From Laetiporus sulphureus 93-53 (lineage: Eukaryota > Basidiomycota > Agaricomycetes > Polyporales > Laetiporaceae): a DNA stretch of 64,000 bases. The position numbers and the translations under genes were made by a program. The DNA is taken from positions 451,863 to 515,862 of the forward strand of contig NW_024468520.1 in the NCBI RefSeq assembly GCF_001632365.1, given 5' to 3'. Below, piece after piece: positions 1 through 64,000 of this stretch (positions are counted from its first letter, which is position 1; the number at the start of each line of letters is the position of its first letter). A model generated the notes under the pieces. That model was not told the origin of the DNA. It saw only the letters and a program-made list of their open reading frames with translations, and ran no database searches.

Positions 1-2
1 CT

Positions 3-1571
3 CTGGCAGCCATGGCTGGCGACACTCCATTGTACCATGAGGTGATGGCTGGGCCAGAACGTGAGCAATGGTGAGAAGCGATGCAGGAAGAGCTGGTGAA
101 GATAGAGGTGATGGGAACCTACGAGCTAGTTGAGAAGCCAGAGAATGCGCATGTCATCAGATCGGTATGGTCGCTCTGCAGGAAACGTGATGAGAACAAC
201 GAGATCATGAAGTACAAGGCATGCCTGTGCATGCAAGGGTTCTCGCAGATCCCGGGCATCGACTTCGACCAGACAGCGTCACTGACAGCAAGTCTTGCGT
301 CACTACAGCTTGCACTCACGCTCACCGCTGCCAACGACTGGGAGCTCCATCAAATCGACTTCAAAAATGCTTACCTGAATGGCGAGCTCGACGAGATGAT
401 TTACATGAAGCAGCCGTGAGGTTTCGAGGTTCCTGGATGCGAAAACTACATCTGGAAGCTGCTCAAGGCACTATACGGCCTCAAACAAGCTGATCGGCAA
501 TGGTACATCAAGCTCTGCGAGCTGTTTGCAGACCTGGGCCTACAGCGGAGCCAGCATGACTTTGGTGTGTTTTTCACCTTTGTCTCCAACATCATCGTCA
601 TCGTCGTTGTACATGTTGACAACTGCACGCTCGTCGCGGACACGAAGGTCACCATGACTGGCCTTAAGTGGGAGCTCGTCGCACGGTTCGAGATTGTCGA
701 CCTGGGTGAAGCACGCTGGCTACTAGGCTTTGAGATTCGCCACGACCGCGCTGCCCACACTATCTCGCTCTCACAAGCCATGTACATCGACACGATACTC
801 GATCACTTTGGCACGACTGATGCTTATGTACTCACAGTCCTGATGGACCCCCACATCAACCTCTTCGGTATCGAGCTCTCAGACGAAGATCGCGTGCACA
901 TGGCTCGCAAGCTGTATGCAAGGCTCATCGGGAGCCTTATGTACACCGCTATCAGCACACATCCTGACATCGCATTCGCCACTTCGACACTGGCGCACTT
1001 CATGGCTGACCCAGCGCCCACGCATTGGGATGCTGCAAAATGCATGCTGCGCTATCTTAAAGGCACACGCGACCTGGCCTTGATGTTCGGTGTGACAACT
1101 GATGGTCTTATAGGTTACACTGATGCCGACTGGGCCTCGCAAGCTCACCGTCACTCGATCTCGGTGTACAGCTTCCTCTACTCTGGGGGAGCTGTCAGCT
1201 GGTCTTCGCGCAAGCAGCCCCTTATTGTGCTATCTTCCATGGAGGCCGAATACATTGCCGCATCTGACGCATCGCGTGAGCTGTTGTGGCTATGTGCGCT
1301 TCTCGTGGAACTTACCTCGCCTCTGGCGGAACTGACACCGTTACATGCCGACAATCAGAGCGCAATCGCGATCACGCAGAGTGGACTCCTTCATGCGCGA
1401 ACGAAGCATATCAACATTCGCTACCATTTCATTCACGAGGTTATCAATATGGAATGCGCCATCATCTTGTATTGCCCGACCAACGACATGGTCGCTGACC
1501 TTCTTACCAAGGCGTTGACCCGCCAGAAGGTGGAGAAGTTCGCTGGAATGCTTGGACTTTGCCTGGCTTGA
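3..1571 (+). pseudogene. Ty1/copia pol fragment (RT-RNase H), decayed
   Basis: The frame reads the C-terminal part of a copia polyprotein. It starts just upstream of the reverse transcriptase (PEREQW..EAMQEEL) and passes through DFDQTAS, DFKNAYLNGELDE, LYGLKQADRQWY, DLGEARWLLG and the RNase H block (YTDADWA, SSMEAEYIA, HADNQSAI, MVADLLTKAL). Two in-frame TGA codons interrupt it, at 72-74 and 417-419; both fit CGA to TGA changes. The RT catalytic box, normally YVDD, reads HVDN near 613-624, so the second aspartate is lost and the enzyme should be dead even without the stops. The RNase H acidic residues remain. Gag, protease and integrase lie off the left edge. Directly after the stop come a purine tract (1571-1578) and an LTR start, so this is the 3' end of an element. 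Confidence 0.9.
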
Positions 1572-1578
1572 GGGGAAG

Positions 1579-1753
1579 TGTTGGAATATCAAGCCTAGCT
1601 ATACTTAAGTATGGACTTATCAGCTGGTATTTCTTTTTATGTACTTATTGGGCATTAGCGCCCGTAAGACTTTTCACCTGCTTCGCTCATTCTGCGGGCT
1701 TCAGTCCTTCTATCATCAAGGAGCTGAAGCCTGTGAGTACCGATACTGTCCTG
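1579..1753 (+). repeat. Copia LTR, left part, broken by assembly gap
   Basis: The LTR begins with TGTTGGAATATC immediately after the polypurine tract AGGGGAAG that follows pol. It runs into the run of N at 1754. A 27-28 base segment (TCCTTCTATCATCAAGGAGC and onward) occurs here around 1705-1731 and again around 1915-1941 on the far side of the gap. The gap may therefore hide a collapsed repeat or a second LTR copy. The LTR may continue to about 1991 (..CCGTTTACA), but its true end cannot be fixed. Confidence 0.65.
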
Positions 1754-1853
1754 NNNNNNNNNNNNNNNNNNNNNNNNNNNNNNNNNNNNNNNNNNNNNNN
1801 NNNNNNNNNNNNNNNNNNNNNNNNNNNNNNNNNNNNNNNNNNNNNNNNNNNNN
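1754..1853. other. Assembly gap, 100 N
   Basis: Exactly 100 consecutive N, which is a conventional placeholder length, so the real distance is unknown. The gap lies inside a copia LTR, a repeat that short-read assemblies often fail to cross. Confidence 0.99.
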
Positions 1854-2206
1854 ATGAATGCAGCTTACATACTAATGTATCGTAGTTGACTCTAGGTACA
1901 TACTACTAATATAGTCCTTCTATCATCAAGGAGCTGAAGCCTTTGACTCTAGCGTGTGTCTACCTGTCCACTCCTTTTCCATCCGTTTACAGGGCGCTAT
2001 AGGAAGTCACTGAAAATGGGCACGTACGGAATGCGTATGGTACAGAGACCGGGACCCAAGATCAGGGGGCGCTGGGACTGGCGTACGGACCGAGGCGGGC
2101 AGGGAAGCACATGGAATGGAGACCGGCATCCCTGGGGACAGGGAGTGTGGTACAGGCATGTGGCCCACAATGGGATAGACACAGCAGTGGCTAGGTCGAG
2201 GGGGGG
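1854..2206. other. Copia-derived noncoding sequence
   Basis: This stretch carries the second copy of the LTR segment seen left of the gap (about 1915-1941). It is followed by noncoding sequence that leads to a purine-rich tract (AGGTCGAGGGGGGG, ending 2206) directly before the next LTR. I see no intact gene. It is best read as the 3' untranslated end of another truncated copia element. Confidence 0.5.
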
Positions 2207-2467
2207 TGTTGGAATCTGGGCATCGAGCGCAGATGCGAGAGGTCCCGGTGCGACCTGCGCCACCGGCGTGGGAGAGTAGTAGCGCGCGTGTATATAATAA
2301 AGCGCAGCTACAACGGGACGGGCCATCGGTTTGGCCCCGTGGAGCCATCTTCTAGAGAGCGGGCGACTCCCAAACTCCTGGCCGCGCAGCGGGCTGGCCG
2401 GGAAAGTCAACACTTCCTTCAGGAGTAACTTATATGAACATCTTTGCTAGATGATGGCCATCCAACA
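2207..2467 (+). repeat. Copia-type LTR (261 bp), second element
   Basis: It starts TGTTGG and ends CCAACA, a perfect 6-bp terminal inverted repeat of copia type. A polypurine tract lies directly 5', and a TATA-like TATATAATAAA lies near 2290-2300. Apart from the first bases it differs from the LTR starting at 1579, so it belongs to a different family. Its last five bases, CAACA, are also the target site used by the gypsy element that follows. Confidence 0.75.
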
Positions 2468-2913
2468 TGTCACGGTTTTTCCGCGCCACAAGTCTCAAGC
2501 GCCCACGGACCATTATTTATCCACCTAGTTACCCTATATAGTATGTATCACTACGCCTCCACGTGTATATCTTAGTATACCCACGCCACTCGGACATCCC
2601 TCGGACATGTATCAGTCACGTGACCCTACGTCATAGTGACATCATAGACCTAGACTCTACAGACACTCCTAGACTTAGACGGACTCCACTAGGCCTGAGC
2701 ACGCCATAGCACACCATAATGATGTATTATTACCAACCTAGGGTACGCAGGGTCCTACACCCGGTACCAGGGGTCCAGCCCCTCTTGTATATATACCCGC
2801 TCGAGCTGAGGCCTACCCCTCAGTTTCGAGTTGGTCTTTACTCCTCCACTTAAGCTAAAGATCCCTGACGGGATAGGCGAGAGCGGACCCAGGAGTTCCT
2901 GAGATCCTTCACA
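2468..2913 (+). repeat. Gypsy 5' LTR
   Basis: 446 bp from TGTCACGG to TTCACA, identical by eye to the 3' copy at an offset of 9,130 bp. It contains a TATA box (2788-2795) and the presumed transcription start near 2820, which splits the LTR into a long U3 of about 350 bp and a short R-U5. Confidence 0.97.
2788..2795 (+). promoter_or_regulatory. TATA box of the gypsy LTR promoter
   Basis: TATATATA lies about 30 bp upstream of 2820, where the RNA should start if it begins with CAGTTTCGAGTT, the sequence complementary to the primer-binding site. Spacing and the self-priming model agree, but the start site was not measured. Confidence 0.6.
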
Positions 2914-2926
2914 TAACTCGAAACTG
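2914..2926 (+). promoter_or_regulatory. Self-priming primer-binding site
   Basis: Directly after the 5' LTR lies T + AACTCGAAACTG. Its 12 bases are the exact reverse complement of CAGTTTCGAGTT at 2821-2832, inside the LTR about 30 bp below the TATA box. No tRNA-like TGG start is present. In Tf1 and its relatives the 5' end of the element's own mRNA folds back onto the PBS and is cut to prime reverse transcription. The arrangement here matches that mechanism in sequence, position and orientation. Confidence 0.85.
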
Positions 2927-3779
2927 CTCTCTTAGATCTGTGGGCACCGGTCGACGCCTCAGATTTCATACCTCTGTCGATCAACTCCATCCTCATCGTA
3001 CCCAGTCAGGGTCTCTTCCACATTCCTCGGGCTTAGCTGCGCCCTGCTGAACCTCTTCGGTGAAGCGAATACGCGGATTGTCAGTCAGGACACATAGGCC
3101 CTAAACCAGCCTCCTGCGAAAGTGGGCGACATACTACAGTCCCAAATCTTGCCGCGACCCCAGGCGTAAGGGGATTTCCTACACAAACCTAGTGGTTAAA
3201 ACCGCATTAGGGCTGTCAAGAAGGGCCAGGAGTGCCTGTTGACGTCAGCACCTCTAGGGGGAAAGGACGCAGTGCTCCTTAAAAGGGTACCGATATCGAG
3301 TACGCCGCAGCAACAAGGCAGCTCCTGTATTGGACTGACCAGCGGGGTAATCTGACGTTCGGTTCTGCTAGTCCATATAAACTATCCTCGGCCTAGCTGC
3401 CGTGCTATACGGAGGATTTATCCTCTAACGTCGCCATCCTAGCCACCAGGTCTAGGGGTAGCAGACGTAACAACCGCAGACAAGGGAGAACTTGCGGGAG
3501 GAACGAGTCACCTTTGAAAAGACTCTGAAGCTGTAAATCAGCAACACTTCTGGACCGCTTCGGCGAGACCTGCACAACCTCGAGTAGCGAGGGAATAAAA
3601 CTACTTGCTCAGTGCTAAAGAGGCACCAGACGCGTATTCAACCCCTGCGCAGTTCTGATCTACTTAGGGGTTTAGTTACCAGTACATACGTAGACAAATA
3701 GTCGTTTGGTGTGGGACGAACTCTCGGAAAGCTCTGCTGGAACGGCAGGTGGACCAAGGTTACATCCCTTCAGAGGTAG
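2927..3779 (+). other. Gypsy 5' leader, no supported gene
   Basis: About 850 bases between the PBS and the first sizeable ORF contain no long open frame in any phase. Such a leader could hold packaging or translational control structures or an intron. I see no specific motif beyond the PBS. Confidence 0.6.
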
Positions 3780-4286
3780 TTGGACACTGGTGGTGAAATA
3801 ATCAAAGACCACAAAGACCCCTCTGCGACTGCGAACCGCACCATTCAGGACTCCGTAGTAACTAGACCTACTAGGAGTAGCAGGACTCTAAAGCTGCGTC
3901 TGGGTCATTACAAGGCCCTGGTGAAGAACAGCTCGACAAGCACACGAGTAGATTTTCGGCATCGAATGCAAAGGTTCTCGTTGGAAGGGTATACATCCAT
4001 CTACACCGTATCCCCGGGACCGGTAGAGTGGGATCAAATTTACGAGCATATTAGCGTCGTATTCCGGGCAGACTTCATCTACCAACCTCACGTCGCCCAA
4101 GCTCGTTTCATCCTCTATCGTTACCAAGTCGTCATCGACTACTACGAAAGACTCGAGTACCAGCCACATCGAATAGTCCGAGAAATACCCCACACTCTCG
4201 AACCAGTCGAAGACGACCAGGAGCTATATCATCTCCTGTTCGACGAAGAATACGGTATCTCCTCCGACGAAGAAGAACCTTTCTGA
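3780..4286 (+). CDS. Small upstream ORF of the gypsy element
   Basis: The frame opens after a TAG at 3777 and runs 168 codons to TGA at 4284-4286. Its first ATG is at 3966, which would give 106 aa. I recognise no domain. The C-terminal third is very acidic (DEEYGISSDEEEPF). It lies in the same reading frame as gag, and there are no further stops in the 39 nt between its TGA and the gag ATG at 4326. One UGA therefore separates two parts of a potentially continuous frame. It may be an independent accessory protein, an N-terminal gag extension reached by stop readthrough, or gag with a nonsense mutation. Initiation is uncertain. Confidence 0.55.
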   Translation: MDTGGEIIKDHKDPSATANRTIQDSVVTRPTRSSRTLKLRLGHYKALVKNSSTSTRVDFRHRMQRFSLEGYTSIYTVSPGPVEWDQIYEHISVVFRADFIYQPHVAQARFILYRYQVVIDYYERLEYQPHRIVREIPHTLEPVEDDQELYHLLFDEEYGISSDEEEPF

Positions 4287-4325
4287 ACAGGTCGTCAAAT
4301 CCCCGACCAGGTATCAACACCGAAG

Positions 4326-6455
4326 ATGGCCGCACTTGAAGAATCCGAACACTCCGTAGAAGGACACCTGAATCCCGAAGGACCCCGGGCATCCACTCCA
4401 TCATCCTTCAATAACACCAACATCCTCGCTCCCACTCCCCGATACTTCATGACACCAGCAATGCTGGAGGCGCTCCCCAGGAGAAGGGGACCTTCGGCAA
4501 GACTGGTAGAAGAATTCGCCACCCTATACCCTAACGAATCAAGAACAGGGAGGCGGTTCCATCAGTGGGAGTACGATATCCGAGCTCGAGACCATTCAGA
4601 AGAAGATCGACAAAGATATCGGACGCAACCAATAGACGTGGTGGCAAGACATGGAGGAGCGGCGAGGGGACAGGACTACGTCTGGTCAAGTCACGCTTCA
4701 GGAACTCCGCCAGGGTACGAGCGATACCGGCTCCCCGATAATAGACAAAGCTACTACCTGGCACGACCTGGCCTGCCCCCACCAACGGAAGAAACACCTG
4801 GGTTCTGGACTCAACCTGTCGATATGCGGCGTGCCTACCAACATCTCCAGGCGGACTACGACCGTCTACGCGGTAGACTCGACGCGGCCCTAAGAGAGAC
4901 AGCCGAAGCACGGGAAGGACGTCGGACGGCTGAAGCCACTCGCGACCGTCTCATGGCCGACATCAGTGAAAGGACCGCGGCGGGAATAGAGCGCGGCAAC
5001 CAGATCCATAAGCTAACGACGGAACTGGAAGCCTTCAAAAGGGCGCTCAAATCCAGCGAGGAAAGGGTTGCGGGTCTAGAAGGCATCAACAAGACCCAAG
5101 AAACCCGAATCCACCTCCTAGAAGCCATGACGCGTCCACCACCGCCTTCCCCCATTCGATCACCTAAGAAACCGGTCGATAAGGGCAAAAGGAGGCAGGA
5201 TCCTGGACAACAGGATATTCGGGATTGGGTAAAAGGAGTTGGCGGGCCCGCCGGCCCTAGTGGGCTCAAACCGGCACACCAGGCAAACCCTGAGCAGCCG
5301 CCCTCTAGGGTGCAGACGCCCCCAATGTCCCCGGCACACTTCTACAGGGGAGATGAAGATGACGAGTTGGCGGGAGCACATTATGCATTCCCACCCGAGC
5401 AACCGGTCCCACCACCAGATCGGGACCGTCGCTCTGCAGCCCCGCCACCAGCATCCTCGGACGAGGTACATAGAAAATCGTTCCGAGGGCCAAAGGTCAA
5501 TCTCCCGGAGCCATTCGATGGCACCAAGGCAAAGGCAAAGGCATGGCTTGTCGATGTAATGAACTACATCGTCATGAAACCCAGCGAGTTCGAAGACGAA
5601 CAAAGTAAAATTCGCTGGGCCATGTCTTACATCCGAGGACCACAGATCGACCACTGGAAGGCATCCCTTCTAGAAAGGATGATGGGAGGCCCACCGGTAT
5701 ACGTCACGCTCCAGGACTTCATCGCGGACTTCAAGAAAATGTACTACCCCGCGAATCCGGAGCTCGAAGGTCAACGGATGCTGCGCAACATGCAGCAAAG
5801 ATACAAGCCTTGGGAGGAATTTGAGGCCGAATGGGAACATTGGGTCAAGGTCTCGGGGTACAAGGATGAGCAGCTGCTGCTCCAATTACTAAGGACGGCC
5901 ATGAGAAAAGAACTCTGTGACAGAGTATGGTCGTCCGAAGGAATAAGCCGGGATGTCAATAGCTACAGCTTGTGGAAACAAGTTGCAGCCCGGTTAGACC
6001 TTCAACAGCAGCAGCAGTGGGCATCCACCTTTGAGGACCGAAAGGGCAAGGGGAAAGCCAAGGACTCCAAAACCCGACAAGTCCAGCAGGAGGAAGGTTC
6101 AACAACGGTAACGGCAAACGCGGTCAGGACAACGGGGAGGGCGCCCATCAGGAACGTCGATGAGGCAGGAAGGGCGGTGCCGCACAAGGAAACGGTAGGC
6201 GTCGAAAATGAACGCGACAAACACCGAAAGTGTGGTACCTGCGGAAAGGAAAGGTCGGAGAAAGGGTCGTGCACGGATATATGGCACACCCATTACTACG
6301 ACGGAAAGGGGCAGTGCTGGCGCAAAAAGGATGCCCAGCCTGCAGCTCGGGCCAGTACGGTAGAAGAAACCGAGGCCGTACGAGCATTCAAGGCGGCCAT
6401 TGCGGCCAACCCCGCTCTGCTCAACCAGGCGGGTTTTCAATTCGGCAAGGCTTAA
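4326..6455 (+). CDS. Gag of the gypsy chromovirus
   Basis: 709 aa starting at ATG 4326. A long charged coiled coil lies around residues 160-265 (heptads in LQADYDRLRGRL and KLTTELEAFKRALKS). It is followed by a proline-rich linker, then a retrotransposon-gag capsid core around residues 390-550 (LPEPFDGTKAKAKAWL, DFKKMYYP, RTAMRKELCDRVW). Near residue 640 is an unusual Cys/His cluster (CGTCGKERSEKGSC, then H, H and C) rather than a CCHC knuckle; it may still bind zinc or RNA. Gag forms the cytoplasmic particle. The last 226 nt overlap pol, with a GGGTTTT slip site 16 nt before the stop. Confidence 0.93.
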   Translation: MAALEESEHSVEGHLNPEGPRASTPSSFNNTNILAPTPRYFMTPAMLEALPRRRGPSARLVEEFATLYPNESRTGRRFHQWEYDIRARDHSEEDRQRYRTQPIDVVARHGGAARGQDYVWSSHASGTPPGYERYRLPDNRQSYYLARPGLPPPTEETPGFWTQPVDMRRAYQHLQADYDRLRGRLDAALRETAEAREGRRTAEATRDRLMADISERTAAGIERGNQIHKLTTELEAFKRALKSSEERVAGLEGINKTQETRIHLLEAMTRPPPPSPIRSPKKPVDKGKRRQDPGQQDIRDWVKGVGGPAGPSGLKPAHQANPEQPPSRVQTPPMSPAHFYRGDEDDELAGAHYAFPPEQPVPPPDRDRRSAAPPPASSDEVHRKSFRGPKVNLPEPFDGTKAKAKAWLVDVMNYIVMKPSEFEDEQSKIRWAMSYIRGPQIDHWKASLLERMMGGPPVYVTLQDFIADFKKMYYPANPELEGQRMLRNMQQRYKPWEEFEAEWEHWVKVSGYKDEQLLLQLLRTAMRKELCDRVWSSEGISRDVNSYSLWKQVAARLDLQQQQQWASTFEDRKGKGKAKDSKTRQVQQEEGSTTVTANAVRTTGRAPIRNVDEAGRAVPHKETVGVENERDKHRKCGTCGKERSEKGSCTDIWHTHYYDGKGQCWRKKDAQPAARASTVEETEAVRAFKAAIAANPALLNQAGFQFGKA
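6431..6437 (+). promoter_or_regulatory. -1 ribosomal frameshift heptamer (gag-pol)
   Basis: G GGT TTT in the gag phase fits the X XXY YYZ slip rule. After slippage the next codon is TCA at 6437 in the pol frame, which then stays open to 11554. The gag stop lies at 6453-6455. A stimulatory RNA structure should begin 5-9 nt downstream. Short complementary runs (GCAAG and CTTGC) lie in 6445-6475, but I did not fold them. Confidence 0.75.
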
Positions 6456-9400
6456 GTACGCAAGTCTTGCAGGACTCACGACTCGATCCGGACATTTCAG
6501 TTTCCCCGACCAGTAACATGCATTCCTCGGTGGTGGAGGCCCAAAAGCCTGAGAAGCGCCCTGGTTTACATGGGTCACCCCCGACCATTAACGGCCATTC
6601 CATGGTCACGGAGGTCGCGAGACCTGAGAAGGGCCATGGTTTAGACGGGTCACCAAAAGGTAGGTCCCCAGGGAGAGTCGAGCTGATGGTGGTGGAGGCA
6701 AAGCCTGAGAAGCGCCATCAAGCCGTACCTGAAAACACCCTGGAGGGATGTGGGCAGGAGGGTCTAAGCTCAGGAAAGGGAAAATTCAGTACCCCTGACG
6801 CAGACGACAGCACACCACCACACCCTAACGGATCTCAATTTTCAATTCTTTCATCTATCAACTGTACCACTAGCACTACGTCGGACAATATGGGTACAAG
6901 TAGTGGTGCCCACTCTAATGTAACAGTAGTAAGAGCGAAAACGGGGTCTCGGGATGACGGGACCTTAGCGGTGCCTGATCGAGCTCGGCCGGATCAAGAA
7001 GCATCGGTGCTTAATTCCGTGAATAGCTCAATTTCTAACATTTCTTCAGTTCAGGATAGTTTGCAAGTGGAAGCTTCAACATCGGCAAGGCGTACACCGA
7101 AGAAGAAGGCACAGAAAACCACTCTGCGTGTATTTTTAGACCACCCGCAAGCCATCGTGCCCACTCGACAAACAGAAGGCGCAGCAGGGTACGATCTGCA
7201 CTCAGCGGAGGAAGTGGTCATTCCCGGACGCTCCCGTCTCCTCGTAGATACCGGCCTGAAGTTGATGATACCCAGCGGATGCTACGGACGCATCGCTCCG
7301 CGCTCAGGCTTGGCTGTAAAACATGGAATAGATGTAGGAGCCGGAGTAATAGACTCTGACTATGTCGGTCGAGTCAAAATACTCCTAATCAATACCCTTG
7401 ATACCCCGTTCCAGATTGAGTATGGGGACCGAGTCGCCCAACTAATCCTGGAACGAAACGATACCCCGATTACCGAAGTCGTAACAGAAATAGCAGAAAC
7501 AGCAAGAGGGACTGCTGGATTCGGATCGACAGGTACTAAACTGCGAGGACAATTCAACGTCCGAGCAGTACGACGACATCGCCAAATCGACATACCCGTA
7601 ACAATAGAAGTTGGGGATAGGAATATACCCGCCAAAGCCCTTCTAGATTCAGGTTGCACCGGGTGCTGCATCGACGAACAATTCGTATCTAAGTTTCAGA
7701 TACCAAAGATACCGTTCGATCGACCACTCCGCGTGTTCAACGCAGATGGGACCCCCAACCGAGATGGCGATATGACGCACTATGTACTATTAGATATAGT
7801 TATCCAAGGCCATAGAGAGCGCCGATCGTTCAATGTGACTACCCTATCGGACCACGATATGTTCCTCGGGTTCGATTGGTTAGAGGATCACAACCCTGAC
7901 ATTGACTGGGCTAAACGCACGCTTCGCTTCACGCGTTGTAACTGCGGGGAGCTTAAGTTAGAAGACGGGGATAAGGTGCTGGCATTGGACAGCGACTACA
8001 TTCGGAAGCAGTTTTCCGAATACGAACATATACGAGCCACCAAGGCCACCGACCTAGCCATCGCTCAAGGCAAAAGTACTAAAGCCAAGAGTATGCAAGA
8101 GGTAGTTCCAGAAGAATACTGGGATTATAAGGAAGTCTTCGAGGAAGCTGAATTCGATCAGCTCCCTGAACGCAGAGTATGGGATCACGCTATAGAACTA
8201 ATAGACGGCGCGAAACCTTTCTGCGGAAAGGTGTATCCAATGAGCGTAAAAGAACAAGAAGCTCTGGATACATTCCTCGAAGAAAACCTTAAGACTGGTC
8301 GTATACGACAGTCCAAATCCCCCTGGGGCGCCCCCTTCTTCTTTGTCAAGAAAAAGGATGGCAAGTTAAGGCCGGTTCAGGACTATAGACGGCTCAATGA
8401 AGTCACAAAGAAAAATAAATACCCGCTCCCTCTAATCAATGACTTATTCGACCGGCTTAAGGGAGCCCGGTACTACTCTAAGCTCGATATCCGGTGGGGC
8501 TATAATAACATACGAATCAAGGAAGGAGATGAGGAAAAGGCCGCGTTCGTCACGAACCGAGGTCTATTCGAACCTCTAGTGATGTTCTTCGGACTCACTA
8601 ATTCACCATCAACGTTCCAAATGATGATGAATGACATCTTCCATGATCTAATCCTCACTGGAAAAGTTATGGTATACCTGGACGATATCCTAATATTCAC
8701 CAAGGACATGGAGGAACATCGTCAGGTTGTAAAACAAGTACTTAGAATACTCCGAGAACATAAGTTGACGTGCAAACCTGAAAAGTGCGAGTTTCATGTC
8801 GAAGAAACTGAGTACCTAGGTCACATCATTGGCCATGGGAAACTTCGCATGGATCCTGCAAAGGTTGCTGGCATTGCAGAATGGCCAGAACCCAGGTCCA
8901 AGAAGGACGTTCAGCAGTTCCTCGGATTCTGTAACTATTATAGACGTTTTGTGAAAGGCTTCGGCTCCTTGGCCAAGCCTCTTTCGGACCTTACGGGTAA
9001 CCGAGAATGGGAATGGACGGACACTGAACGAAGTGCCTTCCAAGGTCTCAAGGACCTCCTTACATCGGCCCCAATTGTACATATACCTACGGACGAGGAC
9101 CCGTTTATGGTAGAAGTAGATGCTTCGCAATTCGCCCTCGGGGCAGTTCTTATGCAGAAGCAAGATAATCTTTGGGTACCGGTATCGTATTACAGTAGGT
9201 CGTTCAAGGACGCCGAGAAGAACTATCAAGTGTACGATAGAGAACTTCTCGCTATTGTAGATTGTCTAGAGGAATGGCGACACTACTTAATACACGCAAA
9301 ACATACTGTACAGATCTTCACTGACCATCTTAATCTCACGTATTTTAGGAAACCCCAGAAAATCAACCCCCGTCAAGCACGGTGGATGTCCTTCCTCGCC

Positions 9401-11554
9401 GAATACGATTTCGAACTCCATCATATCCCAGGCAAGAAAAATAGTGCAGCAGACGCTCTTAGCAGACGTCCAGACTATGACGACGGTATGGATCACTTGG
9501 ATAATCAGGTCGTATTACCTGCCGAGTTGTTCCGAAGTACCAAAGTTATAGGGACAGACGCCATCCGCGACCTCTGCGCCATACATTCTTCCGAATATTT
9601 ATTATGGAAAACTTTGCCTCAAAAGGAGCTCGAGTCAGCCGAGGACGGCACACTCTGGAGGGGGGGTGAAATTCTCATAATTCCAAACAACCAAGAAATA
9701 ATCGGCAAAGTAATACAGTCCCACCACGATGCCGCGTTCATGGGACACCCAGGAATAGAAAGGACCATGGAATTAATCAAGCGATCGTACTGGTGGCCGG
9801 AGATGATCAAGGATGTTACGGCGTATGTGAAAGGTTGTGGGACCTGTCAGAAGGCCAAACCTAACCGCCAACATCGATCAGCACCATTAGAGCCAAACCC
9901 AGTTCCAGACCATAACTGGCAGTACATCTCCACGGACCTTATTGTAAAACTACCAACTGTAGACGGATACGACTCCATCCTTGTATTTGTAGATTTGAAG
10001 TCGAAAGACTTCATAGCCATACCCTGCACGGAGTCAATTAATTCGAAGGACTATGCGGACTTGTACATTAAACATGTAATGTCGGCACACGGACTAGCAG
10101 AAAGGATATGGTCCGACAGGGGACCACAGTTCGTATCCTCGTTCACCAAGGATGTATACCAACAGTTGGGCATCCAGGGGAATCCTTCTACTGCCTATCA
10201 CCCTCAGACGGATGGACAGACGGAACGGATGAACCAGGAAATAGAAACCTACCTGAGGATATATACTTCCTATAGACAGGACGACTGGCCTTCCAAAATA
10301 CCCCTCGCTATGTTCGCATACCGAAACCATAGACAAGCAAGCACCGGTTATACCCCATTCTACCTTACGCATGGATACCATCCCTATACGGGAGTCGAAA
10401 CCAGGAAAGAACCCCGCAACCAATCGGCCGAAGAATGGACGAAAGAGATGGAGGAACTTTCCAAGGACGCAACTAATCACCTTACCAAAGCGAAAGGTAT
10501 AATGAAGAAGTACCACGATGGCAAATACCCAGACCATGCGGCCTATACCAAGGGCGATCTGGTACTACTAGAAGGAACTAATATTACAACCACTCGACCG
10601 AGCAAGAAGCTGGACGATAAACGCTACGGACCATTTAGTATAGTAGAAAAGGTCGGGAAGTCGGCTTTCAGACTCAAGCTCCCACCCGCTTGGCGTCATA
10701 TACACCCCGTCTTCCACGAATCCCTATTAATACCCTATCACCCTGCACAATTTAGTGTACAAAAAGACGATACTACTATACCCGTTCCGGAGGGCGAACC
10801 CCCTACCATTAGCCAAATCCTCGACAGTAAAAAGTCCAAGACTGGACTATTATACCTGGTCAAATGGAAAGGGAAGGACGACACCGAGAACACCTGGATA
10901 CCCCGCTCTACAATAGCAAAGGACTATATTCTGTTACTTAATAACTTCCATAAGCTACATCCCAAGGCACCCAAACCGCCTAATCTCCTTACTATACCCG
11001 GTGGTCAAAGGATCCGCGCTCAAGAAGACGAAGAAAGCGACGATGAACCTGACAGTAAGGGAGAAAAGAGGACGGAAGAGGAAGAGGAAGAGTGGAAGGA
11101 AAAGATCTACTGGGATCATAAAATGATACGATGGTATAAACGCAAGTTCCAAGCCCATGTCGTACTTCACGTACCCCTCGATACCACGATCGGCCTAGAA
11201 ATAGGGCTGCCCGAGAAGTTCGACATCGTATGCATCTGGCTAGTGAACCCAGACCACTATATCCATACGGTCTTGTTCGTAGGAACCCCCAAGTCGCGTA
11301 ACCATCTATTTGTATACCCAGTCAACGCCCAGTGGGTCGTAGAAGAAGGAAAGATCCAGTGCCCGGAGCGCACTCACGGCTATTATTATCTCGACGATGC
11401 ACCAATACCCTGGCAACGTATGCGTTTCAAGGATACCCCGGTGAAGGAAGAGGACGTCTCCACTTATACCACATATGACCCGGAGCGTACTCGGACACCA
11501 ATACCCAAAACCAAATGGAACCTACAAGCCGTACACCCACGCATCTACGACTAG
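6437..11554 (+). CDS. pol: Pol: dUTPase-PR-RT-RH-IN-chromodomain
   Basis: The pol frame is open from 6230 and is entered by -1 frameshift near 6437. In order: a low-similarity linker; a trimeric-type dUTPase at about 7120-7540 with all five motifs (AAGYDLHS, PRSGLA, GVIDSDYVGRV, GDRVAQLIL, RGTAGFGSTG); an aspartic protease with LLDSG (about 7645); RT with YLDD at 8675-8686; RNase H (EVDAS, YDRELLAI, FTDH); integrase with HHCC zinc finger (HHDAAFMGHPG, CGTCQKAK) and a D,D-35-E core (STD, SDRGPQF, TERMNQ); GPF module (RYGPFSIVEKVG); chromodomain (YLVKWKG, NTWIP). About 190 residues with no recognised domain follow. Everything needed for reverse transcription and integration appears present. Confidence 0.96.
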   Translation, partial: SIRQGLSTQVLQDSRLDPDISVSPTSNMHSSVVEAQKPEKRPGLHGSPPTINGHSMVTEVARPEKGHGLDGSPKGRSPGRVELMVVEAKPEKRHQAVPENTLEGCGQEGLSSGKGKFSTPDADDSTPPHPNGSQFSILSSINCTTSTTSDNMGTSSGAHSNVTVVRAKTGSRDDGTLAVPDRARPDQEASVLNSVNSSISNISSVQDSLQVEASTSARRTPKKKAQKTTLRVFLDHPQAIVPTRQTEGAAGYDLHSAEEVVIPGRSRLLVDTGLKLMIPSGCYGRIAPRSGLAVKHGIDVGAGVIDSDYVGRVKILLINTLDTPFQIEYGDRVAQLILERNDTPITEVVTEIAETARGTAGFGSTGTKLRGQFNVRAVRRHRQIDIPVTIEVGDRNIPAKALLDSGCTGCCIDEQFVSKFQIPKIPFDRPLRVFNADGTPNRDGDMTHYVLLDIVIQGHRERRSFNVTTLSDHDMFLGFDWLEDHNPDIDWAKRTLRFTRCNCGELKLEDGDKVLALDSDYIRKQFSEYEHIRATKATDLAIAQGKSTKAKSMQEVVPEEYWDYKEVFEEAEFDQLPERRVWDHAIELIDGAKPFCGKVYPMSVKEQEALDTFLEENLKTGRIRQSKSPWGAPFFFVKKKDGKLRPVQDYRRLNEVTKKNKYPLPLINDLFDRLKGARYYSKLDIRWGYNNIRIKEGDEEKAAFVTNRGLFEPLVMFFGLTNSPSTFQMMMNDIFHDLILTGKVMVYLDDILIFTKDMEEHRQVVKQVLRILREHKLTCKPEKCEFHVEETEYLGHIIGHGKLRMDPAKVAGIAEWPEPRSKKDVQQFLGFCNYYRRFVKGFGSLAKPLSDLTGNREWEWTDTERSAFQGLKDLLTSAPIVHIPTDEDPFMVEVDASQFALGAVLMQKQDNLWVPVSYYSRSFKDAEKNYQVYDRELLAIVDCLEEWRHYLIHAKHTVQIFTDHLNLTYFRKPQKINPRQARWMSFLAEYDFELHHIPGKKNSAADALSRRPDYDDGMDHLDNQVVLPAELFRSTKVIGTDAIRDLCAIHSSEYLLWKTLPQKELESAEDGTLWRGGEILIIPNNQEIIGKVIQSHHDAAFMGHPGIERTMELIKRSYWWPEMIKDVTAYVKGCGTCQKAKPNRQHRSAPLEPNPVPDHNWQYISTDLIVKLPTVDGYDSILVFVDLKSKDFIAIPCTESINSKDYADLYIKHVMSAHGLAERIWSDRGPQFVSSFTKDVYQQLGIQGNPSTAYHPQTDGQTERMNQEIETYLRIYTSYRQDDWPSKIPLAMFAYRNHRQASTGYTPFYLTHGYHPYTGVETRKEPRNQSAEEWTKEMEELSKDATNHLTKAKGIMKKYHDGKYPDHAAYTKGDLVLLEGTNITTTRPSKKLDDKRYGPFSIVEKVGKSAFRLKLPPAWRHIHPVFHESLLIPYHPAQFSVQKDDTTIPVPEGEPPTISQILDSKKSKTGLLYLVKWKGKDDTENTWIPRSTIAKDYILLLNNFHKLHPKAPKPPNLLTIPGGQRIRAQEDEESDDEPDSKGEKRTEEEEEEWKEKIYWDHKMIRWYKRKFQAHVVLHVPLDTTIGLEIGLPEKFDIVCIWLVNPDHYIHTVLFVGTPKSRNHLFVYPVNAQWVVEEGKIQCPERTHGYYYLDDAPIPWQRMRFKDTPVKEEDVSTYTTYDPERTRTPIPKTKWNLQAVHPRIYD

Positions 11555-11584
11555 AATTCAAGCCTCGTGAGGACACTTCGGCCT

Positions 11585-11594
11585 GGAGGGGGGG
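11585..11594 (+). promoter_or_regulatory. Polypurine tract of the gypsy element
   Basis: GGAGGGGGGG lies three bases before the 3' LTR (TGTCACGG at 11598). It is the expected primer for plus-strand synthesis, and its position fits. Confidence 0.8.
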
Positions 11595-11597
11595 TAC

Positions 11598-12043
11598 TGT
11601 CACGGTTTTTCCGCGCCACAAGTCTCAAGCGCCCACGGACCATTATTTATCCACCTAGTTACCCTATATAGTATGTATCACTACGCCTCCACGTGTATAT
11701 CTTAGTATACCCACGCCACTCGGACATCCCTCGGACATGTATCAGTCACGTGACCCTACGTCATAGTGACATCATAGACCTAGACTCTACAGACACTCCT
11801 AGACTTAGACGGACTCCACTAGGCCTGAGCACGCCATAGCACACCATAATGATGTATTATTACCAACCTAGGGTACGCAGGGTCCTACACCCGGTACCAG
11901 GGGTCCAGCCCCTCTTGTATATATACCCGCTCGAGCTGAGGCCTACCCCTCAGTTTCGAGTTGGTCTTTACTCCTCCACTTAAGCTAAAGATCCCTGACG
12001 GGATAGGCGAGAGCGGACCCAGGAGTTCCTGAGATCCTTCACA
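11598..12043 (+). repeat. Gypsy 3' LTR
   Basis: 446 bp, no difference from the 5' LTR found on reading both. It is followed directly by CAACA (12044-12048), the target-site duplicate of 2463-2467. Confidence 0.97.
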
Positions 12044-12384
12044 CAACAGGGCTTGAGTGTGATTCCGAACGAGAATTGCGCCTTCCTTCTAGCTACTCCT
12101 TCATGGACTGCTTCAAGTTGGGTAACGAAGTCTGTGGATAGTAGAGGTGGCGCCATTAGTAGGCATCACTCGCGATCTCGCAACCCACTCCTGCCTCCCC
12201 AGCAAGACCATGATGCGGATACGGCGACGGTACACGCGCGATCCTCGGCATTTGCCGAGGCTGTGTGTTCAACCCATGTACAGTCTTCGTCACAAACCTT
12301 GCTCTCCTAAGTATACTACACTGCCGGAGACGAGAGCGAGGTTCCCTTCAGTATTCTGCTCTAAGTCTCTAGCGTCAGCCTGAT

Positions 12385-14506
12385 ATGGTGAAGAAGAAGA
12401 CGAAGAAGACAGATACTACTGTCGAGGGCGGCATCGTTTCTGCGTCAGCGATAGCGGCGCAGGTGTCGCGTCGCAATGTTCGCGGGAAAAGGGGTGGGCT
12501 CAAGGACATGCCCAACATGCCACTCGATGTCTTGTTCGAGGTGGGTCTGGATTCTTTCGCTAATGCAGAGACATATTCCAGAACATTAGATGCAGATCTT
12601 TTGTCACTTACATCCTCGGGATTTGTTGAATCTGGCGAGAACGGATAAGAGTTTCCGCTCTACGCTCATGAGTCGAAACGCTGCTCCGTTGTGGAAAGCT
12701 GCTCGACTGAATGTGGAAGGCTTACCGGATTGTCCGGCCCATCTCAGTGAGCCAGCTTACGCCAACCTCGTTTTCTTTGTCCATTGTCATGTACGCTGAT
12801 TTGTATATATGCTATTTGTGTTCACTAACCGCTGCATAGAATTGTCTCAAATCAAACATTCCTACCATCCTGTGGGAGTTTTCAGCCCGCCTCTGTAGTG
12901 GCTGCAAGAGAATACTGTGAGCGAAAAATGCACATAGTTTTTTTTTCTAACTCACGATTTCTTCAGGACTGTTAGAGGACTCTTACATGATGACATGGAC
13001 GTGATTCGTGCAATGAAGAAGCCAATTTTTGAAGTACACATTCGGGTATATAAGGCCTTATCTGACGTGGTTTAGTAAATTTATTGCTTCCGAATGCAGC
13101 TGCACGATTCGCACAGGGCTGGCCTCTTTTTCCTACCTGAACTTGAAGACCTGAAGAAAACATGGAACAGCTTGCCATCAGCTGCGGCCAAGAATGTATT
13201 CGTCGAGGAAAGAGTGGCATGGGTTGCACAGAGACGGCAGGTAATAATGTCTTTCGATTGGAAGAAACTGTCCTTCACAGAACGTTCAGTTCGGTCAAGT
13301 CTGTCGAGCATGGGCCGAAAAGAGGGCAGAATCAAGGTCGAATGAACTGCAACAGATTAAACGCAACCGGGTGGAAACGTTAGTAACTCCGTATTCTATT
13401 ACGTGCCTGCATCTTACCCATGTGCAGCATCGTGTCGAAGTTACGCGCCCTCGGTTGGGGTGACGAGCTCGACCGTATGTTGGGACCAGCTTACTTTCCC
13501 TTGTCCCTTCACGTGCATGTCCGTCCTGCAAAGCGATTGACTGAAACAGGTGTACACGGCTCTTTGCTTTAATTATCATTTTTACTGACAATTCTGTACA
13601 GCCTGGAGGAAAATAAGCGCGGACATGATTCAATATATGCAAGAAATCAAGAGAAATCGCCTCGAGTCTGAAAGAAAGTACATTCTGCAGCAGCGTTTCC
13701 GCGCACTCTGCTCGATCATTTCTGACTTTTATGCCGAACCTCCTGGAATGCCGGAATACGAGTGCAAGCCTTCGATAGCGGATTTTGCCATGATGCCTGC
13801 ATTCCGAGAAATCATCGACTCGACCAACGATACAGTCATCGATGCCACGACTTTTCTTCCATTGCGCGACCAGCTCCCTATGTTAATTGAACAATGGCAG
13901 GCTGACGTCAAAGAGCAGCTCAGGCGCATCGTCCAGACTCGCGCACATGGCGACATAGCGATAGATCCTCTTGACCTGGCCACGACGGTGTTTGAATGTA
14001 CGGGCTGTACAAGAACCCTTCAATATCCGAACATCATAAAGCATTCATGCTTGCGTTCCAATACTCTATACTGCTATATCGACGCCGAGTTCTCCACCGT
14101 TTACGAAAAGGCACTCTACAACGGTATAACCAACGAATGCGCCTGGTCTACCGACGGGCTCCGCGTCTCTGACGCAATGAGCCACTTCAAACGTATCGTT
14201 ACTCTGTGTGGCAAAGATCCCATCTCCACTACACAGCAAGAGATGGACGCACTGGACGTCATGCTCTATCGCCCCATCGACCTCGCTGAACCGCATGGCC
14301 CACAAAGGGCTTACACATGGCGTGCTGCAGTGGGTATCTTTGACAATATGTTGACGTGTTACTAAATTCCCTCTCAGATCATGGACTGGCATGTGCTGCC
14401 GTGTATAAACAACATACCTTGGACGGTAGTTTCCCATGCACAATTGAAGAGAATTCGGGAATCCGGGAGCCTCGATTCCTCTCATGATCACATAAAGTTT
14501 CTATAA
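12385..14506 (+). CDS. F-box protein, paralogue A
   Basis: A nine-exon model: 12385-12540, 12590-12790, 12840-12916, 12967-13045, 13100-13240, 13281-13378, 13428-13549, 13602-14329, 14378-14506. The total is 1,731 nt, a continuous 576-aa frame with GT-AG introns of 40-54 bp. After a basic N-terminus (RGKRGG) comes the F-box (PNMPLDVLFE, then HLHPRDLLNLARTDKSFR) and a conserved block (GLPDCPAHLSEPAYANL). F-box proteins link substrates to SCF ubiquitin ligases. The remaining ~450 residues belong to an expanded basidiomycete family without assigned substrate. It shares exon layout and motifs with the genes at 54.1-56.6 and 58.9-61.3 kb but lacks their CysCys tail. The last exon is the least certain. 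Confidence 0.8.
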
Positions 14507-14759
14507 GAAAGTGGACACGGCATCAAATGGATGATGCGTCTTCATTGCAGCCTTCCCATCGGTATCCATATGTAGTGTTGTACATATGATAAACGCATAC
14601 ACGTACATAGCAACATAACAGAGCTGAAGTCGCTAGGAACATTCGAAACAATATTAGCACCGGGCGAAATGATGAGTACCTTGAGTGAATACTAAGCGCA
14701 ACCCAGTGAAAACCCTAGTTTCGCACTCTGACCGAGCATTGACGGCAGGATAGGTCATG

Positions 14760-16102
14760 CTAATAAGCCAGCTCATCGCGGAATGAGCGATCGTGAATCT
14801 GTAAAATGCGCCTCCTGACAAGATCCGGAAGTTGCCTCTGCAGCGCGGCTTCAGCATGCCTGAAGTCGAGAATACCTCTGTGCACGAAGATGACCTCCCG
14901 GAGAGATTTACATGCTGTACGAGACAGGATCCACGCAATGTGATCCCATTGCGGACCAGCCACTTGGCTGGGGATATTCATGGTGATATCAAAGCTAAGC
15001 CGCGATAACGGCACTTCTATGACTTGAGCTAGCAGCGTGGATACCCAAGGTAAACTGTGTTCTGATAGGTCTAGAATGGCGAGATGAAGTGACTTCAGGT
15101 TCGTGTCCTTCGATAGGTCAAGGTAATCTCCAATCGCTGCGGGGCCGCCGTTCGAGGTCAGTCATGGAGCTGATTGTTCTCATTATTCCACTCACTTTGC
15201 GCCATGGAGGACTTGCGATCGAATCTACAGCCGATCCTGAGGTGTTCCAGAGAGCGATTGAGGCGCTGTAGGAACTGCCCAACAGATTTGAGCTCATCGG
15301 GCAATACCCAGTAGAACTCAACGGATTTGAGAGAGGAAACACTGGACGTCTTCAAGATCCACTCGATCAAGATCATCGGGGTGCAGTGTCTCTTGAGAGA
15401 AAGCGATGAGAGCTGCAAAGACGATCGTTTAGGACTGAACGATTTCAGCGTGCCGATGGGATTACTTTGCCAGGAGATGACGTCGAGAGCGATTGTCGTG
15501 AGCTTGGGGAAGCAGAACACGAGGTCCTCGTAATCTTCAAAGCCCGCGAATGTGCAGCCGGACAGGTGCAATTCGCGTATCCTAGAGTATTTCTGCAATC
15601 CAGGAAAGAAAAAAAGGCGGGACATGTGGATGCGATGCCACTCCACATTCTCGAATCGCAAGCTCTTGAGGCGTGTCAGGTTCGTGACGGGCAAGTTCGT
15701 TATCCAGCAAATCCAAGCCGGTGGCACGCCTCTGCGGAAGCTTTTGTATGCTTCAAAACAGAGCTCCCGAACCTTGCTGGAAATGTGTGGCTCCGACTCC
15801 ACGAGGTGCGCAAACCGCTTGAGCGTCTCGACGCTCTCGATAGTCACGGTGGAGAACAGGTGGTATTGGCTTTCTTCTCGCCATGAGCGGCAGACACATG
15901 CGCATGAACGTAGCATCTCCACGTCGGAATGGCTGAAGTCAATGATGTAGTCGACGAGCTCCTGGGGAAAGGCTCGTGCAAACGTGGATGTTTGCGTTTT
16001 GGGCGAATGCCCCGCTGTCAAGTCATGAGCGATGGGGACGATGCACACGTTCAGTTGCACTGCACTCACCAGTCGAAGCATTGAGAAGAATCCTCGTATC
16101 AT
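14760..16102 (-). CDS. F-box/LRR-type protein
   Basis: The ATG at 16102 opens a short first exon (MIRGFFSMLRL), followed by a GTGAGT...ACAG intron. The F-box then reads FPQELVDYIIDFSHSD..LRSCACVCRSWREES. About 270 residues follow with leucine-rich-repeat spacing (RLKSLRFENVEW, RIRELHLSGCTF, LKSVEFYWVLP). A second intron (15137-15195) joins in frame to the last exon, which ends at 14760. This is the common agaricomycete F-box/LRR layout and is unrelated in sequence to paralogue A. The substrate is unknown. The start could instead lie at an in-frame position further upstream. Confidence 0.75.
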
Positions 16103-17041
16103 GATGCGGCTGCTCCAACCCCAGCGATGATCGAGGCATCTGCTGAGGATGATTTTGTGCGAGCCTTGACATTGAAAATTCAGCTTCGGCAACGTCGAGA
16201 CGAGATACTTAGGCGATGTTGCGATCTGTGTAAGAAATCCCAGCTTTTATACAAGAGTCTTATTAACGTCTTCTCAACATTCGGCGCCTTGGATCAACAT
16301 GCCACCATTGTCACAATTCACCCAAACATCATTATCAATCAGGTCAACAGTGAGGCTGTACTTGAACAGAAACACTGACTGGTATATCGCAGCCCCGGGT
16401 ACTCTTTGTTAGACCGAATCGTCGTCTCGACAGAGGGCTGAGTACGACACAGCTTCGTAGCCAGCGCTCCGCGGCGTTCAGGGATAGTATTAGGACATCA
16501 ACCACGAATTATGGTCGTGCGAAAGTTTCGGAACCTTATGCTGCTGCAACTCATGACCAACGAAAGAATTGCATGGCAAACGGCAGCCATCTGCTCCATT
16601 GATTCCGAAAATCGCATCATGCAACCAAATTATGCATGGACGAACAATGACAAGTTGAACCCCGACAAGCTGCAGCTACGTTGGTCCACCGAGCGCTTAC
16701 ATACCGTATCCAGATTTGCGCGCATTGGCCATCACAGCCACAAAATGTCCAGTGGTCGACGTTTCAACTATACAGCACAGCTACATGCGAAGCAACGAAG
16801 AGCAAGCGAGAGCTGTCCTCCTAATAGTATCGTCTGCATTTGAAGAGAACGTCAACCCAAGACCAAGAGAGATTTTGAGGCTAAATTACATTCCGTGCAA
16901 GACATGCAACATACAACAAATGATATGCGGCAGAAACAATGTAAGTGCTGAGCGAAGCAGCGGTGGCAGCCAAGTTTTCCGCAGCCACCTAGGACCCTAG
17001 AATCCCACTACAGGACACATGCCCACATAGCCACAACCCAT
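16103..17041. other. Intergenic, no supported gene
   Basis: Short open frames only, none with recognisable similarity or splice-linked continuation. The right part is the 3' flank of the fumarate reductase gene. Confidence 0.6.
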
Positions 17042-19515
<2,474 letters not shown>

Positions 19516-19819
19516 AATGAGTAAGCGGTTGGAGGGGAGGAGGGATGGGGAGGAAGCATCCTATACAAGGCTCTTATACCGACGCGGCGTCACGAGGGAC
19601 TCCGCGCATGTGAATTCCGCCCACCCGCTCTGCCTCCGGACACTCACCGGACCTTGAACGGCCCCCGCGTTGCACTCGACGAATTTACGCCAGCAAAAAT
19701 CATGGCCTCTCATCAGCCCGCTCTGTGCTTCGTACAGTCTATAATGCGGGGCATGTGTACACGCGACAGGGGAGACGATGATATACAAATGAAACACAGC
19801 ACCCGATGCACACCAGCAA

Positions 19820-21217
19820 CTAGCGAGCAATCTCCTCTTGCAGCCGCGCACACACCCTGTCCACCATCACATCCATGTTCGTCTCGAGCCCCTCTATCAA
19901 GATGAGCCCAGGCACTGTCCCGTTCGGGCGCCCGTGCTCGACGTCGCCCCCTTCCAGCATCCCCGCGTGTGCCGCGACGTACGCCGGCCACACGATCTGC
20001 TCCCAGTACTGCGGCGGGTCGCGCCAGAGCGTGCCCTCTGGGTCGGATTGCACTCCAGGAGGCAAATGGGTGGTCATCGCATGGTCGTCGTAGCAAGGCC
20101 GAGCGGTGGCGAGAGAGCGGCGTTAGGGGTGGGTGGGTTTGGGGAAGGCACAGATCGAAGATGCGGGGAAGAGAATTAGGATGGGTCACTGTGCTGCGTC
20201 ACGATTCCCGATGCTTCTTCCTGATCGTGCGTGGGGTACACGCGAGCAGGAAGAGGCACGGCGGGAATGCGTCTCAATGAATGCCTTACCTGCTGTGTGA
20301 TAGCCATGTCTCTCATGTCGACGTTGCTTCAGCGTGTCATGCGGTACTCTGAGGAATATCCGGACGTCCAGTTGCTTTATGACGTCCTGCGTACGGAGTT
20401 ACGGGTTAGAATATTCCAAGAACGATCAAATCCGCAATCGCTCACTGGATGCCAGTACAAAAGGAAGCCATCAACCAGGACCCACATTATCTTCTCTCCT
20501 GCCTTCTCGCGCTCCTCTTCTATTCGAATGAAGACGTCGCGCCAGCGCTCGAACACCTCCGGATCGAGAGGCACATCCTTCTGCTCGTTGAGATGATCAT
20601 GGGAATAGTGTTCAGGCGGGATCACCCCCGTCTCCTTGACCTACGCACATAATATGCCGCCAAGCAAAGAAACAAACAATTAGCGACCCTGTTCGCGCTT
20701 CCCATAATCCTTGCAGCAAATAGCAGGTCTGCATTTGAAACCGATGAACGCACCTCCGCAAGCGTCTTCACCATCCGCGGCCAGTCAATGGCGCCCTCTG
20801 CGCTGTCCCAATCCTGCACCTTGTGCTCTGGGTGTATCGGGATAAGCTCTTGCGGCTAGCGTGCCAGGGGCGGCCCATCCCCGAAGGTGTACACGAGCGA
20901 AGGTGAAGACGTTAATTTCGGCGAAGCCAAGGCAGCGGAGGCGGAGACGGTCATTATGGGAGACAGTCAAATCAGCTCTCCTGCAGCCGTCACCGATTAT
21001 TGCAACATCTGACGAACTCACCGGTGCAAAGTCCTACGAACGGAATAGCGCGTGGAATCAGCGCGCATCGTCAATCGCGGCATGAGAATTTCGGATGCCG
21101 GTGGGGACGAGCAGTGCTCACATCTTGGTGCAAGATCACGCTCCCCGGCAGGATGGATCTCAGGTGTTTCGCCAGGGTCGTCTTACCCGAGCACGTTGCC
21201 CCCCTTGATGCGCCCAT
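19820..21217 (-). CDS. Nicotinamide riboside kinase
   Basis: Six exons: 21217-21122, 21033-21022, 20855-20754, 20640-20446, 20386-20290, 20052-19820. The total is 735 nt, or 244 aa. A P-loop opens the protein (GATCSGKTTLAKHL). Next comes HQDDFAPP, where the aspartate pair matches the substrate-binding D of the NRK family. IDWPRMVKTL, WVLVDGFLLYW, RIFLRVPHDTLKQRR (lid arginines) and the C-terminal WRDPPQYWEQIVWPAY follow. These match Nrk1-type kinases, which phosphorylate nicotinamide riboside to NMN in NAD+ salvage. Uridine kinase is the nearest alternative, but DGFLLYW and the WPAY tail favour NRK. Exon 2 is only 12 nt. Confidence 0.88.
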
Positions 21218-21930
21218 ATGTCAGCTCTCCACGCCCAGTATCAATGCACAGTCATTAACAACCGCACCCTATCCCAACAAATACTACGCGGGTACGCATT
21301 CGCTCCGATGTGATTCTGAAATGGTGGACTGCGGGACAGAGCAGACTGCGTCGATTTCACTAGAAGATCCCGCTTGTATGATTTGCGGGATTACTCTATT
21401 CTGCACTTTTCTGCGCAGCAATGAAGGGCGAGTTAATGAAAAGTGCTAGCGAATGATTGTGCGGCAACGGAGGAGCATGGCAATGAGGCGACTCGAGACG
21501 GACATGCTGGGACACTTATATCAGATTAGCGAGAATTTAAGGTTTCATCAACAGCCAATGACCTGAGGGCCTGAAAGAAGCGCCCAAAGACCGTGACGCG
21601 GGTTCGAACAAGTTAGAGACTGAATGCTAGCAGTTCAAGCCACAAATGCAGAGATCTGGCCAGCAACGCAGGTATACATCACGAGCTAATAGACAGACAG
21701 GTAGTACGGTGACAGGTAGTATGATAGTCAATGACAGGGAACGAGAGATGAAGCTGGTAAGCTAGAATAGTTATCGACGTCGCAACAATGTCCCAGAGGT
21801 ATTCAAAACAGATAGTCCGTGTCCAAGGCACCACCGCCCTACATTACCACAGGCCGCGCTCACACTGACCAGCATTAAGCCGCCCCCTCATCTTAATTTC
21901 CAAGAAGACTCACGACCACGCGCGGGCGTG

Positions 21931-23882
21931 TCATAGAAGATTCTTGAAGCCAGCTTCCTTGCACTTCTTCACGAGACGTTTCACCTCCTGAGAGCGCGCG
22001 CGCGTCGTCACGAGCAGTGTGTCGGGCATATCCACGATGACCAGGTCATCCACGCCGAGCAGCGAGATTAAGCGCCCAGAACCAGGCACGACAATGCCCC
22101 CGGCAGCCTGTTCGGTGAGCACTAAATGAAGAAACGCATCAGAAGAAGCACTCCTCGCATGAGAAGCAGAAGCGTCGCACCAAGCGAGTTGTCTCCCAGT
22201 ACACGCGGCTGGTTCGATTCGGCCGGGATGAGATCAGCGAGGGAAGAGAAGTCTCCAACGTCATCCCAGCCTAGGCGATGATGTATACTTAGCATCTCGT
22301 GTACTGAGTAGCAGGTGTGTACGCACCGAAGGTGGCGGGCACCACCGCGACCCTCCTGTCCAAAGCAGCAGGCTCCGCAACAGCATGGTCAATGGCGATC
22401 TTCTCCAGCCCGGGCCACACCTCGTCCAGTACCTTACGCCTCATCGGCTCATCGTCCCAGTACTGTGCAATCTTCTGTAGCCCATCGTACAGATCGGGCT
22501 TGTACTCCCTCAGCAGCTCCATCAAGAACGTTGCCTTCGTCACGAACATGCCTGCATTCCACCGGTAGCTTCCCGTTTTGATGTATGCTGCTGCCGTGCG
22601 CGCGTCAGGCTTCTCCTTGAAACTGGACACCAGCCGCGCGTTCGGCGCATCCGCAAAGCCCAATTTCTCGCCTAGACGGACGTATCCGAACCCGGTCGAC
22701 GGGTGTGATGGGGCAATACCGATCGTAACGAGGTAATCCTTCTTCGCGACCTCCACTGCCTCGGCGACCGCCGATAGGAACGCGTCGTCACCGGAAATCA
22801 TGTGGTCCGCGGCGAAGGAACCGATTATTGCGCTAGGATCGCGCCTGGCGAGCACGGCGGCTGCCAGGCCGATGGCGGCCATGGAGTCTTTCGCACTTGG
22901 TTCGCAGAACAGATTGTGGTGGAGGAGGTCCGGCAGCTGCTCGGTGATGCCCTTGACATGGGCAGGGCCCGCGACGATGGTCGTCCGTGTTGCGGACGAG
23001 AGCGGGAGGAGGCGATCCCAAGTGGCCTGGATGAGCGAACGACCCTTAAGAGTGAGGTCAAGGAGGAACTTGGGATGTTCTTCACGGGATAGAGGCCAGA
23101 GGCGAGTGCCAGCGCCACCAGCAGGAATTACGACATAGAATCCAGGTATATCGCGCATGCCGAAGGAGTACTGGGTATTGCAGTTATCGCTGAGCGGCGA
23201 CGGGACATAGAAAGTCGGGGGGACTGCCAGGGAGGGAAGCGCGCTTGGGCTGAGGAAGGGGGTCTTCGCGCGTAGTTGAGGGCTACCAGGGGCGGGAGTC
23301 ACAAATCCAGGAGTGCCCAGCCTCGAACCGTTGTTGTACTGAGGAGTGTATTAGCATGCGAGATACATTCAATGACAGATAACGTAGTAAAGTCCAGTCG
23401 AGCTTCAAAGTCCGTTAATACAGCAATAAGCTAGCTAGAGCGAAGGCGCCATCATTGGTACAACGAATCCAAGCAGAGAGGAAATATAGAGTCCTGCTAT
23501 GCGCTGCCACGAATTATGCACGGTTCAAGTAGAGAACGCTTTGATTCCCAGATAGTCGTCTTCTCTAGCATTTCCGCATACAGAGGATGTGTATCCGGAT
23601 GTTGGGATGTAACAGCGGGTACTCACCTGTGTCCCCTCTTTCACCATCCGCTCCAAGCTTGCATTCGCCTGCCTGAGTTCATGCACCTCCGCGCGCAGCT
23701 CTGTCACCTCAGAATGCTTCCCGGCACCAACACGTCAGGCTACTCTACTCCGGACACGTCAGACCCCAAAGTGAATGTATCGACTTCTGGACCGCATCCA
23801 TGATGTGCTTGAACATGAGCTCGACGGGAAGGTCCTTCGCCTGCGCAGCAGGCTTGGCGGCCGCTTGGATATGGGAGGACAT
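21931..23882 (-). CDS. Mannose-1-phosphate guanylyltransferase, bacterial ManC type
   Basis: The catalytic part starts near 23165 with VVIPAGGAGTRLWPLSREEHPKFLL, the nucleotidyltransferase signature of the bacterial ManC/AlgA class. Later blocks are FAADHMI, TFGYV-like TGFGYVRLGE, FKEKPD, YRWNAGMFV and, across an intron, GWDDVGDFSSLADL. The last exon reads LLGVDDLVIVDMPDTLLV. The product is GDP-mannose for glycosylation and the cell wall. The usual eukaryotic enzyme (Mpg1/Psa1) has a different fold order and signature. Upstream exons spliced in phase add an N-terminus starting at ATG 23882 (VELMFKHIMDA, then LRAEVHELRQANASLERMV, a coiled coil) and a Ser/Pro linker. The first intron's donor is weak, so the fusion N-terminus is less certain than the enzyme. 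Confidence 0.82.
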
Positions 23883-24207
23883 GGCGGTGTCGAGAGTGTT
23901 GGGAGAGGTCAAGGTTGAAAGGAGAGACGAAGCGAATAAAAATGCGGGCTTTCAGTGCCGCCGAGAACTGTGCAGTCTGGCGCGCAGGTCAGTCTGGAAC
24001 GGCAATTGCCGAAATGAACAAGCTTGTGCCACGTTCGCCGTTGGTTCGCACCTTCTTCCGTCGGCGAAGACCCGCTTTGCTGCCTCGAACAATAATCTAG
24101 TCAAAGTCTCGTCTTTCATTGTGCATCACGTTCAGACTCGAGAAGTGCCGCCCTTGGCGGCAGATCCCTTGCTCGCCTTAGATGCCGTGTAACAAGTGCA
24201 TAAGGTG

Positions 24208-24550
24208 TAGCACAGCCTGCATAGATTTATTTTTCCACGGGAAACCTGATGCAAAAATGGTGAAAATATCTTATGTCTGGATATGGAAATAGTTTGGAAA
24301 TTGGGCGGAGACAATTAAATTATGTTACGATTGTTTTACCGAAACATATCAGCAATAGTGAAACTATTTCCCAAAGGAAGATATTTCAGTCCAAAAATAT
24401 GTGATACTGATATGTTTCGGTGAAGCAATTGTAACATAATTCAATTGTCTCCACCCGATTTCCAAACTATTTCCATATCCAGACTTAAGATATTTTCACC
24501 ATTTTCCCATCAGGTTCCCCGTGAAAAAATAAATCTGTGCAGGCTGTGTA
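24208..24550. mobile_element. Foldback/MITE-like palindromic element (~340 bp)
   Basis: Two arms of about 143 bp (24210-24352 and 24407-24549) are near-perfect reverse complements around a ~54-bp loop. The outer ends read CACAGCCTGC and GCAGGCTGTG, with TA on both sides, which would fit a TA target duplication of Tc1/mariner-type MITEs. It is AT-rich compared with the flanks and has no coding capacity. It lies between the ManC and PAXX-like genes. Confidence 0.75.
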
Positions 24551-25533
24551 GTAAATGTTAACCGGTGTCTTACCTTTGAGAAAAAATTGCCTCCATTGCA
24601 TTTGCTATCAGGTTTGCATGCCCTAAATTTCAAACTTGGGTAGCCACTACGAAAAACTATATATATCAATCATTTAACCTATATATCACGCAAGAATTGT
24701 ACAAGCGACACACAGAACATGGCACTGCCATAAACATGCTTGTGATTTCAGGAGCAGAAGGGTATATGAAAGAATCTGATATACTGCCATAGCATCTGGA
24801 TAGCAACAATGAAGGAAGAAATTTCAGAGACTGAGGTTGAATTGAGATGAATTGAGATGAGCTTTGACAGTGGACATCCAGCAGATGAGAAGATGGCAAA
24901 ACAGATACTATGCATGATGCCCCAGGGCATGGTGAAGACAAACATCATGAAGTGGATCCGACAGCGACGAATTGAAGAACACGAAGGAATATAAATTGAG
25001 CAGCTCACAAAGAACAGAGAACGGTCAGCCACCCTGAGCAAATACTGCCAAACAGTGGAAAGCGCCCGGCGTTCATTTCGAGGCTGAGAGCCTGCTCTGG
25101 CGAGCAAGGGATGCATAATGCAGGCTGGGCAACGTCGACATGACAATTTATCCTACGCAACGTCCTGAAACATTCATCTACGACAAATGCGCATGTGCTC
25201 GTTCGCGAGCGTGTAATTTGGCTTTAATCTGCGTCATACAGAGACAAATAGACATCCGCAGCGAAACTGCGAGCAAGGACACAATCGACGACGCCGACGG
25301 CAGACCAACGAACCATAGATTCAGGCCTTGGCCCTATGCCATAGCGAACAGACTTTGAGGTTGCCTACCGCGTGGCCCAGAGTATCATTGCTGCAGCCTC
25401 GAGCGACATGTGCCTAACAATCAAAAGCGGCTGCTGAACGATTGCATCGGCATACGTTGCCATAGCCTGGACCTTGAACATTGATGCATTGCAGGGCCTC
25501 CCGTTAGGCCTCACGTGTGGCGTCCTCCAGAAG
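24551..25533. other. Intergenic, no supported gene
   Basis: AT-rich sequence next to the foldback element, then sequence with only short frames. A small direct repeat (GAATTGAGATGAATTGAGATGA) lies around 24840-24860. Nothing recognisable. Confidence 0.55.
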
Positions 25534-26662
25534 TCAGTCCTCGTCGCTGCCGAATTCCAGAGCTTGATACTTGCGCGCCTTTTGCGAAGGGTTCGCGAGC
25601 GAGGCGCCTCTGTGAGTCGTAGCGGCGGAAGGGAGAGTGCTCTCTACATGCCCTATCAGTAATGTCCCAAGGAACGAAATACCCAGATTAGGCCTACTTG
25701 CGATCGATTTGAGTTTGGAGGTCTCTTGGATTGATGTGCTTTTCGTGAGCTTCGATGTGTTCGGGGGTGTTTCAGGTTCTTCTTCCGCCTGTCGCTTGTG
25801 CTTCTGCACCGGTGATTCTGGACTTATCGAGCGTATACTCTTCTCCCTTGCTAGCTCTGCCTTCAGCGCTTTAATTTCTTCGTCCTTCCGATCGGACAAA
25901 GTACGCTCTCTCTTATTGGCTAAGACGCTCTTTGTCAGTCGAACTTGCCGTCCGTAAATCAAACGCACCAGCGGGTTCACTCGCAGTAACACCGCTCTTG
26001 ACACGAGGTGTATCATATGGTGATGGGTGCAGCCGGCATTTGCGCGACTGAGCTTGAACAGCGATCTTTCACATGTGATGTTTCCCTCACCCTCAAACAC
26101 TGGTATGCGTTGGACGCAAGTAGCACTCACAGTAGCAAAAACTTTCGTCGCGAATGCCGCGGCTTCCTCGGGCGACAACTCCACCAGCGGGACATGGGCC
26201 GGAGAGCTCGTGTTCGTACCAAGGACAAACTGCAATAGGGCGTGTCAGACATCCGCTTCAGGAAAGATACTGATGTCGGAGTTCACGGATGAGAAAGATT
26301 GACTTACGTCGATATGTGCACCCTTTCGGGAGCTCCAGTTGCCTATGTATAGTTCGCCCTGCACGAAAGCGTCGGCGAGGGAATCTGCGAAGTCATCCAT
26401 GGATGTTGCGTTTACCTACCGAACGCGTTGATAGCGTCCCTCTCATGGCTGGAATTATAGCACTCACGGCGCCCTTGCGAATGTCCTCGTCCGTCCAACG
26501 TCCGCGCCACCAACGACCTTCGTCCCCTGTAAGGCCAATGTGGACCGTCCAACTCGTGTCATCTACGCTTGAGAGCACGACAAAACGTGATGAACCTTGG
26601 TATATCACTTGAAGCAGTTCATCCAATGGCAGGAAGGCAGTCAGAGGGTCGGAATCCGTCAT
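25534..26662 (-). CDS. PAXX/XRCC4-superfamily end-joining factor (candidate)
   Basis: The ATG at 26662 starts a model of about 265 aa with several short introns. The head region reads SWTVHIGLTGDEGRWWRGRW, then DDFADSLADAFVQGELYIG, FVLGTNTSS and LSPEEAAAFATKVFAT. This order of beta strands followed by a helix resembles XRCC4/XLF/PAXX heads. A short charged helix (KDEEIKALKAELAREK) and a disordered linker follow. The C-terminus is SLANPSQKARKYQALEFGSDED with stop at 25534. Its S-L-x-N-P-x-x-K pattern and terminal hydrophobic-acidic-Phe triplet resemble the Ku-binding tail of animal PAXX as I remember it. PAXX bridges Ku and stabilises non-homologous end joining. Overall identity is low, so this is an inference. 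Exon borders in the middle are approximate. Confidence 0.5.
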
Positions 26663-27066
26663 GATTTCACTGCGGTCAGTTTGCCCCTGGAAGGCAAATC
26701 TATGATTGCTTTGCCCTAAAGAACAGGTCGCGGTGAAATTTTCCTGCTCCAATCCTCAGATAGTCACGGACTGGAGTACGCAGGGCTGCGAAGGTTAACA
26801 ACGAAGCTAAGCTAAGCTAAACGAGCAATTGCACAGATGCAATGGGGACGCGCGCACGATCACGTGGGTCGCGCTGTGATGTGCTCGGATGGCGTGTTCC
26901 CGTGTTCCCATCGCGCAGTTGACCGTGGAAATGAGCTCCTCCACACCAGCGCCATGAGTCACGCACAATGTCCGTGGTGAAACCTTAAGCTACCTTTTCG
27001 TCCTCCTGAACCACGAGCTGGTTTCAGCATCCATTTAGGTAGAGGAAGTCGACTGTCGGAATCGTT

Positions 27067-29459
27067 ATGGACGCGGATCAAGCTCCCGCGAGCTATGGGG
27101 CCACCATTGCGCATCCCAGATCCTCTGATGCACCAGTATCGGAACCAGAGGAAATTCCAGTCAGTGATTTGCGCCCTTTTCCGATGTATGTTGGGCGTGG
27201 TGGTCTCCACCGTGGACTCTCCGCGCGTCAAGTCTCGATGATTGCAATAGCTGGGACTATCGGTACTGGACTGTTCTTAGGGACTGGGCGTTCCTTGGCT
27301 CAAGGAGGGCCGGCCAGCATGCTCATCTGGTATGTCTGCTACTACCTCGAGACAGGTTTGTGAGGGCCTAATTAATTCCTCAGCTACGGCTTCATCGGTG
27401 CGATTGTCTATGTCACGCTGTTGCTGCTCGGCGAGATGGCCACGCAATATCCTGTAGCTGGTGAGTGGCTGAGGTGGCTTTCAAAATCACTCCGATGATG
27501 CAGCGGGCATTTCTGCGGCAGGAGTGTTCTCTTTATATTTTCAATTCACTGGTAATCAAGGAAGATGAACTAATACCTAGCACGAAGGTTCATTCAACGC
27601 CTATGCGACGCGATTTTTCTCGCCTGCCTACGGATTTGCTCTCTCATGGAACTACTGGTTCAATGACGCCGTTTCTGTGGCATCAGACCTGACTGCGGCC
27701 CAGCTGGTTCTACAATTTTGGACGACCTGGCACCCATGGGCCATCAGTCTTGTTTTCTGGGTCTTCTTAGTAGCGGTAAATGCAGCACACGTGAAGGCCT
27801 ACGGGGAGCTCGGTGAGTGCGATGGTTGAGACAGGCGAACGCCATTTTGATACGCCTCATCAGAATATTGGCTCTCCTCCCTCAAGGTGGTCACAGTCAT
27901 ATTTTTCGTCATTGTTGGAATATTCGTGAACCTCGGAGTCAACCGCGAACACGAATTTATTGGATTGCGAAATTGGCACATTGAAGGGGCACCGTTCGTT
28001 GGTGGATTTGGGGGTTTTGCCAGGGTCTTTGTGACTGCTAGCTTTGCTTGTGCGTCGATTACGGGTACAGCGATCGAAAATCATACCTGATGAATAAAAC
28101 CTAGACGGAGGAACCGAGAGCCTCGGCATCACTGCTGGAGAGACCAAGAATCCGTCACGCAATATGCCCCGGGTAGTGAAATTTGTCTTTTGGAGGTGAA
28201 ATATTTCAATTTACCTGGCGAGGAAAGCTTGTTGAGAGCATTCACATAGAATTTTGCTGTTCTACGTTCTAAGCATTGCACTCATTGGGTTGAACGGTGA
28301 GTGCTATCGTGGACCATGAACGCCTCAGCTAATGAACGCATCCAGTCCCTTGGAACTACCCTGGATTGTCGAACAGAACTACTACAACTTCCCCCTTTAC
28401 CATTGTTTTCAAAGAGGCAGGATCAAGTGAGCACCTTATTTGGGAGAAACAATGTCCTATAAGAGATAACCCTGCTTTCTAGACGTCGCCGCGTCTTTCA
28501 TGAATACAGTCATCCTGACCTCGGTCCTCTCTGCTGGAAATCACGCGCTCTTTGCAGGCACCCGCGTACTGTATGGTCTATCAGTTACTGTTCCTTATCC
28601 GCAAGCTCCGCAGATCTTCTCGAGAACGACTAAAGCCGGCGTCCCGCTGGCTGCACTCCTGGCCACGAGCAGCGTAAGCATCATATGCTTTGGGACTAGC
28701 TTCGTCGGCAGCGGTGTTCTGTGGGGGTGGCTGCAGAACATTGTCGGGGTTTCTAATCAGGTGCGTTACATGCTTGTGTTAAGTTAGCGTCGATGCGATC
28801 TCTTCGAAGATCGCATGGCTATCGATTGGCCTCGCGAGTTGGCGATTCCGCAGGGCATGGATACGTCAAGGCCGACCTATCGACGAAATGAAATTTAGAG
28901 CCTCGTGGACTTGGCCATGGGGCCCGCCGTTCGTGGTAGGATAGCGCATTAGACCCATCGAGTTAGAACAAAGTCAATACTGAGGAATCACACAGGTGTC
29001 TTCTGTCACCGCTCTAATCATAGGTGCGCGCCTGATAGACAAGCCGTCGCACTGCTATCTATGCCTGACTCAGTGTTCTCTTACGTTCTAGTCCAAGGCT
29101 GGTCCTCCGTGATACCCAGGTTTTTGCCGGTCGACTTCATTTCATTTTACATTGAGATCCCTGTAATGTTGGCGATGTTCTTCGGCTGGATCTTCATCAT
29201 GCGAGCGGCAGGGTCTGCATCCCTGGAGTCTGAACCCGAGTTTGATACCTCATCAGCGGGTCCCAACGTGCCGTTGCTCCGCCGATCAATCCACCGGAAG
29301 CGAAAGAGATACCACGATCTAGTCGACTTGGATACGGTGGATTTGACCAAAGATGAGTACGAAGAGGCTGAAACGGATAGATCTGATGACGAGGAAAGGG
29401 AAAAAAGGCTGAATGGGTGCACTGGATGGCTATGGGCGATGTACTACTGGATTGTGTAG
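27067..29459 (+). CDS. Amino acid permease (APC superfamily, fungal YAT type)
   Basis: Starts ATG 27067. A hydrophilic N-terminus leads into the first membrane segment with RHLSMIAIAGTIGTG-like RQVSMIAIAGTIGTGLFLG, the signature of fungal amino-acid permeases. Later exons encode GEMATQYPVAGSFNAYATRF, SPAYGFALSWNYW, YWLSSLKVVTVIFFVIVG, GTESLGITAGETKNPSRNMP, LSAGNHALFAGTRVLYG and the last helices before an acidic tail (DEYEEAETDRSDDEE). About 12 transmembrane segments are expected, and the family imports amino acids with protons at the plasma membrane. There are about ten short introns. The stretch 28800-29060 has the least clear splicing. The acidic cytosolic C-terminus and N-terminus are typical places for nutrient-controlled turnover. 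Confidence 0.9.
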
Positions 29460-29718
29460 ATGTAAGCTATTAGCTGGTACTGATAAGATCTTACGCGCGG
29501 CAATCAGTACTCCCACAGGCGCCTACAAGTGAGAATTCAGCCACGCACACACAGTCACCACATTATCTGGTCAGTCCTTAGAAATCACAGCTGCTCTGCG
29601 CATCATTCGCTAGTTGGAGAGTCATGACCGCCCTCAGTCTCGAATCAACTGTCCGTCTATCATCCGGTATCTGCCTCTCAACTCCGCCCATCAGGATTCA
29701 GCCTGAGTGGAGCCTCTG

Positions 29719-30966
29719 ATGGAACTTCCAGGTTACGATATGCCAACGCTCGGCTTTGGTGTCTATCAAAATTATACTACCGCAGAATCTGTCACGGAGG
29801 CGCTCCGGGTGGGGTACAGGTATAGATATGACAAGCGGTGTCTAGCAATTGTTGAAACGCCGTAACTGAATTGTTGACAGACATATTGATTCTGCACAAA
29901 CGTACCGCAACGAGGCACACGTTGGAGCCGCAGTCAGAGAGAGCCGCTTAAGCAGACAGGAGGTTTTCGTGAGTCAGTGAATGAGCTACATTACTAAGCC
30001 GCGTGCGACCCTCATGCTTGCTCCTCCTTGTACTAGCCACAAAATGCATCAATAAAACCCACGGTTACGAAAGCACCCTGAGCGGAGTAGACGCATCTCT
30101 CGAGCGCTTTAGTTTCGGTATGTACCCGGTTCCAGGCCACCACATTGCTAGCCGAAGCTGATATCGAAAGACAGAATATATTGATCTCTTTCTGATTCAC
30201 GACCCGATGTCTGGCAAGGAGCGCCGGTTGCAGACCTACAAGGCGCTTCAAGAAGCACGACGGGCAGGCAAGATCAAGAGTGTAGGTGTCTCGAATTAGT
30301 AAGTGTTAATGGGCTTGGCGCTATGTCGTGCTCCCGCACTCTCATTGATCATGCACTTGCAATGGGCTAATCCCGAATTTCAATGTCGCCTAGTGGAGTG
30401 AAGCATCTAGAAGAAATAAAGGATGCAGGTTTTGAAGTCCCTTCCGTGAATCAAATTGAGGTCTTGAACACATTCCATTTCGAGATAACAGTCCACTGAT
30501 AAGGCGAGATCCTCCCGCAGTTGCACCCGTTCTGTCAGCAAAAGGCGATTGTGTCTTATTGCCGTGAACATTCGATTGTTGTTCAGGCATATTGTCCAAT
30601 CCTGCGAGGAAAGCTGGACGATCCGACCATCGGAGAAGTTGCGAGCAAGGTCGCTTAACCTGAATACATTCGATGCCGCGCTTGTCTAATCCAGCTGTTT
30701 TGCAGCATAACCGGGATCCAGCTCAGGTATTACTGCGGTGGTCGCTTCAGAAGGGGTGAGAGTGACATTACTAGTATAGGTAACTGCACGCTCAAACAGT
30801 TGATATTAGATTCGTGCCCCTCCCCAAATCGGTTACTCCTTCCCGAATCCAATCAAATATCCGGTTATATGACTTCGCTCTTGACGACGAGGACATGGCT
30901 CGGCTAGACGCACTTGACAAGGGCAGTGGTGGCTCCATCAGTTGGAATCCAGTCGACGTCAACTGA
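29719..30966 (+). CDS. Aldo-keto reductase
   Basis: Starts ATG 29719 (MELPGYDMPTLGFGVYQ). The four catalytic residues are visible: D and Y in RHIDSAQTYRNE, K in VTTKCINKTH, H in DLFLIHDP. Later blocks KIKSVGVSNYGVKHLEE, VNQIELHPFCQQ, QAYCPILRGKL, RDPAQVLLRWSLQKG and FVPLPKSVTPSRIQSN form the rest of the barrel and the NADPH site (PKS..R..N). It reduces carbonyl compounds with NADPH in the cytosol; the substrate cannot be told. The best splice at the second intron uses donor GTCAGT after TTCGTGA, which yields VTTK. The stop is TGA at 30964-30966. Confidence 0.88.
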
Positions 30967-31705
30967 GCAATCAAAGAATCTGATTTTGAATACGCTACGT
31001 CCAGGGATGCCTCTCGTCTGATGTATCACGTCGGAGGTCTGAGTCAGAATTTCAACAATGCTAGCCGATGTCTCTCCTGAACGGCAGCAGATAGCAGTTC
31101 TGGGGGTATTCTCTCCAGCGGTGGAGGCGGTCGACGGGCAGTTGTCACGCACTCAGCACATCAACGGATATGCGGGGTTTTCGTCACTTAGGTTTCCGTC
31201 ACTTATCCGTCCCCCATGCGCACCAGTGATGGGTTAGCTCGCATCAGATTGGCCACTGTTGTAGGGGACGAGTCATCTCATTCGTCGCTTCCAGTGCGGC
31301 GCCCATTTATGAGCCCTACGATTGGGGGTCGAATTTCCTAATACTGCAGTTTGTTGTGCATTCGTTCGACACCATGCTTTCTCCTCAGATGTGCGATCGA
31401 GATCACCATAAGATGTCCTCGGAAAGCTTGGGCTGGTCGTGACGAGGACTTCGCCGAAGCTGTTCCGATTCGATACGGATAGCATGACACACACTCGTTC
31501 CGTTCGAAAACGTTCCTGTTTTACCCTATGACCGCATAAAATCCGCAGTACGCATCAACGGTTCTTTGCGATAGCTGTCAAAGACAGGAACTTCCGCTTC
31601 GCGCAGTAGATTGAACCGATGCACGCCGGAACTCTCGTGATTAACGGCGCTATGTGCCACGATCTGAATACATACACTTCCCGCCTGACGCCAGCGCCAC
31701 TAAGG
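30967..31705. other. Intergenic, no supported gene
   Basis: This is the space between convergent 3' ends of the aldo-keto reductase and UCH37 genes. Only short unrelated frames are present. Confidence 0.6.
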
Positions 31706-32969
31706 TCACGAATCCTTATCCGTAGTGCCTTCGCCCTTTCCTTTACTCCTTGCTATCCGCTCTTGCATAGTGTTCTTAGCACCTTCTTCTGCAGCGTCAA
31801 GCTTGCCCGATTTTGCGAGAGCCAAAAGAAGGGCATGTATGAGTCCAACGTAGTTGTGCCTTCTCAAGCTGTTTTCGAACTGGTTTGCAGCAGAAAACAA
31901 AGTAAGTCATCTCATCATGCACGTTGATAACGGGTATCAGAATGCAGGCCATTTGCGGCAATTGTGAACCATCGAAAGAAATCAACTCACGGCCCAGCGC
32001 TCTTGCTTTGAGTTTTCCGTCGTCAGCTTGACTATCAGTTCCGCCGCTTCTGCTTGTCTACCGGCCGCCTGTAGCTCCGCGAGTTGAGCCTTGAGCCTGG
32101 GCATGGGATCTTCATGTAGAGCTAGCAGGCTGAACTCAAGCTGACGTTGTTATCGCTTGATAAGTTCATCTATGACGAACATACAGGCGGGTGACAGCGC
32201 CACTCACCGAACCAGCCGGGTACGTTGCAATTCTGGCCTCTATGACAGATCTATAGTCATTGGATGTTATTTTGAGCTACGAGGCGCCTAGCAAGAAAAT
32301 AGATTACCTTGCTTTCTCCGTCCATCCTTCACCACTCTCGTCGTAAGGCCCGTGGCTGATCGGCCATTGTTTCAACCCGTCAAATTCGTAGACGCAGCCC
32401 ATGTATGGCATGTAAACGATGAAGTGGTACGCGTCCTCGGCCGTCTTAGGGAGACCAAGACCATCCATTGAGATCGCCGACGGCGGTGAAAGCGCGTTGT
32501 GCGCTTCTCTCAACCAGTCTGCGCTAGTAATGGCCATGCCGCGCGTCTGTGGATCCATGCCGATGGTGAAGCTCAGAAGGTCGGTGAGTTGCTGCCCCAT
32601 CGGAAGTCCAGGAATATTTCCGATTGCGTTCATCACGGCGAGCGTGGCGCACGCGTTGTTAACGACTTGGTGGGAAAAGAAACCTGGGAACTCGGGATCA
32701 TATTGGCCGTCCGCGGGCTCTGCTGAAGAGCCCACCCATTTAAAGAGAAAGATAAATGCGTGAAGAGGCTGCAAGTCAGCTAATGAGGCAGAATCGAGCG
32801 AATACAAGTCATCGACCACGAGCGGCACTCCCAAGGACTTGAGAAGCTCACTGCGAGAACAGCTGTATCAACCCTCCCGCGCCACAACCCGGAGATGGAC
32901 CTACGTGAATACGCCCGGGTCGGATTCGGTGAGCTGCCAACCGCTTTGGTGCTCGTCGTCTGCAGACAT
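31706..32969 (-). CDS. Ubiquitin carboxyl-terminal hydrolase, UCH37/UCHL5 type
   Basis: Starts ATG 32969 (DDEHQSGWQLTESDPGVFT). The peptidase C12 domain shows the nucleophile in QVVNNACATLAVMNAI, the histidine in AYHFIVYMP and the aspartate in YEFDGLKQWP. Short C-terminal exons give RLKAQLAELQAAGRQAEAAE and the UCH37 tail RRHNYVGLIHALLLALAK, which in this family binds the proteasome receptor Rpn13. It trims ubiquitin chains at the 19S proteasome. The oxyanion-hole glutamine expected before VEELYSL is replaced: the segment reads GVPLVVDDLYSL. The gene is divergent from MED31, with 166 bp between start codons. Confidence 0.9.
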
Positions 32970-33135
32970 TGGAATGCGGTTTGAGGTAGTGGGAGTCTGT
33001 TGCGAACCTTAACTTCAGCCAGTGACGCGTTGAAATCTTTGAGTCACGTTACCCCGCATTCATTGCCAGCGCTCGTTTTTGTTTGGCAATGGCCTCCGTT
33101 CCAAACAACCGCCTACACGTGGTTCTCGAACGTAC
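32970..33135. promoter_or_regulatory. Shared promoter region of UCH37 and MED31
   Basis: Only 166 bp separate the start codons of two divergent housekeeping-type genes, so the core promoters must lie here or overlap the 5' ends. No TATA box is evident on either strand. Bidirectional use is an inference from spacing. Confidence 0.5.
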
Positions 33136-33508
33136 ATGTCTCAAGCTGAAGATCCTCGAGCCTCTAATCGGGCACGATTTGAGCTAGAGCTCGAGTTTGT
33201 ACAATCACTTGCCAACCCTTACTACCTTCATTCTCTCGCTCAGCAAAATGTATTGAACCAACCGGCATTTATCAACTTCTTAAAGTACCTCCAATACTGG
33301 AAAGAGCCGCAGTATGCTCGTTTCATCCAGTACGTCGTGCATCTTTGAAAAGATCCGCGGATAAGTATATATCTTCCTATTCAGTTATCCCCATGCGCTC
33401 CATCATCTCGAATTGCTACAATATGAACGATTCAGAACTGAGATTGGCAAGGATGAATGGAGAGAATATCTCAATCAGAATCAGTTCGACCATTGGCGTA
33501 CATGGTAG
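33136..33508 (+). CDS. MED31: Mediator complex subunit 31 (Soh1)
   Basis: Two exons, 33136-33329 and 33385-33508, give 105 aa. The whole protein matches the Med31 core: [64 protein letters not shown] and [13 protein letters not shown]. Med31 is a small, highly conserved subunit of the Mediator middle module, which relays activator signals to RNA polymerase II. An earlier ATG at 33090 is in another frame and gives no Med31 sequence, so ATG 33136 was chosen. Confidence 0.95.
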
Positions 33509-34500
33509 GGACATATCTCTCCATAACTGAGCGCGCCTTCTCACGATTCTGGACTGTCACAGGCGAGAACCGCACAAGATATCGGTCGCTCTCTCTGCCG
33601 ACGCCCAAGGCGCCTCTGAGGACCTGCAAAGAGGACACCCTCCTACGACATGAGGAGACGCCACTGGCAGATGCGTCTTGCGAACGCTGAGTGCGTTTCT
33701 CGTGAGCGCTGACCCATGCGTTCTGGACCAAGCTTATCTGAGCGCACTGCGATTTTTCGTGAAAAGAGAAGTGAGGCTTCCATGGCATGGTATAGGGATT
33801 ACCGTAGCGCTTGTATCGCGCCCACAATTTGCAACGGTGGTCCACCCAAATATAGACTATGTAGCGACTGCTAGAGTACGTGGCCTGGACCGCACGTATA
33901 ATGAGGTAGCGCGTACTCTCGATTCGTGTCGACCACTAACTGGATCAATCATACCAGCGCAATACCTTAATCCTCTTGCTATATAGAGGGGCTATACGTG
34001 CATTCAAAGGAAACATCGTGCAGTACACAATTCTGGATCGGATGCGCCGGTACATTGAATCAACACGATGTCAGGGGGAAATGTATAGGTTTTGTATTGT
34101 GAGATCTGCCATACTGATTTCAAATACTCCTGCATGTTGTCTCGCCCGTGAAACCCGCTCGGGTCATTGAGCTCAATAACATAGTACTATGGCCGCGACC
34201 GTAGTGAAGTCCTTCGTAGTTCCGCACCGCTGGATTCCGTCGGGTAATCCTTTTCCCCCGACATGCTTTTGATGAAATGCGAGTAGATGCATCACAGATT
34301 GAGCAGATTTCCAAAGGAGGAATTCCCGTTGTTAAACGGAACGAATCCATGCCAGATAGACTCAAAGTTTAGTACAGCAACAGCGCGTGACGGTTTAGGC
34401 GGCGCGAACCGGAAGCATCTCAGATGTGGGCGTCCCCCCGGCGACGTGACTGGTTGTGTGACCCGCCGGCGACCACCATGTTTCCTTCGCCTTCGGCTCG
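33509..34500. other. Intergenic, no supported gene
   Basis: About 1 kb holding the 3' flank of MED31 and the promoter of the transporter gene. Frames up to about 120 codons occur on both strands, but none resembles a known family or shows a splice-linked partner. Confidence 0.55.
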
Positions 34501-36505
34501 ATGGCCCAAAATCCCGACGCAAATGGCTATGCTCTCGTAGATTCCCTTCCAGAGGAGGAGACTGCTGATAACAGCGCCGACTATGAAGACGACTCTCAGG
34601 TCCACTTGGCTTCGCTGGTCGAGAAGAAGAGGCTCTGGTGGCGAAATGCTGTCATCAACACGGCATTCATAGCGTCGTGGTACGTCTCTTTCCAGGAACA
34701 GCAACTCATAACCTCGTTGCATGCCCGACTACACACTGTGCTCGACCGGCTGAATGATGAACACATAACACAGGTTTCTCTTCGCCACAGTCCTTTCAGT
34801 CTATAACAAATGGATGTTCTCGCCGGACCACTTTGGCTTCCCCTCTCCGCTGTTTGTCACGACTCTGCATATGTTCGTCCAGTTCTTACTCGCGACAATC
34901 TTAAGAGTAGCGTGGCCTCGTCAATTCCGCCCCGAGCAGAGCCCCTCACGAGCTGATTACTTGTACGTTTCATTCTTTCTCCTATTCGATGGCACGCTCC
35001 TGCTTTACATCTGTTACTTATCTCAATTCGTTACTTTGACTGTTATGACTTATTTCGAGTTTGCCCTCTTGGTTTCGTACGCATGAATCCTGTATTTGAC
35101 ACCTTGACAGACGCAGAGCCATTCCGACGGGCATAACCACTGGACTAGACATCGGACTATCTAACCTCTCCTTGAAGCTCATTACATTATCTTTCTATAG
35201 TGAGTCAGCACTTGATGATCATCACTGTGCCTTGTTTTTATTGTCTACGCGATTGTCCATTCCTTATGTCAGAATCGACAGCTGACCACTTGAATTGCAG
35301 CAATGTGTAAATCATCATCACTCATATTCGTCCTCCTGTTCGCTTTCCTGTTCCATCTTGAGCACTTTTCGCTCAGGCTCATCGGCGTTATCGCCCTAAT
35401 CTTCGCGGGAGTACTGCTGATGGTCGCGACCGAGACGCACTTTGTCCTGCCCGGCTTCCTGCTCGTCATGAGCGGGAGCGCTCTCGGAGGATTCCGCTGG
35501 AGTCTCACACAGCTACTGCTCAGAAACAAGAAGATGGGCTTCAACAATCCACCCGCCACTGTATTCTGGCTCGCACCCATCATGGGCGTCACGCTCGCCA
35601 TCACTACTGTGTTCGTCGACGGCTGGTCGAGGATTTTCAGCAACGCTTTCTTCGACGGAGCCTCGGCATCGCTGCGGACGTGTCTCTTCTTGATTTCTCC
35701 GGGAGTGCTGGCCTTCTGCATGGTATTGAGCGAATTCTAGTGAGTGATGGAGCTCGGCCGTCTTCCCAAAGGCGTTTGCCGGCACGGGCGTGTTAACTTT
35801 GCCTATCTGCCTCCAGCATCCTCCAACGTGCGGGAGTCGTCCCGATGTCAATAGCCGGCATAGCCAAGGAAGTCACCACTATCAGCATCTCTGCGTGGTT
35901 CTTCGGGGATGAGCTGACGCCCCTCAACATCACTGGAGTGGCGATCACAGTCTGCGGTACGTAATTTTCTCAAGGCCGTCTGCCAAGCGACGGAGTCGGG
36001 ACCGTGTTGATGAACTCAAAATTGCCGTTTATAGGCATTGCACTGTACACTTTCCACAAATACCGTTTATCCATGGACGCGAAGGTGCCCCTTGACGCCC
36101 ACGGGAACCCGATTGTTGAGGACACGGAGAGCAGCGCGGAAGAGACCGTTGCTTTGCAGGACGACCTATCAGATGAAGGGCTACGCCACACATCAGAACC
36201 TGATGCTAGGAGCGGCCTCGATTCGCATCCGGTGTGTATTTGTCTTCCTTCACAGGTGAAGTTCGCGAGCTGATTATTGATCCAATCCGTGGCGTCTACA
36301 GGAACAAACTTCGCTCCTTGACCGCGATCTGCTCTTTGATGTGGGCAGTGATGGCGGAGCAGGGTCCCCAGATGCGAATGAAGACGATACAATCGCAAAG
36401 CCCAAGGACGCTGAGTTGGCAGCGCAATATCTAGATGATCAGGCGCAGGATCTACATAGAGTGTGGAAGAGAGACGCTGATGCTGTAGTTGACCAGTTGC
36501 AGTGA
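34501..36505 (+). CDS. SLC35C2-like transporter (TPT/nucleotide-sugar family)
   Basis: Starts ATG 34501 with an acidic cytosolic N-terminus. Exons then give VLSVYNKWMFSPDHFGFPSP, PTGITTGLDIGLSNLSL, FYTMCKSSSLIFVLLFAFLF, GFLLVMSGSALGGFRWSLTQ, NNPPATVFWLAPIMG and the last helices (GIAKEVTTISISAWFFGDEL). This is the ten-helix drug/metabolite fold of the triose-phosphate translocator family. The K-S-S-S and GGFRWSLTQ blocks are closest to animal SLC35C2 and fungal Ymd8-like Golgi carriers. The likely place is the Golgi or ER membrane; the substrate is undetermined. A long hydrophilic C-terminal tail ends at TGA 36503-36505. Confidence 0.87.
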
Positions 36506-38410
36506 TCTGCATTCGGAATTCAGGACGCGTCTCCTACCGCCGGGACGAGGTGCAACGTGCGAAAAGACTGCGAATAGATTGGTCTGTTGAGGTCAGAAGG
36601 TATGGCGTCTCGTGTCTGGACTCGGTGCGTGCGTGTGTATACTTTGCTTGGTTTCGGTGGCGTAAATCCGATCGCCGACGCTAGCCATCGTTTTTGCCTT
36701 GCGTGCGTATCTATCATCGCGTATGCGAGTTTTCATGCGATTTCGACTGTTTGCGGTGGGCAAGGAGCGATAGCTCGGTCTGCTGCGCCATGCGCTCACC
36801 GCTTCCTCCGTGGCCGGCGGACAAGGAGCAGGCTGGTGATGGGGACATCATTTGACTCGATATGTTCACCGCTGCATTCTTGCACAGGGCCTTTCCCTTG
36901 CTTCTGTACGTTGTCACTGAGACTTGGCTGTTAGCGCATCTGCAGCTGTGTATGATCGCCGCCGCTAGGCTCGGTTTCGTGAGGGTCAGGTCCGGCAGGC
37001 TAGTGATGGCTTGGTGGCGGCGGTCCCGCTCTGCGTTGATCAACCGGTAAAAGCACGGCGAATAGTTGCGTCGTGATAGGTGCCCTTGCTAGGAGGAGGG
37101 GAGCTCAGGGTCGATGATCTTCCACCTCGGGAATTCGTTCTGATCCCAAGTGGTTCGTCGTCGGCGGGTAGGAATACCCATGCAGCAGCAGGGCCTGTAC
37201 CGCTAGGGCGGATGCCGGAGTGTCGGGTCTGCGCTATGAATGCCGCGCAGAGGAGCCAGCGATCTCCGATCGTGCCATGGCATGGGAGCAAAATGCGTTG
37301 TAAAATGTAAATTCCCCGTAGCGTGTCGGGCAATGGCCGGAACGCTCGGCACCATCACTGCCCTCGGGGAGCCTATTTCCAATATTCCACGAAATGAATT
37401 TCTAGCCGAATGATAATGCAGGGGCACGAACGGTCTGCAGAGGTGATCGTTCCTGCAGCTGGACGTGAGATGGCAGTGACATCGTGGGGCGGAGCGAGGA
37501 ATCTGCCTACAAGAAACGATCAAGAAGCCACTTGGAAGACGTAGAGACGATTAGCCTGGATTGACGAGATAGTACATGCTCAGGGTCGCAGGAGCAGCGC
37601 CTCAACAACGCTTGAGACTGGTCCGTGCATCCCGGTAGATTAGGAGAGAGGACGGCCATCAGGGATCCGGTGCCACCCAGAATAGAACTCCGACGGGGTG
37701 ACGGCTGTGACCAGGTTCACACGCAGGGAACGCATTCCGTAAGGGACGAGCGCCGAGGAACGTGGTGTAGGGCTGCCAGAGGGCAGACGGGGACCCATGG
37801 CAGCTGCTATTTGGCAATCGACGAGCGCCCGTCTGTCTCGAAACACATGTCCCAGCCTGGCGAGGGAGTCCGACCGGAGAAGGCAGCGATTGCATTCACT
37901 GATGAAACACTTGAGAGGACATTCAAGAGATATGTAGGGCTGTCGATGTGATCGTCGCCTGGCGATGACACGGAGGGCGCTGAGGCTACAACGAGCAGAG
38001 GAAACACGAACTGAGGATACAATATGAGAGTAACGTGCGCCAATGGGAAGAATGCAGGACGGGTTACATAACGCGCGGTGTCATTTGATGTCGCTTAGCC
38101 CGCGCCAAGGCTCGAGTGAACTTTCGCACTGCTCGTCACCCCGAAACGGCTCGTCTGCAAGGCTCAACTGTCGATCTCGCAGGAGTCCAGGCTGCCGGCG
38201 CGTATCGCTTTTGATGCGGGGCCTTTTCGCATTTTCCCTGCACAGACGCCGCATTGGGCATGCCGAACTGATCATATCCTTCGAGCGTCTCGTTTTCTGA
38301 TGTGATACCGCAGCGTGCTCTCCCCTACTAGCTTAAATACTCCTGCGTTTGTGTCATGACCATCACACCTCCCCCCGCCCTCGCATTCCACCTCCACCTC
38401 CCGCTCATCC
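36506..38410. other. Intergenic, 1.9 kb without a supported gene
   Basis: Only uncharacteristic short frames on both strands. The last ~100 bp before 38411 are rich in C and T, as is common upstream of fungal starts, and probably belong to the transcription factor promoter. Confidence 0.55.
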
Positions 38411-39803
38411 ATGGAAGAGTTCCACATCGTCTTCGAGGCTCCCCAGGACGGCCAGACTAGGAAGAAGCGTGCTAGGCTCGTAACTTCCTGCGACCACTGG
38501 TGCGTCTTCACAGCTTGCCTCGCAACCCACGGCTCACTTTTCTTCGCTCACCCAGCCGCCTCAAGAAAATCAAGTGTGTCCAGTCGCGCAACTCGAGCAA
38601 GTGTGCCGCGTGCGCTGCAGCGCGCGTCGCCTGCAAGTACCACGACCGAGAGCAGTACTTTGCCGAGCGGGGCCGTATCATGTCTCGCAACTCGCCACCA
38701 TCCTGCCGCCAGAAAATCTCCATGTGCGGCAACGATCCGCAGATCTCTATCACCGTTATGGACACCTACCACGATCCGCAAAGCAGCTCTTCGTCCGACG
38801 CTTCCAGTCCTTCCTCCAGCGTCACGGACTGCAGCCCTTCTCCCACTTCTGCGTACTCATCCCTGGAGCCGTTTATCCATACGGAGCCATTCGAAGACAG
38901 CATTACGCTGTCTCCTCCGCCCTTATGGTCTGTTTGTCCGTATCGTTAAGCTCCCGGTGACTAAACCCCTGGCTTCTATTCTACAGGCAGAGCCCGTGCG
39001 ATATCCCTTCTCCAATCTATTCCCCAAACAAGACTCCCTTCAACGTTGGCACATGTTCGTATGGCATTATTCCAGAACCTCTGCCTTCCATCCAGCAGTC
39101 ATCGTATCTTCTCCCCCTCTTTGATCCTCAATGGCCAGATCGGCCACACCAGACGCTCATGATGCATTTCATCCAAACGTACTTCGATCACTATGGCCAG
39201 TCGTTCCCGTGCCTTGCATACGATGAAACGGTCCGGCTATTCCTGGAACAGACGCTCTCCCCTCTCATCGCGACTGGTATCGCCGCGCTCGCTGCTTGGT
39301 ACGTGCCGACCGTTCTTCCATGACGCGTGCATGCATCCTCAACGTGCATCAGGTATTCGGATGTTCCCGAGGTAGTCCGGAGAGGAGCGGCTGACGTCTG
39401 CGCCGCTTACTGTTCACATGCTAAGGTGGGCTTCTCCAGCTGAGCCGAATCAGGATGTGGCACTGACGTGGGTGCGCGCAGGCGTTGGTCTCGCGGATGG
39501 AACACCTGCATTCCGTCGAGACGGTACACGGGCTCATACTCGTTGCTTGGGCGGAGTATAAGCGGGCACGCATGTCTGAATTCTGCGCGCATGTAAAGGT
39601 AACGTTCTTCTTGCCAAGGACAAGCCGCTTCTTGCTCATTTCCGAGCGGTTTACAGCAAGCAAAGCGCATCTCAGAAGAGATTGGCCTGGCCAATGGGAC
39701 ACTTATCCAATTGGCATCGAGTGACTACGAGGAGAGCATCCTTCGCAACACGTGGGGCGTTCTGCGACAATTAGTCACGACGGTTGATACCTGGACTGCG
39801 TGA
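38411..39803 (+). CDS. Zn(II)2Cys6 transcription factor
   Basis: Starts ATG 38411. The first intron falls inside the zinc cluster. Spliced, it reads VTSCDHCRLKKIKCVQS, then KCAACAAARVACKY, giving the six cysteines of a Gal4-type binuclear cluster near residues 28-60. A Ser/Pro-rich stretch follows (SSSSDASSPSSSVTDCSPSP), then a region containing LMMHFIQTYFDHYGQSFPCL, VRLFLEQTLSPLIATGIAAL and VETVHGLILVAWAEYKRAR, which resembles the small regulatory domain of basidiomycete cluster proteins. It likely binds CGG-type sites in the nucleus. The target genes are unknown. The model ends at TGA 39801-39803. Confidence 0.85.
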
Positions 39804-41211
39804 AACTGGAACCGCCAGCGAGACGGCGTCCAGCTGACTTTCACGTTGCCAATCGTGTATCATTAGATGTTAGAGTTCTGTCACGGGCTATTGTATAACC
39901 CATTCGCTATGTCCGATTACGCGGGATGTAGACCCTGTCGATCAAAGAGGGCCTTGAATGAATTCAATGGACCTTCGTCACTCCCGCCTTTGTCCCAGCG
40001 TCCCAACAATGCAGTCATTGACCAAGTAGCGCCAAGATCAACGCAACACACATTGGCAATCTAGGCGCTGTCAGCGAGTCCGCGCACGCAATATGCACGG
40101 CGCAAATGATTGGACCCGGGTAGGACTTTCTGCGCCTTGAGATCAGACACACTAATCTCCAATCTCACGCTATTATTTCCCTTGATAGGGCGAGCTGTCA
40201 TACATGTACTTGAACAGTCGGTCGGCTCTTTATGCGAACATCAAGCGCGAGTCGGTCGTAATCGGAACCGTCCATACACGCTCGATAAAGGACGTCGTGA
40301 GCTTCCCGGCTCTCGACTCGCGTTGCCATCTTTGCGTGTAGCCTGTCGCGGTCGCTGCGTTCGGTAACATCGCTCCGGGGCGTCGCTGCGCGCAGGCACC
40401 GTGCCCGGCATGGGTGACGGCACGGCTGTCTTTGATGCGGTCAATCTCTATAGAACATGGGCCCCTCGTTCAATGCATGTGCCAAAGCTGCCAGAAGCCA
40501 GCTGCTGGACAGAACCACTCCGATGAATCGAAAGGCTCGCTGGGGTCAAATCACGGTCGCAGCGTACCTGGTCCCTTGGCGGACATTGTCCTCCTCGCTC
40601 TTCCGTGCGAGCCAGCAAGCGGCGAAGCGTCCTGTCTTGATGCAGCTAGTCACTAGCCTTTTCGCGTCTCACGTTTGTCGCTGTGTCGGCGGCGTCCGCG
40701 ACCTTCTCCTGGCGCTCGTCCATCCATGCCGTCTCGCACGTCATGTTAGTCCAGAGAGTGACAGCTGCGCGCTAACTCGGATGGGTTCCCATTCGCAGGA
40801 ATTTGCTACCTTTGCGCGCCGAGCTTCGACATCTACACGTGATCCTGATGCGTGCGCTTCTGTGGAACGATGAGGGAAGCCCCGCCCAGGCTGCTGCTGC
40901 AATCGGAATCGGTGTTGCTCTGGGTGCGGGCGCGAGCTGCACTGCACCGGGCCGCTCTTTCCTGCGATGGGCCTCGTTTGGATCACGACAAAGGCAATTG
41001 AAATCACTGGCTAGAAGAAATTTGAATACCGCTCTCGACGCGGGACCGTCAAAGGCCCAGCGGCGCAAACATGCACTCGAATCAGCGTTTTACATCAGAA
41101 GTAAAGAAGATGGCGAAACAAAATTTCCAGGGAATCATGCGGTGCCTTGCGTGCTACACAAATTGTGCCCTCCACTCAATCCGCACACGCTCTTTCTGAT
41201 GGCCGCGGCGC
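39804..41211. other. Intergenic, no supported gene
   Basis: Several overlapping short frames on both strands, none with recognisable protein features. The region lies between the 3' ends of two convergent genes. Confidence 0.5.
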
Positions 41212-42534
41212 TCAAAATCCAACCGTGCTGTGAGGCCGATGATAGTAACGGTGATGGTGATGGCCCGGCTGCCTGACTATTATCGTTGACCCTGCAGTTG
41301 ATGGGTACCCAGCACCGTAGTACCCTCCAGGTTGCATGTATCCGGCGCCGTAATATTGCGGAGTGACGCCATTCATTGGGTAGCCAGTGGCAGTATATGC
41401 GCCAGGGAACGCGGAGTATGAGCCGGCGGAGGGGTAAACGGCGGCCGAAGGGTATGCTGCGTATCCGCCGTACACGGTTCCTGGTGCATAGTACGATCCT
41501 GGCACTGCTCCATAGCTTCCAGGAAGCTGTGATGCACCACTGTATGGTGATGACGTGCCCGCACCGCTGATGTAGGGGGTCGCAAGAGACACCTCCGACC
41601 TCCACGGACGATAGGATCTGGGTTCTCCGTAGTAGCTGCCAATATCAAGAACCTGATCGAGCGCATCACGCGGTGTGATGTTACCATAGGCCCGTGCCCT
41701 GATAAAAGAGAAGCGAACGCACCCTGTCTGCGATACGCGAAGCAGTTGCCGCTGCGACTTCCGACGCTTCTCTCAGGCCGATCTGGTCAAAGGACCGCCC
41801 GGTGTACTGCCATAGATGGGTGGCTGTATGCGCTATTGGTGAGAACGCCTTGGCGGAAGGTGAAATGGGGGCACATGCCTTCTGCAACGGCCATAGCGAT
41901 CATCGCCTCTCGTTCCATCTCAGGGCTTCCGCCAAGAGGCTCGTACAAAGGATGATGGTACTTCCAATAGCGATATGCCTCGTACGCCGCTGCGCTTCCG
42001 AGGTCTATTGGGAGCACCTGGGCGACGTTGACCTGGACGCGCTTGAATCAGGGACGAAAGGCCGTCAATGTAAATCTCAAGCCGCTTACCAGCCCTCCGT
42101 AAATTTGACGGTGCCAGTGCCTGGCCTCGTGAAAATTTGCACCCCAGGCGACGCGCAGCCGACCAATGATGGACTGGTAGAAGTCGCTGCAATCATGCCA
42201 AAGCATGTGATGCTGAGTCGAACAATTTGATATGGATTGTAGAGCGGAGTGTACACGCACGAATTATCATATGCCGCATGGGCACGATAGTATTCCAGTC
42301 CGCTCCCTGGTGAAACTCCGCTGTCAGTGCGACAGGCCGCATATACGGGGTGGGCCTTACGTACAAGACGGTTGAGGCCGGTATGACGGGAGAGGTGGAG
42401 CGGTGAATTGATACTAGGTGCGAACAGAGGATCAATCAGAGGATCAGCGAGATCGTTAGACTCGCGCGCGGTGTACACACCTGTGGGGTACCCCACAAAC
42501 CTGGAGCGGACGATTGATAGTATGCGTAAGCCAT
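41212..42534 (-). CDS. Uncharacterised protein with Tyr/Gly/Ser-rich, His-ended tail
   Basis: Starts ATG 42534 (MAYAYYQSSAPGLWG). Following exons give SIIGRLRVAWGANFHEARHW, IDLGSAAAYEAYRYWKYHHP, EMEREAMIAMAVAE, HLWQYTGRSFDQIGLREASE and VAAATASRIADRV, probably a helical domain. The last exon (41212-41690) is low complexity: repeated Y-G-A, P-G-S-Y and Y-P-S units over about 110 residues, ending in a histidine cluster (HHHHRYYHRPHS). I do not recognise a named family. The tail resembles prion-like or condensate-forming segments. Exon borders are approximate. Confidence 0.65.
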
Positions 42535-44903
42535 ACTTTGTTACCAATAGTGGGAACGAGAGTGAGTTATATGATCGCAGGGAATCGGCTTGCAATGGTC
42601 TCGGTCGGATGAATCTTTACCGCGTGACCATGCAACTTCAGCCACCTCGCGGCGTCGAGAAAATACTCCGCACTCCGCTATGGCTATGAACACTGTCACG
42701 TCAACAAATGCAATTGCACGGCCTCCGCGTCGGAGTTCGAGGTCATCCACAATTGTTGATCCTGACGTGCGAGTCTCGTTCTGCAGGCCTGTATGTCGAC
42801 TCGTACTAATGTCCAGAGCAAAAGGAACGTTTTGACAGCAGGCAGAGAACGGTGTAGAACGAGACGTTGACGGCTGGACTGCGAGGGCGCTGGGCCTTCA
42901 CGGATGCGAAAACCACGCTGCGCGACTGATCATGATCTGATATCTAACTGGTGGCGGTGCATGTCACGTGCATAAACGCGATTGTGGCTCACATACATAG
43001 TTCCAGCTGCATTGCAGTGGCAGACTTCGAAATGACGGAGAATGAGGGATCGTCGGATGGCATGTAAGTGGTGCGGGAAGAGAAGCAGGATATCGATGCT
43101 TCCGCTTTGAATTCACTACGGGTCCGAGGCACTGTAGGCGCGCGGCCCCGGGATTACTTTAGTACTTGACGCTCGAACGCCGGTTAGACTTCTCGCAGAT
43201 AGAACTCTAATCTTACATGGCGAAGTGTCTTGCGAATGAAGGTGTCTTGCGAACGAACATGTGAGCGTAATCGTCATGCCAGCCTTCAAGGCTATTGTCG
43301 ACGATTTGGCAACGAGACTGACCCAAGTAAACCCAGTTTATGATCATTCCGTCAGTCTCCATACTTCCATGATTCTGTGCAGAAACGGTCTTTGGGCATT
43401 CTTCCGCGAGCAAAAGAGCAGGGTTGAGCATGTGAAATGTTTACAATTGACCGTACGACAATGACGGTGGTCCAATTTCACGTCGGCCGCGAATGAACTC
43501 ACAGCCGGTCGACCGGTCAGGCAAGGCACAGCGTCCGCATCAACTTTCAACATCAGTTATCGCCATTTAGGCCATCATTTTGATGCGCCAAAGGATGCAA
43601 CCCGCAAATCATTGCAACGAATCAGCCGGTTGCATTTGTAGATCATTGCATGGCCGAGGGTTGCGGGTGTGAGTTCTGCGAGGCGTCAGAAGGTGGCTTC
43701 GGAGCTGCTTGACGCGGTATCGAAGAAGGTCAGTAGAAGAGTGCACCATATGCACCATATGTGGCATTGATATTGAACGTCGGGACCAGCGTGTGCCTGG
43801 ATACCGACCAAACCGACGGGTGTCCGAGGTGTCGAGCACGTTCGTGTGGGGTCGCTTACCGGCAATGTCACCAGAACCTTATGATATCTCGCAAGGCTTA
43901 CGAGACCGTCCACAATAGTGGATTGTTCGCGTGGTAGAGCGTAGTCTGGATCATGATTTGTGGACGAATGAGGACTGCGCACTTTTCTATGATATCATTT
44001 GTGCGTAAGCAAGTCCATGCAGAGAACCCACGACACATTCCGTGCATCAATGGCCCCTTGCTAGTGGAAAACTCCTTGCGGAGGAAACAATGTAAGGATC
44101 CCATGCTTGTGGATGTGGCGCTACGGACAGAACATGAGTAAGACACCGAGGGTTGGCCGCAGCTTACAATTGCATCGCATCATCGTGCACAGCAGAGGTG
44201 CTATCAGTGACGCGGGGCCATCCATCCACAACAAAATTAGGGTTGCAGAGTGGCAGATAACGGGCGTCCAAAGATACACTAGTACATTCTGTGTATTGCT
44301 CGCGAAAACGGTAGAAAGCACGCCTGTTGCCCCATAGCGTTTGGTCGATTTCAGACCCGATTGTGAACCTCCCGGAACTCCGGGGATTTGGACGGCAACA
44401 TTGCCATCACGGTGACGATATCGAATGCATGTAGCCTCATGTAGCCAGGTGACAATTTGCGCAGAGGTGCACAACATGTGAGTGGAACTACAAGGTGGAG
44501 TTCCTGCTTCCAGAGATGCGGCTAGGTTCTCATAACGTATCGAGACATCGTAGAGCGTCACGCAATCCGTAGAGTTCGCAATTCTAAATAGTCAGGTCAT
44601 ACTGTAGCCAGCAGCTCGACAGACACATCGGAAGATGTACATTCAGTAGCAGAGAGCAATGCAGACGCCGCTGTCAGGGCGCCCACAATGCGCATTGCAC
44701 GTGGCGCGCATATGCGCAATTACACAGGCGCCCATCCGTATCCCAACGTTGACCGTAACCTTGCACGACTGTCTCACGTCGCGCAAGCGCACCTCCTGTA
44801 GGGCTATAGACTGGATTATATTGATGCTACATTCGTAACCACATCATACAGTCTGGGATGTCCGGTTTGTCCGCCTAACTCCAGTCAGCGGTCGAACGCA
44901 CTC
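42535..44903. other. Intergenic, 2.4 kb without a supported gene
   Basis: Divergent promoter space between the low-complexity protein gene and COG5. It contains a small tandem repeat of GTGTCTTGCGAA near 43215-43257 and otherwise short frames only. Confidence 0.5.
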
Positions 44904-47900
44904 ATGACTTACCAGCGTGCAGACTATGCCGTCTTCGCGCATCCCGAGTTCGATCCAGACGATTACGCAAATGCCATTCTGGCCGGAGAGCCATACCCAC
45001 CGCAAGCTGGGAAGACCAAAGCGGGCAAGGGCCCCAGCCTGGAAGCAGCAAACGAGGACTTGTCAGTCGCCATATCGAAGCTGAACTTCTCTATTGAGGA
45101 TGTTGAGAAGCAGCTGAAGAATGTGGTGAGTTCTATGTGGTTATGGAAGTCTTCTCATGTGTGGAACGTCAGACCACAATGCTCCCAGGTCACTACACAT
45201 CATGAGGAGTTGCTGGTGCAGGCCGCCGGAGTGACTGAGCTCGAGACTTCGCTCTCATCAGTTCGAGACGGGCTCAACGAGCTCGATTCGTCGTATGAGA
45301 AGTAAGTCCCAATGCCTCATTTAGCTCCGTGCAGTTTACCATATCTAGCATTCATTCAGACTGAGAACGAAGATCCGGCTGCCATATCAATCGCTTCAAA
45401 GAAATGTTTCCAAACTTGAACGCATCCAGCAAGCATCAGACATCCTGCGCCGCGTGTCGCGTTTTGTGATCCTAACTCGACGGTTGGAAGTACAGTTAGC
45501 GGATATGAGCAAGGGAGAATCCTCTGATACGGAGACATCAACCGCCGTATCCAAGAAGGACCAGTCCAAACCGAACGAGTCACCGCTCGCCCTTATACAG
45601 CCTACTGAGTTGATATCTGTTGGAGAAGGAGAGGACGAGAAGGAGCGGACCATAGCAAAGGCTGCATTGACGATCGCTGAACTGAGTCAGTACATTTACA
45701 TCTTTATTCTGGATAGCCCGTCGAGTTCTGACACGCCTGCCCTCTGAATGTATTCACATCAGCTTCTCTTCTTGGAAGCTCATCGTCAGACCTTCAGCCG
45801 CGGGACAACTCAGACGTTGATAATACATCGGAGGATCGGGGCGGTACGATAGTGTTGGGTTCCGTGAAGGCCGTGGCTGCTCGTTTGCCATACATTGAAG
45901 CTGCACGAACACGTGTAACGGCAGATATGGAAGCAATGGTCATGACAGGACTCGCGGAATCTGTACGTATTTGCCATTGTTCCTAGTCTAATGAACACTG
46001 AAAGGATTCGAACCGTCTAGAACCAGTCTCTTCTCGCATCCTCCCTTCAGACCGCACACAACCTTCGTGTGTTGCCAATCCTGGTGCAGGAGCTCATCAA
46101 TGATCTGGCAGATGCAGTTGAGAGTAGAATCCGGTACGCGTTTGACATATCGCGTATTTCTAAAGATGTCCTCGCGAAAGGTACGCCCTTCTTTCGATGT
46201 TCCCATCTTGGTGCCTGTAGCATATCATGATTGTGGTTCTCCGCAGAGTCTAATGCGACGTCTCAGGGACTAATGTACAAGTCCCGTGTACGGACGGAGC
46301 CAACCAACGTCACGGCCCCTCAATATGCTGCTGCTCTCTGGGCTAGCCTGGAGAACCTCGTAGAAGAAATGACAAGCTGCTGTATCAAAGTAAGTTTTCA
46401 TGTATCATTACGCACAAGCGTGCTTCTCGGCATGCGTGTATCGAGCCACACTTCTCATCACGCCCAGGTCTATGCTCTTGAGAACGTTCTCAAGCTAAAA
46501 CGAGACCCTACAAGCCAAATCGTCTTCCTGGACGAGGCGATGAAGGTTCGTGCGGTTCCGTCGCAGTTGGTCGCCGGTAATAACGGGGCATTTGCCTCAT
46601 CTATCAACGACCGCAACTTTGATCGCTGCCATTCATAGACGCTCGAAAACAAGCCAAGTGCTATCTTTTGGTATGCGCTCGGGCGTTCACTTGAGAAACA
46701 TGCGCGCGAGTCGGCAAGAGGTCCGATGATTCATTATTGTCCAAGTCGGACTGTAGGGAAGAGTATTAGCTGACACCGGTTTGGCAGCCTCTTCCTTCAT
46801 CCAGCAAACGCTCAGCACGGGATACCCAAAACTGCTCCGACTCTTCCATTCCTTCTTTGCCAAGATCGCCGTGCAGACCGATACTGTCTACACGCAGTCA
46901 CAGCAGAGGTAACTCAGACACTCTACTCTTATCTTCCTTTTTTGGCCAATCTCGTGCTCATCCCTTTGTCACGCAGCCCGGAGACGGTGATTGTGCTGCG
47001 TGCACTTTCGAACTTCGAGTCTCTTTATCTGTCCCGCTCGTCCACTAGGCTAAACGAGGTTATCTCGCAAGCATTTGCGGGCGGGACGCGGGCGCCGCCC
47101 GGTCTGTCGGAGGGCCTGAATGTCGCACGGACCGTAGCAAACGAGCTCGACTCGGCCAAGTTCGACCCGCTGCTCGTACGCTCCGTGGCGGAACGCGTCG
47201 CATCGGCGCTAGAGGTGTTCGTCTCGCGGGCGGATGGCATGGTGAGTCATAGTGTCTCGCATAGTAGGCGGAATATTTCTTGGAGACCTCAGTCGTGTCG
47301 CTGTCGCCACGGGGCCATCGACAAAGCCTTGACATCTCATATCCAGTGGGAAGCTTTGTGGCTGTTGCGGATCACTTGTTATCGCTCCTCTCGCTTCTTC
47401 CCGCACTGTCGGCATAATGAATGCGAGAGGATCAGGGCCGCCAGCAGCTTCCGATCATTTCTAGTACCGATAACGGCAGCATGCTGCGCGCTGTTTTCGC
47501 TACGCATATATGCACTAGCGCGCGCTGTATCATCTACGCATCCGACAGTTCTATGTCTTCAGGGGAGGTTTTGTTTTCACGTGTACCGACAGCATATGAT
47601 CTGACGGGTCATGGGTTGCCGCTCAATGTGGTCACGGACAGCTAATTAACCAGAGCGGAGTTGACGGCTCGTGCATCATTTTGTTCGTTGCTGGCGCGCG
47701 TGGGTGCTATGCAGATGGCACTGATAATCAATCTCCGTAGGTTGCGCGAGAACGGTCCGCAACGTCGTTACTAGGACCCTCGGCTACACCGCAGCAAGCA
47801 CTCAATGGCCAGCTGGCGACCTGCTTGTATTATTGCTATTCCCGCCTCGAGAGACTGCAGGACGAATACCCTGATGGCGTGTTCGCATACGTTCGGCCCG

Positions 47901-48950
47901 GGGTCGGGGTAAGTGCCTCGCGTTCCGCTCTCCCGCTGATTGCACCCCGCTGACACTTGCGCCCATATCCTCCCCCTACTCTGGCCGCACCCGCCTGGCC
48001 TGACTTGCAGGGCATCAAACGTATCTTTGAGCGCATTGTCGACCCGCTGCTTGCGGCGGTGCGCCGGGAGCTCGGCGCGATAATCGCGCGGCTGCATCGC
48101 ATGGACTTCAGCGATGCGGGCGGCGCGAATCCACTGTCTGCGATGGGCGGGGGACCGAGCCCGTACATGAAGGACCTCGTCGAAAAACTGGCATTTGTCA
48201 AAGGAGAGGCGCTCGCCCAGATCAACGTTCCCGAGCTGAGCCGGCAGTGGTGAGTCTCCGACCCCGTGTCCCTCTACCTGCCTGCCCTTCCATATGCCCA
48301 GTGTTATCCGGAAGAACGCTGACTCATGTGTCATCGCGCAGGGTCGTCGAGCTGGTCAAGTTTGTGATCAAGACGTTCGTGCTGCACGCGTCGATCGCCA
48401 AGCCGCTGGGAGAGAGCGGGAAGCTGCAGCTCACGAGCGACATGACGGAACTCGAGTTTGGACTGAGCGCCTTCATGGCACAGCCGGGAAAACGCGGGAC
48501 CGACTGGGAGAGCGTCGGGGAGGAGTACCGTGCGCTCCGCGCGATGCGGTACGTATCTATCGTTCACACACGGAACCCAGCGTTCCGCTAACGCATACCA
48601 TCCTTATATGCAGGCAGCTGCTCTTTCTTGAGAACTCGATGCTGGCGTCGTCCTCGCACACGGCGGGCCTCCCGCCGCTGATCGTGCTGCATCACATCCT
48701 TGTGCGTTCGCCGATCCCACTGCCGCACACGCTGCACGGGTGGGCCGAAGCGGAGTACGTGCGGTGGGTGAACGAGCACTCGGAGGAGGAGGCGTGGACG
48801 CTCGTCGAGGGCGACCTGAGCCACTGGGAAAAGGTCTCCGCGGACGAGGGCGCGGACGCCGCCGACGAGTATGTGCAGCTCGCACGGGCGGTTCTGGCGC
48901 ACGCGGCGGCGCGGGAGGGCCCTGTTAGCCAGACGCCCGGCCCTGGATAA
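44904..48950 (+). CDS. COG5: Conserved oligomeric Golgi complex subunit 5
   Basis: Starts ATG 44904. The N-terminus DYAVFAHPEFDPDDYANAIL, then ISKLNFSIEDVEKQLKNV and HHEELLVQAAGVTELETSLS, is the Cog5 signature with its coiled-coil bundle. Later exons carry RLPYIEAARTRVTADMEAMV, LRVLPILVQELINDLADAVE, LWASLENLVEEMTSCCIKVY, STGYPKLLRLFHSFFAKIAV and, at the C-terminus, FVIKTFVLHASIAKPLGESG and LPPLIVLHHILVRSP. COG5 belongs to lobe B of the eight-subunit tether that returns vesicles within the Golgi and keeps glycosylation enzymes in place. There are more than ten exons, with stop TAA at 48948-48950. Exons between 46.6 and 47.8 kb are the least certain. Confidence 0.92.
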
Positions 48951-49479
48951 CGAAATTAATTAATGTACGCATAATGTAAGCGTGCTTGGGAGACTGGTCT
49001 AAGGAGTTGCTTTGTCGGGCGCGAAGGTTGGCATTGGACTTTTAAGGACTAAGCTGGTGCTAAATGTGCCAAGGTGCGAGATCGGGATCGGGGGCTTGTC
49101 CCTCCGATGAATGTCGCAGTGGCGTTTGCTGAACTTCCATGTATGTACCAAGGCCTGTGATGGCCGGCCTGCTCTCTAAGGCTGGGAAGATGCCGAATTC
49201 ATTCGTAGGGCGGTGGCGTTAGCTCGCTCTCAGCGGTACCGTGGTGGTATGGCGGATCTAGTTCATGCGGGGAGCGAGTCCGCGAGGGGACGGATGAGAG
49301 ATGCGGAAGCGGTATCAACGCTCAAAATGCGACTGTGATATGTCAAGGCACGAATGAATATTGAATGCCAGCAGGCCGATGTGAACCGGAAGTTTTGTGA
49401 GCTCGCTCGTATCCGCCGCGGAGCAGCCGACAAGGATCACCGCGGGCCAAGGCATTGGAGTCCCCCACACAGCACTGGT
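48951..49479. other. Intergenic after COG5
   Basis: 3' flank of COG5; only short frames. Confidence 0.5.
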
Positions 49480-50650
49480 GGTGCCCGACCAAGCAGGGGT
49501 GCTCTTGCCAATCACAGCGCTGGCGATGCGAAGTGATTGATGCTCCAACGCCCTCCGACGGTAACGGCGCGCCCATAGCATTATTGCCCGCCGTCGAGGG
49601 CGATTTGGTCGTGGCGCTGACGCACGATCACCATTGATAGTTCGACGAGCGCAAGTTTCGTCAGAATGGGATACGCAGTGATGAAATGTGTTGTGTGTCT
49701 GTGACATTAATCGTTGATATGGACGCGCTTGGAGGACGGAGGGCACTTTCGTTACCCGATTCAGGTCCATACGAGGATTGACCGTGTCAGCTGGAGATCT
49801 TGTACACATGCACCATGTATTGACCAAAGGCGGAAGACATGCAGAGTACACAGCGCACTCTGGGAGCACCCTCGTCAATGTCACAACACATAGCAGCATG
49901 CGCTGTATCCAGAAGGACGTACTCAAACCCAAGCGCTAAGATTAGTTTGTGATTAGCCCACTGCCTCCGACAAACCCCCCCACGAACACAACTTGCAACC
50001 AATTGCGCACTCGCGCACTAGCCTCTTGCGTCGTTGACCTTCATGGCACTGGTGCTGCCCGAGCGAGAGAGCAAGCGTGCTCTTGCCAATCACAGCGCTG
50101 GCGATGCAAGATGACTGATGTTCCAACGTCCTCCGACGGTAACGGCGCGCCCATAGCATTATTGACCGCCGTCGAAGGCGATTTGGTCGTGGAAGTGATA
50201 CGCGATCGCCACCGATGGCTCGATGAGCGCAAGTTTCGCCGGGATGGGATACGCAGTGATGAGATATCTTGTGTCTGTGACATTAAATGTTAATTTGAAC
50301 GCGCTCGAAAGGACCGAGGGCAATTCGTTGCCCGATTCTGTCCATGCGAAGATTGACCGTGTCAGCTGGATGTATCGTATACGTGCAACGTGTGTTGACC
50401 GAAAGGCGGAAGATTAGCAGAGTACAAGACGCACTTTGGGAGCGCCCTCGTCAATTTCACAACACAGCGGCATACGTTGTATCCAGAAGAGACACCAAAA
50501 TCAAGCACTAAGACTAGCCCGTCGGTAGCCCGCTGCCCCCGATGGCATACCACACACTATCTCGCAAATCCCCCGCGAACACAATTCGCAACCAACTGCG
50601 TACTCGCGAGCAGCTAGTCCCCTGAGTCATTGAGCATTTCGGGACGGTCG
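49480..50650. repeat. Tandem pair of ~580-bp diverged repeats
   Basis: A block starting near TGCTCTTGCCAATCACAGCG at about 49500 recurs at about 50080. The two copies align by eye almost throughout (GGTAACGGCGCGCCCATAGC; AAGGCGGAAGA; CCCTCGTCAAT), including the segment with CGAACACAA..TTGCAACCAA. They differ at roughly one base in eight and by short indels. Neither copy has a long conserved reading frame, and each frame is broken differently, so it may be a noncoding repeat or old gene debris. Confidence 0.75.
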
Positions 50651-53600
50651 CTGCTCCGCCGCTTCCGTCTGATATCAAAGTGTGTGGACAGATGCTCGTG
50701 TCCGCTAGAAGATGCGGCGTCCATGCGGCGAGAATCATAATACAGCGGCGGGCGAGCAATGTGGTTCGCGAAGGATGGTGGCGGCGGTGGGCGCGTATGG
50801 CGTCTAGGCTAGACGCTAAGCGCTGAGCGCTGAGATCCTCGGAGAGCCCAGCTGGAAGTGGGCGCGCCGCGCCATCGGAAGGGCTCTCTGATGATGGATT
50901 AATGACCCCTCTAGCGCGCGGCCTCCGGGCCACTCGAGCTCGCGAGCGATCGCGATGCCGTCGCGACTGATGATTCAAATATCCAAGGTTTTAATTTGAA
51001 TGCTCACCCCCCACAACACGTTGGCGCGTCGAAGCGTGAATTTAAAGGGTTTTTGCTGATGCATAGGCCACGGGATTCGCAATCTTGATGTGGGGAAGGT
51101 GATGGGTGATGCCCGTAGAGGTGGGCTTGCGGGGTAGGACCAGAGCAAGGGAAAGCGGGAGGGGGAAGGGGGAAAGTCGGGCTCCCAGTTCCTGAGACCG
51201 TTAGATTGATGGTGACTTCGAGCAGGCAATGAGCATCTGTCCCCTCTCAGATCTCAGCTCGCAGCTTTGCTTCATTAATTGGCTCAGCGTGTTCACCACA
51301 TCCAGTGTGCTCGGCTCACCTCGAGGCGCATCGTACGGTGCTCGTCTCCCCCTCGTGATAACAACCACTGCTTCTCAGCGCCCGGAGCGTCCGACTCGTT
51401 CGTATGCCGTACGTCGTAGTCAGGGTCACGTTCGGCTACCCAACCCACACTAGTGGCCCTCGAGATCGACGGCACCAATGGCGGTGTGTCCCATGGCGAG
51501 GCGTACTCGGGGTATGAGGTGCAGGCTACTCGGTGCTGAACACGAAGATCCATAGTATGTGGTGAGCCCGTCCCCTGATGCGACGCCTGGACGCGGGCAA
51601 CTTCACGGAGATGTTGGATATCTACACCTGATATCAGCCCTTCAGTGTGTACGTTCTGGTCGGGAAAGGGAAAAGAGGGGTAGAGTACAGACAAGCGCGG
51701 GTTGCATGGGTGAGTATGCTTCTGACCCTCTCCCAAGGCCCGGTCCGAGCACCTATACAGCGCTCCGTCCATGTCACCGAATAACTCTAGTTGTTCTAGT
51801 TGTTTGCCGACATAGCACCATCTCGGAAGGATTCGTGTGCGGCGAGTATGATGTACGGTAGACGCGTTCTCGGCATCGTCGATTCGTGTATCACGCCCTG
51901 CACACGTATTCGCCGCTCATCCTCCGCACTGGTCGCCAAGGCATCGGGCTCAGCTCCCCACCGCGTTTGGCGGTAGTAGCTAGTCCCTGCGGCAGAAGAA
52001 CTAATCCCTCATTTCCGTCATCGTGATAATGCAGACGCATGGCAATGAAATTGAATGAATCACGCACCTCTCCATTTCGAGTCCGAGCGGGATTCGACTT
52101 TCAGCATCCCGTGTGGTCACTAGCTGAAGTCGTGCTAGATCCCGCGCATCGCATACAACGAGCATATCGGTTGTCCTTAGGAATCCTCGTCCTAGCAGTC
52201 GTCAATGATCGTGGCGGACAGCCGTTTAACTCCGCCAGAAGCAGAACGCGCACAATCCTGCTTAGATCCGTGTCTTCCATAGGACAAAAAATATTGCTAC
52301 TGCCGCCACGCTCTTCCATACATTCTAGCACCGTTGAGAATAGTAGTCAAGCGCAGGCCCTTTTTCACAGCGCGACAAAGCAAGAGGATCGGCGAGACGA
52401 CCGTCAATAACTCGAAAAGGTTCCGCGGCGCGTCGTGGGGCGAGCACGTGGCTGTATCAACGTTGATCGAGTTGCGCGCGGAAGCAAATCTCAGGAACAC
52501 GTGCTCCTTTTCCTGAGAAACGCTCGCGGCGATGGCCCTCCCCAGCTAGCATTCATCACGTCCCTTCTTCCTGTCTGTTCTGTCCAACAAGCATTTTAGA
52601 TTTTTTTGCTGGCCAGGCTGCATAGCAGATTCGAACGATGGGGGATGTGATGTGTTGATTGCCGTGCGGTGGGCATCTGTGAAAGGAAATCGTGCGCTAG
52701 ACAGTCGGCACTGATGCGAGGCAGACTTACGCCCTTGGTGTGTCTTTCTAGCGGCGCTAGAGCCCTTAACGCGATATTGAGGTTCGTTACCCTAGCGCTT
52801 ATAGTGATTGGTCAAAATACTAGTCTGATTGCCCTGAAAAGTAGAAGTTCAGGGTCCTATGCGCACCGACAGCAAGCAAAGATGGCGGGGCATTGTCCTC
52901 GGGGTGTACTAAGACGCATCCGCCCGAGGTCGCCCGCCAGCTTTGGGGTGGGTCCGATGCCCTGGTGGGACCTGGGCTGGCCGGTGCGCGTGGATGTCCC
53001 CCTCGTCCCCCTTCCCTCCCTACCTTTCAGTCTGCTTGATGGGGCACCGCGCGTGTACAGATTGGGGCACTCTTGGGGTCCACCACTCAACTAACCCACC
53101 AAGAGGCTCCGCATTACGGTCATTCTCGCCCTCGCGCTCTCCGTGCCCGTTTCGCCTAGTCGTCAGCTCACATGCTGTGAGCAGTGCGACACAGGCAAGC
53201 TCATGCGCTGCGACTCCCTCGCGCATCCTCAGCGCGGTTGGCTTGTCGTGCGACGGCGGCGGCGGCCTTGGCGACGGCAGTACTTGCTGAGTCTCCGTGT
53301 CCATGTGAAGACCTGGGTGTCGCGTAGTGGCTGATTGTATGCGTGCATATTCACGTAGCACAAACTCGCCGGTCTGCTGCGAGCACGACGCCTTTGGCGG
53401 TGGGTGTTTCAGAGATGCTCGTATGTATGCGTGCTGATATATTTGCAAGGCGTCATCGCCATCGGCTGCACTGTCATCTCCTTCTACATATGAACAGATG
53501 CTCGCGCTGTACCATTCCCGACTCGACTATCATTATCATTCGCTTTCGTTTGTTATCCCTAATCTTTCGCCCTCACTATGCAGATATTGTTGTCGAACCT

Positions 53601-54082
53601 TTCACCGCATGAAGGAGATGCTCCACGTATGTATGACCGATGTTGTACACATACTTTGCCAGATTGTATGTTAGTGTCCGAGTACCATTTGCATACAGGC
53701 TGCAATGTATGTTTCTGTATAATTTCCAGCATAGGTCAGACATACCTGTTCAGAGTCAAGAAACGTCTGATCTGCGGACTACTGTAGTGCACCAGATTCC
53801 GCGAATGTCATTCTCGCCTTCGACGATACCTTGCACATCGAGCCATTCGTACATACGATACCGCGAAAAAATATACGGGCAAATAATTGTTGTCGCGAGA
53901 TGCTTCGGTGTCAGAAAATAACCCATAATATCGGCGTTGCAATGATGATCCCATACTTGTCACTCGTTAGTCTGTTAGTCTCTTCTTAGTTAGTTGTCAA
54001 CATTGAACCGGTCAGCGAGATCGAGCTCTGCCGACGAGAATCTAGGTTCAAAGTCCGTAGGTTCGTATGCCGACTGGGAACG
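50651..54082. other. Intergenic, 3.4 kb without a supported gene
   Basis: Frames of up to about 160 codons occur on both strands but show no domain, no consistent codon pattern and no splice-linked continuation. A pyrimidine-rich stretch lies around 53000-53030. This is probably a repeat-derived accessory region. Confidence 0.5.
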
Positions 54083-56599
54083 TTAGTGCGTGCTCGAACC
54101 CTCCGCGGTTTCGTTTTCACCGGGCTCCTCATGAAGAAGGGGTAGCGTGACGGGCTGAGGGACGATGGGCCCGCCGCTCGGGTGGAGGTACGCCATGTCG
54201 GCCTCCGCAGTTGACAATGCTATTCCCCCATGTCTGTAGAGATAATATGAGAACATATCTACACAAGAGGTTGACGCAACCTACTTCTGGCGGTAATGCT
54301 CGTTGACCCCCTGTAGCGTCGTAAAATCCTCTGCACGTGGAGTGCACTGCGAGCAGCACCAGAAGGGCTTCTCGGCGGTCTGCGCCTCCAGACCCCACCT
54401 CTCGTGCGCCTCATCTTGTATCGCGTCTTCGATCTCTTCGGCTGTTGCAAGCCTGAATTGCGGCATGGGCGCGCCCTCCCCACAGCCAACGGTTATCTCG
54501 ACCTGCCAGGGCGGTCAGTCACATGCTGGCCACCGCGCACGCGAGAACGGAACGTACCGCTTTGCGCCACCTCATCACCATTGTGCGACCGTCGACGCAG
54601 GGGCAGGCGTATCTGATGTCGTACTCATCCATCTCCTGTGCGGTGGTGCTGTCCGGGTCCCAACCGCACATCTCAACCAGCGCACGCAACTGATGCATGT
54701 TGGGTGATGCAGCGACGCGAGAAGCTGACCATACCGGTGGGACCACCCGACCGTCGAGGAAGACGTCCTGTTCGATGCCGATGCGCTCCGCACGCAGACA
54801 GATATGTGCGAGCACGTATCGGTGGAAGAGGATCTGCAGGCATTCCGTGCACCAAAAAGTGACCACGGCGAGCTCGAGCACGTCGACGCCTTCAGCGGCA
54901 GACACGCCGGGCAGCAGGTTTATGAGCTGCTCGGTGGCGTGCTGTTGCCAGTCCATGGAGTGGCTGAGAACAATTTTACGCAAGGAGGAGAACATGTACG
55001 CAGGGATACTGCATGAAGTGGGGGCCTCGATGAGTGCTCTGATCTCTGGGACGTACGGAAGGTCGTGTGGGAGCAGGCGGTACGCGCATGCTGCCGTCCA
55101 GGGAGGAGCGGACAGTAGTTGGTTTGACACCTGCTGTAGGATGCACAAGCGCACTGTGATCGTCAGATCATGCTCCACGCGGGTGTGCACATCCCTCTCC
55201 CGCTGCATACGTGCATCCCTCTCCTGCTGCATACGCGCATCCCTCTCCTGCTGCTCGCGTGCATCCCTCTCTATACGTGCATCCCTCTCCTGCTGCATAC
55301 ATGCGCGAAGAGCACCGCGGATCTTGATCCATCCTTCAAACGATATGTGCAGTTAGGATAATTGGCCAAAGTGATCACCAGCGCGATCACGTACCTCGTT
55401 CAGTGAGCGGCCTTGGAATCCACGAGCGATCACATTTCTCCAGTTTCAATCTAAGGGTAAAACTCCCATTGTCCAACTCATCTCCCCATCCGTCGTCACG
55501 CAAACGTGCGACAATACTGTACGTACGTCATAGATGAGACCAAGACACCAATGAACAAAAAATGGACACACGCTTCGTAGCGTTCACGCCTGATCTCATA
55601 AAATTCCGTTGCTCGAGCACTGAGCTGCTCTTCATGCCATTCACGGCATGCCGCTGCATGCTATTCGTATCATATATTCAGTTTCCACTATCATATTAAA
55701 AACGTGAACTCAACTACCTCTGCAATGCGCCTTGTTTTCTCCGAAAACTTCGATATGAGCTGTTGGCGTGACTGCTCGTCCTTCGGCAGACCGTTCCAAG
55801 CATCGACGAAGCACTCCAGTTGCGGCCTATGATAGAGTTCGCCGGAGGAGCGGAATTGGACCTGCATGCCCACAATGAATATACGAGCAGTGATTGACTT
55901 CATTCGGTATTATACCTTGTTGAAAATCTCCGATGGTAGAGATCTGTCCAGCATCGCTATGGTATAAGAATGCTCGCGCTGTGGGATGGCCCTGTAATAA
56001 CGACAATCATCGACAATGTCACAGGCTGTGTCGTGGTCTGACGTACATGTCATTCTTGCACGCCTTACAATAGCGCACGGAAAACTCCCACAGCACCGAA
56101 TTGATGCTGCCCTTGAGGCATCTCTAGAGGGCGACATTGAGCAATAGATCACGAATGAGCACGTAAGCCAGGGACGTACATGGCAGTGTGAAAAGAAAAG
56201 CAAATTGGCATACGCGGGCTCGCTCAGATGCTCCGGACAGTCCGGCAGCCCATCGATCAGGCTCCGCGAGCTTTTCCAGATGTGCATTGATTTGCGACTC
56301 ATTAAGAAACCATGGAATGGTTTGGTAGCCCTTGCCAGATTCAAGAGGCCTTTGGGATGTAGAAGTTTGAGGATCTGGGTTATCACAATCCAGCTGTCGT
56401 AAGAAACGTCGGCGCGAGGGCCAGTAATTCGACGAACCTCAAATAGTACATCATCAGGCATCTCTAGCAAGTCTTTCAGGCCACCTCGCCTCCCTCGCAG
56501 TGCACGGCGTGGAGCAACTTGGATGGCAAGGCTCTCTTTTGTCGTGCCATCCATCGCGGTATCGCTCGCTCTTGCGCGCTTCTGTCGACGTGCCGACAT
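54083..56599 (-). CDS. F-box protein, paralogue B, with C2H2-like tail
   Basis: Starts ATG 56599 (MSARRQKRARASD). RGRRGGLKDLLEMPDDVLFE is joined across an intron to ILKLLHPKGLLNLARATKPF, an F-box, then GLPDCPEHLSEPAYANLLFF. Further exons give HRPQLECFVDAWNGLPKDEQ, HAAACREWHEEQLSAR, DDGWGDELD and a long exon with a charged repeat, APPWTAACAYRLLPHDLPY and WDPDSTTAQEMDEYDIRY. Two last exons add KPFWCCSQCTPRAEDFTT and VNEHYRQKH, a possible CCHH zinc finger, and an acidic end. The stop is at 54083-54085. The F-box suggests an SCF adaptor. It is the same family as the genes at 12.4 and 58.9 kb, and the reading frame appears intact. Confidence 0.8.
55160..55310 (-). repeat. Coding minisatellite (QERDARM units) in F-box paralogue B
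   Basis: About seven near-identical units of 18-27 bp (GCATCCCTCTCCTGCTGCAT on the plus strand) encode repeats of RDAR-M/I-Q/E-Q/R-E. The result is an uninterrupted Arg/Glu/Asp/Gln-rich stretch likely to form a long charged single helix. Paralogue C has only one such unit (MQEKRDMRLRME) at this place, so the array expanded after the copies separated. Confidence 0.8.
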
Positions 56600-57461
56600 G
56601 CTTGCGACAGACTCTGCATACAAAGCTGAGACCCCAAGTATGTGAGTGTTGAGGATGGGTTGAGATGTTGCATCGGATTATCGGCCACATAACCGCACGT
56701 TTTGAGCCACGCCGTGTTGATACGCGCGTGTGTTAGTGACAGTGAGCGCGACAGTTGAGTTAACGTTGACAGCACGTGGACTCAAGCATCCAAGTACGCG
56801 TCAATTTCGGAGTTCGAAGCGACTTTGCATTCTCTGTCCTGAAATATGCACGGGACTGACACATCGATTTGCCCGTTGCCTTGTACCCCTCTATTCCAAT
56901 CCATAAACATCCAGAATTCCAACTTCTCCTGCCATGAGGCCCCCGGCACTGATATACTCTAAGAACGACTATCATCATACGTCAGTATTGAATATTGAGG
57001 ACTTAGAGAGCGGGACCAAGTAGCGAACCTCGCATCAACGTGCCACTGTGGTCGGGTGTTTACTCGAGTTGCCGGCGCCGCGTTTGGTAACGAGGGAGTA
57101 TACGCGAGCTCGAACATTCTGCCTCCGCGTTCGCGTCTTCGACGAGCCAGCGCTTGAGATGTGGCCTTCGTCGGCGATGACCTGAATTATTTAATTTGAA
57201 ATGGTCGTCTGAAGTAGCAGGAAGGGGGTCAAGGAGCGGTCAGCTGCCGAAGCAACGACAAAGAAGTATGGTACCCTCGCTCGAACGATGTCAGTGCTTG
57301 CTTCCCGCCTTGGCGTTGTCTGCGCATAGTCACCTTGCGTTCGTCGACCTTGGTCTACGAATGTGAGAATCATAAATACCACGAACAAGGATGGACGTAC
57401 AAGGGCACCACCCTCCATACGGCCGGCGTCCCACCGGAGACGCTACGCCGTGCTCACTGCC
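56600..57461. other. Intergenic upstream of F-box paralogue B
   Basis: Promoter side of paralogue B followed by sequence with only short frames; nothing recognised. Confidence 0.5.
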
Positions 57462-58320
57462 CCTTGAGTAATTGTCCTCCATCTAAACGCAGCCCATGAA
57501 AGATAATGGACGCGCGAGACAATGAGAACATACCTTGACACGGAGTCTGACCACCCCCCGCCCCAGAGCAGTACTAGCTCATCGGGGTAGTGGGTGAAGA
57601 ATGTTGGAGAGGATGGGCGGGTTTATATATGGCTGTCAGCCTCTCGCCGATCGCGATCTCGCTGCCAGACCAAGACGACGTCAGCCATACAGCCCATGCA
57701 CGATCTGCACTGACTCGTACGTATTAGAATCCTGACATAATCCTAGTACTTTGTCGCAAATAAATCGAAGAAGCCGGAGTAACATGGCTGCGAGTCGTCA
57801 CCGTCACATAAGATGAGCGTACCCGACGACGACTCTCATTTTCCCCGCGAAAGGTAGTTGATTCACAGCGATTCACAGGACCCAAATTGACTGATCCCAA
57901 TATGAAGAGGAGGGAATCAAGACCGGCCGAGATTCGATGGGACCGCCACTCGGATGAAGTATGCGTTGTCTGAGTCCTCCGTAATCAGGAAAGCTATGTC
58001 GCCGTGGTTATAGAAATAGTGAGAAGCCATTTATACATGCGTTACCACATTGGACGGCTCATCTCGACCCATAGTGCCCGTGCACCTTGAGTAGTCATCC
58101 TCGGCTTAGCCCAGAATGACGATGGACGAAGAGATGATGACGAGAGAATACCTTAACGCGGAGATTGACCACCCCCGCCCCCAAGAACAGTGCTATCTCG
58201 TCAAGCTGGAGGCTGAAGAGCGTTGGCGGAATGGACGAGTTCATATTTGTGGCTTAATCCGCTGTCGACCTCTTGTCCGCGATCTCACCGCCAGCCTGAA
58301 CTGGAGCAACGTCAGTCGCA
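57462..58320. repeat. Duplicated segment pair flanking an F-box relic
   Basis: Two segments, about 57462-57720 and 58087-58320, align by eye (CCTTGAGTA..TCCTC; ATACCTTRACRCGGAGWYTGACCACCCC; CGCGATCTC). On the minus strand the right copy contains an ATG-initiated stretch (IPPTLFSLQLDEIALFLGAG) before a GTATTC donor. The left copy has lost that frame. The origin is unknown. Confidence 0.55.
57890..58010 (-). pseudogene. Relic of an F-box paralogue tail exon
   Basis: On the minus strand the sequence encodes LHPSGGPIESRPVLIPSSS, matching YLHPSGGPIVPQPVTLP in the last exon of paralogue B. A one-base deletion before it breaks the frame from the upstream HGDIAF-like segment, which corresponds to HGGIAL in B. 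No other exon of the family was found nearby, so only a fragment remains. Confidence 0.5.
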
Positions 58321-58874
58321 GCTGCCAACCTACACGTCCTATCCGAATTTCGCATGACAACGGTACCACACGGTGTCAGCGTGACTATCAACACAAACGG
58401 ACCATATCACGCTAGGCTCTTACCTGACCCGTGGATTCCATGGTCATGTTGGTCTTGTTCCGTGACACGCTGGAGATAAATTATGACGCGAAAAGCCGTC
58501 CTGCAGGTTCTCATGAGTCCGCTGCACGATACGGGCTGGTGAAACAATATCCAGTGCCTATCATGGTGCCAGACAAGCAACTGCTCAAATTCTTGGCGCT
58601 CCATCTGTTAGTCATTAACCTTCATCAAGCATCCCAGCACTTCTGTAAATCTAGACATTCTCCATGATGATAAGTGTTGCCGTATGGAAAATCATAATCC
58701 AGTGAGCCTCGAAGACATACGCATTTCCATTGATATCTAAGCGATATGACATTCCAAAATCAAAGCGTTCGTGCCAGAAAATCAAAATTGTGCGCCTTTG
58801 AAAGTTCCATGGTGTAACCAAAAGGTGATTGTGATGCCTGGATAGCATTAAAAGTACTGGTATCTTTGACTCGG

Positions 58875-61335
58875 TCAGGGAATTCGTCGAAATACCAGGA
58901 TTCGAAGCAAAGACGTACGAATCAATACCGTCACAGGAGGCAAGTCTAGGCTGGAGCGCCGCGCTGGATGAATATCGCTGGAACAAAGGAAGATACGAGG
59001 CACCAAGACCGATCGGAGTATAATCGGCCCGCCACTTAAATGAAGGTACACAGTTCTTGATTCTTTGTTCGAGCCATGTCTGCACGAATGATGTGAGCTA
59101 AGAGATGAAAAGTAACCAGGGTTTCTCACCGAAAATTCACGTGTCCGAGGGCATTGATCCTGGTGCCTAAGTTATCCTTGCCGGGAGGGCACAAAGAGCA
59201 GCACCAGAATGGCTTCTCTTTTGCTAGCTCGTCCAAACAATTTTCCCGTTTTGCTTCCTCGTTTCGTGCAAAACGTTTCTCATAATCTGTAGCTAATCTT
59301 ATTGCGAGTGCAGAAGCATTCATTTCACGGGAAACGAGCATTTCAAGCTACTCAGAGTTAGCACAACTTGTCACCAAGAGTAGAACAAAAACATACCGCA
59401 GCGCGCCATGTTACCACCACGACATTGCCATTAAATGAGTAGGCGAACCTTTCATCTAATTCCTCCATGTCAAGTGTAGTGGTAGTGTCCGGATCTTTAT
59501 CGCACAACCGAACCAATTCGCGGACTTCCTCGAAGTTGGGCGAAAAGTCGAGATTGGCGCATGACCATGGGGGTGGACTCGCTTGGCCATCAAGAAAAAC
59601 ATTCCATCGAACATCGGAATCCTCGGCTTCGGTGCGCAGACACAGATGGGCGAGGACGAAAGGATAATACAGTATCTGTGCACACTTTCGACACTTGTAG
59701 GAGACTACGGCCAGAGCGAGAGCATCTACACCTTGCTCACAGGAGATGGGAAGCAAGCGCTCTAGTTCACATTCAGCCGTTTCATGCCAATCCATCAAAT
59801 GGCTTGTGACTTCGTCCTTTAAGGCAAGGAACCTCTCTTCAGTAATTAAGTCCGTTGTGGGGGCCTTAACGAGCTCTTGGATTCCCGAAATGAATGGTAG
59901 ATCGTGTGGTAACAATCCGTATGCGGAGGGCGCTGTCCAAGGGGAGGTTGAGAGCAGTTGGTTAGCGATACGATCTAGCGTGTTTATCCGTGACGAAATG
60001 GTGCAGCGTCGCTCCATTCGGAGCCGCATATCCCGCTTCTCTTGCATAAAATTGTGCAGTGCGCTACGGATTTTCCTCCACCCTGCGGTACAACGGCAGA
60101 GGGATTTGGTTAGTTGACCTACGTCGATAGATTCAAGCAAGACCACATCGCACGAACCTTGATCCGTAAGCGGCCTTGGAATCCACACCAGCTCACGCAC
60201 TGGTGAGCGACGAAAGGTCCACATACCACCCAACTCATCACCCCAACCCTCCTCACGCAATCTTGACATTATGCTGTCGCGACGACACATCAGACCCGGA
60301 TAAGCGTTGATGACATGACACTCACGCTTTACAGCGTTCACGCCTGATTTCATCTAATTTCTCCGCTCGCAATTTGGTCTGATCGTACTGCCATTTTCGA
60401 CATGCCGCTGCGTGCTATATAAGCCAGATATCAGACCACGATGACGCAAAAGTGAAGACTTCGGAGTCTTGCATCTGTTAATTGTCTCGTTTTCTCTGAC
60501 TCCTTGTCGATCAGTGACTGGTATGCCTGCTCATCCTGCGACACAGCGTTCCAAGCGTCCATAAAGCCTAGAAGTTGCGGCACATGGTAGAACCTCCTGC
60601 GAGACTGACTGTACCGGATCTACGAGAGATGAGAATACAAGTAATGATGGACGTGATTGAGCGCTATACCGTAGCGAAGATCTTCGATGGGGGGACCTCT
60701 CCCACTGCTGTCGATATATCTATACTAAAATCGCGCTCATCGATGGTGCTAGTTTTTTATGATATCAGAGTGATGCATCATATGCGTCGATGAGGCATGC
60801 CTTACGTGGTTTTCCTGCATCTCTGACAGTATCGCGCAGCGAACTCCCACAGCGCCGAGTTGTTGTTGCCTTTCAAGCATTTCTGGAGGAGTCAATGAGG
60901 CATTACTACCAAACGCACACGGTGTGAAACGTACGTGACAGTGAGAAAAGAACATTAGGTTGGCATAAGCTGGTTCGCTTAGATGCTGCGGGCAGTCCGG
61001 TAGTCCATCAACCTGTGTCCGTGAAGCTCTCCAGATGAAAGCAGATCTTCGGGTCATCAGGAATGCACGTAGTGGCCTGGTAGTCCTTGCCGAATTCAGA
61101 AGGTCTTTGGGATGAAGTAGCACGAAAACCTATATGAATAACGGTGCGACTGGTCATTCAGGACCCGGAGTTTAGAATCCAAGCATGCTAATACCTCAAA
61201 CAGAATGTCATCGGGCATCTCTGGTAGATCTTTCAAGCCACCTCGCTTGCCTCGTAGTGCACGCCGAGGGACAAGCTGATGGGTAGAATTCTTGTCCATC
61301 TCGCCACTCGCTGGTGTGCCGCTGCTCGTTTTCAT
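58875..61335 (-). CDS. F-box protein, paralogue C, with CysCys tail
   Basis: Starts ATG 61335 (MKTSSGTPASGEMDK). The F-box is split by an intron between LKDLPEMPDDILFE and VFVLLHPKDLLNSARTTRPL. GLPDCPQHLSEPAYANLMFF, NNNSALWEFAARYCQRC, YHVPQLLGFMDAWNAVSQDE, HAAACRKWQYDQ, REEGWGDELG and a large exon (SPWTAPSAYGLLPHDLPF; DKDPDTTTTLDMEELDERF) follow in the same order as in B. The tail holds KPFWCCSLCPPGKDN, but the histidines differ from B, so metal binding is doubtful. The likely stop is at 58875. The last exon after NFR is only weakly supported. Probable SCF adaptor with unknown target. Confidence 0.78.
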
Positions 61336-62389
61336 CCGCTCTGACCGAAGGACAATGGTCGGGGTGCTCTAGAAGGACCAAGGAGAGAGGAGGGTCGAAA
61401 CGACGGCACGCTTACCAGGGGCGGCGATATATGAGCTGCATCGTGACCGCGGGCCACAGTGGCGTCCTGGTGCTACGCCACCACGTGTTGATGTATGCGC
61501 TTGTGGCTGAGCGCGGAGTGGGCTGTGGCGGCGTTGAGGCGCTGCTTGGATGCCTACTAGCATCGAGATATCCAACCAACTCGACCACAGTACGTGGCTC
61601 TTGTACAGCAGATTGCGATGACAGTGAGACCCACTTGTAATCCTCTCTCTCGGAATTTACTGGGCCGGATACCGCGTTGGCAGTCCGTGCCCTTCCAGCT
61701 TCCCCAGTGGTCCCATGAGAGTGCGTATGAGTGTTGTAAACGGGTGGGAAAATGGCTACCTACTAGGTACGTATTTTATCCCACCTTCTGCTGCTGTTCC
61801 CGGTGCATAACTGATCCATTCCATCTCCAGGTACCGCTTCCGACGTGTTTCACCACGGCGCAACATTTGCGCCTAGCACGCCAAGCGCGTACCCAAGCGC
61901 ATCTCTCAGGACGTAGGGGAAGACCGTGATGCTGACATTTCCATCCTCACTACAAATATAACAAGACATCTTCACACAGCAAAGCGTGATTGATGGCGGC
62001 CAGTTTTGATCCATCCGATTTAATCATACATGCGCACTCCCTTGTTCTCCAGGCACGACATAAGCACAGAAATTTCACTGACGAGCCTTGCGAGATGAGC
62101 CTGTATCTGAGAATAGCAGGATCGAACAAGTTTCTCGCACAACTCTGATGCCCTTGCTGAGGTTGCGTTGATGGTGCCGCTTCCTGCGCATCAGCGATGA
62201 CCGCAGAATCAGCCATGAGAGGGGCCGCGGTATGAAGGCTCTACCACCTGGATGGTAATACATGTCGTCTTTGTCCGGACTTGCTTTCTAAATGAAACGC
62301 CTGCAAAGGCAATATATGAATATATGAACAAAGACACGATCGATATAGTAAATGGACGGACGTCTGTGAAGGACAGTTGAACGTGAATC
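61336..62389. other. Intergenic with only short frames
   Basis: No supported gene. A minus-strand stretch around 62030-62120 (CLCRAWRTRE) faintly recalls the CRAW block of the F-box family, which would fit the relic to its right. Confidence 0.4.
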
Positions 62390-62556
62390 CGGCTTCTCAG
62401 ACAGCAGCGGAAGGTACAGACCTCAAGCAACATACCCAGCGGCATTGTTGGCATGTCGCTGGTGAGCCACATGCTGAGCTGTTGGTGCAGGCTGCACGTC
62501 TGTGCTCGGAGTCTCAGCAACCTTGGTGACGCTGAATCTCTTTCGGAAGTTGGCAT
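62390..62556 (-). pseudogene. Truncated F-box relic D
   Basis: A minus-strand frame from ATG 62556 ends with SDMPTMPLGMLLE followed by a GTCTGT donor, at the same place where paralogue A has KDMPNMPLDVLFE followed by its first intron. The expected next exon (xFxHLHPRDLLNLAR) is missing after the acceptor. The upstream residues do not match the family's basic N-terminus. A fragment is more likely than a gene. Confidence 0.4.
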
Positions 62557-63007
62557 ACGTCAAGATAGATGTTGAAAACGCGCAAGGTTAGTGTATCAAT
62601 TACAGGAGGTCAATCCGAATAATGTTCGACGTCGTGGACAAGTTGCATGATGCGCGAGGCGCCCGAGCCGACGCGTCTGTGGCGCACCAACACGTGACCT
62701 GAGCTTGAATGTACGTCTGGTGGCTCGTAGCACGTGTTGCTGTGGATGTTACCGATGAATTCGGCGGTGATTGATGATTAAGAAAATGCATTACGGCCTT
62801 CTCAGCATAGCCAAGCATCCAAACCAAACTCACAACACACAGTCGGCTGCAGCAAACTGATCCTTATCGTAGTCACACCAGAATACTTTTGAGCCCTCAG
62901 GCCCCAGCCCAAGCCGTCGCATTTTGAACGCGTTATCCAACTACATGACTACGAATACACAACAACACCTCTCATACAACGATCTCGACCGCTCCACAAA
63001 GCATCCC
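62557..63007. other. 3' flank of the repeat-peptide gene
   Basis: No supported gene. Polyadenylation signals for the minus-strand gene ending at 63008 should lie here. Confidence 0.5.
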
Positions 63008-64000
63008 TCAGTCCAGCTCATCGAGCTCGCCACGCCTGAGGAACTTGAGCACGGAGCCGACGTCAGATGCGACCTCACCGGCGACGTGACCGACCTTCTT
63101 CCAGTTGATCGCCTCGCTGTCCTCAGGGACCTCGCGCGCAACCGCGAAACGTCCATTCGGGACGACGACCCCAATTCTGGGGCGCCATGCAAGCGCCTCG
63201 CTGTCCGAGCGAGCGAGCAGCTCCTCGTTGAGGTCGCGCTTGAGGAAGCTGAGTACAGTCTTTGCGACACTGCCCCAGTTGATCGCCTCGCTGTCCTCAG
63301 GTGTGGCACGAGCCATGAGCTCGTCCTCGAAAGCACGCGCGAGCATCGGGTCCTCACGCTTGAGGAACTTTAGGACGGAGCCGACATCAGAGGCAACCTC
63401 GCCCGCAACGTGGCCGACCTTCTTCCAGTTAACTGCCTCGCTCTCCTCGGGAACCTCTCGGGCAAATTTGAACCGGTACGGAAAGTTGTCAGGGATCTTC
63501 GAGATGGGCCGGAAGTTGATAGCCTCGCTCTCTCCGCGCGCCATGAGCTCGTCCTCGAAGGAGCGTGCGAGTAAGGGATCCTCACGCTTGAGGAAGCTGA
63601 GTACGGTCTTCGCGACACTGCCCCAGTTGATCGCCTCGCTGTCCTCAGGGGTGGCACGAGCCATGAGCTCGTCCTCGAAGGCGCGCGCAAGCATCGGGTC
63701 CTCGCGCTTGAGGAACTTGAGCACGGAGCCGACATCAGAGGCGACCTCGCCCGCAACGTGACCGACCTTTTTCCAGTTGATCGCCTCGCTGGCCTCCGGG
63801 ACATCACGCGCAACCGGCCAGCGCCCGTTGGGAAGGACGACACCGATCCTGGGGTGCCACGCAATCGCCTCGCTATCGTCACGAGCGAGCAGCTCGCCGT
63901 CGAGATCGCGCTTGAGGAAGCCCAGCACGGTGCTGGCAACTTTGCCCCAGTTGATAGCCTCGCTGTTGGCAGGTACATCCCGCGCCATGAGCTCATCCTC
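63008..64000 (-). CDS. Kex2-type multi-peptide precursor, 5' part outside window
   Basis: The frame runs to the window edge. The last codons read EDELMAR, which is itself a repeat unit, so ATG 63988 is internal and the true start and any signal peptide lie beyond 64000. The visible 331 codons hold nine modules. Each begins with an acidic pro-segment ending (D/E/A/N)SEA or GESEA, followed by a core opening with aliphatic-N/A-W/F and closing with KR, RR or AR. From ATG 63988 as residue 1, class a (INWGSVAKTVLSFLKR type) is at 12-27, 120-135 and 236-251; class b (NWKKVGHVAGEVASDVGS.. to FLKR) at 70-95, 186-211 and 294-319; class c (AWRPRIGVVVPNGRF..AR) at 42-61 and 266-285; class d (INFRPISKIPDNFPYRF..AR) at 157-177. 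The order is a-c-b, a-d-b, a-c-b. Kexin would cut after KR/RR, and a dipeptidyl peptidase could trim EA. The function is unknown: surface peptides like Ustilago Rep1, antimicrobial peptides or RiPP-type signals are the options. Confidence 0.85.
   Translation of the reverse strand, partial: EDELMARDVPANSEAINWGKVASTVLGFLKRDLDGELLARDDSEAIAWHPRIGVVLPNGRWPVARDVPEASEAINWKKVGHVAGEVASDVGSVLKFLKREDPMLARAFEDELMARATPEDSEAINWGSVAKTVLSFLKREDPLLARSFEDELMARGESEAINFRPISKIPDNFPYRFKFAREVPEESEAVNWKKVGHVAGEVASDVGSVLKFLKREDPMLARAFEDELMARATPEDSEAINWGSVAKTVLSFLKRDLNEELLARSDSEALAWRPRIGVVVPNGRFAVAREVPEDSEAINWKKVGHVAGEVASDVGSVLKFLRRGELDELD

What the first reader, a model, noticed from the sequence alone, without database searches (positions are those of the whole stretch)
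63008..64000. Repeat precursor encoding at least four classes of Kex2-type peptides
Nine modules are visible, each with acidic pro-segment + SEA + core + basic cleavage site (six KR/RR, the rest AR). The layout parallels yeast alpha-factor (KR plus EA dipeptides) and kexin-processed fungal repeat proteins such as Rep1. Most such precursors repeat one peptide; this one multiplexes four unlike cores. I recognise none of them. The precursor layout is seen directly; processing and secretion are inferred.
Basis: partly seen in the sequence, partly recalled or inferred. Interest (0 to 1): 0.92.

Follow-up and report, generated by a model that had tools for sequence, protein, structure and literature searches.

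The report
Mushroom gene encoding a peptide cocktail
A wood-decay mushroom gene appears to encode one long precursor that is cut into several different small secreted peptides, most of them shaped like membrane-active helices; what they do has not been tested.

Summary
The minus-strand frame 63008-64000 carries nine modules: SEA-ended pro-segment, core, basic site (six KR/RR, three AR). It is a real gene: repeated cores differ at silent sites but hardly in protein, and 76 related proteins were found, the named ones from Agaricomycetes. The genome is, by inference, Laetiporus sulphureus 93-53. [quoted passage not shown]

(2) The alpha-factor (STE13) parallel fails: 0 of 367 pro-segments are XA/XP ladders. 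(3) Most AR sites fit an extended kexin motif, LxxR. (4) Multiplexing has precedents (Ece1; KEP 497993).

Apparently new: family-wide helical periodicity in the cores, an RIG[TV]V-type peptide co-encoded in distant members, and a C-terminal -LD in 62 of 77 sequences.

Best guess on function: membrane-active peptides used against competitors or grazers. Processing is inferred and activity untested. This gene's own 5' end, and so its signal peptide, lies in withheld sequence. Supplementary tables of the KEP surveys could not be opened, so the family may already be listed there.

The parts
63008..64000 (-). 3' part of the KEP-type precursor frame, 330 codons plus stop (63008-63010), open at the window edge
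   Evidence: relatives
63980..64000 (-). acidic spacer ending in LMAR (EDELMAR), cut by the window edge
63908..63955 (-). core B1 (INWGKVASTVLGFL) plus KR; SEA at 63956-63964
   Evidence: helix 18-33 in model
63881..63907 (-). acidic spacer DLDGELLAR (LxxR site)
63806..63865 (-). core C1 (IAWHPRIGVVLPNGRWPVAR, with AR site); SEA at 63866-63874; holds the RIGVV motif
63704..63781 (-). core A1 (INWKKVGHVAGEVASDVGSVLKFL) plus KR; SEA at 63782-63790
   Evidence: helix 76-100
63656..63703 (-). double acidic spacer EDPMLAR-AFEDELMAR
63584..63631 (-). core B2 (INWGSVAKTVLSFL) plus KR; SEA at 63632-63640
   Evidence: helix 126-140
63536..63583 (-). double acidic spacer EDPLLAR-SFEDELMAR
63458..63520 (-). 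core D (INFRPISKIPDNFPYRFKFAR, with AR site); SEA at 63521-63529
   Evidence: no structure predicted
63356..63433 (-). core A2 (VNWKKVGHVAGEVASDVGSVLKFL) plus KR; SEA at 63434-63442
   Evidence: helix 192-216
63308..63355 (-). double acidic spacer EDPMLAR-AFEDELMAR
63236..63283 (-). core B3 (INWGSVAKTVLSFL) plus KR; SEA at 63284-63292
   Evidence: helix 242-269, which runs on through the next spacer
63209..63235 (-). acidic spacer DLNEELLAR (LxxR site)
63134..63193 (-). core C2 (LAWRPRIGVVVPNGRFAVAR, with AR site); SEA at 63194-63202; holds the RIGVV motif
63032..63109 (-). core A3 (INWKKVGHVAGEVASDVGSVLKFL) plus RR; SEA at 63110-63118
   Evidence: helix 300-322
63011..63031 (-). C-terminal GELDELD; -LD end shared by 62 of 77 family sequences

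Best explanation
The frame is the 3' part of a Kex2-processed repeat protein (KEP) gene of a brown-rot polypore. The precursor enters the secretory pathway. Kexin cuts after KR/RR and after LxAR-type monobasic sites, and Kex1-type trimming removes the basic ends. This frees a mixture of a 24-residue and a 14-residue amphipathic helix (A, B) and Pro/Arg-rich extended peptides of about 19 to 20 residues (C, D). The acidic spacers and SEA pro-segments keep the precursor net negative until cutting. The released peptides most likely act outside the hypha on foreign membranes and cells (competitors, grazers) rather than as mating signals. Shown: gene, modules, purifying selection, family, helical periodicity. 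Inferred: secretion of this copy, each cleavage, the exact ends. Guessed: the target.
For: Modules and sites. Purifying selection between repeats. 76 relatives; 43 of 77 sequences pass a crude signal-peptide test. LxxR sites (P2 not K/R) number 605 against a shuffle mean of 158. LxxR is described as an expanded kexin motif (PMC8528282, passages), and single-Arg cuts were suggested for KEP peptides made in Pichia (PMC9769878). Core boundary: in 21 modules of 8 relatives (found by pattern) an xxAR site stands 0-2 residues before the core with no SEA segment. Helix: 259 distinct cores from 70 of 77 proteins peak at 100-105 degrees (mean z 1.92-1.95). 87 representatives under 50% identity still peak there (1.62 at 100, 1.73 at 105, SE 0.12). 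1104 16-mers and 766 22-mers from outside the cores give 0.15-0.21 at 100 and 0.05-0.07 at 105 degrees. Model: helices at all six A/B cores, none at the three C/D cores. One P_proprotein (kexin-type) match and one DPPIV_N locus in the genome. None of 22 UstYa matches is on this contig's held part.
Against: No transcript, peptide or activity data. This gene's N-terminus is not visible. Core A has a significant helical moment on its own (P 0.02) but core B does not (P 0.15). Cores are only weakly cationic (family mean +0.4). If the pro-segment stays on, the window's products carry -1 to +2, basic end included. Sequence outside the cores has a mild periodicity of its own, peaking at 85 degrees (z about 0.55). 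Six Coprinopsis kep knockouts had no phenotype and the synthetic KEP peptides tested were not antibacterial (PMC9769878), though those are other KEPs. Model confidence is low (pLDDT 64.8, pTM 0.32) and spacers are also drawn as helices. Three of 12 AR sites (MLAR twice, KFAR) do not fit the extended motif.
Confidence: 0.55

Rival explanations
1. The peptides are surface-active coat peptides, like those of Rep1 of Ustilago: they assemble on the hyphal wall or at air-water interfaces and help aerial growth or attachment.
For: Same precursor layout, amphipathic products, many copies. Rep1 peptides form amyloid-like fibrils on hyphae (PMC8528282 passage).
Against: The periodicity is helical (peak 100-105 degrees) with no excess at 160-180 degrees, whereas amyloid coats are strand-rich (recalled). 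Rep1's own sequence was not compared here. Cores diverge widely (87 groups under 50% identity among 259), which a common coat would not need.
Confidence: 0.25
2. The peptides are signals (alpha-factor-like or hormone-like) read by a receptor of the same or another species.
For: KEPs with STE13 ladders exist in Basidiomycota (PMC6339444 passages). The RIG[TV]V-type core recurs across distant members, as a receptor ligand might.
Against: 0 of 367 pro-segments is an XA/XP ladder. The helix cores are poorly conserved between family members.
Confidence: 0.1
3. The precursor is not cut. It is a repeat-rich wall or extracellular protein, and the basic sites are incidental.
For: Nothing here shows cleavage directly.
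Against: Six of six helix cores end at KR/RR. Family-wide LxxR excess. An xxAR site stands in place of the SEA segment in 21 modules of 8 relatives.
Confidence: 0.06
4. A dikaritin-type RiPP: cores cyclised by UstYa enzymes after kexin cutting.
For: Same precursor class; the genome has 22 UstYa (DUF3328) matches, counted exon by exon.
Against: None of the 22 lies on this contig's held part. The 330 residues hold one Tyr and no Cys. The side beyond 64000 is withheld, so a neighbour there cannot be excluded.
Confidence: 0.03

Closest known systems
Agaricomycete KEPs (e.g. Coprinopsis cinerea KEP 497993, Pleurotus KEP 1091723; PMC9769878)
   Same: Signal peptide (relatives), repeated cores, dibasic sites; unlike peptides can come from one precursor; monobasic Arg cuts suggested.
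   Different: No shared core sequence seen in the parts read. The peptides named there are short (about 6 to 20 residues), many with N-terminal pyroglutamate or a C-terminal W, some with STE13 ladders. Here there are helix-type cores with SxA pro-segments and LxAR spacers.
Umemura's KEP type #7 (G-1/P-2, PMC7329392 Table 2)
   Same: Spread over 49 genera including Laetiporus, Postia, Antrodiella and Phlebiopsis; it could be this family.
   Different: Cannot tell: its sequence was not seen. Wolfiporia, Sparassis, Fomitopsis, Daedalea and Steccherinum, where this family occurs, are not in its genus list.
Ece1 / candidalysin precursor of Candida albicans (PMC5784256 passages; eight peptides from a listing)
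   Same: One precursor, several unlike peptides, KR sites, an amphipathic helical product.
   Different: No sequence test was made. Ece1 is known for one lytic peptide; here helix cores are repeated and C/D-type peptides alternate with them.
Rep1 repellents of Ustilago maydis (PMC8528282 passage)
   Same: Repeats of peptides cut by Kex2; amphipathic by the title of a reference seen.
   Different: Rep1 peptides form amyloid-like fibrils; the periodicity here is helical. Sequence not compared.
Mastoparan (Pfam PF08249)
   Same: The first five residues of core A match positions 1-5 of the profile.
   Different: 9.5 bits against a cut-off of 21 for the window; also below cut-off in 3 of the 9 relatives scanned. 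A resemblance only, not membership.

Membership tests
KEX2-processed repeat protein (KEP) | repeated peptide cores | tested here: met
   nine modules, three triplets
KEX2-processed repeat protein (KEP) | dibasic kexin sites between repeats | tested here: met
   six KR/RR, all at the ends of A and B cores
KEX2-processed repeat protein (KEP) | N-terminal signal peptide | tested here: inconclusive
   5' end withheld; 43 of 77 family sequences pass a crude test; the genome's second copy has one on what looks like its own first exon
KEX2-processed repeat protein (KEP) | released peptides detected | not testable with these tools
   needs mass spectrometry
alpha-factor-type precursor | XA/XP dipeptide ladder after the kexin site (STE13) | tested here: not met
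   0 of 9 in the window, 0 of 367 in the family
dikaritin | UstYa (DUF3328) gene nearby | tested here: inconclusive
   0 of 22 genome matches on C11, but one flank is withheld
Mastoparan PF08249 | profile score over the curated cut-off | tested here: not met
   9.5 bits against 21
Rep1 repellent | fibril-forming, strand-rich peptides on hyphae | not tested
   only periodicity examined; helical peak, no strand peak
candidalysin/Ece1 | sequence homology to Ece1 | not tested
   no sequence comparison made; layout compared from passages

The most novel reading that the evidence does not exclude
A family of precursors found in Polyporales and at least part of Agaricales makes two-component cocktails. 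A fast-diverging amphipathic helix is co-released with a conserved Pro/Arg peptide (RIG[TV]V type). Both are freed by kexin at KR/RR plus a dedicated acidic-LxAR spacer, from a precursor that ends in a conserved -LD tag of unknown use. The helices would be the mushrooms' counterpart of venom-like membrane peptides, with only processing signals and helical pattern kept under selection.
Probability: 0.3. Interest if true: 0.68.

Novelty: new variant of a known kind. Interest (0 to 1): 0.5.

Why it matters
The functions of most KEP peptides are unknown (PMC9769878). This family gives them a definable physical property (a helix kept by pattern more than by sequence), testable peptide ends, and a second co-encoded peptide class. 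It suggests where to look for peptide weapons or surfactants in wood-decay mushrooms. It also suggests that surveys that look for KR/RR alone would miss sites: in this window 12 of the 18 predicted sites are AR, not dibasic.

Tried and rejected
Alpha-factor (STE13) processing: rejected by pro-segment composition; 3 of the 9 window segments also have odd length. Dikaritin: no UstYa on the contig's held part. Pfam: the window has no hit over a cut-off. Among the 9 relatives scanned with it, three have one (P0005 Gemini_mov 25.7 bits against 25, P0017 Rrp40_N 33.8 against 26.9, P0023 flgE_D3 33.6 against 27); I take these and the sub-threshold hits as repeat-inflated chance, which I did not test. 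A MACPF-KEP fusion in Postia placenta (P0027, P0028): a second Met plus signal peptide inside the model suggests two neighbouring genes joined by annotation (read by eye). No MACPF match was found in this genome, so it was not used as evidence.

A printed account: none of six strings from the window and relatives occurs in the held paper library. No title or abstract start listed or 74 describes this family; these were listings only, often partial (15 of 35, 20 of 346, 12 of 83 and 12 of 119 papers).

Weak points of the sets used: P0023 and P0024 entered alignment A1 on E 0.067 and 0.3, so their later E-values are by construction, and hits near them lean on that choice. E-values of repeat proteins are inflated, and some distant members could share layout rather than descent. 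The core set was made by pattern; a few of the 87 representatives are clearly not cores (a His/Gly-rich stretch, a signal-peptide stretch) and were left in. The first control for periodicity took only the first 400 of 1104 16-mers in alphabetical order; it was redone on all 1104 and on 766 22-mers with the same outcome. RIG count: 17 of 77 includes one chance-like match (P0006), two annotations of one gene (P0027, P0028) and near-duplicates (P0004/P0025, P0016/P0018). The own-genome search with a distant member (P0029) found nothing.

Full report
What is there. The minus-strand frame at 63008-64000 is open for 330 codons, stops at 63008-63010 and continues past the window edge. The window is G000:C11:451863-515862 of a 38.6 Mb genome; bases beyond 64000 are withheld. 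Contig C40 of this genome is 364,085 bases long, which is also the longest contig given for P0006, LAESUDRAFT_761950 of Laetiporus sulphureus 93-53. P0006 aligns to C40 at 99-100% in two blocks, residues 1-28 and 25-315. The genome is therefore, by inference, that of L. sulphureus 93-53, order Polyporales.

Anatomy. The nine modules run B-C-A, B-D-A, B-C-A. B is INWGSVAKTVLSFL or a variant, A is INWKKVGHVAGEVASDVGSVLKFL (V for I at its first residue in one copy), C is (I/L)AW(H/R)PRIGVV(L/V)PNGR(W/F)(P/A)VAR, and D is INFRPISKIPDNFPYRFKFAR. D sits where C sits in the other triplets and resembles it at the start (SEA, then a residue pattern ending in R/H-P) and the end, so I read it as a diverged C. 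A and B end at KR or RR (six of six); C and D end at AR. Each core is preceded by a 5- or 8-residue segment ending in SEA. Spacers are acidic and end in AR. In the 330 residues K+R is 45 and D+E is 61, so the chain is net negative, while every core by itself is positive (+1 to +3). With the pro-segment left on, and the basic end included, the products run from -1 to +2.

Not chance, and translated. SEA[ILV][NA][WF] occurs nine times; the most in 20,000 residue shuffles was one. Among the three A modules pS is 0.34-0.53 and pN 0.015-0.03. B2 and B3 are identical in protein with three silent changes. C1-C2 pS is 0.56 and pN 0.12. Whole triplets give dN/dS 0.16, 0.20 and 0.26. Other frames on both strands are also open here, but codon-position G+C (0.68, 0.42, 0.77) and the protein relatives belong to this frame.

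Relatives. Three protein searches gave 76 proteins, each search scoring only about 8,000 candidates. The first search linked the window to its distant SGA-type members by a single sequence (P0016-P0018, E 9e-11 to 7e-10); two others, P0023 and P0024, were taken into the profile on weak E-values (0.067, 0.3). Named relatives come from Rhodonia/Postia placenta, Laetiporus, Wolfiporia, Sparassis, Daedalea, Fomitopsis, Antrodiella, Phlebiopsis, Cerrena, Irpex, Steccherinum, Phanerochaete, Cristinia and Blastosporella. Four lineages were looked up: Laetiporus and Steccherinum are Polyporales, Cristinia and Blastosporella are Agaricales; the rest are Polyporales by recall. Blastosporella's match is weak (E 5e-6). 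Many others come from sources without a name. Of 77 sequences (76 relatives and the window piece), 43 passed a crude signal-peptide test, one of them doubtful. Of the 77, 62 end in -LD (60 by a stricter pattern). The 15 others include one with an in-frame stop (P0006) and two that end one residue off (P0019, P0074); whether the rest are cut short was not checked.

Processing. Sites of the form LxxR with no K/R at P2 number 605 in the 77 sequences, against a shuffle mean of 158 and maximum of 187 (300 shuffles). In the window, 7 of 12 AR sites have Leu at P4 and 2 more have Ala or Pro; MLAR (twice) and KFAR do not fit. LxxR, with Leu or another aliphatic residue at P4, is described as the expanded kexin motif (PMC8528282, passages). 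Cuts after single Arg were suggested for Coprinopsis KEPs made in Pichia (PMC9769878). The core start is supported by relatives: in 21 modules of 8 proteins, a listing made by pattern, an xxAR site lies 0-2 residues before INWKK, VNWKK or another helix-like core, with no SxA segment. Four of the 8 are from Daedalea or Fomitopsis; the others are unnamed. The STE13 parallel fails: 0 of 367 pro-segments (291 distinct) is an XA/XP ladder.

Shape. The hydrophobic moment of 259 distinct cores from 70 of 77 proteins, each against 200 shuffles of itself, peaks at 100-105 degrees with mean z 1.92-1.95; 152 of 259 have P below 0.05 at 100 degrees. With 87 representatives below 50% identity the peak is z 1.73 at 105 degrees (SE 0.12), and 42 of 87 have P below 0.05 at 100 degrees. 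As control, 1104 16-mers and 766 22-mers from outside the cores of the same proteins give 0.15 and 0.21 at 100 degrees and 0.05 and 0.07 at 105; 93 of 1104 and 86 of 766 have P below 0.05. These controls have a mild peak of their own at 85 degrees, z about 0.55. No excess is seen at strand angles. In the window itself core A is significant (P 0.02), the B cores are not (P 0.15), and C and D are not (P 0.15-0.95). An AlphaFold2 model of low confidence (pLDDT 64.8, pTM 0.32) puts helices on all six A/B cores and none on the three C/D cores; it also draws helices in spacers. The second residue of the cores is N, D, S or T in 58% against 26% overall (250 cores), as for a helix cap (recalled rule).

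A second, shared peptide. The RIG..V motif of core C is found in 17 of 77 sequences; 500 rounds of shuffles gave a mean of 0.94 and a maximum of 6, and the reversed sequences gave none. One match looks like chance and several are near-duplicates, but Laetiporus, Rhodonia/Postia, Antrodiella, Steccherinum and, less closely, Phlebiopsis have it. In 16 of the 17 it shares the precursor with at least one SxA module. A precursor that carries both kinds is thus not a quirk of this gene, though 60 of 77 sequences lack this motif.

Known context. KEPs are an established class. I saw the outlines and abstracts of PMC6339444, PMC7329392 and PMC9769878, passages of the first two, section 6 part 1 of the second, and of the third the introduction, results parts 1 and 2 of 3, and the discussion. 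Functions of most KEPs are unknown. Six Coprinopsis kep knockouts had no phenotype and the synthetic peptides tested were not antibacterial. Unlike peptides from one precursor are known (for KEP 497993, listing only, for Ece1). I found no paper on the present family in the listings, several of them partial. Supplementary tables were out of reach, and Umemura's type #7, found in Laetiporus, Postia and 47 other genera, may be this family.

How it most likely works. Shown: the gene, its modules, selection on the peptide sequence, the family, the helical pattern. Inferred: entry to the secretory pathway, kexin and Kex1 cutting, release of A, B, C and D. Best guess: A and B insert in or disturb foreign membranes, and C/D act beside them. 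Fast change of cores under fixed processing signals fits biotic conflict better than a fixed structural role: mean pairwise identity is 0.17 for the first 8 core residues, 0.12 for the last 8, and 0.36 for site octamers, the last raised because sites were chosen by motif. The modest core charge and the lack of any assay keep this open, with Rep1-like surface coating the main rival.

Noticed in passing
L015:3845-4842 (-), contig C40 of the same genome: A second family gene (P0006, LAESUDRAFT_761950) with the signal peptide on what looks like a short first exon and an in-frame TAG before the usual C-terminal motif; the frame stays open beyond the stop.
   Followed up: partly
P0027 and P0028 (Postia placenta): Gene models that run from a MACPF (perforin-like) protein into a family precursor with its own Met and signal peptide, probably two neighbouring genes joined by annotation.
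   Followed up: partly
62 of 77 family sequences; window 63011-63031: C-terminal -LD (mostly NELD, DELD or NDLD) after the last cutting site; no explanation.
   Followed up: partly
window 6212-11554 (+): Ty3/gypsy-type element frame of 1780 codons (RVT_1, RNase H, integrase zinc-binding, chromodomain) that also carries a dUTPase domain.
   Followed up: no
window 420-1571 (+): Frame with an RVT_2 reverse transcriptase match, the type of copia elements (recalled).
   Followed up: no
P0023 (unnamed source): Family member with extra two-cysteine stretches between the helix-type modules, possibly a third kind of peptide in this layout.
   Followed up: no
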